The notes under the pieces were generated by a model that was not told the DNA's origin, made no database searches, and saw nothing but the letters and a program-made list of their open reading frames with translations. DNA of 53,373 nt from Lachnospiraceae bacterium. GTDB taxonomy: Bacteria; Bacillota; Clostridia; Lachnospirales; Lachnospiraceae. Each line of letters begins with the position of its first letter. The first letter of the stretch is position 1. Of the stretch, positions 1 to 53,373 are shown one piece after another. The stretch spans positions 1 to 53,373 of the forward strand of contig JAAWKU010000006.1 in NCBI GenBank assembly GCA_022797535.1, in the 5' to 3' direction. A program made the translations under genes and the position numbers.

Positions 1-96
1 GTCAACGATGCCACCGCATCGCCTCCCTCCTCCGCCTTGCAGACTGAAAATTCATCCGGCGTCATTTTACTGAAAGTCAACGATACAGCACACTAG
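1..96 (-). repeat. Partial copy of a dispersed MITE-like repeat (copy 1)
   Basis: This stretch is cut by the window edge. Read on the minus strand from 96, it begins CTAGTGTGCTGTATCGTTGA and matches the complete copy at 19584-19712 over about the first 50 bases. Shared landmarks are the CTAGTGT.CTGTATCGTT end, an AAAATGAC block, TGAATTT.CA and TCTGC. The terminal CTAG (93-96) contains the TAG stop codon (93-95) of nfnB, so the repeat abuts the gene with no spacer. No coding capacity is visible. It is probably a non-autonomous mobile element, but only one end is in view. Confidence 0.6.
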
Positions 97-1481
97 TTCA
101 TGTTGGAAAGATATTCATCAATCCCTTTCGCCGCCGCCTTTCCGGCCCCCATTGCCAGAATCACGGTAGCCGCCCCCGTCACGGCGTCACCCCCGGCGTA
201 CACAGCTTCCTTGGTAGTCTTGCCGTTCTCTTCATCCGCCACAATGCATTTCCACTTATTGGTCTCCAATCCTTCGGTGGTGGAAGAAATCAGCGGATTC
301 GGGGAAGTTCCCAGAGACATGATCACCGTATCCACCTCCAGCACAAACTCGGAGCCGGGCACTTCCACCGGCCTTCTTCTGCCGGACTCGTCAGGCTCGC
401 CCAGTTCCATACGAATGCACTTCATACCTGTCACCCAGCCCTTATCATCTGCCAGAATCTCGGTGGGATTGGTCAGCAGGTCAAAGATGATGCCTTCCTC
501 CCTGGCATGATGTACTTCCTCCACACGGGCAGGCAGTTCCTCCTCACTGCGGCGGTATACAATATGCACCTCTGCCCCCAGCCGCAGAGCGGTGCGGGCC
601 GCATCCATGGCCACATTGCCGCCGCCCACCACGGCCACCTTTTTCCCTCGCATAATGGGGGTATTGCTGTTTTCATCAAAAGCCTTCATCAGATTGCTTC
701 TGGTAAGGTACTCATTGGCGGAAAACACACCGTTGCTGTTCTCACCGGGTATGCCCATGAACTTGGGCAGCCCTGCGCCAGAGCCGATAAACACTGCTGA
801 GAAGCCCTCCTCAGCCAACAGCTGATCTATGGTGACGGATTTACCCACCACCACATTGGTCTCAATCTTCACTCCAAGGGATTTCACGTTTTCGATCTCC
901 CTGGCTACCACCGCCTCCTTGGGCAGACGGAACTCCGGAATACCATATACCAACACGCCTCCGGGCTCATGCAATGCCTCAAAGATGGTGACTTCATAGC
1001 CCAGCCTGGCCAGATCTCCGGCACAGGTCAATCCTGCGGGACCGGAGCCGATCACCGCCACTTTTCTGTCCTTTTTCTCTTTGGCCCCCTCCGGCTTTAT
1101 CCCCTGCTCCCGGGCATAATCCGCCACAAAGCGCTCCAGCTTACCAATGGATACCGGCTCCCCTTTGATGCCCCGGATACACTTGCCCTCGCACTGGCTC
1201 TCCTGGGGACACACCCTGCCGCACACAGCGGGCAGGGCGCTGGCCTGGCTGATGGTCTGATAAGCACCCTCCATATCCCCGTTTTTTACCTGCTCCACAA
1301 AGCCCGGGATGTTGATCGCCACGGGACAGCCTTTGACGCACTGCGCGTTCTTGCAGTTGATGCAGCGGGCGGCCTCCTCCATGGCCTCTTCTTTGTTGTA
1401 TCCCAGACATACCTCTTCAAAATTCTTCCCACGCGCCTGCGCATCCTGTTCCCTCACAGGCACCTTTTTCAAAACATCCAT
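93..1481 (-). CDS. nfnB: NADPH-binding subunit of NfnAB transhydrogenase (GltD-like flavoprotein)
   Basis: This is the large subunit of the electron-bifurcating NADH-dependent ferredoxin:NADP+ oxidoreductase, a cytosolic enzyme that couples NADPH, NAD and ferredoxin pools. The 462-residue protein has an N-terminal Cys-rich region for two [4Fe-4S] clusters (CINCKNAQCVKGCP near residue 41, then CGRVCPQESQCEGKC near 87). An FAD Rossmann motif (VIGSGPAGLTCAGDL, about 143) and a second dinucleotide motif (VVGGGNVAMDAARTA, about 286) follow. The start has AGGAGA 7 nt upstream. nfnA lies 143 bp upstream on the same strand, the usual nfnA-nfnB order. The family overlaps with the glutamate synthase small subunit, but no large glutamate synthase subunit is nearby and the NfnA partner favours Nfn. 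The stop codon is formed inside the CTAG end of a repeat element. Confidence 0.88.
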   Translation of the reverse strand: MDVLKKVPVREQDAQARGKNFEEVCLGYNKEEAMEEAARCINCKNAQCVKGCPVAINIPGFVEQVKNGDMEGAYQTISQASALPAVCGRVCPQESQCEGKCIRGIKGEPVSIGKLERFVADYAREQGIKPEGAKEKKDRKVAVIGSGPAGLTCAGDLARLGYEVTIFEALHEPGGVLVYGIPEFRLPKEAVVAREIENVKSLGVKIETNVVVGKSVTIDQLLAEEGFSAVFIGSGAGLPKFMGIPGENSNGVFSANEYLTRSNLMKAFDENSNTPIMRGKKVAVVGGGNVAMDAARTALRLGAEVHIVYRRSEEELPARVEEVHHAREEGIIFDLLTNPTEILADDKGWVTGMKCIRMELGEPDESGRRRPVEVPGSEFVLEVDTVIMSLGTSPNPLISSTTEGLETNKWKCIVADEENGKTTKEAVYAGGDAVTGAATVILAMGAGKAAAKGIDEYLSNMN

Positions 1482-1624
1482 CTCTATTCTCCTATTTTAA
1501 TTCCCCATCCGCCCTCACAGCACCCCTGACCGGGACTCGCCTCCCGGCCGTTTACGGCGTCCATTTGCCGCCCCGTGCGCTTCCCGGGCAAAGGTTGTTT
1601 TCAGTTCCGTATCCGTCTGTCCGG

Positions 1625-2506
1625 TCACCCGTTACAGTTGCCGCATCCGCCGTGGTGGGTCGCCCCTTCTTTGGCCTTCAGGAAAGCTCTGCCCTCCTCC
1701 GTCCTGTAGATCTGCTGACGGCTCATGGCCTCGTCAAAATTCACCTGATGCCCGTCAAACTCCGGTCCATCCACACAGGCAAACTTCACCTTGCCGCCCA
1801 CAGTCACACGGCAGGCGCCGCACATGCCAGTGCCGTCCACCATGATGGGATTCAGACTGACAATCGTAGGGATGCCCAATTCCTTAGTCAGCAGACATAC
1901 AAACTTCATCATGATCATGGGACCGATGGCCACACAGCGATCATAGCGCTTTCCCTCTGCCACCAGATCCTTGATGGTCTGAGTAACCATACCGCTCCTG
2001 CCATAGGAACCGTCATCGGTGGTTACGTACAGATTGCCCGCCACAGCTTCCATTTCCTTCTCCAGGATCAGCAGGTCCCTGGTCTTGCTGCCCACCACCA
2101 CGTCCACGGCGATACCATGCTCATGAAGCCATTTCACCTGGGGGTAAACAGGTGCCGCTCCCACGCCTCCTGCCACAAACAGAAGTTTCTTGTTCTTAAG
2201 GCTCTCAAGTTCCTCTGTAACGAATTCAGACGCGCAGCCCAAAGGTCCCACGAAATCGTGAAAACTGTCCCCTGCCTTCAGGCAGGACATCATCTGGGTG
2301 GATGCGCCCACAATCTGGAATACGATGGTCACCGTGCCCTTTTCCCTGTCATAGTCACACACTGTGAGAGGAATCCTCTCCCCTTCAGCGTCTGTCCTGA
2401 CGATCACAAACTGGCCGGGCTGGCAATATTTTGCCACCCGCTCCGCCTCCACCTCCATCAGGTAGATGTTGGTGGTTAGTTCCTCTGCTCTGACAATCTT
2501 ATACAT
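1625..2506 (-). CDS. nfnA: NADH-binding subunit of NfnAB transhydrogenase (PyrK/SudB-like)
   Basis: This is the small subunit of NfnAB, a ferredoxin-NADP reductase-type flavoprotein that binds FAD, NAD(H) and a [2Fe-2S] cluster. In 293 residues it has an N-terminal FAD-binding barrel, the NAD-binding signature GGVGAAPVYPQVKWL (about residue 117), and a C-terminal cluster-binding segment with MCGACRV and a later FACVDGPEFDGHQV, typical of PyrK/SudB proteins. The extreme C-terminus, GGCGNCNG, adds two more cysteines. The start has a good AGGAGGAG site. It is followed by nfnB and preceded 134 bp upstream by an unrelated membrane protein. PyrK-type dihydroorotate dehydrogenase subunits share this fold, but no pyr genes are present. 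Confidence 0.88.
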   Translation of the reverse strand: MYKIVRAEELTTNIYLMEVEAERVAKYCQPGQFVIVRTDAEGERIPLTVCDYDREKGTVTIVFQIVGASTQMMSCLKAGDSFHDFVGPLGCASEFVTEELESLKNKKLLFVAGGVGAAPVYPQVKWLHEHGIAVDVVVGSKTRDLLILEKEMEAVAGNLYVTTDDGSYGRSGMVTQTIKDLVAEGKRYDRCVAIGPMIMMKFVCLLTKELGIPTIVSLNPIMVDGTGMCGACRVTVGGKVKFACVDGPEFDGHQVNFDEAMSRQQIYRTEEGRAFLKAKEGATHHGGCGNCNG

Positions 2507-2640
2507 ACTCTCCTCCTATCATAATTCCGCAACATACTGTTTCGGTTCCGCCTTTTCCCTCTGCCTCGTGCAGCGGCGCTGCCTGTCTGTCCGCTCCGGC
2601 AGCCGCACATACAGCAGCGCAGTCCGGCTACCCCCGCCAC

Positions 2641-4065
2641 TCATGGGATTTCTGCTATGCTGTAGCCGCTGTCCGTCAGCAGCTTATAGCAGATACAGTT
2701 GTACGCATGGACTGCGTAATAGCTGCCCGTGGAGATACTGCCCCCGCTTTCGTCCACATGCAATTCCGCAAAGATATAATAATCCTCCTCGCCAACTGTC
2801 AGCGGGTATTGGAACCGATACTGGTATATGCCGCTTTCTCCCGCAAATCCCTCCGGGGTCTGGATCCTCCCCGTGCGAATCATCTCATTGTAGAGGGTCA
2901 CAGTGGCCATGTCCACCGAAATATCCGTATTTAGCTGCAGGCTGTAAGTGCGTTCCGCAACCTCTCCCACGATCCCGTCCTCCTCAATGATGGCAAATGA
3001 AAACGCAGAGTCGCCCAGAGGCATGGGAATGGGGCCTGCATACCGGGCAGAGTCCAGGGAGGGAACCGTGCCGTCGGTGGTATAATAGACCGTCTCATCC
3101 TCCTCCCTGTTGACCTGGATCAGGGTAGGACTGCTGTACTGGCCGCTGGCCGTCACCACATTCGGCGCGACAGGTATCTTCAACTCAATCTGGTAATTCT
3201 TGGTCACTACATCACTGACCAGGCCATACTGATTTACAAAAACGGCCTTGATGATATGTTCCCCGTTGTCCAGAAAGATGGGCGCCGTGTATACCAGGCT
3301 GTTCTCATCCGGCTCCGAGCCGTCCATGGTATAGTAGATGGTCCCCGCCGTGTTGGAACTGAGTTTCAGGGGAAGAATCTCCTGATAATACCCTTCCTCA
3401 AACCCGAATTCCGGCGCTTTAGCCTGTAAATTCTGGTAAGTGCTTCTGATAACCTCATTATCACAGTTATTCAGCAGACTGTCAATCGTCTGGTAATCAT
3501 TTCTGGCCCTATAGGACTGAATCAGCTGAGAATAGGCCCTCTCAAGCTGTTTCTGGTCCAACAGCCCGCCCTCAATCAGGGCCAGCAGCTGACTTTCATA
3601 ACCGCCCACATTATCCATGGCATAGTAACAGTCTGCCAGGGCAAACCCCACTTCCTGATCCATGTTTCCCAGTTCCCGGGCTCTGATATAGTAGCTTACC
3701 GCCTGTTCATAGTCCTGGGTTCTGACGCATTCCACTGCCCGGGCCATCTGGTATTCCACTGAATTCTCCATATGATGCCAGGCGCCGATCAGCACGCCGG
3801 CCAGAACCAGGATCAACAGGAAAAATATACCGATCAGCCATCCCAGATAACTCTTCTTTTTTTGAGGGGTCTCCGACCCGGCCGCCTCCCCGGAGGAAAA
3901 AGCGGTTCCGGAGATCTGCAGTTCTTCCGCAATATGTTCCAGCGTAGCCTGCATGCTCTGTTCCACTTCCGATTCAAAGTCGGGCACAATGTGTATATCT
4001 TCCCCACAGATCCCGCAATAGAGCGAACCCTCTTCTATTTCTGCTCCGCATTTCGGACAATTCAT
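2641..4065 (-). CDS. Zinc-ribbon membrane protein with TPR-like and chitobiase-C-type domains
   Basis: The protein has 474 residues and unknown function. It begins with a zinc ribbon (MNCPKCG...YCGICG, residues 1-20). A Ser/Lys-rich stretch and one transmembrane helix (about 74-98, LGWLIGIFFLLILVLAGVLI) follow, then an extracytoplasmic region. That region contains helical repeats resembling TPRs (about 105-215) and two copies of a beta-sandwich motif of the chitobiase/beta-hexosaminidase C-terminal type, marked by YYTMDGSEP (about 244) and YYTTDGTVP (about 328). The C-terminus is a compact alpha/beta tail. The zinc ribbon is on the predicted cytoplasmic side and the sandwich repeats face out, which suggests a signal- or scaffold-type role rather than an enzyme. 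It lies between nfnA and folD on the same strand, 35 bp downstream of folD. Confidence 0.7.
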   Translation of the reverse strand: MNCPKCGAEIEEGSLYCGICGEDIHIVPDFESEVEQSMQATLEHIAEELQISGTAFSSGEAAGSETPQKKKSYLGWLIGIFFLLILVLAGVLIGAWHHMENSVEYQMARAVECVRTQDYEQAVSYYIRARELGNMDQEVGFALADCYYAMDNVGGYESQLLALIEGGLLDQKQLERAYSQLIQSYRARNDYQTIDSLLNNCDNEVIRSTYQNLQAKAPEFGFEEGYYQEILPLKLSSNTAGTIYYTMDGSEPDENSLVYTAPIFLDNGEHIIKAVFVNQYGLVSDVVTKNYQIELKIPVAPNVVTASGQYSSPTLIQVNREEDETVYYTTDGTVPSLDSARYAGPIPMPLGDSAFSFAIIEEDGIVGEVAERTYSLQLNTDISVDMATVTLYNEMIRTGRIQTPEGFAGESGIYQYRFQYPLTVGEEDYYIFAELHVDESGGSISTGSYYAVHAYNCICYKLLTDSGYSIAEIP

Positions 4066-4100
4066 ACGAATTTACTTCCGCCCTTTCAACAAAATACCCC

Positions 4101-4949
4101 TCAACGCTCCTGTAGCAGCACGCTGTCCACGCAATTCTTCATCAACATGGCTATGGTCATGGGACCCACACCGCCGGGAACCGGGGTGATGGCGCTGCAA
4201 CGAGGCGCTACGGATTCATAATCCACATCCCCGCACAGCTTATTGTTCTCGTCCCTGTGAATGCCCACATCAATCACCACAGCCCCCTCCTTTACATAAT
4301 CCGCAGTGATCATCAGCGGTTTGCCCACCGCCACCACCAGGATATCCGCCCGGCGGGTGACTGCCTTTAAATCCTCGGTCCTGCTGTGGGCCACCGTCAC
4401 AGTACCGTTCTCCCGCAGGAGCAGCAGGGCCATGGGCTTGCCCACGATGTTACTGCGGCCCACCACCACGCATTCTTTGCCGCTGACGGAGATGCCGGAA
4501 CGCTTCAGCAGCTGAACCACCCCGGCAGGGGTGCAGGACACAAACCCCTTTTTCCCGATACACAACGCCCCCACATTCATGGGATGAAATCCGTCCACAT
4601 CCTTGAGCGGGCTGATGGCATTGAGCACTTTTTCCTCGTTGATCTGTTCCGGCAGAGGCAGCTGCACCAAAATGCCGTTCACATCCACCCTGGCATTGAG
4701 TTCCTCCACCAGCGACAGCAGCTCCTCCTCCGTGGTCTGGGAGGGCAGTTCATAGGACAAAGAACGGATCCCGATATACTCGCAGGCTTTCTTCTTGTTA
4801 CGCACATAGACGCTGGAGGCGGGATCGTCCCCCACCTGTATCACCGCCAGACAGATTTCCTTTCCCTGGGCTTTGTAAACTGCCACCTGCTCCTTCAGTT
4901 CGTCTTTGATCTCCGCGCTGATTTGCTTCCCGTCAATAATCTGTGTCAT
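4101..4949 (-). CDS. folD: Bifunctional methylene-THF dehydrogenase / methenyl-THF cyclohydrolase
   Basis: FolD interconverts 5,10-methylene-THF, methenyl-THF and 10-formyl-THF in the cytosol, usually with NADP(H). At 282 residues it has the normal family length. Visible signatures are the catalytic-lysine region YVRNKKKACEYIGI (about 48), VQLPLPEQ (about 95), KDVDGFHPMNVG (about 115), the nucleotide-binding GRSNIVGKPMALLLL (about 163) and the C-terminal PVPGGVGPMTIAML. GGGAGGATG precedes the start. fhs lies 119 bp upstream on the same strand; together they make the 10-formyl/methylene-THF part of the C1 folate pathway, which is also the methyl branch of the Wood-Ljungdahl route. Acetogenesis itself cannot be inferred, since no CODH/ACS genes are present. 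Confidence 0.95.
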   Translation of the reverse strand: MTQIIDGKQISAEIKDELKEQVAVYKAQGKEICLAVIQVGDDPASSVYVRNKKKACEYIGIRSLSYELPSQTTEEELLSLVEELNARVDVNGILVQLPLPEQINEEKVLNAISPLKDVDGFHPMNVGALCIGKKGFVSCTPAGVVQLLKRSGISVSGKECVVVGRSNIVGKPMALLLLRENGTVTVAHSRTEDLKAVTRRADILVVAVGKPLMITADYVKEGAVVIDVGIHRDENNKLCGDVDYESVAPRCSAITPVPGGVGPMTIAMLMKNCVDSVLLQER

Positions 4950-5068
4950 TACATCCTCCCATCTTATTTTTCAAATATCCTCCCGGCGCACTTTTAACAA
5001 GCGCCGCCCCGGCTTCCCCGTTCCGAATACTGATCTGCGCGCCGTGCAGGAATCGCAGTTCCGCTTCC

Positions 5069-6739
5069 TCAAAACAATCCCGTGATCCTCCCCTGATCGT
5101 CCACGTCGATCCCGTAGGCGGCAGGATTACTGGACAGCCCGGGCATAGTCACCACGGCTCCCGTCAGCACCACCACAAATCCGGCGCCGGCAGAAACATA
5201 GACTTCCCTGACATTCATCTCAAAGTTCTCCGGCCTGCCAAGCAGAGCAGGATCGTCGGACAGAGAATACTGAGTCTTGGCCATACACACCGGCAGTCCG
5301 CCATAACCCAGTTCCTCCAGACGCTGCAGCTGCTTTGCCGCCAAGGGGGCAAAATGCACCTTCCCTGCCCCGTAGATCTCTGTGGCTACTTTTACCACCT
5401 TGTCCTTCAGGGGCAGACTGTCCTCATACAGCACCCGGAAATGGCTCTCCTTCTGTTCCAGGGTCTCCAGAACCTTCTCCGCCAGTTCCACGCCGCCCCG
5501 GCCGCCCTGTTCCCATACTCTGGCCAGAGCGAAGGCACAGCCTCTTTCCTCGCAGAAATGCTTTACGAAGGCAGTTTCCGCCTCTGTGTCGGCTGTGAAA
5601 GCATTCAGCGTCACCACCACCGGCACGCCGTACTTTTGCAGATTCTCGATGTGCTTCTCCAGATTGACAATCCCTCTTTCCAGAGCTTCCAGATTCTCCT
5701 GGGAAAGCTGATCCTTTCGCACGCCGCCATTATATTTCAGCGCCCTGATGGTGGCTACCAGCACCACGGCATCCGGCGCAAGCCCCGCCTGACGGCATTT
5801 GATGTCAAAGAACTTCTCTGCGCCCAGATCCGCGCCGAATCCCGCCTCCGTGATGCAGTAATCCGCCATTTTCAGGGCCGCCCTAGTGGCGATGATGGAA
5901 TTGCATCCATGGGCGATATTGGCAAAGGGGCCGCCGTGTACCAGCGCCGGAGTGTGCTCCAGGGTCTGAATCAGATTTGGCTTGAGAGCGTCTTTCAGCA
6001 GAGCCGCCATGGCCCCCACAGCCTGAAGCTGTCCCGCTGTCACAGGCTCTCCCTCATAATTGTAGGCCACCACAATCCGGGAAAGCCTTTCCTTCAGATC
6101 CTGCATATCCGTGGCCAGGCAGAGAATGGCCATGATCTCCGAGGCCACTGTGATCACAAAATGATCCTCCCGGACCACGCCGTCCATCTTGGTTCCCATG
6201 CCTACCACAATGTTGCGCAGCACCCGGTCGTTCATATCCATGCAGCGCTTCCACACCACCTGCCGGGTGTCAATCCGCAACTCATTGCCCTGCTGGATGT
6301 GGTTGTCCAGCAATGCCGCCAGCAGATTATTGGCGCAGGTGATGGCGTGGAAATCTCCGGTGAAGTGGAGATTCAGATCCTCCATGGGCACCACCTGGGC
6401 ATATCCTCCCCCGGCTGCCCCTCCCTTAATGCCGAAGCACGGGCCCAAAGAAGGCTCCCGCAGGGCAATAAACGCCTTTTTACCCAACTGTCCGAAGGCT
6501 TCTCCCAGTCCCACGGTGACAGTGGTCTTGCCCTCCCCGGCCGGGGTGGGATTGATGGCCGTCACCAGGATCAGTTTGCCCTCCGGCTGATCCTGAAGCC
6601 GCCGGATATATTCATCGGAAACCTTGGCTTTATATTTGCCGTACAGTTCCAATTCCTCCTGGGGGATCCCTGCGCGCTCCGCCACCAGGGTGACCGGCTC
6701 CAGCACCGCTTCCTGCGCAATCTGAATGTCTGTTTTCAT
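5069..6739 (-). CDS. fhs: Formate--tetrahydrofolate ligase
   Basis: This enzyme makes 10-formyl-THF from formate, THF and ATP. The 556-residue length matches the family. The nucleotide-binding loop is [20 protein letters not shown] (about residue 60), followed by the conserved [20 protein letters not shown] block (about 93) and FTGDFHAI. The reading frame extends 24 codons further upstream, but the ATG at 6739 has AAGGAGG at ideal spacing and gives the family-standard N-terminus. It starts 43 bp after the ftsK stop, so read-through from ftsK is possible; I see no strong separate promoter. folD lies downstream. Confidence 0.95.
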
Positions 6740-6782
6740 GGTCTGCCTCCTTCTTACCCTTAAATGATTCCGGGCAGTCTTA

Positions 6783-9713
6783 TCAAACGATTTCCTCCAG
6801 CAACTGTTCAAACTCCTCCGTGCCCATCAGGATCTTCCGGGGCTTGGTGCCCTCCTCTTCCCCCACGACCCCATAGTCGTGAAGCTGTTCCATGATCCGG
6901 GCCGCACGGTTGAAGCCGATCTTGAAAGCGCGCTGCAACATGCCGATGGAAGCCTTGTCCTTATCGATGATGAAGCGCCCCGCCTCATCAAAGTACTCGT
7001 CTCTCTCGTCTCCGCCTCCGAGGCCTCCAGGGCCGCCCATACTCTTAAGCTGCTCTTCCACATCGGCGGCATAGGTGTTGCCCAGGGTCTGGTTTTTCAA
7101 AAAGTCCACCACGTCGGACACTTCCTTGTCCGACACAAAAGCGCCCTGTATTCTTGCCGGCTTGGAATACCCCTGGGGGTAAAAGAGCATATCACCCTTG
7201 CCCAGCAGCTTTTCCGCGCCGTTCATGTCCAGGATGGTGCGGGAGTCCACGCCGCTGGACACGGAGAAGGCCACCCGGCTGGGCATGTTGGCCTTGATCA
7301 GGCCGGTGATGACGTCCACACTGGGCCGCTGTGTAGCAATGATCAAATGGATGCCCGCCGCCCTGGCAAGCTGGGCCAGACGGCAGATGGACTCCTCCAC
7401 CTCTCCCGGGGATACCATCATCAGATCCGCCAGTTCGTCCACGATAATGACGATCTGAGGCATCTTGGCAGGAGCCTGGGGATCACTCTCCCGCATAGCC
7501 TCCACCTTATTGTTGTAACCCTTCAGGTCACGCACGTTGAAATCCGCAAATTTTTTATAGCGGTCAGTCATCTCCGCCACGCCCCAATGCAGGGCGGCGG
7601 AGGCTTTCTTGGGATCCGTCACCACCGGAATCAGCAGATGGGGGATACCGTTGTACACGCTGAGTTCCACCACCTTGGGATCCACCATAATCAGCTTCAC
7701 CTCCTCCGGGTGAGCCTTATACAGGATGCTCATAATCAAAGTGTTGATACACACGGACTTACCGGAACCGGTGGCTCCCGCGATCAACATATGGGGCATC
7801 TTGGCTATGTCCGACACCACCGTCTGCCCTCCGATATCCTTACCCACGGCAAAAGCCAGGTTGGAGGAGAAGTCCCTAAACTCTTTGCTCTCCAGCAAAT
7901 CCCGCAGCGCCACTGCCATGTTTTCCTTGTTGGGCACCTCAATGCCGATGGCCGCCTTGCCGGGTATCGGCGCCTCAATGCGGATATCCGTGGCCGCCAG
8001 GTTCAGCTTGATATCATCGGTGAGTCCCACGATCTTGCTGACCTTGACCCCCTGTTCCGGCTGCAGTTCATATCTGGTCACACTGGGTCCCTGGCTGATG
8101 TCGGTGATGGTGACCCTGACCCCGAAATTCTCCAGGGTCTGCTGCAGGCGCATGGCCGTCTGTTTCAGTTCCTGGGTGGTATCCTTATTCCCGCCCTTCC
8201 CCTTCTGCAGCAAGGATATGGGGGGGAACATGTATTTCCTGGGAATAGCAGCCTCCTGCGCAGCACCCATGCTTTGGGCCTCCTGCATTCCCCCTTCCCG
8301 GCTGTGGGGCTCCTCCAAACGCGCCGCAGGTCTGACCCGCCGGCCGGAGGGCTCCTCCACGTCCTCCCTGTGTATCTGGATGTCCTGGCCGTCAAAAGCC
8401 TCTCCAGCCTGTGCGAAGCTGCCCACCTCATGCAGTTCTTCCGATTTCAGCGGATTATCTATCTCCAGGGAATTCTCCGATTGAAAAGGACTGCCCATCT
8501 CCCGGGCGGTTTCCGACTGCAGGGAATCACCCGCCCCTGGCAGTTCCTCCCTGAAAGGATTCACCGGCACAAAAGGTTCCGCCCCCAGAGTGGAATAGAA
8601 CTGCTCGGGTTCCTCCTCTTCCGCCTCGTCAATTGTCAGCTGATGCGCACTGCGTATGCGGATATTGTCAAAGTCAAAAACACTGCCCAAAGGCTTCTCT
8701 TCCTCCGGCGATTCCGGCAAAACGCCCTCCTCCCCGGAAGGTATGTACTCTTCTCCGTCCTCATTCCACATGATCTCATGGATATCGTCTCGCCTGCGCT
8801 CTTCGTTTTCCCGGGTGATGGCCGTGTCCAGAATCACGCCGGACACCTTTCTGTCCATCCGCAGAATCTTTTCCGTCTCCTTCTCCTCCCGGCGCTGCGC
8901 CCTGCCGCTTTCCTTCTCCAATGCCCTCTGACGGCGTTCCTCCTCCCGTCTGGCTCTGGCCTGCTCCTGCTCCTCCCGGCGGAGCCTGTCCGCTTCCTGG
9001 CGCTGCTCCCGGCGGCTGAGATATTCCTCCTCCTGTTCCTCCCTGCGCGCTCTCGCATATTCCCTCCTGCGCCGGGTATCCTCCCTGGTGCGCTCCAGCA
9101 TCCGGAAGCCGCTGTTTTTCATGCCACTGATCAAAGACTTTTCCGTCATAAGGATAAAACTGATCGCGCCGCAGAGCAGCACTACCAGCACCGTCCCTAT
9201 GGTCTCCAGATAATGGTGCAGCAGATAGGCCAGGCTGCCCCCCACAACGCCGCCGCCGATTCTGCCCGTACGGGCATTCTCATAAATCTGCGCCATATCA
9301 TATCTCTCCAGAGACAGGCTGTTTCTGGAAAAAAGCTCACAGATCACGCCCACCATCAGAAACAACACGGCGCCTGCGATCAGCTTGCGCAGCGCATTGG
9401 GATTGCCGGAGTTGGCATACCAGAAAGACACGGCTACAAACAGAAGCACAGGCACCGCATAGGAAGTTAATCCGAACAGGCCAAACAAGACCCCGCTGAC
9501 CAGATCGCCAGCCGGACCAATGATGCCGAAATTGCATAAAAATAAAATTACCATCAAGATGAAAAATATTATCAAGCCAATCTCGTGGAACAGTTCATTT
9601 TCTTTCTCATAATCATATGTAGGAGCATTACCCTTCCTGCCGGAGCCGGACGGCTTTTTGCCGCCTCTCTTGCCTGCCGTTGAAGATGCCCTCCTGCCTG
9701 ATGAATTTGCCAT
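6783..9713 (-). CDS. ftsK: DNA translocase FtsK/SpoIIIE
   Basis: This membrane-anchored DNA pump moves chromosomes through the division or sporulation septum. From the ATG at 9713 (AAAAGGAG upstream) the protein is 976 residues. It has about four transmembrane helices in the first 190 residues and then a long Arg/Glu-rich charged linker (to about 480). The motor follows, with Walker [14 protein letters not shown], Walker [12 protein letters not shown] and the conserved [12 protein letters not shown] segment. A C-terminal winged-helix gamma domain ([20 protein letters not shown]) normally reads KOPS/SRS DNA sequences. A further 20 codons upstream are open, but they lack a ribosome-binding site. 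The upstream tepA-like gene is a conserved spoIIIE neighbour in Bacillus. A separate promoter lies at 9779-9807. Confidence 0.95.
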
Positions 9714-9778
9714 CTCACCATACTCCTTTTCCCCAGGGGGCCAGGGCCTGTGTACTCGGCCCCGGACAAACAAATACT

Positions 9779-9807
9779 ATTATACCATTTCCCGCCCCGC
9801 TTGTCAT
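9779..9807 (-). promoter_or_regulatory. Sigma-A-type promoter for ftsK
   Basis: On the minus strand, an ATGACA -35 (9802-9807) and a perfect TATAAT -10 (9779-9784) are separated by 17 nt. It lies between the tepA-like stop (9811) and the ftsK start (9713), giving a leader of about 60 nt. Confidence 0.7.
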
Positions 9808-9810
9808 CCT

Positions 9811-10545
9811 TTAATTTGCCGACCCTCCGGCCTTCTCCTCTGTCTCAGTATTTCCGGCGTCCCGCTCCCGCATTAGTTCATGAAGTTTGGCCACCGCCCT
9901 GTCTATGCCCCCCACTTCATTGATGATGCCCATTTTCACAGCCTCCTGCCCCACCAGTATGGTACCCACGTCCTTGGTGAGCATTCCCGTCTCCATCATC
10001 AGTTCTTCCATACGCTTCTGGCCAATCTCACAGTGATGGCAGACGAAGCCGGTAATCCGGTCCTGGATCTGCTTGAAATAATCAAATGTCTGAGGCACGC
10101 CGATCACCATGCCGTTCATGCGCACCGGATGAATCACCATGGTCCCCGTGGGCACAATGAAAGAATACCGGGTGCTGACAGCGATGGGTACGCCGATAGA
10201 ATGGCTGCCCCCCAGCACCAGGGACACGGTGGGCTTGCTCAGAGAGGCCAGCATCTCCGCTATGGCCAGTCCCGCCTCCACATCTCCGCCCATGGTGTTC
10301 AGGATCACCAGTACGCCGTCGATCTCCTGACTGTCCTCGATGGCCGCCAACTGAGGCAGGATATGTTCATATTTCGTAGTCTTGGAGTTGCCGGACAGAT
10401 TGTCGTGCCCCTCGATCTCACCTATTATGGACAACAGGTGGATGTTTTTGTGGTCCGCATTCTGGTTCAGCGTCACCTGGCCGATTTTCTCGATGCGCTC
10501 GTCCCGATGCTCTTCTTCCCCGATGCGTTTGTCTTTGTCGCTCAT
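9811..10545 (-). CDS. tepA: ClpP-class serine protease, TepA-like
   Basis: This is a ClpP/crotonase-fold peptidase related to Bacillus TepA (YmfB), whose role in protein export or sporulation is not well defined. Features include VLVILNTMGGDVEAGLAIAE, matching the oxyanion-hole glycine region, and GGSHSIGVPIAVS, where ClpP carries its nucleophile serine (the S in GGSHSIG or nearby). PTGTMVIHPVRMNGMVIG follows with the His of an IHP motif. From the ATG at 10545 (GGGGGAUC upstream) the length is 244. The frame is open for 28 more codons, but that region overlaps a strong hairpin and lacks a ribosome-binding site. The tepA-spoIIIE arrangement is conserved in Firmicutes, which supports the name. 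Confidence 0.82.
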   Translation of the reverse strand: MSDKDKRIGEEEHRDERIEKIGQVTLNQNADHKNIHLLSIIGEIEGHDNLSGNSKTTKYEHILPQLAAIEDSQEIDGVLVILNTMGGDVEAGLAIAEMLASLSKPTVSLVLGGSHSIGVPIAVSTRYSFIVPTGTMVIHPVRMNGMVIGVPQTFDYFKQIQDRITGFVCHHCEIGQKRMEELMMETGMLTKDVGTILVGQEAVKMGIINEVGGIDRAVAKLHELMRERDAGNTETEEKAGGSAN

Positions 10546-10573
10546 AATGATCCCCCAATCTATAGATAACTTA

Positions 10574-10603
10574 AAGAGAAGAACCCTTCCCGGTTCTCCT
10601 CTT
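10574..10603 (-). terminator. Strong hairpin between the GT-C gene and the tepA-like gene
   Basis: A 12-bp stem (one G-T pair) reads AAGAGGAGAACC / GGTTCTTCTCTT on the minus strand with a 6-nt loop, followed by only a weak T-rich tail (TTTAAGTTATCT). It lies 56 bp past the GT-C stop and 28 bp before the tepA start. It could end the upstream operon or act as a leader structure for tepA. Confidence 0.5.
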
Positions 10604-10658
10604 ATCGTAACCAGATATGCGGTTTTCATTCTAGGGATTTTTGACTCAAATTTGCGGA

Positions 10659-12338
10659 CTAAAAATCAAAATTGTCCTCTGGATCCACCTCCAGGTCATA
10701 ATGCATCTGAGAAGCCTCCGGCTGAATGGGAAAATCCATCACCTTTTTCACATGTTTTTTCGGCAAAGGAAGGGGATTCTCTATATACTGCACCTGTCTG
10801 GGCTCCTCCCGCTTCTTTTCAGCCATCTCTTCTCTCTCCTCCACTTCTGGAACTGCCTGGGGAGACGCCCCTCCCTGTTCGTAACATCGCTGCCTTCTCC
10901 AGGACGGCCTGCGGTCCGTTTTTGCCGGCCTTCCCTGGTTATCAGATGGCCCGGGGGATATCTCCCGGACGGCCTGCTCAGGACGACCCTCCATGGGCCT
11001 CTCCGGGGGCCAGACGCCCGCAGAAAGGCCTTCCTCCTGTCCGGCCGCCATCGGTTCAGGCATCTCCTGGTCCAAGTCCTCTACCACCGCCTCCGGCACG
11101 CCTGTACCTTCGGTCTCCCTGCCTCCCTGAACAAACAATTCACAGAACGCCACTCCGGCCAGTCCCGTCATGGCAAAGAACATCTGATAACTGCCGTTCA
11201 TATTGGGAGTCAGGATGCCCAGCATCCGCATCAGCGTCACAGACAGTACCATAACCACCCAGGGTGAAAACCGTTCCTCATTTTTTCTGCGCATAAAGGT
11301 AAAAATTCCCAGTGCCATCAGCGCCAGCAGCAGAAGGGTTTCATAGCCCCCCTCCTGAAAAAAGAAGCTGTAGTCCGACTCTTTTAGCTTGTAGGTGACC
11401 TCCCAGGCCTGCAGCACCCTGCCGAAGGTGGAACCGCTCATTACACTGTCCAGCTGCACCAGCAGGCAGAAAGTGCCGGCCATGGCCAGCATGGATAACA
11501 GAAGCTGAGCCACCCACTGCAGCATGCTCTTCTGTTCCCTCTTCAACGCGGGCAATCCGCAAAGCGGCACCGCCAGGGTGAAGCCCACAACATCCGTATA
11601 TCCTGCAAATCCCGCCAATGCGCCGCAAAACAACGCCAGAAACCAGGTGAGCCACCTGCCGCCGGGCCGGGTGCTCCTCCACAGGTACTGAGCAATACTC
11701 AGCAGGATCAGCGCATATACACAAAAATATAGCATTTTGGGGGAATAGGTCACACCAGCCCTGATTGAACCTGGGGCCAACACCAGAAACAGCAGGGACA
11801 CCAGGGCCGGCCCCCTGCCGGACAACCGCCTCATGGCAAAATAAGCGATGACAATCCCCAGCATCTGCAGCACCAGCTGCAGGTAGATCCCTGCCATCCA
11901 CTTGTTGCCCACCACCCGGAATAGCCCGTTTAACAGGCAAAGATAGTAATAGATGCTGCCCTGCACCAGCTGGGCCTGCATGCCCTCCTCCGTCACCTTG
12001 GCGACTTCATAGTAGGCGGCTTCCTCCCCCGCCCCGCCGATCATGGCCAGACGCAGCGCAGTTCCCACCGCCAAAAGCGCCGCCACCAGGGCTCCTTCTA
12101 TCAAGGCCGCCCGCCCGGAGGCTATCTCTTTGATCTGCACGCTGTCCACCAGCCTTTTGGCCAGAAAATAAACCAAAAAGAGGGATCCAAAAGCCAGCGC
12201 CACCAGCAGCAGAGCCATATAGGGCACTCCCGTGTCCTGATTACCCACCACCATCCCCATAAAGGACAGCACCACGCCGATTCCCATCAGGTACAGCGCC
12301 CATATTCCATAACTCACCGCATTCTTTTTGAAACTCAT
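10659..12338 (-). CDS. GT-C-like polytopic membrane protein with conserved cytoplasmic tail
   Basis: The protein has 559 residues with about 11-13 predicted membrane helices in the first 400. It looks like a lipid-linked-sugar (GT-C/ArnT/PMT-type) glycosyltransferase: after helix 3 an exposed loop carries LRLAMIGGAGEEAAYYEVAK, acidic as in the catalytic loop of that superfamily. Residues 405-559 are a cytoplasmic, Pro/Glu/Arg-rich low-complexity tail that ends in a compact motif (NPLPLPKKHVKKVMDFPI, then an acidic DPEDNFDF end). The GT2 gene 29 bp upstream could make the polyprenyl-linked sugar donor it uses; that pairing is inferred. The function of the tail is unknown. Confidence 0.65.
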   Translation of the reverse strand: MSFKKNAVSYGIWALYLMGIGVVLSFMGMVVGNQDTGVPYMALLLVALAFGSLFLVYFLAKRLVDSVQIKEIASGRAALIEGALVAALLAVGTALRLAMIGGAGEEAAYYEVAKVTEEGMQAQLVQGSIYYYLCLLNGLFRVVGNKWMAGIYLQLVLQMLGIVIAYFAMRRLSGRGPALVSLLFLVLAPGSIRAGVTYSPKMLYFCVYALILLSIAQYLWRSTRPGGRWLTWFLALFCGALAGFAGYTDVVGFTLAVPLCGLPALKREQKSMLQWVAQLLLSMLAMAGTFCLLVQLDSVMSGSTFGRVLQAWEVTYKLKESDYSFFFQEGGYETLLLLALMALGIFTFMRRKNEERFSPWVVMVLSVTLMRMLGILTPNMNGSYQMFFAMTGLAGVAFCELFVQGGRETEGTGVPEAVVEDLDQEMPEPMAAGQEEGLSAGVWPPERPMEGRPEQAVREISPGPSDNQGRPAKTDRRPSWRRQRCYEQGGASPQAVPEVEEREEMAEKKREEPRQVQYIENPLPLPKKHVKKVMDFPIQPEASQMHYDLEVDPEDNFDF

Positions 12339-12367
12339 CCTACGTTTCCCGCTCCTTCATGCAGCCC

Positions 12368-13312
12368 TTACTCCAATATCTTCTCAATATTGTATCTGGG
12401 ACGCTGTTTCACCTCCATATAGATCTTGCCGATATACTGACCTACCATACCCACAGCCATAAGCTGCAGGCCGCCCAGGAACCAGATGGACAGAATCAGG
12501 GACGTCCATCCCGGCACCACACTGCCGGTGAAATAAGAGATCAGCGCATATAATGCTGCGAAAATGGAGCAGACGATTATGAAAAGCCCCAGCCCGGTTA
12601 TCATGCTGATGGGTTTCACGCTGAAAGAGGAAATGCCGTTAAACGCCAGGGCCAGCATCTTCTTCAGAGGGTACTTGGACTCTCCGGCCACCCGCTCTTT
12701 TCTGTCATAGTAGACGCTGTCCGTCTGATAGCCAATCAGCGGCATCATGCCCCGGAGAAAAAGGTTAGTCTCCTTAAACTGGGAAAAATGCTCCACCGCC
12801 CGTCTGGACATCAGCCGGAAGTCCGCATGGTTGTAGACGGTTTTTACGCCCATCAGGGCCATCAGCCTGTAAAACGCCTGGGCCGTGGTACGTTTGAAAA
12901 AGGTGTCCGTCTTTCGCTCCCTGCGGACGCCATAGACAATGTCATTGCCGTCGTGGAACTTGTCTATCATCTCCTCGATCACGGCCACATCGTCCTGCAA
13001 GTCCGCATCAATGGAGACTGTCACATCGCAGCGCTCCATGGCTGTCAAAAGTCCCGCCGTCAGCGCAAACTGGTGCCCCACATTGCCCGCCAGCTTCACC
13101 CCGCGGATCTGGGCGGGATACAGCCTGTGCTCCTCCTCAATCAGTTCCCAGGTCCTGTCCCGGCTGCCGTCATTGACAAACAGGATAAAACTCTCCGGGG
13201 CCACCTTTTCCCTGGCCACCAGCTCATCCAGCACTCCCCGCAATGCTTCAGAGGCGATCTTCAGTACCTCCTCTTCATTATAGCATGGGACTACGATTGC
13301 CAGTCTGTCCAT
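12368..13312 (-). CDS. Family 2 glycosyltransferase, polyprenyl-phosphate sugar synthase type
   Basis: This is a GtrB/DPM1/CsbB-like enzyme expected to move a sugar from a nucleotide donor to polyprenyl phosphate at the inner membrane face. From the ATG at 13312 (AGGAGG upstream) it has 314 residues. The GT-A signatures are VVPCYNEEEVL (N-terminus), NDGSRDRTW and the metal-binding DADLQDD. Two C-terminal transmembrane helices (about 232-255 and 266-288) and a short basic tail follow. The start is 13 bp after the yebC stop, and its ribosome-binding site touches that stop, so translation may be coupled. It lies directly upstream of the GT-C-like gene, suggesting a two-enzyme glycosylation module for wall polymers or lipids. 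Confidence 0.88.
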   Translation of the reverse strand: MDRLAIVVPCYNEEEVLKIASEALRGVLDELVAREKVAPESFILFVNDGSRDRTWELIEEEHRLYPAQIRGVKLAGNVGHQFALTAGLLTAMERCDVTVSIDADLQDDVAVIEEMIDKFHDGNDIVYGVRRERKTDTFFKRTTAQAFYRLMALMGVKTVYNHADFRLMSRRAVEHFSQFKETNLFLRGMMPLIGYQTDSVYYDRKERVAGESKYPLKKMLALAFNGISSFSVKPISMITGLGLFIIVCSIFAALYALISYFTGSVVPGWTSLILSIWFLGGLQLMAVGMVGQYIGKIYMEVKQRPRYNIEKILE

Positions 13313-13325
13313 CCTATGTCCTCCT

Positions 13326-14054
13326 CTATTCGTCCCAGTTGTGATACACATTCTGTACGTCGTCATCATCCTCCAGGATATCCAGAATCCTGTTAAGATT
13401 TTTGACGGCGGTTTCGTCTGTCAGCGTTACATAATTTTGAGGCAGCATGGTGACTTCCGCGCTCACCATGGGGACGCCGGCCTCTTCCAGGCCCCTCCGC
13501 ACTGTCTCCAGCGCGTCCGGGTCGGTGAGCACCTCGAAGCTGTCCTCCTCCTCCGCAATGTCGTCTGCGCCTGCGTCCAGAGCCACCATCATCAGATCGT
13601 CAAACTCCATGTCGCACTCTTCCCTGTCTATGATGATCTGTCCCTTCCTGTCAAACATAAAGGATACACAGCCGGGAGTGCCGATATTGCCCTGCCCCTT
13701 GGTAAAAGCGCTCCTCACATTGGCGGCGGTACGGTTCTTGTTGTCCGTCAGGGTGTCCACGATGATGGCAATACCGTTAGGGCCATATCCCTCGTAGGTA
13801 ATGTATTCATAGTTCACATTGCCCACGTCCCCGGCGGCCTTCTTGATGCCCCGCTCAATGGTATCGTTAGGCATATTGTTGGACTTGGCCTTGGCGATGA
13901 CCGTAGCCAGCTTAAAATTGTTGTTGGGATCCGGGCCGCCCTCCTTTACCGCCACAGCGATCTCACGCCCCAGAATGGTAAAAATTTTACCCTTGGCCGC
14001 GTCATTCTTCTCCTTTTTATGCTTGATATTTGCGAATTTAGAATGTCCAGACAT
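13326..14054 (-). CDS. yebC: YebC/TACO1-family protein
   Basis: The 242-residue protein is full length. It has the diagnostic N-terminus MSGHSKFANIKHKKEKNDAAKG and the conserved YEGYGPNGIAIIVD and NRTAANVR segments. Members of the family act as translation factors that relieve ribosome stalling on difficult peptides, or as transcription regulators. The short N-terminal and acidic C-terminal features do not decide between the two here. AAGGAGAG lies before the ATG. The gene is followed closely by the GT2 gene. Confidence 0.93.
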   Translation of the reverse strand: MSGHSKFANIKHKKEKNDAAKGKIFTILGREIAVAVKEGGPDPNNNFKLATVIAKAKSNNMPNDTIERGIKKAAGDVGNVNYEYITYEGYGPNGIAIIVDTLTDNKNRTAANVRSAFTKGQGNIGTPGCVSFMFDRKGQIIIDREECDMEFDDLMMVALDAGADDIAEEEDSFEVLTDPDALETVRRGLEEAGVPMVSAEVTMLPQNYVTLTDETAVKNLNRILDILEDDDDVQNVYHNWDE

Positions 14055-14148
14055 ATTTTCTCTCCTTATTCCTATTGTATTCTCATTGTCTATTGCGCTC
14101 CGTCACGCAGCCTGCCTTTTCCGGCCCAGCCCTGTTCTCTCCCTGGCT

Positions 14149-15555
14149 TTACTGCTCCATATCTGCCGCGCCCGTTTCGGATTTTTCTCCCCCGTGCTCC
14201 CCGCTGTCCTCCTCCGGCAGCTTTGTCACCAGGACACTGTGGATCATTTTGTTTTCCACAGACAGAACCTTGAAATGATAACCGTCCACAGAGATCTCAA
14301 ACTCCTCGTCCTCGTCCGGAATCTTGTCCATCCTGGAGATCAGGAAACCGTTCAGCGTCTCGAAGTCTTCCTCATGGAAGGAGATATGGAATAACTCTTC
14401 CAGATCCTCCAGAGGGGTCTTTCCTTCGATGATATACTCGTCCTTCCCCTTTTCCTCAATGAAGTCCTCCTCCTCGTCGTACTCATCCAGAATGTTGCCC
14501 ACAATTTCCTCCAGAATATCCTCCATGGTCACCAGCCCCGCCGTCTGGCCGTACTCGTCCACCACGATCACCATCTGCAGCTTGCCTGACTGCATCTGGC
14601 GGAACAATTCGTCAATATTCCTGGTCTGGGGGATATACACCGGCTCCCGCAGAAGATCGCAAAGTTGTCCGATGCTGCAGTACTGCTTATCCTCCGTATG
14701 ATGATAGCGCATGGCGTCCTTCAGATAAAGGATGCCCACGATATGGTCCATATTTTCCTCATACACCGGATACCGGCTGTTTTTACCCTCCGCCAGAAAA
14801 TCCAGCGCGTCCTTGAGCAGCATGGAGCCGTCCAATGCCACGATATTGTTCCGATGGGTCATAATGTCCTGGGCTTCCTTGTCTCCAAACTCAAATATAT
14901 TGGAGATCATCTCCGCCTCGCTGGCCTGGATGATGCCCTGCTCATGACCCTCGTTCACCATATTGATGATCTCCTCCTCGGTCACGTCCGCTTCGTCACC
15001 CACATTCCTGGCGCCGAAGAGCCGCAGCACCAGATTGGCGGACACCGTCACCAGCCCGGTAAAGGGAGTCAGCAGCTTCATCACCACATATACCACGTGG
15101 ATGCTGGCATAAGCCCAGCGTTCCGGCAGGCGCCTGGCTATTTTCTTGGGCAGAAGCACACCGAACGTAAGCAATATGTACAGCAGAAACACCATGGTTA
15201 CCACCACGGAAACAACGGTGGTCACGGCCAGGGGAACGGAGACGATGCCGGCCAGGTTCTTCTCTGCGAAGCCTGCCAGGAAATCCTTCACCACCCCCAG
15301 CCAGATTCCCAGATACACACCGCCCATCACTACATTATTCAGGGTGATGATCAGCTGCATGGAATTCACATACCGGGTGGGATCCTCCAGGATCTTCAGC
15401 AGCCGCTGGGAACGGCGGTCCTTCTCCTCCCTGGCTTTTTTCTCCACCTCTTTGGGATTAAGCTGCTCTACCGCTGCGCCAAACCCGTGGAAAAACATAT
15501 CAATCAATACGAGAACTACAAAAACTATACTGGCAGTGGGCCCACTGTCGTCCAT
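14149..15555 (-). CDS. CNNM/HlyC-CorC family membrane protein with CBS domains
   Basis: The 468-residue protein has the usual order: a DUF21 membrane domain (about four helices within residues 1-190), a tandem CBS pair (about 205-340, including IMTHRNNIVALD and MVIVVDEYGQTAGLVTMEDILEEIVG) and a C-terminal CorC/HlyC domain (about 365-450). Relatives are implicated in Mg2+/Co2+ transport or export; hemolysis is a historic label. AAAGGAG precedes the start. Its own promoter lies at 15592-15620. The C-terminal 15 residues are low-complexity. Confidence 0.88.
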   Translation of the reverse strand: MDDSGPTASIVFVVLVLIDMFFHGFGAAVEQLNPKEVEKKAREEKDRRSQRLLKILEDPTRYVNSMQLIITLNNVVMGGVYLGIWLGVVKDFLAGFAEKNLAGIVSVPLAVTTVVSVVVTMVFLLYILLTFGVLLPKKIARRLPERWAYASIHVVYVVMKLLTPFTGLVTVSANLVLRLFGARNVGDEADVTEEEIINMVNEGHEQGIIQASEAEMISNIFEFGDKEAQDIMTHRNNIVALDGSMLLKDALDFLAEGKNSRYPVYEENMDHIVGILYLKDAMRYHHTEDKQYCSIGQLCDLLREPVYIPQTRNIDELFRQMQSGKLQMVIVVDEYGQTAGLVTMEDILEEIVGNILDEYDEEEDFIEEKGKDEYIIEGKTPLEDLEELFHISFHEEDFETLNGFLISRMDKIPDEDEEFEISVDGYHFKVLSVENKMIHSVLVTKLPEEDSGEHGGEKSETGAADMEQ

Positions 15556-15591
15556 TTTTCTATCACTCCTTTATCCTGTCAGATGTTGTTA

Positions 15592-15620
15592 ATCATACCA
15601 TCATTAGTTCTATTCGTCAA
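15592..15620 (-). promoter_or_regulatory. Sigma-A-type promoter for the CNNM gene
   Basis: The minus strand carries TTGACG (15615-15620), 17 nt, then TATGAT (15592-15597). It lies just downstream of the mazF stop and gives a leader of about 30 nt to the CNNM start at 15555. Confidence 0.72.
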
Positions 15621-15634
15621 GGAACAGTCTCTTT

Positions 15635-15976
15635 TTATGTATCCAGTTCCAGACTGATCATCAGCGCCCTGTTGACTTTCCGCATGATTTCCCCCTCCAG
15701 ATGACAGACTTTTGTCTTGAGGCGCTTCTTGTCAATGGTGCGAAGCTGTTCCAGCAGAATCACGGAATCTTTGTCCATGTCATACTCCAGCGCGCTCAGT
15801 TCAATGTGAGTGGGCAGCTTCGCCTTGTTCATCTTGGAGGTGATGGCGGCGCAGATCACTGTGGGGCTGTGCCGGTTACCCACATCGTTCTGGATGATCA
15901 GCACCGGTCGGATTCCCCCCTGTTCCGAGCCTATCACAGGCCGCAGGTCCGCGTAAAATATGTCTCCTCTTCTCAT
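15635..15976 (-). CDS. mazF: MazF/PemK-family endoribonuclease
   Basis: This is an EndoA/NdoA-type mRNA interferase, a toxin that cuts single-stranded RNA at short motifs. I chose the ATG at 15976 (113 residues; GAGAGG 9 nt upstream), which gives the standard [11 protein letters not shown] start; a longer 128-residue form from 16021 has a weaker site. Family features are [15 protein letters not shown], the R/T-containing [10 protein letters not shown] block and the [17 protein letters not shown] segment. It follows alr directly, as ndoA does in Bacillus. However, the antitoxin gene that normally sits between them is absent, as only 94 bp separate the two. Confidence 0.9.
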
Positions 15977-16070
15977 TCCCTGATACCTCTCGAATTTATT
16001 GTTTACTCTGAGTATTTCCATTTCTTCTCAAGGTATACAGACGCGGCAAAAACTTTGTCCGGATCGGATA

Positions 16071-17234
16071 TTACTGCAACGGGCGTCCTCCCCGGAGGTA
16101 GACACGGGGGACGCGGGGACTTATGTCGCACATCAATTCATAGTTGAATCGCCCTGACAGCGTTCCCAGTTCCTGGGCGGTGATCTCCTCCCCTCCGTCC
16201 CGTCCCAGCAATACCACAGAGTCCCCTTCCGCCGCCTGGGGCACTGCGGAGAGATCCACCATCAACTGATCCATGCACACTCTGCCCAGTATGGGAACCC
16301 GCTTCCCCCGAACCAGCACACAGCCCTTACCTGACAGGCTTCTGGGATAGCCGTCCCCATACCCCACAGGCACGGTTCCCACCCGCATGCGCCGCTCCGC
16401 CATAAAGGTTCCCCCGTAGCTGATGCTCTGCCCCGGCTCCACCTCTTTCACATAGACCAGGTGGCTGTGAAGGGACAGGGCAGGCCGCAGCCAGTCCGCC
16501 TCCCCGGCCATCTCTTCGGAGGGATACAGGCCGTATAGAATGATCCCCGCCCGCACCAGGTCCAGGTGAGCCTCCTTCATTCGCAGAATTCCCGCGCTGT
16601 TGGAGGCGTGGCGGAAGGGAATCCGCATCCCCAGCCATGCCTCCGCCCGGTCCACGAACTGCCTGAAACGCTCGATCTGCCCCTCCGTATATCCCATGTC
16701 CTTCTCGTCCGCCTTGGCAAAATGAGTAAATATCCCTTCCAATTCCAGGTATTCTGAGTCGGCGATCCGCCTCAGGAAGGCCAGACTCTCCTCCCTGGGC
16801 TGTATCCCGATCCTTCCCATACCCGTATCCACCTTTACATGCACGCAGGCCTTTGCCCCCACACGTATCGCTGCCTTTTCCAGTTGATCCAGAGTATCCT
16901 CCCGGAACACGGTCATGCGCACGCCCTGGCGGATCAGTTCTTCATAGGCATAGGGAAAGGTGTAACCCAGGACCAGAATAGGCTTCCCGATCCCCGCATG
17001 CCGCAGTTCCATAGCCTCCTCCGCCGTGGCGGTGGCATACCCCCCCACTTCTTCCATCTTCTCTATAGCCCTTGCGATGGGTACGCTGCCATGGCCGTAG
17101 CCATCGCATTTTACCACGGCCAGAATCCCGGTCCGGGGCCCTGTCTGTAAGCCAATATGCTCCAGATTAGACTCTATGGCGTCCAGATCAACCTGGGCAT
17201 ATACCCTGCTATATTCCCACTCCCTAATATCCAT
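16071..17234 (-). CDS. alr: Alanine racemase
   Basis: This PLP enzyme converts L-alanine to D-alanine for peptidoglycan. The 387-residue protein has the PLP lysine in AVVKCDGYGHGSVPIA (about 42) and the catalytic tyrosine in QSISYGGTF (about 267). The C-terminal beta-barrel domain has GRVCMDQLMVDLS. A moderate AGAGGAAG site precedes the start. nnr ends 41 bp upstream and mazF follows; the nnr-alr-mazF order is a familiar Firmicutes arrangement. Confidence 0.95.
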   Translation of the reverse strand: MDIREWEYSRVYAQVDLDAIESNLEHIGLQTGPRTGILAVVKCDGYGHGSVPIARAIEKMEEVGGYATATAEEAMELRHAGIGKPILVLGYTFPYAYEELIRQGVRMTVFREDTLDQLEKAAIRVGAKACVHVKVDTGMGRIGIQPREESLAFLRRIADSEYLELEGIFTHFAKADEKDMGYTEGQIERFRQFVDRAEAWLGMRIPFRHASNSAGILRMKEAHLDLVRAGIILYGLYPSEEMAGEADWLRPALSLHSHLVYVKEVEPGQSISYGGTFMAERRMRVGTVPVGYGDGYPRSLSGKGCVLVRGKRVPILGRVCMDQLMVDLSAVPQAAEGDSVVLLGRDGGEEITAQELGTLSGRFNYELMCDISPRVPRVYLRGGRPLQ

Positions 17235-17275
17235 ATCCCCTGTCTTCCTCTCTATCCAAAGTACCGCAGATTTCT

Positions 17276-18772
17276 TTATTCTCCAATGGCCTCCGCCAGC
17301 CTTCCGGCGGTCAGGCCATAGCTGCCGTACCGCCGCGCCGCCCGCTCCCCGGCCAGCCCGTGCAGATATACGCCCACGCTTGCCGCCTGAAAAGCCTCCG
17401 CCCCCTGGGCCAGCAGGGCCGCTATAACGCCGGTGAGCACGTCACCGCTGCCGGCGGTCCCCATGCCGTTGTCCCCTGTCAGGTTTATGCAGGTCTCTCC
17501 CTGCTCCCTGCACACCAGGGTTCTGGCTCCCTTGCACACCAGAATGCAGTGAAGATCCCGGGCCAGCGCTCTGGACACATGCTCCCGATCCTCCCGAACT
17601 TGTTCCATGGTCTTGCCGCTGAGCCGGGACAGTTCCCCCTCATGGGGAGTCAGAATCATGCTTCTGCCCGTTTCCCCCTGCCCTGCGGCCAGAATCTGCA
17701 GACCCATGTCTCCGGCGATCAGGTTCAGCGCGTCTGCGTCCAGCACCAGCGGCAGACGGCTCTTCGCCAACAGCCCCGCCAAAATCTCTTTTCTCCCGGC
17801 ATTCCTGCCCAGCCCCGGCCCAATGGCGACCACATCCGCCCACTCGCAGCCCTGCCGCCAATCTTCCGGCCCGGCCCACAGCGCCTCCGGCACCGCCGTC
17901 TGCAGGATGCACCGATTCTCCTCCGGGCATACCACTTTCACCATGCCGGCCCCGGCATTGTACGCCGCCCTGGCCGCCAGCACCGCCGCCCCCGGCATTT
18001 GCTCAAACCCGGCCACCAGCAGTACTTTGCCAAAGCTCCCCTTGTGCCCGTCCGACCGTCTGGGGGGCAGGAGAACCGACACCGGCTCTTCATAGTAGAA
18101 CATGCCCGGCTTATCCCCGGCCGCCTCAAAACAAGCCTGATTAACGCCGATCTCCTTTACAGCCAGCTTTCCGGCGTACTCCGCCCCGGGATAAAATAGC
18201 AGCCCCTTCTTGGCCCAGCCGAAAGTCACGGTCAGATCCGCGCGCACGGCCTCTCCCATCACCCTGCCTGTGGACGCATGAATGCCGCTGGGCACGTCGA
18301 TGGACAGTTTATAACCCTCCCTGCAGTTTATTTCCCGAATGATCTCCCCATACTCCCCCTGTATCTGCCGGGAAAGGCCTATACCGAAAAGGGCATCCAC
18401 CAATACAGTATATTCCTCCTGGGGCCAGTTACTGACCACCCGGACAGGATAAAACCCCATAATTTTATTCTGTCTCTCCCACTCCCGGGTACGATGCCCG
18501 GCGCCCCCCGCCTGATACACCGTGGCCTTCCAGCCCTCCTGGGACAGGATCCGGGCTACGGCCAGTCCGTCTGCGCCGTTGTTGCCGCTGCCCGCCACCA
18601 CCAGAAGCCTTTTATCCCCCGGCTGCAGCCGCCTGGCCGCAGCAAACTCCCGAATCTCCTCCGCCACGGCCAGGGCCGCCCGCTCCATCAGCACCGGGGA
18701 CGGCATACCCAGAGTTTCCATAACTGTCTCCTCATAGTGTTTCATCTCCTGGGCGTCCACCACATATTTCAT
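17276..18772 (-). CDS. nnr: Bifunctional NAD(P)HX epimerase/dehydratase
   Basis: This metabolite-repair enzyme restores hydrated NADH/NADPH. From the ATG at 18772 (AAGGAGG upstream) it has 498 residues. The N-terminal epimerase domain (about 1-215) carries VVAGSGNNGADGLAVARIL and VDALFGIGL. The C-terminal ADP-dependent dehydratase domain (about 230-498) has GHKGSFGKVLLVAG, ILTPHEGELSRL and the ribokinase-like NGMGTAGSGDVLTGVIAALL. The 25 extra upstream codons are open but lack a good start context. It precedes alr in the same direction. Confidence 0.94.
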   Translation of the reverse strand: MKYVVDAQEMKHYEETVMETLGMPSPVLMERAALAVAEEIREFAAARRLQPGDKRLLVVAGSGNNGADGLAVARILSQEGWKATVYQAGGAGHRTREWERQNKIMGFYPVRVVSNWPQEEYTVLVDALFGIGLSRQIQGEYGEIIREINCREGYKLSIDVPSGIHASTGRVMGEAVRADLTVTFGWAKKGLLFYPGAEYAGKLAVKEIGVNQACFEAAGDKPGMFYYEEPVSVLLPPRRSDGHKGSFGKVLLVAGFEQMPGAAVLAARAAYNAGAGMVKVVCPEENRCILQTAVPEALWAGPEDWRQGCEWADVVAIGPGLGRNAGRKEILAGLLAKSRLPLVLDADALNLIAGDMGLQILAAGQGETGRSMILTPHEGELSRLSGKTMEQVREDREHVSRALARDLHCILVCKGARTLVCREQGETCINLTGDNGMGTAGSGDVLTGVIAALLAQGAEAFQAASVGVYLHGLAGERAARRYGSYGLTAGRLAEAIGE

Positions 18773-18873
18773 TACGCCTTTCCTCCTTGGGTCAAATTCC
18801 TTCTCCGTCCTGATTCCGTTATCACGAAAAAGCGAGAGGGCCGTCACAACGCAACAGTCCCCCTCTTTATCTC

Positions 18874-19551
18874 CTATTTCTTCTTGGTGCGGCTCCCATC
18901 TTCTTTCTTCTGTCCAACGGCCATGGGATCATACTGCATGTCAAATAAGTCGATCACCTCCGCGCCGAACAGATCGTGCATGTAAGAATAAATCTGCCGG
19001 TTCTGGTATTCCATCTCCTGTTTGCGGACCAGGTTTTTCTTGAGTTCAACCCGGATGTTTTTTACCCACTGGGCGATCTCCACAATCTGCCGGGTGTTCT
19101 CCTGCATACTCTCATAACAATAGCTCATGGTCAACAGCATGAGGGCATGGTTCACCTGTTCGATCTGCCGGGGCAAATCCATCAGTTCGTCCTGGTATTC
19201 CTCCAGCTTCCCGTTGCACTCCTCAATCAGCCGCCTGTGCTCATCCAGCTTTTTCTCCAGGGGCTTGCTGTACTTCTGTTCCAACTCGTTGGCCATGGGA
19301 ACGATCTCATCCATCAGCTTTTTTTTCAGCTTTTTTATGTTCTTGGAATCCACATTCAGCTGGCCCTGCCGCTGCACCAGTTCGTTGAGCTGCTTTTCCT
19401 TCTCCTGGATCCTGGGCAGTTCGGCCAGGTCCCTGAACAGCTTATACCAGTTGTTATCCAACGTCAGTACCGGCACCCTTTTCCCTGCCAGCGCCTGCTC
19501 GTATATATCCGACTTGTCTCCCACTACGCATCCGTCCTTTCCCTGGGACAT
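18874..19551 (-). CDS. Coiled-coil protein of unknown function
   Basis: From the ATG at 19551 the protein has 225 residues. A short N-terminal segment (KDGCVVGDKSDIYEQALAG) suggests a small folded unit, and WYKLFRDLAELPRIQEK leads into a long Lys/Glu/Leu-rich coiled coil (about 55-145). A mixed helical segment and a basic C-terminus ending in KKK follow. No signal peptide or membrane helix is seen. The start is uncertain: the ATG has only a weak AGGA about 18 nt upstream. The frame stays open through the adjacent repeat element to a TTG at 19614, which sits too close to an AAGGAGG to be used well. It is the first gene of the nnr-alr-mazF group. I do not recognise a characterised family. Confidence 0.72.
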   Translation of the reverse strand: MSQGKDGCVVGDKSDIYEQALAGKRVPVLTLDNNWYKLFRDLAELPRIQEKEKQLNELVQRQGQLNVDSKNIKKLKKKLMDEIVPMANELEQKYSKPLEKKLDEHRRLIEECNGKLEEYQDELMDLPRQIEQVNHALMLLTMSYCYESMQENTRQIVEIAQWVKNIRVELKKNLVRKQEMEYQNRQIYSYMHDLFGAEVIDLFDMQYDPMAVGQKKEDGSRTKKK

Positions 19552-19583
19552 GTCTGAAAAATCATTCCTGCCATCTGCACGCC

Positions 19584-19712
19584 CTAGTGTGCTGACTCGA
19601 TTATATTCAGGCAAACCTCCTTGCCTAAATTCTCATCGTTGACCGACGACAACGCGGCAGATGGAAATTCAGGCAAGTCATTTTGCGAAATGTGAACGAT
19701 ACAGTACACTAG
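19584..19712 (-). mobile_element. Complete MITE-like repeat (copy 2) between rex and the coiled-coil gene
   Basis: The 129-bp unit is bounded by CTAG at both ends. Just inside, the ends form an imperfect inverted repeat, TGTGCTGACTCG on the plus strand and TGTACTGTATCG on the minus strand (9 of 12 identical). Inside are three copies of a TTGCCT/AGGCAA motif that can form hairpins, an AAGGAGG and a TATAAT near the end facing the coiled-coil gene. The right-hand CTAG (19709-19712) contains the TAG stop of rex. Copy 1 lies at 1-96. No transposase is encoded. TG...CA ends and a CTAG target resemble IS481-family behaviour, but the link is inferred. Confidence 0.6.
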
Positions 19713-20353
19713 CACCCGTTCTCCTGAAGATATCTGTTGATATTGTAGGACAGTTTCATCAGGCTGTCAGACAGGTGTACATTCTCCACCTGTATCCCTT
19801 CCGGAACATTCAGATCCACATGGGCGAAATTCCAGATGGCCTTGATCCCATTCTGCACCAGGCGTTCAGCCACTTCCACCGCGCTGGTTTTCGGAATCGC
19901 CAGCACCGCTATGTCCACGTCATTGTCACGGATGAATTGTTCCATCTCCTCCATGGGCTGCACCCGGATCCCCCGGACCTCCCTGCCCGTCAATGCGGGA
20001 TTCTTGTCAAATATCCCACTGAAAATGAAACCTCTCCGCTCAAAATTCAGATATCCCCCCAGCGCCTGCCCCAAATTCCCCGCCCCTATAATGATGAAGC
20101 GATGGGTCCGGTCCAATCCCAGTATCCTGCTGATCTCCTGATACAGATATTCCACATTGTACCCGTAGCCCTGTTGTCCGAAGCCGCCGAAATTATTCAG
20201 ATCCTGGCGGATCTGCGAGGCTGTCACCTTCATCCGTTCGCTGAGTTCCTGGGAGGAAACCCTTTCCAGGCCCTCATCCTTCAAATCTCCAAGGTAACGC
20301 AGATACCTGGGCAGACGCCCGATGACCGCCTGGGATATTTCCTTCTCTTCCAT
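19709..20353 (-). CDS. rex: Redox-sensing transcriptional repressor Rex
   Basis: Rex binds DNA when NADH is low and releases it when NADH is high, controlling fermentation genes. Two adjacent ATGs exist; the one at 20353 has GGAGG at 5 nt and gives 214 residues. The N-terminal winged helix contains RLPRYLRYLGDL and the recognition region VTASQIRQDLNNFGGFGQQGYGY. The C-terminal Rossmann fold has IIGAGNLGQALGGY, and IWNFAHVDLNVPEG is the conserved end motif. A consensus promoter lies at 20387-20415. The TAG stop overlaps the CTAG end of the repeat element. Confidence 0.95.
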   Translation of the reverse strand: MEEKEISQAVIGRLPRYLRYLGDLKDEGLERVSSQELSERMKVTASQIRQDLNNFGGFGQQGYGYNVEYLYQEISRILGLDRTHRFIIIGAGNLGQALGGYLNFERRGFIFSGIFDKNPALTGREVRGIRVQPMEEMEQFIRDNDVDIAVLAIPKTSAVEVAERLVQNGIKAIWNFAHVDLNVPEGIQVENVHLSDSLMKLSYNINRYLQENGC

Positions 20354-20386
20354 CATATCCTCCAAAGTACAAATCTAACTGTATTT

Positions 20387-20415
20387 ATTATATCTGACTG
20401 TTAAATATCTGTCAA
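20387..20415 (-). promoter_or_regulatory. Consensus sigma-A promoter of rex
   Basis: The minus strand carries a perfect TTGACA (20410-20415), a 17-nt spacer and a perfect TATAAT (20387-20392), about 34 nt upstream of the rex start. The spacer includes TTAACA, one Rex half-site, but the other half is poor (TTGACA), so self-repression is only a possibility. Confidence 0.85.
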
Positions 20416-20432
20416 TGAATTGGGGGGAAATC

Positions 20433-20475
20433 CCAAAAACAATGCTCCAGACGGACTATCCTCCCATCTGGAGCA
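20433..20475 (-). terminator. Rho-independent terminator after icd
   Basis: A 9-bp perfect stem TGCTCCAGA / TCTGGAGCA with a 15-nt loop lies 16 bp past the icd stop on the minus strand. It is followed by TTGTTTTTGG. It ends the citrate-synthase/gntR/icd operon just before the rex promoter. Confidence 0.82.
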
Positions 20476-20491
20476 TATATCGGGACTATAT

Positions 20492-21700
20492 TTACAGCAG
20501 GCTGTCCAGGGTTTCCCGGATGGCTTTGATAAAGTCCAGACAATTCAGCACCACCGGGTTCTCACAAGTGGAGATGGAAGCTAAGGATCTAGTCATCTTG
20601 CCGTCCTCAACGGTCTTGATACAGGCTTTCTCCAGCTTTTCACTGAAGGATACCAACTGTGGAATATGATCCAGCTCGCCTCTCTTTCTCAGGGCGCCGG
20701 TCCAGGCAAAGATAGTGGCGATGCCATTGGTGGATGTCTCCTCCCCTTTCAAGTACTTGTAATAGTGCTGCTGCACCGTGCCGTGAGCTGCCTCATACTC
20801 ATAGACACCGCTGGGAGATACCAGCACCGAAGTCATCATGGACAGGTCGCCGTAAGCCGTGGCCACCATATCCGACATCACATCCCCGTCATAGTTTTTG
20901 CAGGCCCAGATAAAACCGCCTTCGGAACGGATCACCCGCGCCACCGCGTCATCAATTAATGTATAGAAATATTCAATCCCCGATTCTTTAAATTTCTCTG
21001 CATACTCCTCATCATAGATTTCCTGAAAAATATCCTTGAAAGTATGATCGTACTTCTTAGAGATAGTATCCTTGGTGGCAAACCACAGGTCCTGCCTGCT
21101 GTCAAGGGCATAGTTAAAGCATGCCCTGGCAAAGCTGGAGATGGATTTCTCTGTGTTGTGAATGCCCTGCAGGATACCGGGGCCGGTGAACTGGTGAATG
21201 GTCTCCCGGATCTCCCTTCCATCCTCCCCGGTAAACACCAGTTCCGCCCTGCCGGGGCCGGGCACTTTGATTTCGGTATTCTTATACACATCCCCGTAGG
21301 CATGTCGGGCAATGGTGATGGGTTTGCTCCAATTACTTACATAGGGAACAATATTGCGGATCAGGATCGGCGCGCGGAACACGGTGCCGTCCAATATGGC
21401 GCGGATGGTGCCATTGGGGCTTTTCCACATCTCTTTCAGATTGTACTCCGTCATTCTGGCCGCATTAGGCGTGATGGTGGCGCATTTTACCGCAACGCCG
21501 TATTTCAGCGTGGCGTTGGCGGAGTCCACCGTCACCTGGTCATCCGTCTCATTGCGGTGTTCCAGCCCCAGATCATAGTATTCCGTCTTAAGATCCACAT
21601 AAGGCAGGATCAGTTCATCCTTAATCATCTGCCACATAACACGGGTCATCTCGTCCCCGTCCATCTCCACCAGCGGGGTGGTCATTTTGATTCTTTCCAT
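20492..21700 (-). CDS. icd: NADP-dependent isocitrate dehydrogenase, eukaryote-like (type II)
   Basis: This homodimer-type enzyme oxidises isocitrate to 2-oxoglutarate with NADP+. From the ATG at 21700 (AGAGAGG upstream) it has 402 residues. The N-terminus [17 protein letters not shown], the substrate loop [17 protein letters not shown], the Asp-rich metal site near [15 protein letters not shown] and the C-terminal [11 protein letters not shown] all match type II NADP-IDHs. Thirteen further upstream codons are open. It is the last gene of an operon with a GntR regulator and a DRE-TIM synthase; this supplies 2-oxoglutarate for glutamate synthesis. No aconitase gene is in view. Confidence 0.94.
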
Positions 21701-21735
21701 TTGCAGCCTCTCTTTCTTTGTACTATATGCTTTTA

Positions 21736-22437
21736 TCACCTTGGTCCTCTGTCGTGGTACGCTTCATGCAGGCCGTTCTTCACCATATTGTCGTAGGCAT
21801 TGATCATATGACGGTTAGCTAACTGCTCTGCCCGTTCCCCGTTCCCCGCCTTGATGGCCTCCAGAATCTCCTCGTGCTCTTCGTTGGACTTGGGACCACG
21901 GTTCTTGCTGGCCAGAGTTTTCCTGCGCACTCGCAGCACATACTGGTGGAAATCCTTAAGCTGGTGCTCCAGGATCTTGCTGTCACAGGCTTCATACATG
22001 ATATCATGGAACCGATTGTCCAGCTCCGCCAGTTGTTCCAGATGGCCCTTCTGGGCATGGAATTTGGACAAATAGATGTTCTCCTCCATCTCTTCCATCT
22101 GTTCCCGGGTAATATGCTCCGTGGCCCACCGGGCGCAGAGTCCTTCCAGCAGAGAGCGGATCATATAAATATCCTTCACATCTTTCTCCGTAATACCGGT
22201 TACATAAGCCCCCTTGTTGGGAATGATCTGGATCAGCCCCTCCAGTTCCAACTGCCGGAAAGCCTCCCGGACCGGGGTACGACTGACGCCCAGTTCGTCC
22301 CCAATGGCCACCTCCTTCAACTCCTCGTTCTCCTCGTACTTTCCACTCAGAATATCTTCTCTGAGTTTATGAAACACCCTGCCTCTCAGGGAAAATTTAT
22401 CCGTGACTTCCTGCTTCACATCATAATGACTGCTCAT
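21736..22437 (-). CDS. GntR-family transcriptional regulator, FadR subfamily
   Basis: From the ATG at 22437 (GGAGG upstream) it has 233 residues. The N-terminal winged helix-turn-helix includes [10 protein letters not shown] and the recognition helix [21 protein letters not shown]. The C-terminal all-helical FCD effector domain contains the metal/ligand residues usual in FadR-type regulators (D and H in [15 protein letters not shown] and later [11 protein letters not shown]). The start lies inside the end of the upstream synthase gene (17-nt overlap), so the two are translationally coupled. The perfect palindrome at 24124-24141 is a likely operator for it. Confidence 0.9.
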
Positions 22438-23851
22438 CTCCGCCTCCAATGGTATAACCCTTCTCCCCGCAGATCTGTTCCAGGCGCGCCACGATCTCAT
22501 CGTCCGTCAGCACCGTCACCCGGCCCCCTGCGTATTCCTGGTCCACCCAGGCCTTGATCTCCTTGACCAGCGGGGCATTTTTGTCCACCTGCCGGTCCTC
22601 TTTGAGTTTATAGTAGGTATTGATCCAATGGGCGATACCCGCCAGGCCGGATGTGTTGGAGATAGCGCACAGCACGGGCCTGTTTAAAAATTTCTCCGTG
22701 TCAAAAATATTGTATATCTCCTCGTTCTTCAGCAGCCCGTCTGCGTGGATACCCGCTCTGGTCACATTGAAATTCCTGCCCACAAAAGGAGTTCTGGGAG
22801 GAATCTGATAGCCGATCTCCTTCTCATAATATTCTGCCAGTTCCGTGATCACCCTGGTGTCCATGCCGTTCAGGTCGCCCTTTAACTGCGCGTACTCAAA
22901 CACCATGGCCTCCAGCGGAGTGTTGCCTGTCCTCTCACCGATGCCAAACAGGGATGTGTTGATGCCGGAACAGCCGTAGAGCCAAGCTGTGGTAGAATTG
23001 GCTACCGCCTTGTAAAAATCATTGTGTCCATGCCACTCAATCAGTTCATGAGGCACTCCTGCATGGGTATGTATGGCATAGATAATGCCCTGTACGCTTC
23101 TGGGAATCACGGCGCCGGGATAATTGACACCATATCCCATAGTGTCGCAGGCTCTGACTTTAATGGGGATCTGGTACTCCTTCATCAGCTTCATCAGCTC
23201 CAGACAGAAAGGCACCACATACCCATAGATATCCGCCCGGGTGATATCCTCCAGATGGCACCTGGGGCTGATCCCCTCTTCCAGACAGTCCCGGATCACG
23301 CTGAGGTAATGGTCCATGGCCTGCTTCCTGGTCATCTTCAGCTTCAGGAAAATGTGATAGTCCGAGCAGGACACCAGGATACCGGTCTCTTTCATGCCGA
23401 TCTCCTTCACCAGCTTGAAATCCTCCTTGCTGGCCCGGATCCAGCTTGTGACCTCCGGAAATTGATAACCTCTCTCCATACATTTATATACTGCATCCCT
23501 GTCCTTCTTGCTGTACAGGAAGAACTCGCTGGCGCGCACCATACCGTTCGGCCCGCCCAGCTGGTGCAGATAGTCATAGATGGTCACGATCTGCTCCGTG
23601 GTGTAGGGAGCCCGGGACTGCTGGCCGTCCCGGAAGGTGGTATCCGTGATCCAGATTTCCCTGGGCATGTTATGGGGTACGATCCTGTCGTTAAAGGGTA
23701 TCTTGGGAATCTCTGAATAAGGGAACATATTTCGAAATACATTGGGCTTCTCCACATCGTCCAATATATACATATGCTCCTCGATTTCCAGCAGATTATT
23801 GTGCTGGTTCATGGTTACAGGCCGATTCTGGAAGGCTTCGTTGTTTCTCAT
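22421..23851 (-). CDS. DRE-TIM acyltransferase; candidate Re-citrate synthase
   Basis: The 476-residue protein (ATG at 23851, AGGAGGAG upstream) belongs to the isopropylmalate/homocitrate synthase superfamily. Its metal-site motif DTTFRDGQQS has Gln where IPMS usually has Glu. The HxH metal motif WHGHNDFYKAVANSTTAWL and the GIGERTGNTPLEA segment are intact. It has no LeuA-type leucine-regulatory domain; about 100 C-terminal residues are of another kind. In an operon with NADP-IDH and its GntR regulator, the most economical role is oxaloacetate plus acetyl-CoA to citrate by Re-face addition, as shown for a C. kluyveri member. The frame is open 70 codons further upstream (to 24061), but that lies in the leader. 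Confidence 0.75.
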   Translation of the reverse strand: MRNNEAFQNRPVTMNQHNNLLEIEEHMYILDDVEKPNVFRNMFPYSEIPKIPFNDRIVPHNMPREIWITDTTFRDGQQSRAPYTTEQIVTIYDYLHQLGGPNGMVRASEFFLYSKKDRDAVYKCMERGYQFPEVTSWIRASKEDFKLVKEIGMKETGILVSCSDYHIFLKLKMTRKQAMDHYLSVIRDCLEEGISPRCHLEDITRADIYGYVVPFCLELMKLMKEYQIPIKVRACDTMGYGVNYPGAVIPRSVQGIIYAIHTHAGVPHELIEWHGHNDFYKAVANSTTAWLYGCSGINTSLFGIGERTGNTPLEAMVFEYAQLKGDLNGMDTRVITELAEYYEKEIGYQIPPRTPFVGRNFNVTRAGIHADGLLKNEEIYNIFDTEKFLNRPVLCAISNTSGLAGIAHWINTYYKLKEDRQVDKNAPLVKEIKAWVDQEYAGGRVTVLTDDEIVARLEQICGEKGYTIGGGDEQSL

Positions 23852-24123
23852 GTTCTCTCCTCCTGCTACAATGCAATACCGCCGGACCTCTCCCGGACAA
23901 GGGGAGGGCTGTCCATTCTGCGGTTCTTCCGCGTGTATGCGAACATATTCCTGGCGCTGCACCTTTGGAATGCAGCTCAGTTTGACGATATACCGCGCTG
24001 GTTTTACTGCGCTCATACATACGTATTCTCTCTGGCACAGAGGGGCGTGCTCCCAGCCCACCGTCTCATGCTGTTCAGCATACTTTCACGGATCCTCCTG
24101 GCAGAGACTTTCATGCCCGTCGC
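23852..24123 (-). promoter_or_regulatory. Long (about 270 nt) untranslated leader of the synthase-gntR-icd operon
   Basis: This is the interval between the predicted transcription start and the synthase ATG. It contains a second AGGAGG followed by GTG and a stop after four codons, a GTATGCTGAACAGCATGAG region able to form a short hairpin, and a possible 18-codon reading frame starting at the ATG near 24053. I found no T-box or known riboswitch signature. Whether the leader regulates expression is unknown. Confidence 0.35.
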
Positions 24124-24141
24124 TTGTATAAGTGTATACAA
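24124..24141. promoter_or_regulatory. Palindromic operator over the operon promoter
   Basis: TTGTATACACTTATACAA (minus-strand reading) is a perfect inverted repeat: 7-bp arms TTGTATA/TATACAA around CACT. It covers the -10 element and the start region. TTGTATA-type half-sites are typical of GntR/FadR-subfamily operators, and the operon encodes such a regulator, so autoregulation is likely. Confidence 0.72.
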
Positions 24142-24159
24142 TTATACTGCGGATGTCAA
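24131..24159 (-). promoter_or_regulatory. Promoter of the citrate-synthase-like operon
   Basis: The minus strand carries a perfect TTGACA -35 (24154-24159), a 17-nt spacer and a TACACT -10 (24131-24136), overlapping the palindrome. A TATAAT lies within the spacer but is badly placed for this -35. Confidence 0.75.
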
Positions 24160-24216
24160 TATTTTTTTCGTTTTTATCAAATGGGCGTTTAACAAATCTG
24201 CTGTTATTTCGGCTTC

Positions 24217-25149
24217 TTATCTGTCTTCCCCGAAGCCTTCCAGCAAACCGCTCAGATTCACCATACCCCAGCCCTGCTGGTTCCAGGGAGCGCCCAGATC
24301 CCGGGCTGAATAAATCAGACGCTCCCTTACCTGGTCATTGGACAGATAGGGTTCTTTTTGTAACAACAGTGCAGCGCAGCCTGTCACGATGGGAGTTGCC
24401 ATGGAGGTTCCACTCTTAGCCGTATAATATTCCAAGCGCCTTCCCTTCTGCCAGCACGCATTGCAGGACATGATATCCGTACCCGGCGCCACCAGATCGG
24501 GCTTTCGGACAGGGCTTCCCTCCTGTCCCCGCCCGGAGTAGAGACTGCAGCTGCCGGAATCCCCCCGCCGATAGCTGCCGTCGTGACACCCCACCATAAT
24601 CACTCGTTCCCCCGTACCAATGGCGGAGATGGTGTTCTCCCCCGGACCTTTATTGCCCGCCGCGCAGACCACTACCAGTCCCAGCCGCCACAGACGCTGT
24701 ACCGCTTCCGCCAATGCGGATACCTTCTCCCGGTCCCGAAGCTGGCCGATCCCCACCGAGATATTCACCACCCTGATATCATACTTCCAGTAATTCCTCT
24801 CCACAAAAAGCAGCCCCTGCAGCATATGTTCCATGCTGCCGTCGCCCTGGTGATCCAATACTTTGCACACCACCAGGTGGCTGTCAGGCGCTATTCCTCT
24901 GTATCTGCCATCCGACATCCTGCCGCTGCCGCACAGGATGCCGCACACATGGGTCCCGTGACCGTTGTCGTCATAGCATGCCGCCTCTCTGCCCTTTCCC
25001 CGGACAAAATCAAAAAAAGCGTCCAACCGCCCCTCCAAGTCCGGATGCATGGCTATGCCTGTATCCAGTACCGCCACCGTAACACCATGTCTCTGCCAGG
25101 ATTTTAAGTCGATCTGTTCCGCCCCGATCTGTACTCTGACGCGCTGCAT
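24217..25149 (-). CDS. Cytosolic subtilisin-like (S8) serine protease
   Basis: This is a compact subtilase without signal peptide or propeptide. From the ATG at 25149 it has 310 residues; an open frame continues to a GTG at 25197. The catalytic triad is visible: Asp in VAVLDTGIAMHPDLEG, His in GHGTHVCGILCG, Ser in KSGTSMATPIVTGCAAL. The oxyanion Asn is in CAAGNKGPGENT. The catalytic Asp comes within the first 35 residues, so a normal inhibitory propeptide is missing. Such proteases are usually intracellular or spore-associated. The substrate is unknown. It stands alone between the LRR genes and the synthase operon. Confidence 0.88.
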   Translation of the reverse strand: MQRVRVQIGAEQIDLKSWQRHGVTVAVLDTGIAMHPDLEGRLDAFFDFVRGKGREAACYDDNGHGTHVCGILCGSGRMSDGRYRGIAPDSHLVVCKVLDHQGDGSMEHMLQGLLFVERNYWKYDIRVVNISVGIGQLRDREKVSALAEAVQRLWRLGLVVVCAAGNKGPGENTISAIGTGERVIMVGCHDGSYRRGDSGSCSLYSGRGQEGSPVRKPDLVAPGTDIMSCNACWQKGRRLEYYTAKSGTSMATPIVTGCAALLLQKEPYLSNDQVRERLIYSARDLGAPWNQQGWGMVNLSGLLEGFGEDR

Positions 25150-25303
25150 TTCTGTTCTTCCCCCGATCCGTTTCTTCTGACGGGCAACTGCCGTCACCCA
25201 TCTATAAGATATGCCGCCAGGCAGGAATCTGGGAAAAATTTGGTGTGTATTCTTATTTTATATATGGCTTGCATGAATGCCATAAAAGACGACATGACCA
25301 AAG

Positions 25304-27757
25304 TCACGCCGCCCTTTTTTTACGCTGTAATAAAAGAATTGCCAGCCCGGAGGCCAACAGACCTATGCCAAGTACCCACTTGGGATGAATCGGATCTCCT
25401 GTATTTGGAGAAGCATCTCTCCTGCCGTAACCAGTGATCACCACCTGGCCATCCACCACATCCCCCTGAGCAAACAAACTTCCGCTCCCATAGATACCAT
25501 ACACCGACAGATAATCCGTGGAAAATCTGATCTGCTGGCCGTCCGTGGCAACGGGAAGGTATTCCAGCTGACCATTGCGGTCCAGAGTAACCAGCCGCAG
25601 ATCCTGATTCTGAAACTGCTGAGGCAGGGGCATTGTAATCTCCAGCGCCTGCTTACCCAACCGGACAATGGCTCCACCGCTGCTGCCCTCATAGAGTCTA
25701 AGCGTATAGCACAGAGTGTCCATGGGCAGTCCCTGCTGATATATTCTCCTGTAGGCTGCATCCAGTTCCGGCGCTTCCCCGATACCGGCCAGCTGCCGCA
25801 CCTGCAGCAAATCTCCCTCACCCTGGGGAGAAAGCCGGGCCTGGAGTTCCACATCCCCAGCCACTGTCAATTCCCCGCTTGAGGGAATCTGCCACTTTGG
25901 TATCGAGTAACTCATCTGATCCATTCTCTGCAATTCGTAACTCTGCCCGTCGATCTGAACCGATTCGCTCCAGGACCTGTCCTGTGCCTCCGTCACAGAC
26001 AGATAGGTGGCGTCCGCTACCAGCGCATTGCCCTCCAGATGCCCCATGACGCCATTGTATACCGCCTGGTCACTGTCCAGCACCGTGTCCTTCAGTTCCT
26101 GGCCGGTGAGATTATTATATGCCAGCACATATTCTACATTGTCAAACGCATTGACACGAAATCCCTCATTGGATCGCCTGTCTGCGGAAAGTTCCCGGCT
26201 CCTGGCGGGAATCTGTCCCTGTAACAGAACAGCGCCGCCTATCTCCTTCCGGGCAAAAGCGCCCAGGCCCACGCTCTCCACCGAATCCGGCAGTACCACC
26301 CACTCCAGAGGACAGTGGTAAAAAGCCCTGTCGCGGATGACCCGCACTCCGGACATACCCGACACCTGTTTGAGATTGCTGCACTCCGCAAAGGCTGCCT
26401 CTCCGATAATTTCCAATGAATCCGGCAGAAATAACGAGGTGATTTCCGTGTGTCCCTGAAATACTTCAGGCCCGATCTGCCGTATCCCTTCAGGAATGCG
26501 AACCTGCGCTTCATTTCCCTTATAGGCCAACAATATACCGTCCCCGGCCACCAGGTAGTCCCCGGTCCCCTGTTCAAAAAACTGTTTTACCCAGCCGGTA
26601 TGATCAAACGCCTTAGGAGCTATATGGGTAATTGTGCCCGGCAGCTGTACCTGCTCCAGTCGGTCACAATGGTAGAACGCTCCATAGCCGATGCTGGTTA
26701 CACCCTCCGGTACAACCACCTCCTGCAAACTGCTTCTGGCAAAGGAAAATTCACCGATCTCCTCCAGACCCTCCGGCAGAACCAGGCTCCCCAGATTCTG
26801 GTACCCATAGTAGGCCCGGTCCGCCAGCACACTGCCGTCCACCAATGTGTATTTTACGGTTCCCTTGCCCTTTTCCGTAGTATATTCCTGCATAGACTGA
26901 GACTCCCGTGCTTCTGGCACGGAAACTTCCCCGTTTGACACCTGAGGCTGGGTATTATCCATAAATACTACTGCCATATTTCCCACTACAGTGGAAGTGC
27001 CGAGTTCCCTGCCTGGAATATCTGGGGCAGGCTCATTGGTTTCACCATAAAGACCGGAAAGGCCATCCACTAAGTTCTCCAGGAAACTTCCAGAAAAACC
27101 GGGCGGTGATGTGGGCAGGCTCCCTTCTTGGGGAGGCTGAGCAGGGGTTGTAATTATCTCCTCATAATCATCAACATCCTCATATTCTGGCATCTCCTTC
27201 TTTTTCTCGGCAAAGTACAGAGCAAAACGCTCCCCCTCCGTGCCGATGTCATACTCGATCTCCAAGCGGTAACAGCCGTCAAAAGCAGTGTCATGCACGG
27301 AACGCACGGTGTAGGGAATTTTGACGCTGCGCAGGGAGGCGCAGTCCGCAAAGGCCATAATGCCGATCCGGGCAATATTGTCCGGAAAAAAGACTGACTC
27401 AAGTTCCGGGCAGTTGGCGAAGGCATAATCTCCCACCTCTCCAAGCCCCTCTCCCAGGCCCACCTGTTTCAGCTGGCTACACCCCCAAAAGGCGTAGGGT
27501 TCTATCTTTTCCACATTGCTGGGGATTGTCACTCTACTGACAGTGGTATTGTTCTGGAAGGCGCCCTCCCCGATCACTTTTACATCAGACGGAACAGACA
27601 CGTCTGTAGCCGTGCCTGTATAGCTGATCAGCGTAGTTCCGTCCATTTTAAAATCGGAAGCGAATGACGATGCATCCGCCTCCGGTACAGGAATCTGCAT
27701 GATCAGGACCGCCGTTATGATAAGCATAATCCCTATCACATTCCATTTGATTTTCAT
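25304..27757 (-). CDS. Cell-wall-anchored BspA-type leucine-rich-repeat protein
   Basis: The 817-residue secreted protein has an N-terminal signal peptide (KIKWNVIGIMLIITAVLIMQ, about 1-30). LRR_5 (BspA/treponemal) repeats occur in two blocks (about 45-180 and 310-540; units such as IGEGAFQNNTTVSRVTIPSNVEKI), followed by beta-rich domains. The C-terminus is a sorting signal: SPNTGDPIHPKW, a hydrophobic helix and QRKKRAA. SPxTG-type motifs fit a class B sortase, and one is encoded two genes upstream. The start is 10 bp after the previous LRR gene, with AGAGG upstream. BspA-like LRR proteins often mediate adhesion. Confidence 0.88.
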   Translation of the reverse strand: MKIKWNVIGIMLIITAVLIMQIPVPEADASSFASDFKMDGTTLISYTGTATDVSVPSDVKVIGEGAFQNNTTVSRVTIPSNVEKIEPYAFWGCSQLKQVGLGEGLGEVGDYAFANCPELESVFFPDNIARIGIMAFADCASLRSVKIPYTVRSVHDTAFDGCYRLEIEYDIGTEGERFALYFAEKKKEMPEYEDVDDYEEIITTPAQPPQEGSLPTSPPGFSGSFLENLVDGLSGLYGETNEPAPDIPGRELGTSTVVGNMAVVFMDNTQPQVSNGEVSVPEARESQSMQEYTTEKGKGTVKYTLVDGSVLADRAYYGYQNLGSLVLPEGLEEIGEFSFARSSLQEVVVPEGVTSIGYGAFYHCDRLEQVQLPGTITHIAPKAFDHTGWVKQFFEQGTGDYLVAGDGILLAYKGNEAQVRIPEGIRQIGPEVFQGHTEITSLFLPDSLEIIGEAAFAECSNLKQVSGMSGVRVIRDRAFYHCPLEWVVLPDSVESVGLGAFARKEIGGAVLLQGQIPARSRELSADRRSNEGFRVNAFDNVEYVLAYNNLTGQELKDTVLDSDQAVYNGVMGHLEGNALVADATYLSVTEAQDRSWSESVQIDGQSYELQRMDQMSYSIPKWQIPSSGELTVAGDVELQARLSPQGEGDLLQVRQLAGIGEAPELDAAYRRIYQQGLPMDTLCYTLRLYEGSSGGAIVRLGKQALEITMPLPQQFQNQDLRLVTLDRNGQLEYLPVATDGQQIRFSTDYLSVYGIYGSGSLFAQGDVVDGQVVITGYGRRDASPNTGDPIHPKWVLGIGLLASGLAILLLQRKKRAA

Positions 27758-27767
27758 AGTATCCTCT

Positions 27768-30700
27768 TTATCTTGCCGCTGCCACTTTCACCGGCACTCC
27801 CCTCTTATCCTTCTTGATGAACAGGATGAAGGAGATGCATGCCAGGCCCATGGCCAGGAACCACTTGGGATGAATCCCGTCGCCTGTCTTGGGCGTGCTG
27901 TCCTGTATCGTTCCTGCCGACAGATCCTTGGTATCCACATAAATCACATACGGCGAGAAATGTGTAGCCGTAAAGCTGATGCAGGGAACGCCGGATATAG
28001 TGGTAAATTTGGGGGTCAGCTTCTCCAGCCTGCCGTCCACCACACTGGCAACCTTGTTATTGCCCGCATAAGGGATCAGGGAATCCGGAATGGGCAGCGT
28101 AATATCCACTGCCAAGCCCGTGGTATCCGTGATCTTGTGGGTTCCCGTGGAATCATAAAGACTGATGTCCATAGGGAAGTAGGAGATGTTTGTCAAGTCT
28201 CCATACTCATTCATCAGAGCCTTCAGCGCCGCTTCCGTAGCATTGGCGTCCTCAGAAATCTTTACCACAAAATTGTCCGAAGAACCGTTCACCGTCACGG
28301 AAACCACTCCCGTGTTAGACAGGCCGTTCTTATTGATCACAACAGTCGTTCCATTGCTGCTGCCTGTGGAAGACTCGTTGCCACTGCCCGTTCCGGTACC
28401 ATTGCCTGTACTGCCGCCGGGCCGGGTGACAGTTCCCGTATTGCCTGTATTGGTCTTGGACTTATAGTTTGCCGTCATGGTAACATTGGATGCCGGCATA
28501 ATCAACACAGTTCCCATAGAGGACTTGCTGGCCACCACCGCTGTTGAAGGCTCCACCGTCCAGCCACTGAACTCCGAATTGTTGCTGGGGTTATCTGCAA
28601 TTACAATAACCTGCGCTCCTACCACATAGCTGCCGGAACCTGAACCATTCCTCACAGTAAGGGTAAAGATACCCGGTGCAGGAGACGGCGTCGGCGTGGG
28701 TGTGGCATTCGGATTCGACGGATTGTTGGTCGGCGTGGGCGTTGCTCCCGGCGGTACGGGAGTAGGTGAAGCATTTGGCCCTGGCGTCGCATTCGGGTCG
28801 GGCGTAGGCGTAGGCCAGCCGGGCCCTACCGGTACATATTGGGCATAGGTGTCCGTATCCTTAGTAATCTCCGTAATATCCGGTTTCCAGCCAGTAAATC
28901 TCCAGCCGCTCCGATCCGGCACCCTGGGTTCCGTTGCCTTTTCTCCAGGCGCTATACGCTGAGAAGAAATAAGCACATCTTTGCCATCATCACCCGTTAC
29001 ATAAAAATTCACGGTAAACTTATTCTCATCTGTATCTACTTTGTCATACTTTGCAATTACAATGGTATCCTTTGTAATATTGGTGCATGGAGGAGCCCAA
29101 CCTACAAACCGCTTACCGGGCTTTTCCGGAACTACGGGAGGCTTTGCGTCCTGTCCAGGGAATACACGATCCGTTCCCAATACTGTCACGCCATCCTCGT
29201 CCATAAAGGTAACTGTCAGCTTGGAATCTTCCGGATCATTTGCCTTATAAGAGCCTAAGCAGTCCAAATCCCTGGAAACCCCGCGATAATCAGGAAACCA
29301 TCCCAAAAATGTATATCCCTCAAACTCAGGGGGCGTAGGGGGAACTGCATCTTCTCCTCCTTTTACCGTCTGGGTTTCCAGAAGCTGCTGCTCACCATTG
29401 ATAGGATTCAATATGCCAAATGATACCTTGAATTCCAGTTCAATAGGCTTGTCGCTGATATTAATATTCCCATGGTTGCTGGCGTAAATATTGGCCGCGC
29501 TGTCAGGTTCACAGTAGAATTCAATCGTCTTATACTTCTCCCTGGCAATTCCATCGTCCTCTTCCGTCTCCGTATGGGGACTGTTCTTATCCGTGTTAAA
29601 AGCATCCAGATCAATATAGCTGACACTGCCGGGAATTTCCAGTGAACTGACGGCGCTGTTCTTAAATGCGTTCTTCTGGATCTGCTTACAAGTCTTGGGC
29701 AGATACACGGCAAACATATTACTCTTTGCCATTTCGCTGGCTGCAAAAGCATACTCCGGCACTTTATCAATAACGGACTCTTTCAGGTCCACGATGCCTA
29801 TACCGGAGCAGTCATAGAAAGCCTCTCTGGCAATCCCTGTGACTCCTGCCAGTTCTCCTGCCTTGATGGAAGTGGAACCGCTCTTGGCCCCCCTGGCTTC
29901 CAGACACTCGATCAGCATGCTCTTCTCACCGCCGTTCAATCCATAGATAATGGATTCCTCACAGCGGAAGTTAGGACCGTCCTGAAAGCTGACATAAGTC
30001 ACATTAGGGCAGCCTGCAAAAGGCCTGACACCCATAGCGTTCACATTGGCAGATATTTCAACCTTTTCCAGATTCACACAGTCTCTGAAGGCATAGTCGC
30101 CAATCGTAGAAGTATCCCCGAATATATACAGTTCTTTCAGGTTCGTACAGCCCTTAAATGTTTCCGGTAAAATCTCCCTGATGCTGTTAGTTGTAATGGT
30201 CTTCTCAAGACCGCTTCTAGTTTCTTTGGCTTCATTCTCTACAAACAACTCTTCCCTGACAGCCTCAATACCCTGGGGCAGATTAATATTCAGTGCAGAG
30301 TTAATAATCTGCCTCTCATAGTCTGTCAAATCGGCAGCGTTGCCAAAATTAGCTTTCGCGTTCTTTGCCGCTTCCTTCATTTCGTCAGTCATATAAGGAA
30401 ACTGATCTAACCAGGCATTCTGATCCAGCTTTTCAAAGATCGGGTAATCAATCAACTCGTTCTTATCTGTCTCCTCATTGTACTTTACGGTAAGATTGGT
30501 GGGCCAGCCGCTGTAATACGTAATATATGTGCGTTCCTGGCTGCCAACATTAATATTATTGTCCGGGTTCATTGCATAGTCAAAGGGGCCGCTGGCATAG
30601 GAAATATCCCCTGTAAAGGTGAGTTTCAAGTCCTTTCCCGTCAGCAGAGCGCCGTCGCACCCGGTCTGGTGGATTGTGGCCTCCTGGGTTTTAAAAGCAT

Positions 30701-32747
30701 TAGCGCCTATCTTGCACTGTACCGGGCTTTCAAAAATCACATCCGTCAGCTTATGACAACCCAGAAAAGCGCCGTCCGCAATAGTCAGCACAGAAGAAGG
30801 AATCGTAATCTTTTTCAGGAAACAATTGTGCTGAAAACTGGTGGAACTGATGGTCGTAATTCTGTAAGGGCCTATGGTGGGAGGCAGGATAATATTCTCC
30901 ATGCCTTTCTCTATATAGCAGTAAATCAATTCATTATTAGAATTAACTCTGTAGATCGCCTTCTTATCAGGATTATCAGGATCCGGCTTGACGATCTCAT
31001 AGATATTCTCACCCAGATACTTAAACGCAATGCTATTGTCATTGGCCGTGCGATGAAGTGTATCCGGCCGTGCCACATTACTGGAACTGGCTGTATTGAC
31101 GCCTTCAAAATAGAAAGTCTCCGGCATCTCCGCCTTAAACGCTTCAAAATCATAAGCGCCGTCTGCTTCAAAGTCCGCATTCTCGTTTATTACCGTGATA
31201 GACTGCAGGTTCTTGCAACCCTGCACCATGCTGAGTTGCAACTTATCTCCCGGCTTACCGCCGTCATAATTGTTGTTACCCACCACATTGCCGGGAATGA
31301 CCAGGCTGGTCAGGCTGATGCAGTTCTTAAAGGCGTGATCACCGATTGTATTCAGGGCTGTAACCCTGTCCGGGCTATACAATTCGATCGTAGCTAATTT
31401 CTGGCAGTTCTCAAAAGCGCCGTCACCGATAGCCTCCACCGGCGTGGGCATCCGAAATGCCGCCAGACTCTGGCAGTTGTAAAATGCGTGATCCCCAATT
31501 CTGCGCATATTACAGTTGGGATCCACTATAATCTGCTTGATGTTCAAACAGTTGTCAAAGGCATGGTTGCCAATGATCTCCAGGCCATTGCCCAGGGTAA
31601 TGCTCTGTAAACCCGTACAATAACAGAAAGCATAATCACCGATACCCTTAAGGTTCGGTCCCACCACCAGGTCTACGATATTGCCCTGTCCCTGAAAGAT
31701 CCCCTTGACCTTACCGGCCTCAACATCCGCTGCAGTGATCCAGTCACTTACTGTAATCTTACCAGTAGCTGCATCAATGTTAAGTGCCTGGTTGCCAATA
31801 TATTCCACCGCAACGTTGGTGATCCACTGATCCAGTGAATCTGTTGTAAGTTTAAAGTTCTTGGCATCGGACTTATTATACACATTATCATCTATCCGGG
31901 TGTAGAATTCATCAAAATCCAATTCCCCCCAACCGACTTCCGTATTTTTGGTATTGTAATAGCAGGGCAGGAACTCCGTGCGGGTGATGGGCTTATCCAA
32001 ATCATCGCTGGTCACATCCTGATTGACCACCTTATAGACAACATTTCCCTGGGGATCTGTCTTATCCACCATAATAGGATTGCCCTGATCATCATACTGT
32101 GGCTGGTCAACACCGTGTTCATCCTTGACCGTCGCCTGCACTTTCTCTGTTTCTCTTGTCCCATATGCGGACGGGTTCTTGTCATAATCGGATTTCAACA
32201 CCATACTGCCGTCCAGCAGCACATAATGGGGAAGGCTCTCCGTCTTCTGTTCATACAGTGGCTTTCCTGTTGCAGGATCCTTCTCATGTACCACATGCTT
32301 CCAAAACAGAAAATTCAGCCGCTGTCCCACGGCCACATAACCTTCGCTGGAACCCTGGACGTCAGTGAATTTATCGTACACGTTCACGGTATCAGGTATC
32401 GTAAGTTTACCGCCGGGCAGGGTGTGACCGCTGCTGTTGTAACCCAGGATCACCGCCACCTTGTTGCCGCCGGCGCCTGAAGACTGATTAGGGTTCACAT
32501 AGGCAAACTGATACACGCCGTCACCGGTGGCATAGATATGCTCATCCGTTTTTATCTTCGGAATCGTACTGTCCGCTTCTGTCAGTGTCACTCCCAGTTT
32601 TCCGCTTGTTCCCGTGCTGGCCTGCAAATCATCCACCGGGATCGCCGCCACCGCAATGGCAGACGCCAGGAACAGGGCCCCCAGAGTCTTTCTCACTCTC
32701 TTTCTTAATCTTCTGCTTTTCATCATCTTTGCCATCTTAACAACCAT
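27768..32747 (-). CDS. Giant cell-wall-anchored leucine-rich-repeat protein with B-repeats
   Basis: The protein has 1659 residues. A long signal peptide (about 10-43, with MKSRRLRKRVRKTLGALFL) is followed by an N-terminal domain. LRR_5 repeats fill roughly 350-1100 (e.g. IGDYAFCYCTGLQSITLGNG). Three Listeria-Bacteroides-type B-repeats, each ending in GWxP-like sequences, span about 1115-1300. A Pro/Thr-rich wall-spanning linker lies at about 1306-1356, then a beta-rich region. The C-terminus has TPKTGDGIHPKW, a membrane helix and a basic tail. The motif resembles that of the neighbouring LRR protein (shared TGD.IHPKW), which suggests the same sortase. Two start ATGs (32747 and 32735) are possible. 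Likely an adhesin. Confidence 0.9.
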   Translation of the reverse strand: MVVKMAKMMKSRRLRKRVRKTLGALFLASAIAVAAIPVDDLQASTGTSGKLGVTLTEADSTIPKIKTDEHIYATGDGVYQFAYVNPNQSSGAGGNKVAVILGYNSSGHTLPGGKLTIPDTVNVYDKFTDVQGSSEGYVAVGQRLNFLFWKHVVHEKDPATGKPLYEQKTESLPHYVLLDGSMVLKSDYDKNPSAYGTRETEKVQATVKDEHGVDQPQYDDQGNPIMVDKTDPQGNVVYKVVNQDVTSDDLDKPITRTEFLPCYYNTKNTEVGWGELDFDEFYTRIDDNVYNKSDAKNFKLTTDSLDQWITNVAVEYIGNQALNIDAATGKITVSDWITAADVEAGKVKGIFQGQGNIVDLVVGPNLKGIGDYAFCYCTGLQSITLGNGLEIIGNHAFDNCLNIKQIIVDPNCNMRRIGDHAFYNCQSLAAFRMPTPVEAIGDGAFENCQKLATIELYSPDRVTALNTIGDHAFKNCISLTSLVIPGNVVGNNNYDGGKPGDKLQLSMVQGCKNLQSITVINENADFEADGAYDFEAFKAEMPETFYFEGVNTASSSNVARPDTLHRTANDNSIAFKYLGENIYEIVKPDPDNPDKKAIYRVNSNNELIYCYIEKGMENIILPPTIGPYRITTISSTSFQHNCFLKKITIPSSVLTIADGAFLGCHKLTDVIFESPVQCKIGANAFKTQEATIHQTGCDGALLTGKDLKLTFTGDISYASGPFDYAMNPDNNINVGSQERTYITYYSGWPTNLTVKYNEETDKNELIDYPIFEKLDQNAWLDQFPYMTDEMKEAAKNAKANFGNAADLTDYERQIINSALNINLPQGIEAVREELFVENEAKETRSGLEKTITTNSIREILPETFKGCTNLKELYIFGDTSTIGDYAFRDCVNLEKVEISANVNAMGVRPFAGCPNVTYVSFQDGPNFRCEESIIYGLNGGEKSMLIECLEARGAKSGSTSIKAGELAGVTGIAREAFYDCSGIGIVDLKESVIDKVPEYAFAASEMAKSNMFAVYLPKTCKQIQKNAFKNSAVSSLEIPGSVSYIDLDAFNTDKNSPHTETEEDDGIAREKYKTIEFYCEPDSAANIYASNHGNINISDKPIELEFKVSFGILNPINGEQQLLETQTVKGGEDAVPPTPPEFEGYTFLGWFPDYRGVSRDLDCLGSYKANDPEDSKLTVTFMDEDGVTVLGTDRVFPGQDAKPPVVPEKPGKRFVGWAPPCTNITKDTIVIAKYDKVDTDENKFTVNFYVTGDDGKDVLISSQRIAPGEKATEPRVPDRSGWRFTGWKPDITEITKDTDTYAQYVPVGPGWPTPTPDPNATPGPNASPTPVPPGATPTPTNNPSNPNATPTPTPSPAPGIFTLTVRNGSGSGSYVVGAQVIVIADNPSNNSEFSGWTVEPSTAVVASKSSMGTVLIMPASNVTMTANYKSKTNTGNTGTVTRPGGSTGNGTGTGSGNESSTGSSNGTTVVINKNGLSNTGVVSVTVNGSSDNFVVKISEDANATEAALKALMNEYGDLTNISYFPMDISLYDSTGTHKITDTTGLAVDITLPIPDSLIPYAGNNKVASVVDGRLEKLTPKFTTISGVPCISFTATHFSPYVIYVDTKDLSAGTIQDSTPKTGDGIHPKWFLAMGLACISFILFIKKDKRGVPVKVAAAR
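28680..28830 (-). repeat. Low-complexity Pro/Thr/Asn-coding linker repeat
   Basis: This short degenerate repeat encodes the TPTPxPNAT-type linker of the giant LRR protein. Imperfect copies of PTPDPNATPGPNASPTP and NATPTPTPSPAPG are visible. Such tracts commonly vary in length between strains and extend a surface protein through the wall. Confidence 0.65.
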
Positions 32748-32810
32748 TTCCTTTCCAATGACTGTCTATTTTAACTGTCTACCTGTCATGTCCTGCCTGG
32801 ACCCGCGTCA

Positions 32811-33983
32811 TCAATTCTCCACCCGTCTGGCTACCACCACGAATCTTCCGTTGTCCACATAGTAATCGCAGGTGGACAGGGTCAGCAGACGATCCCCATA
32901 GCTGGCCGTAACCCCCGTGTCGTACAGGGACATGGCTGCCATCTCCTGCATGTTGGAGTCAAACTCCTGCTGGCTCAGGGCGTCTATGAACTGATAATAC
33001 TTGAAAACCACATCTTCCTCGTTGTAGATCCTGGACCGGAACACGTACATGACCTCATATGTACCCTTCTCATAAATGGAGTCAAACTGGATCAGGGGAT
33101 GCTCCTTATAATACTCCTCCGAACTGTATTTGTCCAGCGTACCGAACATGTTGCCGCTCTGCATATGATGTCCATAGATAATCAGGTTGGTACTGGGCTT
33201 TAACACATCGCAGTCCTTATCCAGAAACAGCGCCCCGTTCCTGTCCTTTTTCTGGTTCACATTATGATCCAGAAAATACTCGTTGTTGGTGGTCTGCATT
33301 ACAGGGTAATCTATTCTTGTATCGTCAATTTTCAGCCATCCGATAAGTCTTTTATTGCTGTTATATAAATTTTTATATTCATCCAGAACCTCGGGTATCA
33401 CCCGTTCCCCTTCCTCCGTGTAATGAATCACGGGGCTGACCTCCTGTATCGGCAGTTCCTCCGCCCTTTCGCGGAAAGCTGCCATCCGGGAGAATTCCTC
33501 CTCCGTCCTGGCCGCCTGATAGGTATAGATGCCAAAATATCCCAGACATCCCACAGCCACCACGCTGCACAGCAGGGCCAGCCGCCTTCGGATTTTCTCC
33601 CGGCGCTTAAGTTCCTCCTGCACAAACTTCTCCATCTGTCCATCCTGGCCTGCCTTGCCGGACGGGGCCCGGGCCGTTTCCTTCCCCCGGGAACTCCCGG
33701 ACTTTCCGACCGCCTGCCTGGCCCGTCTCCCGCGGGGAGACGGCGACTTGGACAATTGGTGCAATGCATCTTCCGCTTCCTCTGTAAAATCCTGCCCCAA
33801 CAGCGTAAGGAACGGATACTTTTTCTCTTGTAATACCTTGACCAGCTGTGAGAGCTGACTACGGTTCTGAAAGTCCACCTCCGCCCGCAGCCGGTCTATC
33901 ACCTGTTTGTCCTTGAGGGCCCTGCGGTATTCGGCCTCCGTGCGGAACTGCCTGCCCTCCACGATATAAACTTTCTGTGCCAT
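32811..33983 (-). CDS. srtB: Class B sortase with N-terminal cytoplasmic extension
   Basis: This membrane transpeptidase anchors surface proteins to peptidoglycan. The catalytic residues are His in IIYGHHMQSGNMFG, Cys in LLTLSTCDYYV (about residue 372) and Arg in NGRFVVVARR; TLSTC is the sortase signature. One transmembrane helix lies at about 135-155. Before it is a roughly 130-residue cytoplasmic region, with MAQKVYIVEGRQFRTEAEYRRAL and a Ser/Arg-rich linker, that is longer than in typical sortases. Its first ATG has almost no spacing from the ribosome-binding site, so 33983 is preferred over 33986. It lies directly upstream of the two LRR genes, whose [ST]PxTG signals fit the (S/P)PxTG preference of C. 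difficile SrtB. Confidence 0.92.
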   Translation of the reverse strand: MAQKVYIVEGRQFRTEAEYRRALKDKQVIDRLRAEVDFQNRSQLSQLVKVLQEKKYPFLTLLGQDFTEEAEDALHQLSKSPSPRGRRARQAVGKSGSSRGKETARAPSGKAGQDGQMEKFVQEELKRREKIRRRLALLCSVVAVGCLGYFGIYTYQAARTEEEFSRMAAFRERAEELPIQEVSPVIHYTEEGERVIPEVLDEYKNLYNSNKRLIGWLKIDDTRIDYPVMQTTNNEYFLDHNVNQKKDRNGALFLDKDCDVLKPSTNLIIYGHHMQSGNMFGTLDKYSSEEYYKEHPLIQFDSIYEKGTYEVMYVFRSRIYNEEDVVFKYYQFIDALSQQEFDSNMQEMAAMSLYDTGVTASYGDRLLTLSTCDYYVDNGRFVVVARRVEN

Positions 33984-34051
33984 CATCCTGCCTTAGCTGC
34001 TCCTGTCCTTGTCAGAAACATATGTACCTGCATTCACTCCATATCACTTCT

Positions 34052-34079
34052 ATTTTACTATATGTTCAAATTAATGCAA
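34052..34079 (-). promoter_or_regulatory. Possible promoter of the sortase-LRR operon
   Basis: The minus strand carries TTGCAT (34074-34079), 16 nt, and TAAAAT (34052-34057), about 70 nt before the sortase start. The match is moderate. Confidence 0.42.
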
Positions 34080-34129
34080 GTGTTTTTCGCAATATCTTGT
34101 AAAGAAATATTACAAGACTTCCATATATA

Positions 34130-34160
34130 GGAAAATCACGAGACAACCCTGTCTCGTGAT
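34130..34160 (-). terminator. Rho-independent terminator after yajC
   Basis: A perfect 11-bp stem ATCACGAGACA / TGTCTCGTGAT with an ACCC-type 4-nt loop (34135-34160) is followed on the minus strand by a short TTTTCC tail. It lies 14 bp past the yajC stop. Confidence 0.75.
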
Positions 34161-34173
34161 CCTGCGCTCCACC

Positions 34174-34500
34174 TTACTCCGTGGACTTTTCCACACGACT
34201 GATCGCCGACTTCTGCATGGGTATGCGGCAGTTCCTATTGCTGCCAAACTCCACAATCACCGTGTCGTCCGCAATATCGATCACCACGCCATAAAAACCG
34301 GCGGTGGTCAACACGCTGTCACCAATCTCCAGCGCAGACAACATGGCCTGCATTTTTTTCTGTTCCTTCTTCTGGGGACGAAACAGGAAAAACCAGATGG
34401 CCAGAAAAAACAATCCGTAGATGACCACCATAGATAAGATTCCCATAGTTCCACCGGCCTGCGCCGCTGCCGCCTCTTCACCGCTTAATAATATACCCAT
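34174..34500 (-). CDS. yajC: Preprotein translocase accessory protein YajC
   Basis: This single-pass membrane protein is associated with the SecDF complex. The 108-residue protein has a transmembrane helix at about 20-40 (MGILSMVVIYGLFFLAIWFFL), immediately followed by the hallmark FRPQKKEQKKMQAMLSALEIGD. A GVV-DIADDTVIVEF beta segment follows. GGAGG precedes the start. It is downstream of tgt, the conserved tgt-yajC pairing. A promoter lies at 34541-34569. Confidence 0.94.
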   Translation of the reverse strand: MGILLSGEEAAAAQAGGTMGILSMVVIYGLFFLAIWFFLFRPQKKEQKKMQAMLSALEIGDSVLTTAGFYGVVIDIADDTVIVEFGSNRNCRIPMQKSAISRVEKSTE

Positions 34501-34540
34501 ATCTATTTCCCTCCAAATTTTTTATTGCGCTCATTACAAC

Positions 34541-34569
34541 AATATACACAATATTTGTCCCCAAGACAA
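34541..34569 (-). promoter_or_regulatory. Sigma-A-type promoter for yajC
   Basis: The minus strand carries TTGTCT (34564-34569), 17 nt, and TATATT (34541-34546). A TTGTC...GACAA inverted repeat covers the -35 region. It lies about 40 nt upstream of the yajC start. Confidence 0.6.
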
Positions 34570-34607
34570 GCACTTTCACCAATTTTACAAAAAATTAATG
34601 ATCCAGG

Positions 34608-35738
34608 CTACTCAGGCGTTGCCATGCCCTCCAGCTTCTCTTTTTTATAGGTTGTAAACCGTCCCTGATCCAGAGCGTCACGGATCTCTGCCATCATTGT
34701 GTTGTAAAAAAACAGATTATGCAGCACGCACAGGCGCATGCCCAACATTTCCCCTGCCTTCAGCAGATGTCGGATATACGCTCTGGAATACCGCCTGCAG
34801 GCGGGACAGCCGCAGCCCTCCTCAATGGGCCTGTCATCCAGTTCGTGCCTGGCGTTAAACAGGTTGATCTTTCCGTGGTTCGTGTACAGATGCCCATGTC
34901 TCCCGTTCCTGCTGGGGTATACGCAGTCAAAAAAGTCCACGCCCCTTTCTACTCCTTCGAGAATATTGGCCGGGGTTCCCACTCCCATCAGGTATGTGGG
35001 CCTGTCCGCAGGCAGATAGGGCACCACCTCCTCCAATATGTGGTACATCTCCTGATGGGTCTCACCCACCGCCAGCCCCCCCACGGCATAGCCGTCCAAT
35101 TCCAGTTCCCGGATTCGCTTGGCATGTTCGATGCGGATATCCTCAAAAACTGCTCCCTGGTTGATGCCAAAGAGCATCTGCTTTTTATTGATGGTGTCCT
35201 CCAGCCCGTTCAGCCGCACCATTTCCTGCCTGCAGCGTTCCAGCCACCGGGTGGTGCGCTCCACGGATGCCTGTACATAGGCCCGATCCGCCTTGCTGGG
35301 AGCGCACTCGTCAAACGCCATGGCGATAGTGGAAGCCAGATTGGACTGAATCTGCATACTCTCCTCCGGTCCCATAAAAATCTTCCTTCCATCTATATGA
35401 GAGCGGAAATACACCCCCTCTTCCCTGATCTTGCGCAGCCCTGCCAGGGAAAACACCTGAAAACCGCCGGAGTCCGTGAGAATGGGCTTGTTCCAGGACA
35501 TAAAACGATGCAAACCTCCCATCTGCCTCACTACTTTGTCCCCCGGACGCACATGCAGATGGTAAGTGTTGGACAACTCCACCTGAGTACCGATACCCTC
35601 CAGGTCCTCTGTGGACACGGCACCCTTGATGGCCGCCACGGTGCCCACATTCATAAATACCGGGGTCTCCACCACCCCATGCACGGTGGACAGACGGCCC
35701 CGCTTGGCCCTGCCCTCCCTCTTCAAAATCTGATACAT
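34608..35738 (-). CDS. tgt: Queuine tRNA-ribosyltransferase
   Basis: This enzyme swaps guanine 34 of GUN-anticodon tRNAs for a queuosine precursor (preQ1 in bacteria). The 376-residue protein has the catalytic-loop block ILTDSGGFQVFSL (about 88), ECAPSKA, GVGTPANILEGVERGVDFFDCVYPSRNGRHG, and the zinc-binding CGCPACRRYSRAYIRHL (about 308). A GAGGAAAGG site precedes the start. The next gene upstream ends 25 bp away. No queuosine biosynthesis genes are in view. Confidence 0.95.
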   Translation of the reverse strand: MYQILKREGRAKRGRLSTVHGVVETPVFMNVGTVAAIKGAVSTEDLEGIGTQVELSNTYHLHVRPGDKVVRQMGGLHRFMSWNKPILTDSGGFQVFSLAGLRKIREEGVYFRSHIDGRKIFMGPEESMQIQSNLASTIAMAFDECAPSKADRAYVQASVERTTRWLERCRQEMVRLNGLEDTINKKQMLFGINQGAVFEDIRIEHAKRIRELELDGYAVGGLAVGETHQEMYHILEEVVPYLPADRPTYLMGVGTPANILEGVERGVDFFDCVYPSRNGRHGHLYTNHGKINLFNARHELDDRPIEEGCGCPACRRYSRAYIRHLLKAGEMLGMRLCVLHNLFFYNTMMAEIRDALDQGRFTTYKKEKLEGMATPE

Positions 35739-35763
35739 GTATTCGCCTTTCCTCTTTACCTTT

Positions 35764-36825
35764 TCAGTCTATCTCCTCCAGAAACTCCTCCAAGGTGAGT
35801 TCCCTTTCCATAATCACCGTGGCGGCTTCCACTCCCACATAGCGGAAATGCCATGGCTCATACTCCACGCTGGTTATATATTCCTTGCCCTTAGGATAGC
35901 GCACAATAAAGCCAAACTCCGCGCAATGTTCCTCCAGCCAGATTCCTGCTCCCGTCTCCCCAAAGCCCTGGGTCAGTGTGCCGTAGGTGTCGCAGACAAT
36001 GTCCAGAGATAGGCCTATCTGGTGTTCGCTGGAATCCGGTACCATCACCACTTGACTGGACAGCTTGAAGGCGTCCATATAAGACATGCCCCTTCCCATA
36101 TATAGCTTGATCTTTCTGGCGAACAGCCACTCCTGCCGGGTGTCGCTCCGATAGGGGGATTTGATCAGCAGATTGAATCCGGCCTCCTTGGCGGCCTGCA
36201 TCATGGCCAGCAGATCATCAATAATCCGCTCGTCACATTGCTGGCTGCCCTTGATGGTGGCCAGGGTGAAGTCATAGTCTTCTGGAATGGGATGCTGTTT
36301 GTTTACCAGAATGAGCCGCCAGTCGTCCGAAGAGAAAGAAAAGTTTTCCAGGTCCTGTTCTCCCATAGGTTCTGTCACGGCGTCCTGCCTCTCCTCCTGC
36401 TCCCTGCGGTAAGTCAAAATATCCTCCAGGACGATCTGATCCTCCTCATCCTCCTGGAACAGGGCCGTTTCGTCCTCCTCCAGAAGCAATTCCTTCTCCC
36501 AGTCCTCCAGCCCCTCCAGGTCCACCTCCGCCTCCGGCGCCAGCGACACAGACTCGTCGCTGATCAGCGCCGTCAACCGCTCGTCCAGCTTATGTTCCTC
36601 ACCGTCCGGAAAAATCGGGAAGGAGAAGCTGGCATAGGCAATAAAAATCACCAGCGACATCATCACCATGGTCAGCCGCTTTCTGTTATCCCGTATGTAA
36701 TGCACAAAATGGAAAAGAGGAACGCAGAGACACATGCCGATTATGGCAGCCATCCTGCGCGCCCGTCCTTTCTTTCCCATTTTGAGCAGATAATATCTAA
36801 TTACTTCCTCCATCGTCGCTTTCAT
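35764..36825 (-). CDS. Membrane-anchored VanY/M15-family D,D-carboxypeptidase-like protein
   Basis: The 353-residue protein has a basic N-terminus, one transmembrane helix (about 50-72) and a long acidic linker (about 85-155). The M15B catalytic domain has the substrate region SPYRSDTRQEWLF, the zinc ligands in SSEHQIGLSLDI (His, Asp) and EPWHFRYVG (His), plus the preceding catalytic Glu in EYEPWHF. It probably trims D-Ala-D-Ala of peptidoglycan at the outer membrane face. The acidic linker is unusually long. GAGGAAG precedes the start. It is the first gene of a group leading to tgt and yajC, divergent from aroC. Confidence 0.82.
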   Translation of the reverse strand: MKATMEEVIRYYLLKMGKKGRARRMAAIIGMCLCVPLFHFVHYIRDNRKRLTMVMMSLVIFIAYASFSFPIFPDGEEHKLDERLTALISDESVSLAPEAEVDLEGLEDWEKELLLEEDETALFQEDEEDQIVLEDILTYRREQEERQDAVTEPMGEQDLENFSFSSDDWRLILVNKQHPIPEDYDFTLATIKGSQQCDERIIDDLLAMMQAAKEAGFNLLIKSPYRSDTRQEWLFARKIKLYMGRGMSYMDAFKLSSQVVMVPDSSEHQIGLSLDIVCDTYGTLTQGFGETGAGIWLEEHCAEFGFIVRYPKGKEYITSVEYEPWHFRYVGVEAATVIMERELTLEEFLEEID

Positions 36826-36965
36826 GGGCTTCCTCTACTTTGCTCCTACTGCCGTAAATATGGCAGCGGTTATTGTTCAATATGCGTAAAATACCTGAAA
36901 TCCATACTTTTTCAAAATAATATTAACACAGCTTTTCCAAAAACGCATCATTTTTTTTCGCAAAG

Positions 36966-36994
36966 TTGCTATTTTTTTGCAAATTCGATATAAT
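36966..36994 (+). promoter_or_regulatory. Sigma-A-type promoter of aroC
   Basis: TTGCTA (36966-36971) and a perfect TATAAT (36989-36994) are spaced 17 nt apart, about 60 nt upstream of the aroC start. The divergent VanY gene starts at 36825; the roughly 230-bp interval holds no other gene. A 5-bp hairpin, CTGCCGTAAATATGGCAG, lies near the VanY start. Confidence 0.7.
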
Positions 36995-37053
36995 CTATAA
37001 AAAATGTTCCGGTGGTGCCCGGAACTCAAAACAGAAAGCGAGGAGAAAGCGCT

Positions 37054-38172
37054 ATGGCAGGATCATCTTTTGGCAACATATTCCGCGTCACCACCTGGGG
37101 GGAATCCCACGGGCCGGCCCTGGGAGTGGTGGTGGACGGCTGTCCCGCGGGACTGACTTTACAGGAGGAGGACATTCAGCGCTACCTGGACCGGCGCAGA
37201 CCCGGACAGAGCAAAATCACCACCGCCCGCAGCGAAGCGGACCAGGTGGAAATCCTCTCCGGCATATTTGAAGGACGCACTACAGGAACCCCCATCTCCC
37301 TGCTGGTGCGCAACACCTCCCAAATCTCCCGGGATTACAGCGAAATCGCTTCCTGCTACCGCCCCGGACATGCGGACTATTCTTATGACCAAAAATACGG
37401 CTTCCGAGATTACCGGGGCGGCGGACGCTCCTCGGGGCGGGAGACCATTGGCAGAGTGGCAGCGGGGGCCATTGCCTGCAAGATTCTGGGACAGCTGGGC
37501 ATTGAGGTTTGCGCCTATACCCGTTCCATCGGCCCCATCTCCATTGACCCGTCCCGTTTTGAGGCCGCCGCCATCTCAGAGACCCGCACTGCCATGCCGG
37601 ACCGGGATGCAGACACACAGGCAGTAGCCTATCTGGAAGAGGCCATAAAGCGCCTGGACTCCGTGGGCGGGGTGATGGAATGCCGGGCCACCGGGGTTCC
37701 CGCCGGCATCGGCGACCCTGTTTTCCGCAAACTGGACGCCCTGCTGGCCCAGGCCGTCATGTCCATCGGCGCGGTGAAGGCCGTGGAGATTGGCGACGGA
37801 ACCACCGTGACCACCCGCTACGGCAGCGAGAACAACGACAACTTTTGTATAAAGCAGGGCCAGGTAGCAAAGACAACCAACCACGCCGGCGGCATACTGG
37901 GAGGCATCAGCGATGGCAGCGACATCCTGATCCGGGCCCATGTAAAACCCACTCCTTCTATCTACGCCTCCCAGCAGACGGTGGATCAGTCCGGTCAGGA
38001 AATCAGCCTTCAGATCAAGGGCCGTCACGATCCCATCATCGTGCCCAGAGCAGTAGTGGTGCTGGAGTGTATGACTGCCATCACCCTTCTGGACGCCCTG
38101 CTGTCCAACCTTTGCTGCCGCATGGATAGCCTGGAGGCATTCTACAGGAAGCCGGAACTCCTGCGGAAATAG
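37054..38172 (+). CDS. aroC: Chorismate synthase
   Basis: This enzyme catalyses the last step of the shikimate pathway and needs reduced FMN. From the ATG at 37054 (GAGGAG upstream) it has 372 residues. The N-terminus is [44 protein letters not shown] lies near 128, and the [15 protein letters not shown] region follows. The catalytic His is in TTWGESHGP. It is the only long gene on the plus strand here and faces away from VanY; other aro genes are not in view. Confidence 0.95.
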
Positions 38173-38195
38173 CCGCTCAAACACAGGCATTACAA

Positions 38196-38232
38196 AGGGC
38201 CGATTTCCTCCCGACAGGAGAAAACCGGCCCT
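38196..38232. terminator. Hairpin between convergent aroC and lactonase genes
   Basis: A long imperfect stem with AGGGCCG / CGGCCCT at its base is followed by TTTG on the minus strand. It sits 13 bp past the lactonase stop and 24 bp past the aroC stop, so it probably ends transcription from both sides. Confidence 0.5.
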
Positions 38233-38244
38233 GTTCATATGACC

Positions 38245-39297
38245 TTAAGATAATTTATGGAAAATAATGGAGTTGGGAGCCATCAGTTTCATGGGGGCTC
38301 CGTTCATGGTCATAGTTCCGCTTTTTACATCTATTCTGAAGAAAGTCAGAGTGTTGGACTCGTGGTTCAAAGACACAATAAACTTGTTATTCGGGAAAAT
38401 ATCCGCATCCTTGGGAAACTCTCCGCTGATGGGCAGACAGAAATTCTTGGTCAAGAAGCCATTCTCCTTGTTCACATTATATAAAATCACCGAATTGTCC
38501 CCAGCATTGGAACTGATCAGGTAATTGTAATCCATGGAGAAACTCAGCGCGCTGGCAGCGCTGCCCTGAGTGGCATCATCATTAACTGTAGAAATGCTCT
38601 GGATCTTGCTGAAATAAGGGACACCCTCTCTGTCCTCATAGGAATAAACGTCTACGCAGCACTTCCACTCATGTACAATATAGATAAACCGTCCGTCCTG
38701 GGAAATCTTGATATGCCTGGGCGCCGCCTCCATCTCGCTGCGGATCACATCGGCAATCCGCAGTTTGCCGCTTCCCGGATTAAATGCGTACACATTCACA
38801 TGATCCATACCCTGGTCCGCCACCAGCAGATACTTGTTGTCATGGGTCATGCGGGCGCAGTTAATGTGGGGACGAAAATTCCGTTCCGACAGACTGCCCA
38901 TGCCCTTGTGATATACCTCGTCGGTAATGCCGCCGATGGAGCCGTCCTGCTCGATCTTCAACACAGTCAGTTTGCCGTCATGATATCCGGCTACAAAGAG
39001 ATACTTGTCCGTGTAATCCGTGGACAGATAACAGCCCCTCATCCCATTGATGGGAGCAAAATTCAGCAGTTCCAGGCTGCCGTCCTTCATGATGATATAT
39101 GCCTCCACGCCAAAATCCGTAATAGAATACAGGCACTTCCCATTGTGTGAGATGGTCACATAAGAGGAGTTGGTGATCTCCACCTTGTCCTTCTCTGTGA
39201 ACCGTCCCTTTTCCATATCTACATCATACACTCTGATACCATGGCTATCCCCCATTGTATAGGTGGATACATACGCAACATATTTGTCTTTCGCCAT
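38245..39297 (-). CDS. Lactonase-family seven-bladed beta-propeller protein
   Basis: The 350-residue protein is of the YkgB/6-phosphogluconolactonase propeller type. From the ATG at 39297 (AGGAGG upstream) it starts AKDKYVAYVSTYTMG. Repeating blade strands are visible (VTISHNGKCLYSI, LFVAGYHDGKLTVLK, LLVADQGMDHVNVYAF, RHIKISQDGRFIYIVHE), as is PHINCARM near the metal site. No signal peptide is seen. The reading frame is open much farther upstream but without a start context, and it overlaps the neighbouring promoter. Its substrate is not clear; a sugar lactone is likely. A promoter lies at 39344-39372. Confidence 0.85.
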   Translation of the reverse strand: MAKDKYVAYVSTYTMGDSHGIRVYDVDMEKGRFTEKDKVEITNSSYVTISHNGKCLYSITDFGVEAYIIMKDGSLELLNFAPINGMRGCYLSTDYTDKYLFVAGYHDGKLTVLKIEQDGSIGGITDEVYHKGMGSLSERNFRPHINCARMTHDNKYLLVADQGMDHVNVYAFNPGSGKLRIADVIRSEMEAAPRHIKISQDGRFIYIVHEWKCCVDVYSYEDREGVPYFSKIQSISTVNDDATQGSAASALSFSMDYNYLISSNAGDNSVILYNVNKENGFLTKNFCLPISGEFPKDADIFPNNKFIVSLNHESNTLTFFRIDVKSGTMTMNGAPMKLMAPNSIIFHKLS

Positions 39298-39343
39298 AGC
39301 CACATACCTCCTCAAGTCATTTCTGTCACAGAACTTTATCCGA

Positions 39344-39372
39344 ATTATAGCACAAAACCTCCGAAAAGACAA
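39344..39372 (-). promoter_or_regulatory. Sigma-A-type promoter of the lactonase gene
   Basis: The minus strand carries TTGTCT (39367-39372), 17 nt, and a perfect TATAAT (39344-39349), about 45 nt upstream of the lactonase start. Confidence 0.72.
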
Positions 39373-39401
39373 GGCAAAAGCCCGACCGTTTAAGGCGGGC
39401 T
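39373..39401 (-). terminator. Terminator after the Cys/His-rich gene
   Basis: The minus strand reads AGCCCGCC...GGTCGGGCT (one bulge) followed by TTTTGCC, about 30 bp past the Cys-rich stop. On the plus strand, CTTTTTT also follows (39406-39411), so it may work both ways. Confidence 0.6.
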
Positions 39402-39430
39402 CTCGCTTTTTTAACTTATTCTCAAAGTAC

Positions 39431-39829
39431 TTAATCTGCGTCGCAGCCACAGGTATCTCCGCTGGAGATACTGGGGAAACTGTTCCATGCGGCAGGACCG
39501 CCCTGCTTGCAATCATGGTCATGATGATCGTGATGTTCATGATGTTCATGCTCCTCGGAACGTCTCACAGAGCCACGGCCCTCTCCCATGCAGGGACAGT
39601 CGTTGTCGCGTTCCCTCCGGCAGCACATGTCGCCGCAGTCTCTGTCCCTCTGACAGCACATGCCGCCACAGTTTCTGTCCCCCCGGCAGTTCATGCCGCC
39701 GCAGTCTCTGTCCCTCTGGCAGCACATATCGCCGCCTCTGGCACATCCGCAGCCACCGTTACAGCCACAGCCGCGGCCGCCCTGACAGCCTCCGCAGGCC
39801 AGCAGCAAAAGGATAATCAAACAATTCAT
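39431..39829 (-). CDS. Small Cys/His-rich protein, putative metal binder
   Basis: The 132-residue protein has no family I recognise. It has a short hydrophobic N-terminus (NCLIILLLLAC; LLAC resembles a lipobox, but no basic residues precede it). A middle region follows with repeated CC/CxC motifs: GCGCNGGCGCARGG, then near-copies of MCCQRDRDCGG, MNCRGDRNCGG, MCCQRDRDCGD, MCCRRERDND. A His cluster (HEHHEHHDHHDHD) and a Cys-containing tail complete it. I count about 22 Cys and 8 His. The arrangement suggests metal binding or disulfide cross-linking at the cell surface. It lies alone between a GH13-like gene and a lactonase gene. AGGAAG precedes the ATG at about 12 nt. Confidence 0.72.
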   Translation of the reverse strand: MNCLIILLLLACGGCQGGRGCGCNGGCGCARGGDMCCQRDRDCGGMNCRGDRNCGGMCCQRDRDCGDMCCRRERDNDCPCMGEGRGSVRRSEEHEHHEHHDHHDHDCKQGGPAAWNSFPSISSGDTCGCDAD

Positions 39830-39985
39830 ACGCTATGCTTCCTATCCGTGTTTGTTACTCTATCCTATGCTGCCACAACGCCATTGTGACTGGGCCGCCT
39901 GTCCATTTTTCCCGCCCTGGGGCAAAGTCCCTCAAAAATCCGCAAAACACTTTGTAGTCCAGGAAATATGCAGTGAAATACAGTA

Positions 39986-41839
39986 TCACCGACGCACGCT
40001 CCGATACAGGGCGATGCTCCTGGGACTCGTCCTCACAGTCTGCCCTTCTCCGGCAGCCTGCGTTCCTTTTCCGCCCACCGGCTCCTCTTCCTTCACCCGC
40101 TCTCCCTCTTCCGTGTCCAATACCTTTCTCCATACCTGCCCCTTAGGCAGTCTGGGCAGCGCAAAATCATGACTCTCCCAGTGCATATTCAGTGCGATAT
40201 ACCAGCAATCCTCCTGTCCCTCCCTGGCATATGCGCCGTTGAGCATAATGCCTAGATGCCGGTTGTAAGGCTCCCAGGCGGGCCTCCAGGCCTCCGTTCC
40301 ATGGTAGGAAAGATCCGGACTTCCACAGGAGCGGAAATCCATCAGGCGGCACTCCCGCTCCAGGTGAAAGATACTGTTCTGCCTGCGCAGGAGGATCAGC
40401 CTTCGTACATAGTCATGCAGGCAATTCCTCTTCTCCAGGTCTTTCCAATTCACCCAAGTCACCCCGTTGTCATGACAGTAGGGATTATTGTTTCCCTTTT
40501 GAGTACGCCCGAACTCATCTCCCATGAAGAAATAAGGGGTTCCCTGAGACAGCATCAACAGGGCAAAAGCATTGCGCAGTTGTTTCATCCGCAGCGCCGT
40601 CACCTGCTTTTTGCGGGAAGGCCCTTCCACGCCGCAGTTCCAACTGAAGTTGCAGTCACTGCCGTCCCTGTTTTCTTCTCCGTTCTCTTCATTATGCTTC
40701 CTGTCGTAGGACACCAGATCCATCATGGTAAAGCCTGCGTAATCCGAGAAATAGTTGATCACACCCTTCTGCAGGGGATTGCAGCGCATTCTCTGCGCCA
40801 CACCCTGCAGCATGCCCTCATCCCCCTTTAAAAAACGTCTCATTTCCTGTTGGTAACCCTCATTGTAGACAGCCAGGTTCCGATAGGAAGGTATCTTTTC
40901 ATAGCCATAGATTTGTTCCGTGGAAAAATCGTAGTACCAAAGTTTGCGATCACTGAGAGCAGGATCCGACGCAATCGCCAGGGCCTGCAGATTCCCCCCC
41001 ATCAGGTGAAAACCATCCACATGATAGGCCCAGCTCCAATACCGCAGCACATTCAATATCTCGTCCGTAGAAATATGGTCGGGGAAAAAGAATTGCAGAA
41101 TCAGTTCCATTCCCCTGGCATGTAACGCTTTCACCAGATCCCTGAGTTCTGTGGCGGCGTCCCCCGAGGCGGCATAACCGCTTCTGGGAGCATAATAATA
41201 TCCCTCCTGATAGCCCCAGTAATTCAACCGGGGCTCTCCAGGCCGGCAACGCTCTCTGTTGCATTCCTTAGATATCTGCGCATCCTGCATTTCTATCTGC
41301 TCATAGACCGGCTGCAATTCCAGGGTAGTGACACCCAGATCCTGCAGATAGTCCAGTTTCTCCTCGATTCCCGCAAAAGTTCCTCTGGCCTTGACGCCTG
41401 AGGAAACATGCATGGTGAATCCTCTCACATGGATTCCGTAGCATACCGCATCCTCATAGGGAACTCTGGGGCAAACATCCCCACCCCAATCATAAGGAGC
41501 ATCCCCGATCACCGCCCGATAGTCCCGGGGACTACGGGGAGTGCCGTACTTCCCCCGAAGTTCATAGGCCCGGGCCCAACGGTCAGGAAACACCTGATCC
41601 CCTCTGTAAAACAGATAACTGATCCCCTCTGCCGGAAAGCCCGTGACCACGCCGTAACGGATACTCCCCAGCCTGTCCTGGGGATGGAAAGCCTGTTTTT
41701 TTAAGAGTCTGCCGCCCCCCCTCTGGTAAACCAGAACGCCGCAGTCTTCCTCCCCGGAGGGAAAAGAAACCCTGATGCCGTCTGTTCCCTGTCCAAGGGG
41801 ATACGCCCCATATGGGAGCGGAAAATTCTCAAATGTCAT
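39986..41839 (-). CDS. GH13 isoamylase-like protein lacking catalytic residues
   Basis: From the ATG at 41839 the protein has 617 residues. A CBM48-like N-terminal domain (about 1-100, with RWARAYELRGKYG) is followed by a GH13 barrel of the isoamylase/GlgX type, shown by WGYQEGYYYAPRSGYA and DLVSYDRKHNEENGEENRDG (about 374) and GDEFGRTQKGNNNPYCHDN (about 440). The four catalytic regions are degenerate: region I reads LILQFFFPDH instead of DVVYNH; region II reads VDGFHLMGG, where VDGFRFDLA is expected (nucleophile Asp replaced by Met); no clear acid Glu is found near 300; region IV reads DYAGFT instead of HDGFT. It is therefore probably a glycan-binding pseudoenzyme. A promoter at 42066-42094 gives a leader of about 220 nt. 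Confidence 0.8.
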   Translation of the reverse strand: MTFENFPLPYGAYPLGQGTDGIRVSFPSGEEDCGVLVYQRGGGRLLKKQAFHPQDRLGSIRYGVVTGFPAEGISYLFYRGDQVFPDRWARAYELRGKYGTPRSPRDYRAVIGDAPYDWGGDVCPRVPYEDAVCYGIHVRGFTMHVSSGVKARGTFAGIEEKLDYLQDLGVTTLELQPVYEQIEMQDAQISKECNRERCRPGEPRLNYWGYQEGYYYAPRSGYAASGDAATELRDLVKALHARGMELILQFFFPDHISTDEILNVLRYWSWAYHVDGFHLMGGNLQALAIASDPALSDRKLWYYDFSTEQIYGYEKIPSYRNLAVYNEGYQQEMRRFLKGDEGMLQGVAQRMRCNPLQKGVINYFSDYAGFTMMDLVSYDRKHNEENGEENRDGSDCNFSWNCGVEGPSRKKQVTALRMKQLRNAFALLMLSQGTPYFFMGDEFGRTQKGNNNPYCHDNGVTWVNWKDLEKRNCLHDYVRRLILLRRQNSIFHLERECRLMDFRSCGSPDLSYHGTEAWRPAWEPYNRHLGIMLNGAYAREGQEDCWYIALNMHWESHDFALPRLPKGQVWRKVLDTEEGERVKEEEPVGGKGTQAAGEGQTVRTSPRSIALYRSVRR

Positions 41840-42065
41840 ATCGCCCACGCTTTCCTTTCTTAAAATAGAGATCCACATTTAATGGAGTTCCGCATTTTCC
41901 CTTCCATCACGCAAGCCCGGTAATGCATTTCCGGCCGCTCCGGTATCCACATATGCATCAGCGCAATGTCACGAAATATGCTGTCTTAAACTCCTCTTTA
42001 CTTCCCTGCCGGAGTCTTTCCCGGCAAACGGTTTCCATCACTGAATTTCATATTCTTATAAACAG
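41840..42065 (-). promoter_or_regulatory. 5' leader of the GH13-like gene
   Basis: Between the promoter and the GH13-like start lie about 220 non-coding bases. They include a hairpin-forming GCCGGGAAAGACTCCGGC (minus strand). I see no known riboswitch. Confidence 0.35.
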
Positions 42066-42094
42066 ATTATAGCCTATTTTTTTCCATCTGTAAA
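42066..42094 (-). promoter_or_regulatory. Promoter of the GH13-like gene
   Basis: The minus strand carries TTTACA (42089-42094), 17 nt, and a perfect TATAAT (42066-42071). It is back to back with the DUF1292 promoter, the -35 boxes being 5 bp apart. Confidence 0.68.
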
Positions 42095-42099
42095 TCTTA

Positions 42100-42128
42100 T
42101 TGCAATAAAAATTGCAATATTGTACAAT
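42100..42128 (+). promoter_or_regulatory. Promoter of the DUF1292 gene
   Basis: The plus strand carries TTGCAA (42100-42105), 17 nt, and TACAAT (42123-42128). The box lies within two ATTGCAAT octamers separated by AAAA, a self-complementary repeat that could bind a regulator of both divergent genes. Confidence 0.68.
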
Positions 42129-42227
42129 GAAGTTGTGACTTGCCGCAGCCCATGAATATTTGACCCGGAGGGGTAGGATGGGAGTTGGGCATAAGAGCGA
42201 TATATCGCAGAAAGAGAGGTACTTATT

Positions 42228-42542
42228 ATGGGAAATAATGAAGAACCCACTGAGGAAATGACCGTGGAACTATCCCTGGACAACGGACAGGACGTGACAT
42301 GTGCCGTCATAACGATCCTGGAGGTGGAGGGTCAGGACTATATCGTGCTGCTGCCCTTGGATGAAAAAGGGGAGAACCAGGACGGGGAAGTATGGTTCTA
42401 CCGCTACAGTGAGAATCCCGACGATCCCAACGAGGAGCCGGAACTGGACTACATTGACAATGACGAGGAGTATGAAAAGGTGACAGACGCCTTTGACGAG
42501 TTTCTGGATAACCAGGAATTTGACGAGATCCTGCCTGACTAA
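42228..42542 (+). CDS. DUF1292-domain protein
   Basis: The 104-residue, strongly acidic protein has the beta-rich DUF1292 core (VTCAVITILEVEGQDYIVLLPLD, then EVWFYRYSE) and a Glu/Asp-rich end (DEEYEKVTDAFDEFLDNQEFDEIL). The family is common in Firmicutes and its function is unknown. GAGAGG precedes the start. It is one of few plus-strand genes and converges on the helicase gene, with stop codons only 2 bp apart. Confidence 0.88.
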   Translation: MGNNEEPTEEMTVELSLDNGQDVTCAVITILEVEGQDYIVLLPLDEKGENQDGEVWFYRYSENPDDPNEEPELDYIDNDEEYEKVTDAFDEFLDNQEFDEILPD

Positions 42543-42544
42543 GG

Positions 42545-44554
42545 TCACACACTCGGCCGTTCTAACAGGGGCTGCAGAAATGTGGAGGGAAGCCTGGGGC
42601 GCTCTCTGGTACCGGTCTGGTACAGGAGTTCCAGGCTGTCCCTGGCCCTGGTCATCCCCACATAGAAAAGGCGCCGCTCCTCCTCTAAGAGAGAATCCGT
42701 GACAGTGATTCCCCTTTTCAGCTTCGGGATATTTCCCTCGTTGACATCCATCAGGAATACCCTGTCATATTCCAGGCCCTTAGCGGCATGCATGGTTAAA
42801 ATGTGAATGCCCTTTTTTTGCGCGCCGTTACTGTCAATGCCTGCGCCTCCTTCTCCGCTTTCCCTGCCTGCTGTACACGCACTTCTGCCTTTCCGAGACA
42901 GCTGAAGCGCCGTACTCTTCTGGCAGCGCTCCCACTCCTGAAAATCCCTGTGTCCCGCACAGTCTTCCTCCAGCCAGTCCAGTATCTCCAGCCAGTTCTC
43001 CAGCAGTTCACGGTTGTCTCCCGCCCTGCATCGCAGGAATTCCTCATATCCAAAGCCCCTTCGAATAAAGGTGATGCCCAGTTCCAGAGAAAACCGCCGC
43101 AGCTGCTCCAGCTTTCTTTCAAACTGTTCCATATCTCTCACAGCGTCCGGATTCTGGTAATAAGTTCCGCTGTAATACTTCTTTATGCGTCCGAAATCTA
43201 CCATGGGACGATCCAGTGCCTCCCTGCCCACCCGCAGTCTGGGACGGTTCAAGATCCGCAGAAAAAGCTGCCGTTCCCGACATCCGTAAGCCGCCCGAAA
43301 ATAGTCCATCACGTCCCTTACCACAAAGTGTTCATAAATATTTCCCGGTTTTTCCCTGACTACAAAGGGAATTCCCGCCTGCATCAGTTCCGCCCCGAAG
43401 GCGGCCAGCAGACTTCCCGTACGAAACAGGACGGCCCACCGGTCCAATTCTGAGGACGTCCTGCCCCGGCACTGGGACAGCACATAGGCCCTCTCCTCCC
43501 TGCCTCCCGCAAATTCCATAAGCTGCACTTTCCCTTCGGAATCCCTGTTGGAAGCAAGCTGCTTTTCCATTCGCTGCCGATTGCAGGCAATAACCTTGGC
43601 AGATGCCTCCACCACCTTCGTAGCACATCGGTAATTCCTGCCCAGCACCACATGGGCTATCTGATCTTGTGTTCCAACAGCACAAACCGGTTCTAAATAT
43701 TCCTCCATAAACTTCCTCATAATGCCGGGGTCCGCCCCCCGAAACCCATAGATCGCCTGATCATCATCCCCCACGGCAAAAAGATTCCCTCCCTTGGGAT
43801 AGAGCAATTTCAGAATCTCATACTGCACAGGGTTGCAGTCCTGAAACTCGTCCACCAGCATATAAGGGTAACGGCTTCGCCAATACTGTAACAGACCCGC
43901 ATCCCGACTCAGTTCCCGGGCAGTCAGCACCAGCAAGTCGTCCAGATCCAGTTGCCTGCGCTGTTCTTTCTCCTTTTCAAACCCTCGCAGGATCTCACCA
44001 TAGCACTCCCCCCAGGGTTCCCACAACTGACCAATGGCTTCCTGCTCTCTGCCTGTGTTTTTATCAAAACTGATGGCGGAAAGCACACGTCTTACATCCT
44101 CCTGACCTATTGGGTCAAAATATTTATCCTCTATCCCCCGCCAAGTTTTTATTTCTTTCAGCAGGGGATAGATCAGTTTCTCCTTTTCTGCCTCACCTAT
44201 TATACAATAACGAGTATATTTCTCGGAACTTTTAAGGATCTGATAAAAGAAAGAATGAAAGGTTCCAAAACTGACCTGCCCGAACCGGGCATCCCTGGAA
44301 CAGGGAAACTTTTCCGACATTTTCAGATATCTTCTTTGCATGGAGCGGGCTGCCTCCCTGGTGAAGGTGATCACCAGGATTTGGCCCGGAGGAATCTGCC
44401 GCTCCTGTACCAGATACAGGACGCGGCTGGTCAGCACATGAGTCTTGCCTGAACCGGGACCCGCCGTTACCAGCATGGGGCCCGCCCCATGCGTTACCGC
44501 TTTGCACTGTTCTACACTGAGACCTGCACAAATCTCCCACGTCGGCCTATGCAT
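42545..44554 (-). CDS. UvrD/PcrA-type superfamily 1 DNA helicase
   Basis: This ATP-driven 3'-5' DNA helicase has 669 residues from the ATG at 44554. The motifs are Walker [17 protein letters not shown] (about 31), ITFTREAA, Walker [35 protein letters not shown], the NYRC motif, [27 protein letters not shown] and [20 protein letters not shown]. It is shorter than PcrA (about 720) and lacks the extended C-terminal tail, so a separate UvrD-like subgroup is possible. The start overlaps the gltX end by 8 nt (ATGCATAG), pointing to translational coupling. The ribosome-binding site is weak. Confidence 0.9.
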
Positions 44555-46004
44555 TCCGCAACAATTCAACGCCCTTGCGGATGCGGCGCAGGGTCTCTTC
44601 CTTGCCCAAAATCTCCATGATCTCCGTGGCTCCGGCAGGCGTCATCTGTTTACCGGACACAGCGGTACGCAAAGGCCACATTACATAGCCGTTCTTACAG
44701 CCTTTCCGCTCCACATAAGCGCTCAGTGTCTGATAGAGTCCATCATTGCTGTAATCCTCCTGGTCCTCCAGGATGGGAAGCACTTCCGTCAGTACCTCCA
44801 GTGAGGAGGCAGCATCCGTCTTCATCTTCTTGTGGGTATACATGGCCACATCATACTCCGGCAACTCCGCGAAGAAATCCACCAACCCGGCAATATCAGG
44901 AAATACTTCAATACGTGTCTTGACCATGGACGCAATCTTTTTCAGATCAAACGCCCCGGGTAACGCCTCCTTCAGATAAGGTTCCGCCATCTCATAGAAC
45001 AGTTCTAAATCCATAGACTTGATATACTCGCTGTTCATCCAGCGCAGTTTTACGATGTCAAACACCGCAGGGGACTTGCTGATGCGATGGTAGTCAAAGT
45101 TCTCAATCAGTTCCTGCAGGGTAAAAATCTCCCGGTTATCCTCCGGGCTCCAGCCCAGCAACGCGATATAGTTGATAATAGCCTCTGTCACGAATCCCTG
45201 CTCCAGCAAGTCCTCGAAAGAAGAATGGCCGCTTCTCTTGGACAGTTTCTTGTGATTCTCATCAGTAATCAAAGGCAGATGAATATATACCGGCACTTGC
45301 CAGCCAAACGCATCATACAGACGCACATATTTGGGGGAAGAAGATAAATACTCATTGCCCCGCACCACATGAGTGATATGCATGGTATGGTCATCCACCA
45401 CATTGGCAAAATTGTAGGTGGGAAACCCATCCGACTTAATCAGGATCATATCATCCAGTTCACTGTTTTCCACCGTAATATCACCGTAGAGTTCATCGTG
45501 GAAAGTGGTACTCCCCTCATTCGGGATATTCTGCCGGATCACAAAAGGCCTGCCCTCCGCCAGATTGGCTTCCACTTCCTCCCGGGACAGCCCCAGGCAG
45601 TGCTTGTCGTAGATCGTGATTTCCTTGCCCTCTACCACCTCTGTTTTCAAAGAAGCCAGGCGTTCCCTGTCGCAGAAGCAATAATAGGCCTCGCCCTTGT
45701 GGACGAGATCTTCCGCATATTTCATATAGATGCCCGTTTTCATGCGCTCACTCTGCACATAGGGGCCATAGCCGCCATCCTTGTCCGGTCCTTCGTCGTG
45801 TAACAGTCCGGTCTTTGCCATGGTACGGTAAATGATCTCTATGGCACCATCCACAAAGCGCTCCTGGTCCGTATCCTCAATGCGCAGCATAAAATCTCCC
45901 CCGGCATGCTTGGCAATTAAAAATTCATACAACGCCGACCGCAGGTTCCCCACATGCATCTTCCCGGTGGGGCTGGGAGCATATCTGGTTCTTATCTTCT
46001 CCAT
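44547..46004 (-). CDS. gltX: Glutamyl-tRNA synthetase
   Basis: This enzyme charges tRNA-Glu, and possibly tRNA-Gln in organisms that use the amidotransferase route. The 485-residue protein is full length. The class I HIGH motif is [11 protein letters not shown] (residues 11-21), and KMSKS is represented by KKLSKRSG (about 250). The core also has [12 protein letters not shown], and the C-terminal helical anticodon domain is intact. A GGAGAG site precedes the ATG. No T-box is evident in the 179 bp upstream, which instead contains a direct repeat. Confidence 0.94.
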
Positions 46005-46052
46005 CTCTCCATTTCCTTTCTTAAATCAAGGTTCCGCCTATCCCTTTCCTCT

Positions 46053-46201
46053 ACACATTCCCGTGATCCATCTATGGCCGCTTAAGCGTCCTTATGCGGA
46101 TCGGTGTATCCTCCTGGAATTTCTGTTTACAATTCCACACATTCACTTACAGCACACATTCCCACACTTCCATCCGGGGCTGCTTAAGCGTCCCCATATG
46201 G
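46053..46201 (-). repeat. Direct repeat (about 47 bp, 101-bp offset) spanning the hydrogenase stop codon
   Basis: The first copy (46053-46099) and the second (46154-46201) share ACACATTCCC and, on the minus strand, GGACGCTTAAGC with similar flanks. The second copy contains the hydrogenase stop codon (TAA) and its last codons (Gly-Asp-Ala-stop); the first repeats Asp-Ala-stop in the same frame. It appears to be a tandem copy of the gene's 3' end. Confidence 0.6.
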
Positions 46202-47713
46202 TTCAGCATCTTGTTCAGAATTTTTCCGGGGTATCTGATCGTGAGCAGCCTCCTTGAATTTGCTCAGTTCCTTCGCCGCCTGTTCAAGAGCAATATTGGT
46301 TCCCGCACCTGCAATACAACCACCCGGGCAGGCCATGCCCTCGATCAGGCAACCATTCATCTTGCCCGCCTTGGCCAAGAGCAGCACTTTCTTGCACTCT
46401 GTCAAACTCTCCGCATGCTCAATGCGCACTTCCGTGCCGGGATAGTACGCTTTGATGCACGCCTCAATGGCGGAGGCCACACCCCCTGCCACGCCATAGC
46501 CCCGGCCTGCGGCAGTGGCGTCCTCCATATGATCCAGAGCCTGAATCTCCTCCACCAGGATGCCCCTGGCTTCAAACATACCCGCCAACTCTTCAAAAGT
46601 AATAACAAAATCCACATCTGAGCGTACCGTGGTGCGCATGGCCTCCAATTTCTTGGAGGCACAGGGACCGATAAATACCACCAGCGCGTCCGGATGATCC
46701 TCCTTGATCTTTCGGGCCGTAGCCACCATGGGAGTCAATTCCGGGCTGATCTTATCAATAGTTTCCGGGAAAAGATGCTCTGCCATCATTATCCAGGAAG
46801 GACAGCAGGAAGTCAGGCTGAACGCCTGCTGCCCCGTGGCAACTTCTTTCACATAGTGTTCCGCCTCCGCCATACAACCTGCATCCGCGCCAATGGCCGT
46901 CTCGTATACATCCGCAAATCCCAGTTCCTTCAAAGCCGTTTTGAACATATCCGGCGTCACCTTCGGACCAAACTGTCCCACAAAAGCCGGAGCCACCTGG
47001 GCAATCACACTTTTACCGGACTGCATGGCCCGGATCAGCTGAAAAATCTGGGATTTGTCAGCCACTGCGCCAAAGGGGCAACTCACCATACACTGCCCGC
47101 AGGACACGCACATGTGATTGTCAATTACCGCTCTGCCGTGGACATCACTCTTGATGGCCCCCAGGCCACAGGCCGCCTTACAGGGCCGCTCCCTGTGGGT
47201 GATTGCATCGTAGGGGCAGATTTCCTTGCACTTGCCGCACCTGATACATTTTTCCTGATCTATTACCGACTTTCCCTTGACAAAACGGATAGCCCCCCTG
47301 GGACACACAAGTTGGCAGGGATGGGCCACACAGCCCATACAGGTGTTAGTCACCTCATACATATTCTCGGGGCAGGCATTACAGGCTGAAGGGATCACCT
47401 GCATCAGAGGAGGCTCATAATATTTCTCGGCTATATTGCTCTCCTCCACCCCTTCAGTCAGGTGCCCTGGACGATTGCGGTTCTCCGGCCTCAGGCTCAT
47501 GCCCATGGCCAGCCGAATCCGCTCCCGGATGATAGCCCTGTCCCGGTACACACTCTCCCAGTACTCCGATTCCTCATAGTCCACCAGCTTATAAGGCAGG
47601 GCTTCCATATCGTCCCGCAGATTGGTAGAGGTATAAGCCAGATTGGCAACCTCCCGGAACACCATACGCCTGCGTTGACGGATCGGGGTATCAATTCCTC
47701 TCATACTGCTCAT
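46184..47713 (-). CDS. Monomeric [FeFe] hydrogenase
   Basis: The 509-residue protein (ATG at 47713, AGGAGA 8 nt upstream; the next ATG up, at 47719, is too close to the site) has an N-terminal helical region, then several [4Fe-4S] motifs: CNACPENM and CMGCVAHPCQLVCP (about 112-138), CIRCGKCKEICP and CVSCGQCMVSCP. The H-cluster domain follows. L1 is TSCCPSW (about 305), L2 reads IGPCASKKLE (usually MPCxxKxxE) and L3 is EGMACPGGCIAG. All four H-cluster cysteines (one each in L1 and L2, two in L3) are present, so catalytic H2 turnover is plausible. It probably oxidises reduced ferredoxin. The 42-bp-repeat coiled-coil gene ends 36 bp upstream on the same strand. Confidence 0.9.
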   Translation of the reverse strand: MSSMRGIDTPIRQRRRMVFREVANLAYTSTNLRDDMEALPYKLVDYEESEYWESVYRDRAIIRERIRLAMGMSLRPENRNRPGHLTEGVEESNIAEKYYEPPLMQVIPSACNACPENMYEVTNTCMGCVAHPCQLVCPRGAIRFVKGKSVIDQEKCIRCGKCKEICPYDAITHRERPCKAACGLGAIKSDVHGRAVIDNHMCVSCGQCMVSCPFGAVADKSQIFQLIRAMQSGKSVIAQVAPAFVGQFGPKVTPDMFKTALKELGFADVYETAIGADAGCMAEAEHYVKEVATGQQAFSLTSCCPSWIMMAEHLFPETIDKISPELTPMVATARKIKEDHPDALVVFIGPCASKKLEAMRTTVRSDVDFVITFEELAGMFEARGILVEEIQALDHMEDATAAGRGYGVAGGVASAIEACIKAYYPGTEVRIEHAESLTECKKVLLLAKAGKMNGCLIEGMACPGGCIAGAGTNIALEQAAKELSKFKEAAHDQIPRKNSEQDAEPYGDA

Positions 47714-47749
47714 AGGCATTTCTCCTGATTTTCATAATTTATTTCGGGA

Positions 47750-48562
47750 TTATGCAATCTGATCGAGCCGGTCTTTGATGGTCCGCAGCTGCTCCTCCAC
47801 TATATTAACGCGAATCGCTATCATTTCCTTTTCGTCATCAATCTTAGTCGTCTCTCTCAACTTTCGGTATAAATCAAGATGGCCTTCCGCGACACGCATA
47901 ATATTGGGGCGAATTTCGTTTTCCAAAGTCATCTTCATACCTGTCACATCATTGTCCAGCTTGCCAAGTTTTCCCTCAACCTTTTCCAATCCCGCTTCCA
48001 GATTATCCAACCGTTCCTCAAATTCTACAAACTTTGTCTCCAGGCTGTCAAGCCGTTTCTCGAACTCTACAAACCTCGTCTCCAGGCTGTCAAACCGTTT
48101 CTCGAACTCTACAAACCTTGTCTCCAGGCTGTCAAACCGTTCCTCGAATTCTACAAACCTTGTCTCCAGGCTGTCAAACCGTTCCTCGAACTCTACAAAC
48201 TTTGTCTCCAGGCTGTCAAACCGTTTCTCGAACTCTACAAACCTCGTCTCCAGGCTGTCAAACCGTTCCTCGAATTCTACAAACCTTGTCTCCAGGCTGT
48301 CAAACCGTTTCTCGAACTCTACAAACTTTGCTCCCAGGCTGTCAAGCCCTCCCTCGAACTCTGCAAACTTTGCTCCCAGGCCGTTAAGTCCTTCCTCGAA
48401 TTCTGCAAACTTTGTTCCCAGGCCGTTAAGTCCTCCCTCGAATTCTGCAAACTTTGTTCCCAGGCCATCAAGTCTCTCTGTAAGTCCGCCGAATTCCATA
48501 TCCAGCTTGTCCATTTTGCCAAGTTTCACTAGAATTAAATCCAGTTTTTCGCTCTCTGTCAT
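47750..48562 (-). CDS. Tandem-repeat coiled-coil protein
   Basis: The 270-residue protein is nearly all helix. After a short N-terminal part, residues 31-184 are eleven near-identical 14-residue units (such as FDSLETRFVEFEER and LDGLGTKFAEFEGG); two degenerate units follow. Each unit is two heptads with Phe or Leu at core positions a and d, making an unusually Phe-rich coiled coil. The C-terminal 65 residues form a non-repetitive helical domain ending in DRLDQIA. The first three or four units differ most from the rest. No signal peptide is seen. AAAGGAGGG precedes the start. The gene is directly upstream of the hydrogenase. Confidence 0.85.
   Translation of the reverse strand: MTESEKLDLILVKLGKMDKLDMEFGGLTERLDGLGTKFAEFEGGLNGLGTKFAEFEEGLNGLGAKFAEFEGGLDSLGAKFVEFEKRFDSLETRFVEFEERFDSLETRFVEFEKRFDSLETKFVEFEERFDSLETRFVEFEERFDSLETRFVEFEKRFDSLETRFVEFEKRLDSLETKFVEFEERLDNLEAGLEKVEGKLGKLDNDVTGMKMTLENEIRPNIMRVAEGHLDLYRKLRETTKIDDEKEMIAIRVNIVEEQLRTIKDRLDQIA
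48011..48472 (-). repeat. 42-bp tandem coding repeat (11 units)
   Basis: Eleven tandem copies encode the 14-residue coiled-coil unit, with a twelfth degenerate copy down to about 47969. Five units in the middle are nearly identical at DNA level, showing recent duplication. They are likely to vary in copy number between strains. All frames on the opposite strand stay open here because of the repeat. Confidence 0.85.
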
Positions 48563-48752
48563 AATGCGCCCTCCTTTAGTAAATGTCCTTTAGCAATCCT
48601 GTCCTCTACGCAGGAGACACAGAAAATATCCGCATTCACGTAATTACACCGCAAAAATCTCCTGCCTGTGTTCAGTTGCTCTCCGTTTGAATTCCAAGCA
48701 TAGATTTTCCGATGTACTGAAAAGAAGAAAGCCCCATCAAAAGTGAAAAGAA

Positions 48753-48771
48753 TATATGCTCTGAGCATATA
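48753..48771. promoter_or_regulatory. Perfect palindrome over the coiled-coil gene promoter
   Basis: TATATGCTCTGAGCATATA has 8-bp arms around CTG. It covers part of the -10 and the expected start point, so it could be an operator. No matching regulator can be named. Confidence 0.55.
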
Positions 48772-48797
48772 GTAGCATATACGAAAAAGAATTGCAA
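48769..48797 (-). promoter_or_regulatory. Promoter of the coiled-coil/hydrogenase operon
   Basis: The minus strand carries TTGCAA (48792-48797), 17 nt, and TACTAT (48769-48774). The leader to the coiled-coil start (48562) is about 200 nt and holds no gene I can support. Confidence 0.65.
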
Positions 48798-48832
48798 GCA
48801 AAAAATCTGCCTTTCCTGTTTTCCTTTCCCGA

Positions 48833-50851
48833 TCAATGTAAAAACAAACGCCCCACCTGGTAGACCAACGTGGTCACCCCCCAGGCCAGCGCCAGTTCAA
48901 AAGCAATCATCTTCAGCGTAAACCTCCAGGACCCACTCTCCTTTTTCACAGTTGCCACCGTGGCCACACAGGGCACATAAAGCAGGCAGAACAACATGAG
49001 GCAGTAAGCGTTCAGAGGGCCAAATCCAGGGTAAGCTGCCTGCACATTGGCTACAATAGTCTCCATACCTGCGGCGGAATTGGCGTTGGACACACCGAAC
49101 AATACAGCAAAACTGGACACCACCACCTCCTTGGCGGAGATACCAGAGAGAAGCGCCACCCCGATCTGCCACATGCCAAGGCCTGCCGGGGACAGCAGCG
49201 GCACCAGCAGCCGCCCGATCACGGCTCCAAAGCTGTCCGCCGGACTATCCACCATGCCACCAACGCCAAAATTCAATAAAAACCAGATCACAATGGAGGC
49301 AAGAAAAATGGTGGTCCCCGCCTTGGAAAGATAATCCCTGACTTTGTTCAGCACATAAATGCGGATGGTGCGGGCGTTGGGGCGCTTGTACTCCGGCAGT
49401 TCAATAAGCAGAGAATCGTTGGCCTTCCCCTTCTCCAGCTTATTGATCACCATGGCTGAAAGAATGGCCAGTACCATGCCCGCCACGTACAGGGAAAATG
49501 CCGTCAATCCTGCACAGTCCGGAAAAAACATGCCGGAAAACAGCACATAGATGGGCAGTCTGGCCGAACAGGACATAAAGGGAGTGATCAGCATGGTCTT
49601 GCGCCTGTCGCGCTCCGTCTCCAATGCCCGGGTGGCCATGATGGCAGGCACGGTACAGCCAAACCCCAGAATCATGGGCAGGAAAGCCTTTCCGGATAAT
49701 CCCACCCTGCCCATAACAGAGTCCATTACATAAGCCACTCTGGACATATAGCCGCTGTCCTCCAACACCGCCAGGGCCAGGAACAGAATGAAGATATTGG
49801 GCAGGAACGTCAGAATCCCGCCCACCCCGGCGATAATGCCGTCCACTACCAAAGACTGCAGCCATCCTGCCACCTGCATGGCCGTAAACAGATGGCTTAC
49901 GGAATCAGAGAAAATCTCCAGCCCCTGTTCAAACACCCCTTTTAGCAAATCACCCACCGTAAAGGTCAGGAAAAACACAAGGCACATAATCAGCAGGAAA
50001 ACAGGAACCCCAAGCACCGGATGGGTCAGCAGCCTGTCCGCCCTGTCGGTGGTGGCTGCCTTTCTTTCCCGGTGAAACAGGGTGTCCGCCACCACATGTT
50101 CAATATAAGCATACTTACATTGAATGATCTCTTTCTCGTAGCTGCGCTCCACCACATTGGCGGTGTAAATGGGATGTTCTTTGCGCACTTCCTCGTCATC
50201 CTCCAGCAGCTTAATGGCATGCCAGCGCACCGATGAATGCGTAGGGTAATGTGCCTGCATCATCACAGACAGCTTTGCGATCCTGTCCTCAATTTCCTGG
50301 GGGTAGTCCAAAATATATTCTTCCGCTCCCTCTTCATAATGGTGGATCACAGCGTGGAGCAGGATGTCCAATCCGGTGCGTCGGGCGGCGGACACGGGAA
50401 CCACCGGGATTCCGCCCAGCATCTCCGGAAGCCGGTGCAGGTCAATCTCCATGCCCCGCTCTTTCACAATATCCATCATGTTCAGGGCCAGCACCACAGG
50501 CTTACCCAGTTCCAGGAGCTGCAGAGTCAGATAAAGATTGCGCTCCAGGGAAGATGCGTCCACGATATTAATTATCACATCAATCCCATCGTCCATGACA
50601 CAATTCCGTGTGACTTTTTCTTCTATAGTATAACAGGTCAGGGAATAAATGCCCGGGGTATCCACCAGTCGGATTCCCATGCCCTCATACTCTGTCTCCC
50701 CCTCCACTTTCTCCACCGTGACCCCGGGCCAGTTGGCCACCTTCAGCCGGGATCCCGTCAAGGCGTTGAACAGGGTGGTCTTACCGCAGTTGGGATTGCC
50801 CACACAGGCCACATGAATATATTTTTTACCGGATATAGGTTGTTTTTCCAT
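48833..50851 (-). CDS. feoB: Ferrous iron transporter FeoB
   Basis: This inner-membrane GTP-dependent Fe(II) importer has 672 residues from the ATG at 50851 (GAGGAG upstream). The GTPase domain has G1 GNPNCGKTTLFN, G3 VDTPGIYSL and G4 NMMD. The transmembrane region has the paired gate motifs: GVGGILTFLPNIFILFLAL and the central LGFGCTVPAIMATRALE, then a second half. It follows feoA, 75 bp downstream. No feoC is visible. Confidence 0.94.
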   Translation of the reverse strand: MEKQPISGKKYIHVACVGNPNCGKTTLFNALTGSRLKVANWPGVTVEKVEGETEYEGMGIRLVDTPGIYSLTCYTIEEKVTRNCVMDDGIDVIINIVDASSLERNLYLTLQLLELGKPVVLALNMMDIVKERGMEIDLHRLPEMLGGIPVVPVSAARRTGLDILLHAVIHHYEEGAEEYILDYPQEIEDRIAKLSVMMQAHYPTHSSVRWHAIKLLEDDEEVRKEHPIYTANVVERSYEKEIIQCKYAYIEHVVADTLFHRERKAATTDRADRLLTHPVLGVPVFLLIMCLVFFLTFTVGDLLKGVFEQGLEIFSDSVSHLFTAMQVAGWLQSLVVDGIIAGVGGILTFLPNIFILFLALAVLEDSGYMSRVAYVMDSVMGRVGLSGKAFLPMILGFGCTVPAIMATRALETERDRRKTMLITPFMSCSARLPIYVLFSGMFFPDCAGLTAFSLYVAGMVLAILSAMVINKLEKGKANDSLLIELPEYKRPNARTIRIYVLNKVRDYLSKAGTTIFLASIVIWFLLNFGVGGMVDSPADSFGAVIGRLLVPLLSPAGLGMWQIGVALLSGISAKEVVVSSFAVLFGVSNANSAAGMETIVANVQAAYPGFGPLNAYCLMLFCLLYVPCVATVATVKKESGSWRFTLKMIAFELALAWGVTTLVYQVGRLFLH

Positions 50852-50926
50852 GATCTCCTCTTCTCCCCCAATCACAAACTTTTTTCCCAGACAGCAGAGA
50901 ACGCCGTTGTTTCATAATGCATTCCC

Positions 50927-51160
50927 TTATCCTTCCCGTGAGCATTCACTGACTTCAATATTGGAGGAGAGGTGCCTGCCCAGAGCCAGCCTGGTGCCCC
51001 GAACCTGAATAATCAGCGCGCCCCGCTTTTTGCGGTTTAATACCCTGATCCGGGTACCGTCATTGAGTCCCAGAGCCTGCAGCCTTCTGGTAACCGCCGC
51101 CTCCACAAACAGCCCTTCCACTATATATTCCAAATCCTTACGTGCCTCATATAATGTCAT
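50927..51160 (-). CDS. feoA: Ferrous iron transport accessory protein FeoA
   Basis: The 77-residue SH3-like protein works with FeoB. From the ATG at 51160 (AAGGCGG upstream) the conserved pattern includes RRLQALGLNDGTRIRVLNRKKRGALIIQVRGTRLALGR. The frame is open further upstream (to 51217). It is the first gene of feoAB, with its promoter at 51292-51320. Confidence 0.9.
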   Translation of the reverse strand: MTLYEARKDLEYIVEGLFVEAAVTRRLQALGLNDGTRIRVLNRKKRGALIIQVRGTRLALGRHLSSNIEVSECSREG

Positions 51161-51291
51161 ATATCTGCCGCCTTCTTTCACGCTCGTCTTTAACCCCTCT
51201 GCGCATCCCCCTCCCAAGAATCATTTCCCGCACGGGATGACAGATGTATCCATGACACAAACCTATCTTGTAAGTCGCCACTAACATGCTA

Positions 51292-51320
51292 ATTATAGCC
51301 TGCCTGCCTTAACCCGTCAA
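51292..51320 (-). promoter_or_regulatory. Promoter of feoAB
   Basis: The minus strand carries TTGACG (51315-51320), 17 nt, and a perfect TATAAT (51292-51297). Immediately downstream, TTAGCATGTTAG has two TTAG elements resembling half-sites of DtxR/IdeR-type regulators, in direct rather than inverted orientation, so iron control is a guess. Confidence 0.7.
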
Positions 51321-51332
51321 CAAAAAAGCGCA

Positions 51333-51359
51333 CAAAAAAAGATGTCTTCCGACATCTTT
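51333..51359 (-). terminator. Rho-independent terminator after the XRE gene
   Basis: A 9-bp stem AAAGATGTC / GACATCTTT with a 4-nt loop is followed by a run of T residues on the minus strand. It begins at the gene's stop codon. Confidence 0.85.
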
Positions 51360-51778
51360 CAGCAGACTCCGTTATTTCGCAGCGCCAGCTTGATCTCCTC
51401 GATCATATGGGCCACTTCATTCAAGGTCTTTACAATCTCGTTCATCCGCACTTTCTCCACATCATCGATAATGCCGTCCCTCATAATATCCACCAGATCC
51501 CGGGATATACTGTCCATGTCCTGAGCATACCCCAGAAACCGCAGTACCAATCGATCCAGCCTGGCACCCTCCTGTGAAGCAGGCTGCTCCTTCAGCAAAT
51601 AGTCTGTGGTCACATGGAACAGGCCGCTGATGGCCAACAGCTTATCAATCTCCGGGTAAGATGCGCCCAATTCCCATTTTGACACTGTCTGCCGGCTGAC
51701 CTGTAATGTCTCCGCCAGATACGCCTGAGACATCCCCGCCTGTGTGCGAAGCGCGTGTATCTTTTCCGCAAAACCCAT
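51359..51778 (-). CDS. XRE-family transcriptional regulator
   Basis: The 139-residue protein has an N-terminal helix-turn-helix (KIHALRTQAGMSQAYLAETLQVSRQTVSKWELGASYPEIDKLLAIS, about 5-50). A Lys/Glu-rich helical tail of about 75 residues follows, probably for oligomerisation or ligand response. AGGAGG lies 12 nt before the ATG. It stands alone between ppa and feoA, with its own terminator; the target genes are unknown. Confidence 0.85.
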   Translation of the reverse strand: MGFAEKIHALRTQAGMSQAYLAETLQVSRQTVSKWELGASYPEIDKLLAISGLFHVTTDYLLKEQPASQEGARLDRLVLRFLGYAQDMDSISRDLVDIMRDGIIDDVEKVRMNEIVKTLNEVAHMIEEIKLALRNNGVC

Positions 51779-51920
51779 TGTCGTCTTTATCCTCCTGTAA
51801 GTAGATTATCCATATATTACATGGGGGTACACCGACATTATTATAGCATTTTCCCCTGAAAATGAAAACCAACCGAAATGTACATTTTTTTACAATGGGT
51901 GCAACTGAAAGTTGCCCTGT

Positions 51921-52481
51921 CTACCAACCTTTCACAAAGGTGTCTATATAGTGATTCAGGCACTTCTCGATCACTTTCACAGCCTCCTCCCGATCCCCTT
52001 TCTCGTTTACAGCCGTAGTCTTGTTCTCCAGCGACTTATATACGGTAAAGAAATGCTCCATCTCCTGCACCAGGTGGGGCGGCAGTTCGGAGATATCATG
52101 ATAGCAGTTGTAGTTGGGATCCTCGAAAGGCACCGCAATGATCTTTTCATCATTTTTTCCATTGTCCAGCATGGAAATCACACCGATGGGATAAGCGCGC
52201 ACCAGGGTCATGGGCTGAATGGGCTCGGAACAGAGCAGCAACACGTCCAGGGGATCACCGTCATCGCCATATGTACGTGGAATAAAGCCATAGTTGGCCG
52301 GATAATGGGTGGAGGTATGCAGAATCCGGTCCAGGATCAGAAGTCCCGTCTCCTTGTCCAACTCATATTTATTCTTGCTGCCCTTGGAAATCTCAATCAC
52401 GCAGATAAAATCCGAAGGCTTGATTCGGCTGGTGCTGATACTGTGCCAGATGCTGCCGTTCACCTGTTTTGTCTCGCTCAT
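51921..52481 (-). CDS. ppa: Family I inorganic pyrophosphatase
   Basis: This soluble Mg2+-dependent PPi hydrolase has 186 residues. The active-site motif is DDGDPLDVLLL (about 75-85), where the acidic residues bind metal, with the conserved KYELDKETGLL and HYPANYGFIPRTYG. The C-terminal part is extended compared with the shortest members. AGAGGAGG precedes the start. The consensus promoter lies at 52552-52581. It is transcribed away from cotJA. Confidence 0.93.
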   Translation of the reverse strand: MSETKQVNGSIWHSISTSRIKPSDFICVIEISKGSKNKYELDKETGLLILDRILHTSTHYPANYGFIPRTYGDDGDPLDVLLLCSEPIQPMTLVRAYPIGVISMLDNGKNDEKIIAVPFEDPNYNCYHDISELPPHLVQEMEHFFTVYKSLENKTTAVNEKGDREEAVKVIEKCLNHYIDTFVKGW

Positions 52482-52551
52482 TTTTACATCCTCCTCTATA
52501 AATCCATGATTACCAGTTTATCAAAACGCACATTTTTTCTGTTAAAAACAC

Positions 52552-52581
52552 ATTATAAACTATCCCAGAGCCCACGGTCAA
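52552..52581 (-). promoter_or_regulatory. Promoter of ppa
   Basis: The minus strand carries TTGACC (52576-52581), 18 nt, and a perfect TATAAT (52552-52557), about 70 nt upstream of the ppa start. Confidence 0.7.
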
Positions 52582-52590
52582 TAGCTTTGC

Positions 52591-52617
52591 ACAAATATTT
52601 CTCTTCATCATACCATA
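52591..52617 (+). promoter_or_regulatory. Sporulation-sigma-type promoter of cotJ
   Basis: The plus strand has AC (52591-52592), 16 nt, and CATACCATA (52609-52617), matching the sigma-K consensus AC-N16-17-CATAnnnTA. CATACCAT also fits the sigma-E -10. It lies about 36 nt upstream of cotJA. Sigma E drives cotJ in B. subtilis; which factor acts here is not decided. Confidence 0.5.
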
Positions 52618-52653
52618 ATATTAACCAATCCCACAAGTTATGAAAGGAGCAGC

Positions 52654-52827
52654 ATGAAAGACTTTGGTTTTGACGGCAACTGCGATAAGTTCCCGGTGGG
52701 CATGGCCTATGTGCCCTGGCAGCAGTTTGACAAAATCTGTGATAATCTGGAAGAAGGCTTCCGCATCGGAACCATCTTTCCTGAACTGAATAAACCCTTT
52801 ACAGGAAGGAGATGCGTGAAATGTTAA
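52654..52827 (+). CDS. cotJA: Spore coat-associated protein CotJA
   Basis: This short protein (57 residues) begins MKDFGFDGNCDKFPVGMAYV and includes PWQQFDKICDNLEEGFRIGTIFPELNKPF, the CotJA signature. AAAGGAG precedes the ATG at 52654. It is followed by cotJB with a 7-nt overlap and by cotJC, the standard cotJABC order. CotJ proteins form part of the inner spore coat. Confidence 0.88.
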   Translation: MKDFGFDGNCDKFPVGMAYVPWQQFDKICDNLEEGFRIGTIFPELNKPFTGRRCVKC

Positions 52828-53078
52828 GTCAGGAAGGAATGCGCATGCTGAACGATATCAGCATTGTGGACTTTGTGCTGGTGGACCTGTCCCTGTATCT
52901 GGACACCCATCCCTTTGATCAGGAGGCCATGGAATACTTCAACCACTACGTGAGAATCAAAAACAAGATGAGCCAGGATTTCTCCATGAGGTTTTTCCCT
53001 CTCACAACGGACCAGGCTGAATCTAAAAAAGAATGGAGATGGGGCGCCGCTCCTCTTCCATGGGAAGGAGAGTGTTAA
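52821..53078 (+). CDS. cotJB: Spore coat protein CotJB
   Basis: The 85-residue protein contains LNDISIVDFVLVDLSLYL, DTHPFDQEAMEYFNHYVRIKN and the FFPLT end typical of CotJB. Two starts are possible; the ATG at 52821, overlapping the cotJA stop, is preferred because AAGGAG is about 9 nt upstream, while the one at 52812 abuts it. It is translationally coupled to cotJA. Confidence 0.9.
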   Translation: MLSQEGMRMLNDISIVDFVLVDLSLYLDTHPFDQEAMEYFNHYVRIKNKMSQDFSMRFFPLTTDQAESKKEWRWGAAPLPWEGEC

Positions 53079-53081
53079 GCT

Positions 53082-53373
53082 ATGTGGAGTTATGAACGCA
53101 GACTACAATTCCCTGTAAACATCAAAGAACCCAATGCCCAGTTGGCTCAGGTCATTATCTCCCAGTTCGGCGGACCCGACGGCGAATTGGCCGCCAGCAT
53201 GCGGTATCTGTCCCAGAAGTTCGCCACACCCTACAAGGAAGTGGCCGGGCTGCTCAACGACATCGGCACCGAGGAACTGGGACATCTGGAGATCATCGGC
53301 GCCATCGTCTTCCAGCTCACCCGTAACCTGTGTATGGAGGAGATTCAAAAGAGCGGCTTCGACAAGTACTATG
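53082..53373 (+). CDS. cotJC: CotJC, manganese-catalase-like spore coat protein (5' part)
   Basis: This is the start of the gene; it runs past the window edge. About 97 codons are visible, beginning MWSYERRLQFPVNIKEPNAQ and including AQVIISQFGGPDGELAASMRYLS and NDIGTEELGHLEIIGAIVF. The EELGHLE segment is the Mn-binding ferritin-like motif of manganese catalases. It is in the plus-strand cotJ operon, 3 bp after the cotJB stop. Confidence 0.9.
   Translation, partial: MWSYERRLQFPVNIKEPNAQLAQVIISQFGGPDGELAASMRYLSQKFATPYKEVAGLLNDIGTEELGHLEIIGAIVFQLTRNLCMEEIQKSGFDKYY

Follow-up and report, generated by a model that had tools for sequence, protein, structure and literature searches.

Why should two copies of a short palindromic repeat end exactly where two unrelated genes stop? 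The question is raised by a 53,373-nucleotide stretch of DNA from a Lachnospiraceae bacterium (hereafter the window), one whole contig (G000:C172) of an assembly of 3.54 Mb in 206 contigs (G000, hereafter the own genome). A preliminary description had read the repeat as a MITE-like unit that inserts at CTAG, duplicates it and so restores the TAG stop of the gene that it hits, with IS481 as a possible source of transposase. Both of the copies that it described are present, as copies of a palindromic element flanked by CTAG (Table 1), and in both the outer CTAG supplies a stop codon: that of rex (218 residues, stop at 19709-19711) and that of a gene first named nfnB, whose stop (93-95) was placed correctly and lies at the identical position in the relative G021, but which scores as gltA (462 residues).

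Table 1. Positions within the window of the two repeat copies, their outer CTAG sites and the genes that end on them
Feature	Position	Strand	Basis
Element copy, 129 bp, with CTAG on both sides	19584..19712		Fold, arm typing, sequence
Left outer CTAG; its TA is the probable target duplication	19584..19587		Sequence
Right outer CTAG; its CTA is the rex TAG stop (minus strand)	19709..19712		Sequence
rex, redox-sensing repressor, ending on the element	19709..20365	-	NCBIfam Rex models over cut-off
Second copy, arm type B and part of the core, cut by the contig start	1..96	+	Sequence
Outer CTAG of the second copy, with the gltA TAG stop in its CTA	93..96		Sequence
gltA-type NADPH-dependent glutamate synthase small subunit, ending on the element	93..1481	-	TIGR01316 over cut-off

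The two copies are not versions of a single unit, as had been supposed. The copy at the window's edge is indeed partial, yet it is no short version, being truncated because the contig starts inside the repeat; the complete copy is a hybrid of a type C left arm (CTAGTGTGCTGACTCGATTATATTCAGG) and a type A right arm (the reverse of CTAGTGTACTGTATCGTTCACATTTCGC) from which half of the central core is missing. Folded alone, the hybrid reaches -51.5 kcal/mol, against -26.3 (s.d. 3.5) for shuffled sequences (z -7.3 and -6.3), while the fragment at 1-96 is not distinct from its shuffles (z 0.3 and -1.4). CTAG is scarce in the window, as first noted, occurring nine times where 100 dinucleotide-preserving shuffles average 133, and element ends account for three of the nine. 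The end motif AACGATACAGNRCACTAG (up to three mismatches) has four matches where 0.09 are expected; three are the element ends, and the fourth, at 27895, shows no element end. A relic of another repeat (GGCGTGCAGATGGCAGGAATGATTTTTCAGACATGTCCC, minus strand) directly adjoins the element at 19545-19583, as also at three further loci (L005, L130 and L139); at the end of this neighbour the sequence in other genomes is ATTTTTCAAACACGCTCTAG, whose CTAG is occupied by MITEs at several loci. Given this neighbour and the hybrid make-up of the window copy, the two flanks of that copy do not represent the halves of a single target. Arms C and D of copies in the own genome (e.g. 19584-19625) carry an outward-facing TATAAT about 18 bp from the end, a possible outward promoter.

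Beyond the window, the repeat proved to be the high-copy element that had been predicted: the end motif (up to two mismatches) occurs at 69 places in the own genome, and the reversed motif at none. About half of these (34 of 69) are found no more than 150 bp from a contig start, as expected if assembly breaks in near-identical copies; 40 of 42 matches are 94-100% identical, the other two 78%. Among 61 genomes the end motif was found only in the own genome and one non-congeneric genome (G053), and in none of 36 congeners, while a 20-bp end (up to one mismatch) occurs in 16 of 397 genomes of a family sample, the own genome counted. A full copy measures 165 bp (e.g. G000:C116:8712-8876, L031) and joins two arms of six types, A to F, paired A-B, C-D or E-F or as hybrids. 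The smallest is a 39-bp mini-element (G000:C109:4507-4545, L058) between two open frames reading towards it, each of which ends at one of its CTAG ends, although our simple gene caller retained one of these frames and dropped the other.

The repeat is a mobile element. It is short and lacks a transposase gene, from the 129-bp window copy down to the 39-bp one, and recent movement is evident both from the near-identical copies and from empty sites of the kind that the preliminary description had proposed to look for: the element is absent at the rex site and at the C116 site in two close relatives, G460 and G021. For 29 of 83 ends a homologous flank was found in a 1.2-Mb sample of G021; the alignment came within 50 bp of the site in 11 of them, with no element in the stretches displayed, and the other 18 stretches may stop short of the site.

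A loose pattern detected 125 distinct ends in the own genome, a few of them chance matches, and a stricter one, for which a flank of 200 bp or more was required, found 117, comprising 17 tandem ends (copies sharing one CTAG) and 100 non-tandem ends; these counts cover the fetched loci (the best 100 of 110 places) rather than a census, and the motif rule for tandems probably set one end aside wrongly (L131, not at a stop). CTAG targeting is borne out by the non-tandem ends, 77 of which begin CTAG, five TTAG and one ATAG. The remaining 17 begin CCAG, CTGG or GCAG; flanks other than CTAG had been named as evidence against such targeting, and they do exist as a minority, none of them at a called stop. 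Older-looking copies in the own genome are those flanked by CCAG or CTGG, as if CTAG decays by transitions.

The idea that gene ends serve as landing sites fared well when these ends were set against stops called with our own gene caller in G000 and G021. Of 83 xTAG ends (some being the two ends of one copy, and the 17 with mutated first bases excluded), 29 fall on a called stop, 46 are intergenic and eight lie at the boundary of a gene reading away. Stop seating is found in 20 of 54 arms of types A and B and in nine of 29 other arms. By contrast, 60 unoccupied CTAG sites in 453 kb of the own genome comprise three stops, 12 sites in genes and 45 between genes, while 23 of 177 unoccupied sites in G021 are stops; compared with non-coding CTAG sides in G021 (23 of 218), element ends are enriched at stops with an odds ratio of about 4.6 (p 2e-6). 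Reading frames give the same contrast: open frames of at least 150 codons run into element ends 28 times in the TAG frame and nine times in the other frames, against 5 and 27 at empty CTAG sides. Stop seating in the own genome thus exceeds what CTAG availability provides. Among 79 copies from other species the TAG frame leads by 20 to 10, whereas control CTAG sites (40 that resemble element ends were skipped) give 6 to 28, but stop seating itself is not clearly raised there (18 of the 69 copies that are not interior, compared with 6 of 48 at control sites, p 0.10), and outside the own genome CTAG availability may be enough to account for it. CTAG is also depleted in G021, with 177 unoccupied sites in 1.2 Mb against 866 expected, so that the depletion is not caused by this element.

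The 79 copies belong to a wider family that is recognised by its centre. The core consists of GCAAGGCGGAGGA, a hairpin and GACGACAACGC, and is kept between Lachnospiraceae and Streptomyces while the ends vary. A 29-base core pattern matched at least 104 stretches in named genomes, hosts among the matches listed being Blautia, Roseburia, Anaerobium, Faecalimonas, Acetatifactor, Hungatella, Enterocloster and unnamed Lachnospiraceae. From these we obtained 79 distinct complete copies, 17 that are cut by an edge and eight without recognisable ends. A CTAGTGT pattern alone gave an end around the core in 17 copies and both ends in six; it found so few because the ends are diverse, and a search for any inverted repeat was used instead. 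Despite the many end families, 75 of the 79 complete copies of Lachnospiraceae type are 164-166 bp long, and conservation reaches beyond the search pattern, into GCAAGGCGGAGGA.

The core is not confined to the Lachnospiraceae. In 20 Streptomyces plasmid records the own copy finds a match limited to the core, at 80-90% identity in 18 cases, and a Streptomyces copy used as query returned 46 records, all from Streptomyces; element copies had no match in phages or in E. coli genomes, and three in viral contigs. In an alignment of own, Lachnospiraceae, Streptomyces and viral cores, GCAAGGCGGAGGA and GACGACAACGC are almost invariant and the intervening hairpin varies on both of its sides; at the level of sequence the core is common to two phyla. 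Of 18 Streptomyces loci opened, nine have clear ends, e.g. CTAGGGGGTGTCG, and nine do not, clear ends being those with at least 11 of 15 terminal bases matching (the finder requires TA, and the cut was chosen after seeing the list). In all eight annotated copies with clear ends, representing seven loci (L385 and L391 being one and the same), a CDS stops exactly at the element end, in L383 on both sides; the ninth, L397, lies where there is no annotation. Among the nine loci without clear ends a CDS stops at the assigned end only in L401. In one 50-kb Streptomyces control, however, three of five CTAG sites are annotated stops, so that CTAG targeting alone could give the stop seating observed there.

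What keeps this core? Compensatory, two-sided changes occur at 45 of 60 pairs, and 93% of cells pair, in a set of 30 sequences that joins the own copy to 29 copies hand-picked for end diversity, with the structure taken from that alignment itself; 500 shuffles and slid structures all fall far short of this support. The palindrome is thus maintained well beyond the first 20-30 bases, for which arm-to-arm conversion, transposase binding and selection are each a possible cause. Compared with its complement, the core strand gives the more stable fold in 70 of 71 full copies and in 13 of 13 Streptomyces cores, and in the 31 pairs common to both folds G-U outnumbers A-C by 72 to 36, a suggestive excess that depends on the G-rich core. 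It might be argued that the repeat is primarily a structured 3'-UTR RNA (a terminator, stabiliser or processing site) positively selected at gene ends, with mobility as its route there. The compensated hairpin, the conservation of the core across phyla and the strand asymmetry of folding all speak for such a role. We nevertheless consider it unlikely, since the repeat has no preferred orientation at stops, with an open frame in the TAG frame at 10 of 27 ends of type A and at 11 of 26 of type B, 54 of the 83 counted ends are not at stops, and the palindrome has the other possible causes just named. Rfam, moreover, gave no family for the window at gathering score and none in E-value mode to E 1; a further E-value search returned six matches, all to miRNA precursor models (long hairpins) and far below gathering.

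Tentatively, and with rather less than even confidence, we suggest a mobile family spanning at least two phyla that is defined by its folded core and not by its ends. Its copies would swap ends to suit whichever CTAG-specific IS630 transposase is available, keep a near-fixed length and use CTAG to land on stops without changing proteins, while the core, as RNA or as folded DNA, would act as a module that exposes a ribosome-binding-like GGAGGA and is recognised by a putative factor.

How much of CTAG is duplicated on insertion bears on the transposase involved. The end finder applied to the 79 complete copies from other genomes gave extra points to TAG/CTA and so favours a TA outcome; with that bias, CTAG stands on both sides in 50 copies and TA on both sides in 64. 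Only the outermost base is changed in 10 of the 79 and only the inner base in none (sign test 0.002, which the finder's bias renders optimistic), as TA duplication predicts; a change inside TA on one side occurs in eight. The Streptomyces copy at L385/L391 reads TTAG at one end and CTAA at the other, with 15 of 15 terminal bases matching. Three copies have equal four-mers other than CTAG on both sides (CTAC in L153, GTAG in L168 and CTAA in L174), and one end family perhaps uses a transposase with a 4-bp stagger. The duplication that the preliminary description assigned to CTAG as a whole is thus likelier to be of the TA within it, with these three copies fitting a 4-bp duplication better.

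IS481 as the source of transposase was not supported, its five matches in the genome all falling below cut-off. No IS481 in the loci examined was flanked by a pair of element ends; one end lies just outside an ORF fragment (L075), and one end-like motif inside an ORF (L074). Similar ends are found on IS630-family elements elsewhere. One (L086) is the N-terminal part of an IS630 element, with HTH_29 and HTH_32 over cut-off, whose end equals arm B at 18 of the first 20 and 26 of the 34 terminal bases. Another (L108), on a viral contig, is complete, with two open reading frames, the second carrying DDE_3 and matching NF033545 at 129 bits (cut-off 100), and with the same 27 bases, CTAGTGTAGTGACATATTGATATTTAG, at both ends; a more distant IS630 (L109) also has CTAG-flanked ends, and at two loci (L037 and L098), read by eye, only the start of a similar ORF is present at a contig end. 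Terminal inverted repeats agree at 17-20 of the first 20 bases between arms A and B, the end in G451 and those in G053, G333 and G375, and at 12-15 of 20 between MITE ends and L108; the window's left arm (type C) is less like IS630 ends (13-14 of 20). The CTAGTACA end pattern gave, in viral contigs, one element cut by a contig edge and one probable chance match.

These resemblances make it well supported that the element is of the IS630 type, and we infer that an IS630 transposase supplied in trans moves it. It is improbable that another DDE transposase, for example an IS481-like one, does so while duplicating all four bases of CTAG: the three copies with equal four-mers, two of them in the 'CCATCC' end family, would suit it, and at CTAG targets it predicts the same sequence as the TA model, so that the two cannot be told apart there, but the sub-threshold IS481 matches, the IS630 ownership of similar ends and, finder bias allowed for, the ten outermost-base against no inner-base changes argue the other way. 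For the favoured IS630 source, the own assembly yielded no intact matching transposase and no match to that of L108, in a search run without a positive control. An IS630-like gene in C141 was rejected as partner, having broken frames and, as the only CTAG around it, that of a MITE at the contig start. The own genome is 93.75% complete and broken at repeats, and the transposase gene may be missing from the assembly for that reason. IS630 itself, to go by the title of a 1991 paper by Tenzen and Ohtsubo, prefers the TA in CTAG. TA duplication has been recorded in 34 of 39 products of ISY100, an IS630-type element (PMC2170065, as far as the available part of that paper goes).

Taken together, we consider it highly probable that the repeat is a non-autonomous, IS630-type miniature element which prefers CTAG, duplicates TA, rebuilds the stops that it hits and is thereby steered to gene ends. 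A CTAG-preferring IS630 transposase acting in trans would excise the element, insert it at the TA within CTAG and duplicate the TA. With an element that starts with G and ends with C, both junctions would read CTAG again, and a gene ending in C-TAG would therefore keep its stop, on either strand and in either orientation. Each insertion would leave two CTAG targets, allowing tandem copies that share one CTAG. Since CTAG is depleted, and part of what remains outside genes consists of a C followed by a TAG stop, an element that targets CTAG would be steered to gene ends, to which the selective loss of harmful insertions probably adds.

Relatives indicate where the stops lay without the element. 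The last codon of rex has the same position in G460 (TGA) and G021 (TAA), both of which lack the element; the gene before the C116 copy ends GGC-TAG in the own genome, GGT-TAG in G021 and AGT-TAA in G460, neither relative having the element there; and at the C78 copy the preceding gene falls one codon short of its G021 counterpart. That the element's TAG instead truncates genes at random positions, and only resembles a native stop, is most improbable: an element end does put TAG in frame whenever TA occupies codon positions 1-2, and in two cases the gene is 4-5 codons short of that in G021, but the frames run 28 to 9 and not to one third, and of 12 stop-seated ends compared with element-free G021 (ten from the G021 sample, read by eye and including the C116 gene and gltA, plus rex and the C78 gene) six stop at the same codon, two within one codon, and besides the two shorter genes only two could not be aligned to the end.

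Rebuilding of the stop thus offers a simple rule for harmless insertion, whereby a CTAG-targeting transposon that starts with G restores the TAG that it hits. The repeat is also widespread in gut Lachnospiraceae, has its core in common with Streptomyces and breaks assemblies, and its conserved centre asks for a function. In the literature on IS630 and MITEs in these hosts we found no description of this repeat family, most subscription papers and ISfinder lying outside the scope of the search. Among the nearest known systems is RUP, the repeat unit of pneumococcus, of 107 bp and 108 copies, proposed to be mobilised by IS630-Spn1 (PMC2229807). Like RUP as presented in the accessible part of that source, the element is short, lacks a transposase, has IS630-like ends and has TA at its target; it differs in sequence and core. 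That source has RUP lying between genes and targeted to IS regions, and CTAG, stop seating or an end-swapping family are not mentioned in that part of the text (PMC2229807). With ERIC, Correia/NEMIS and similar palindromic repeats it shares a length of 100-200 bp, an end-to-end hairpin and TA at the termini, whereas these are not described, in the same portion of that source, as one core between phyla with many unrelated ends (PMC2229807). Unlike IS630 and ISY100, members of the Tc1/mariner superfamily that are autonomous and carry their transposase, it has a central core, absent from the seven IS630-type loci checked (several of them fragments); with them it shares the resemblance of its ends and, probably, the duplication of TA, as the part of the ISY100 study available gives it (PMC2170065).
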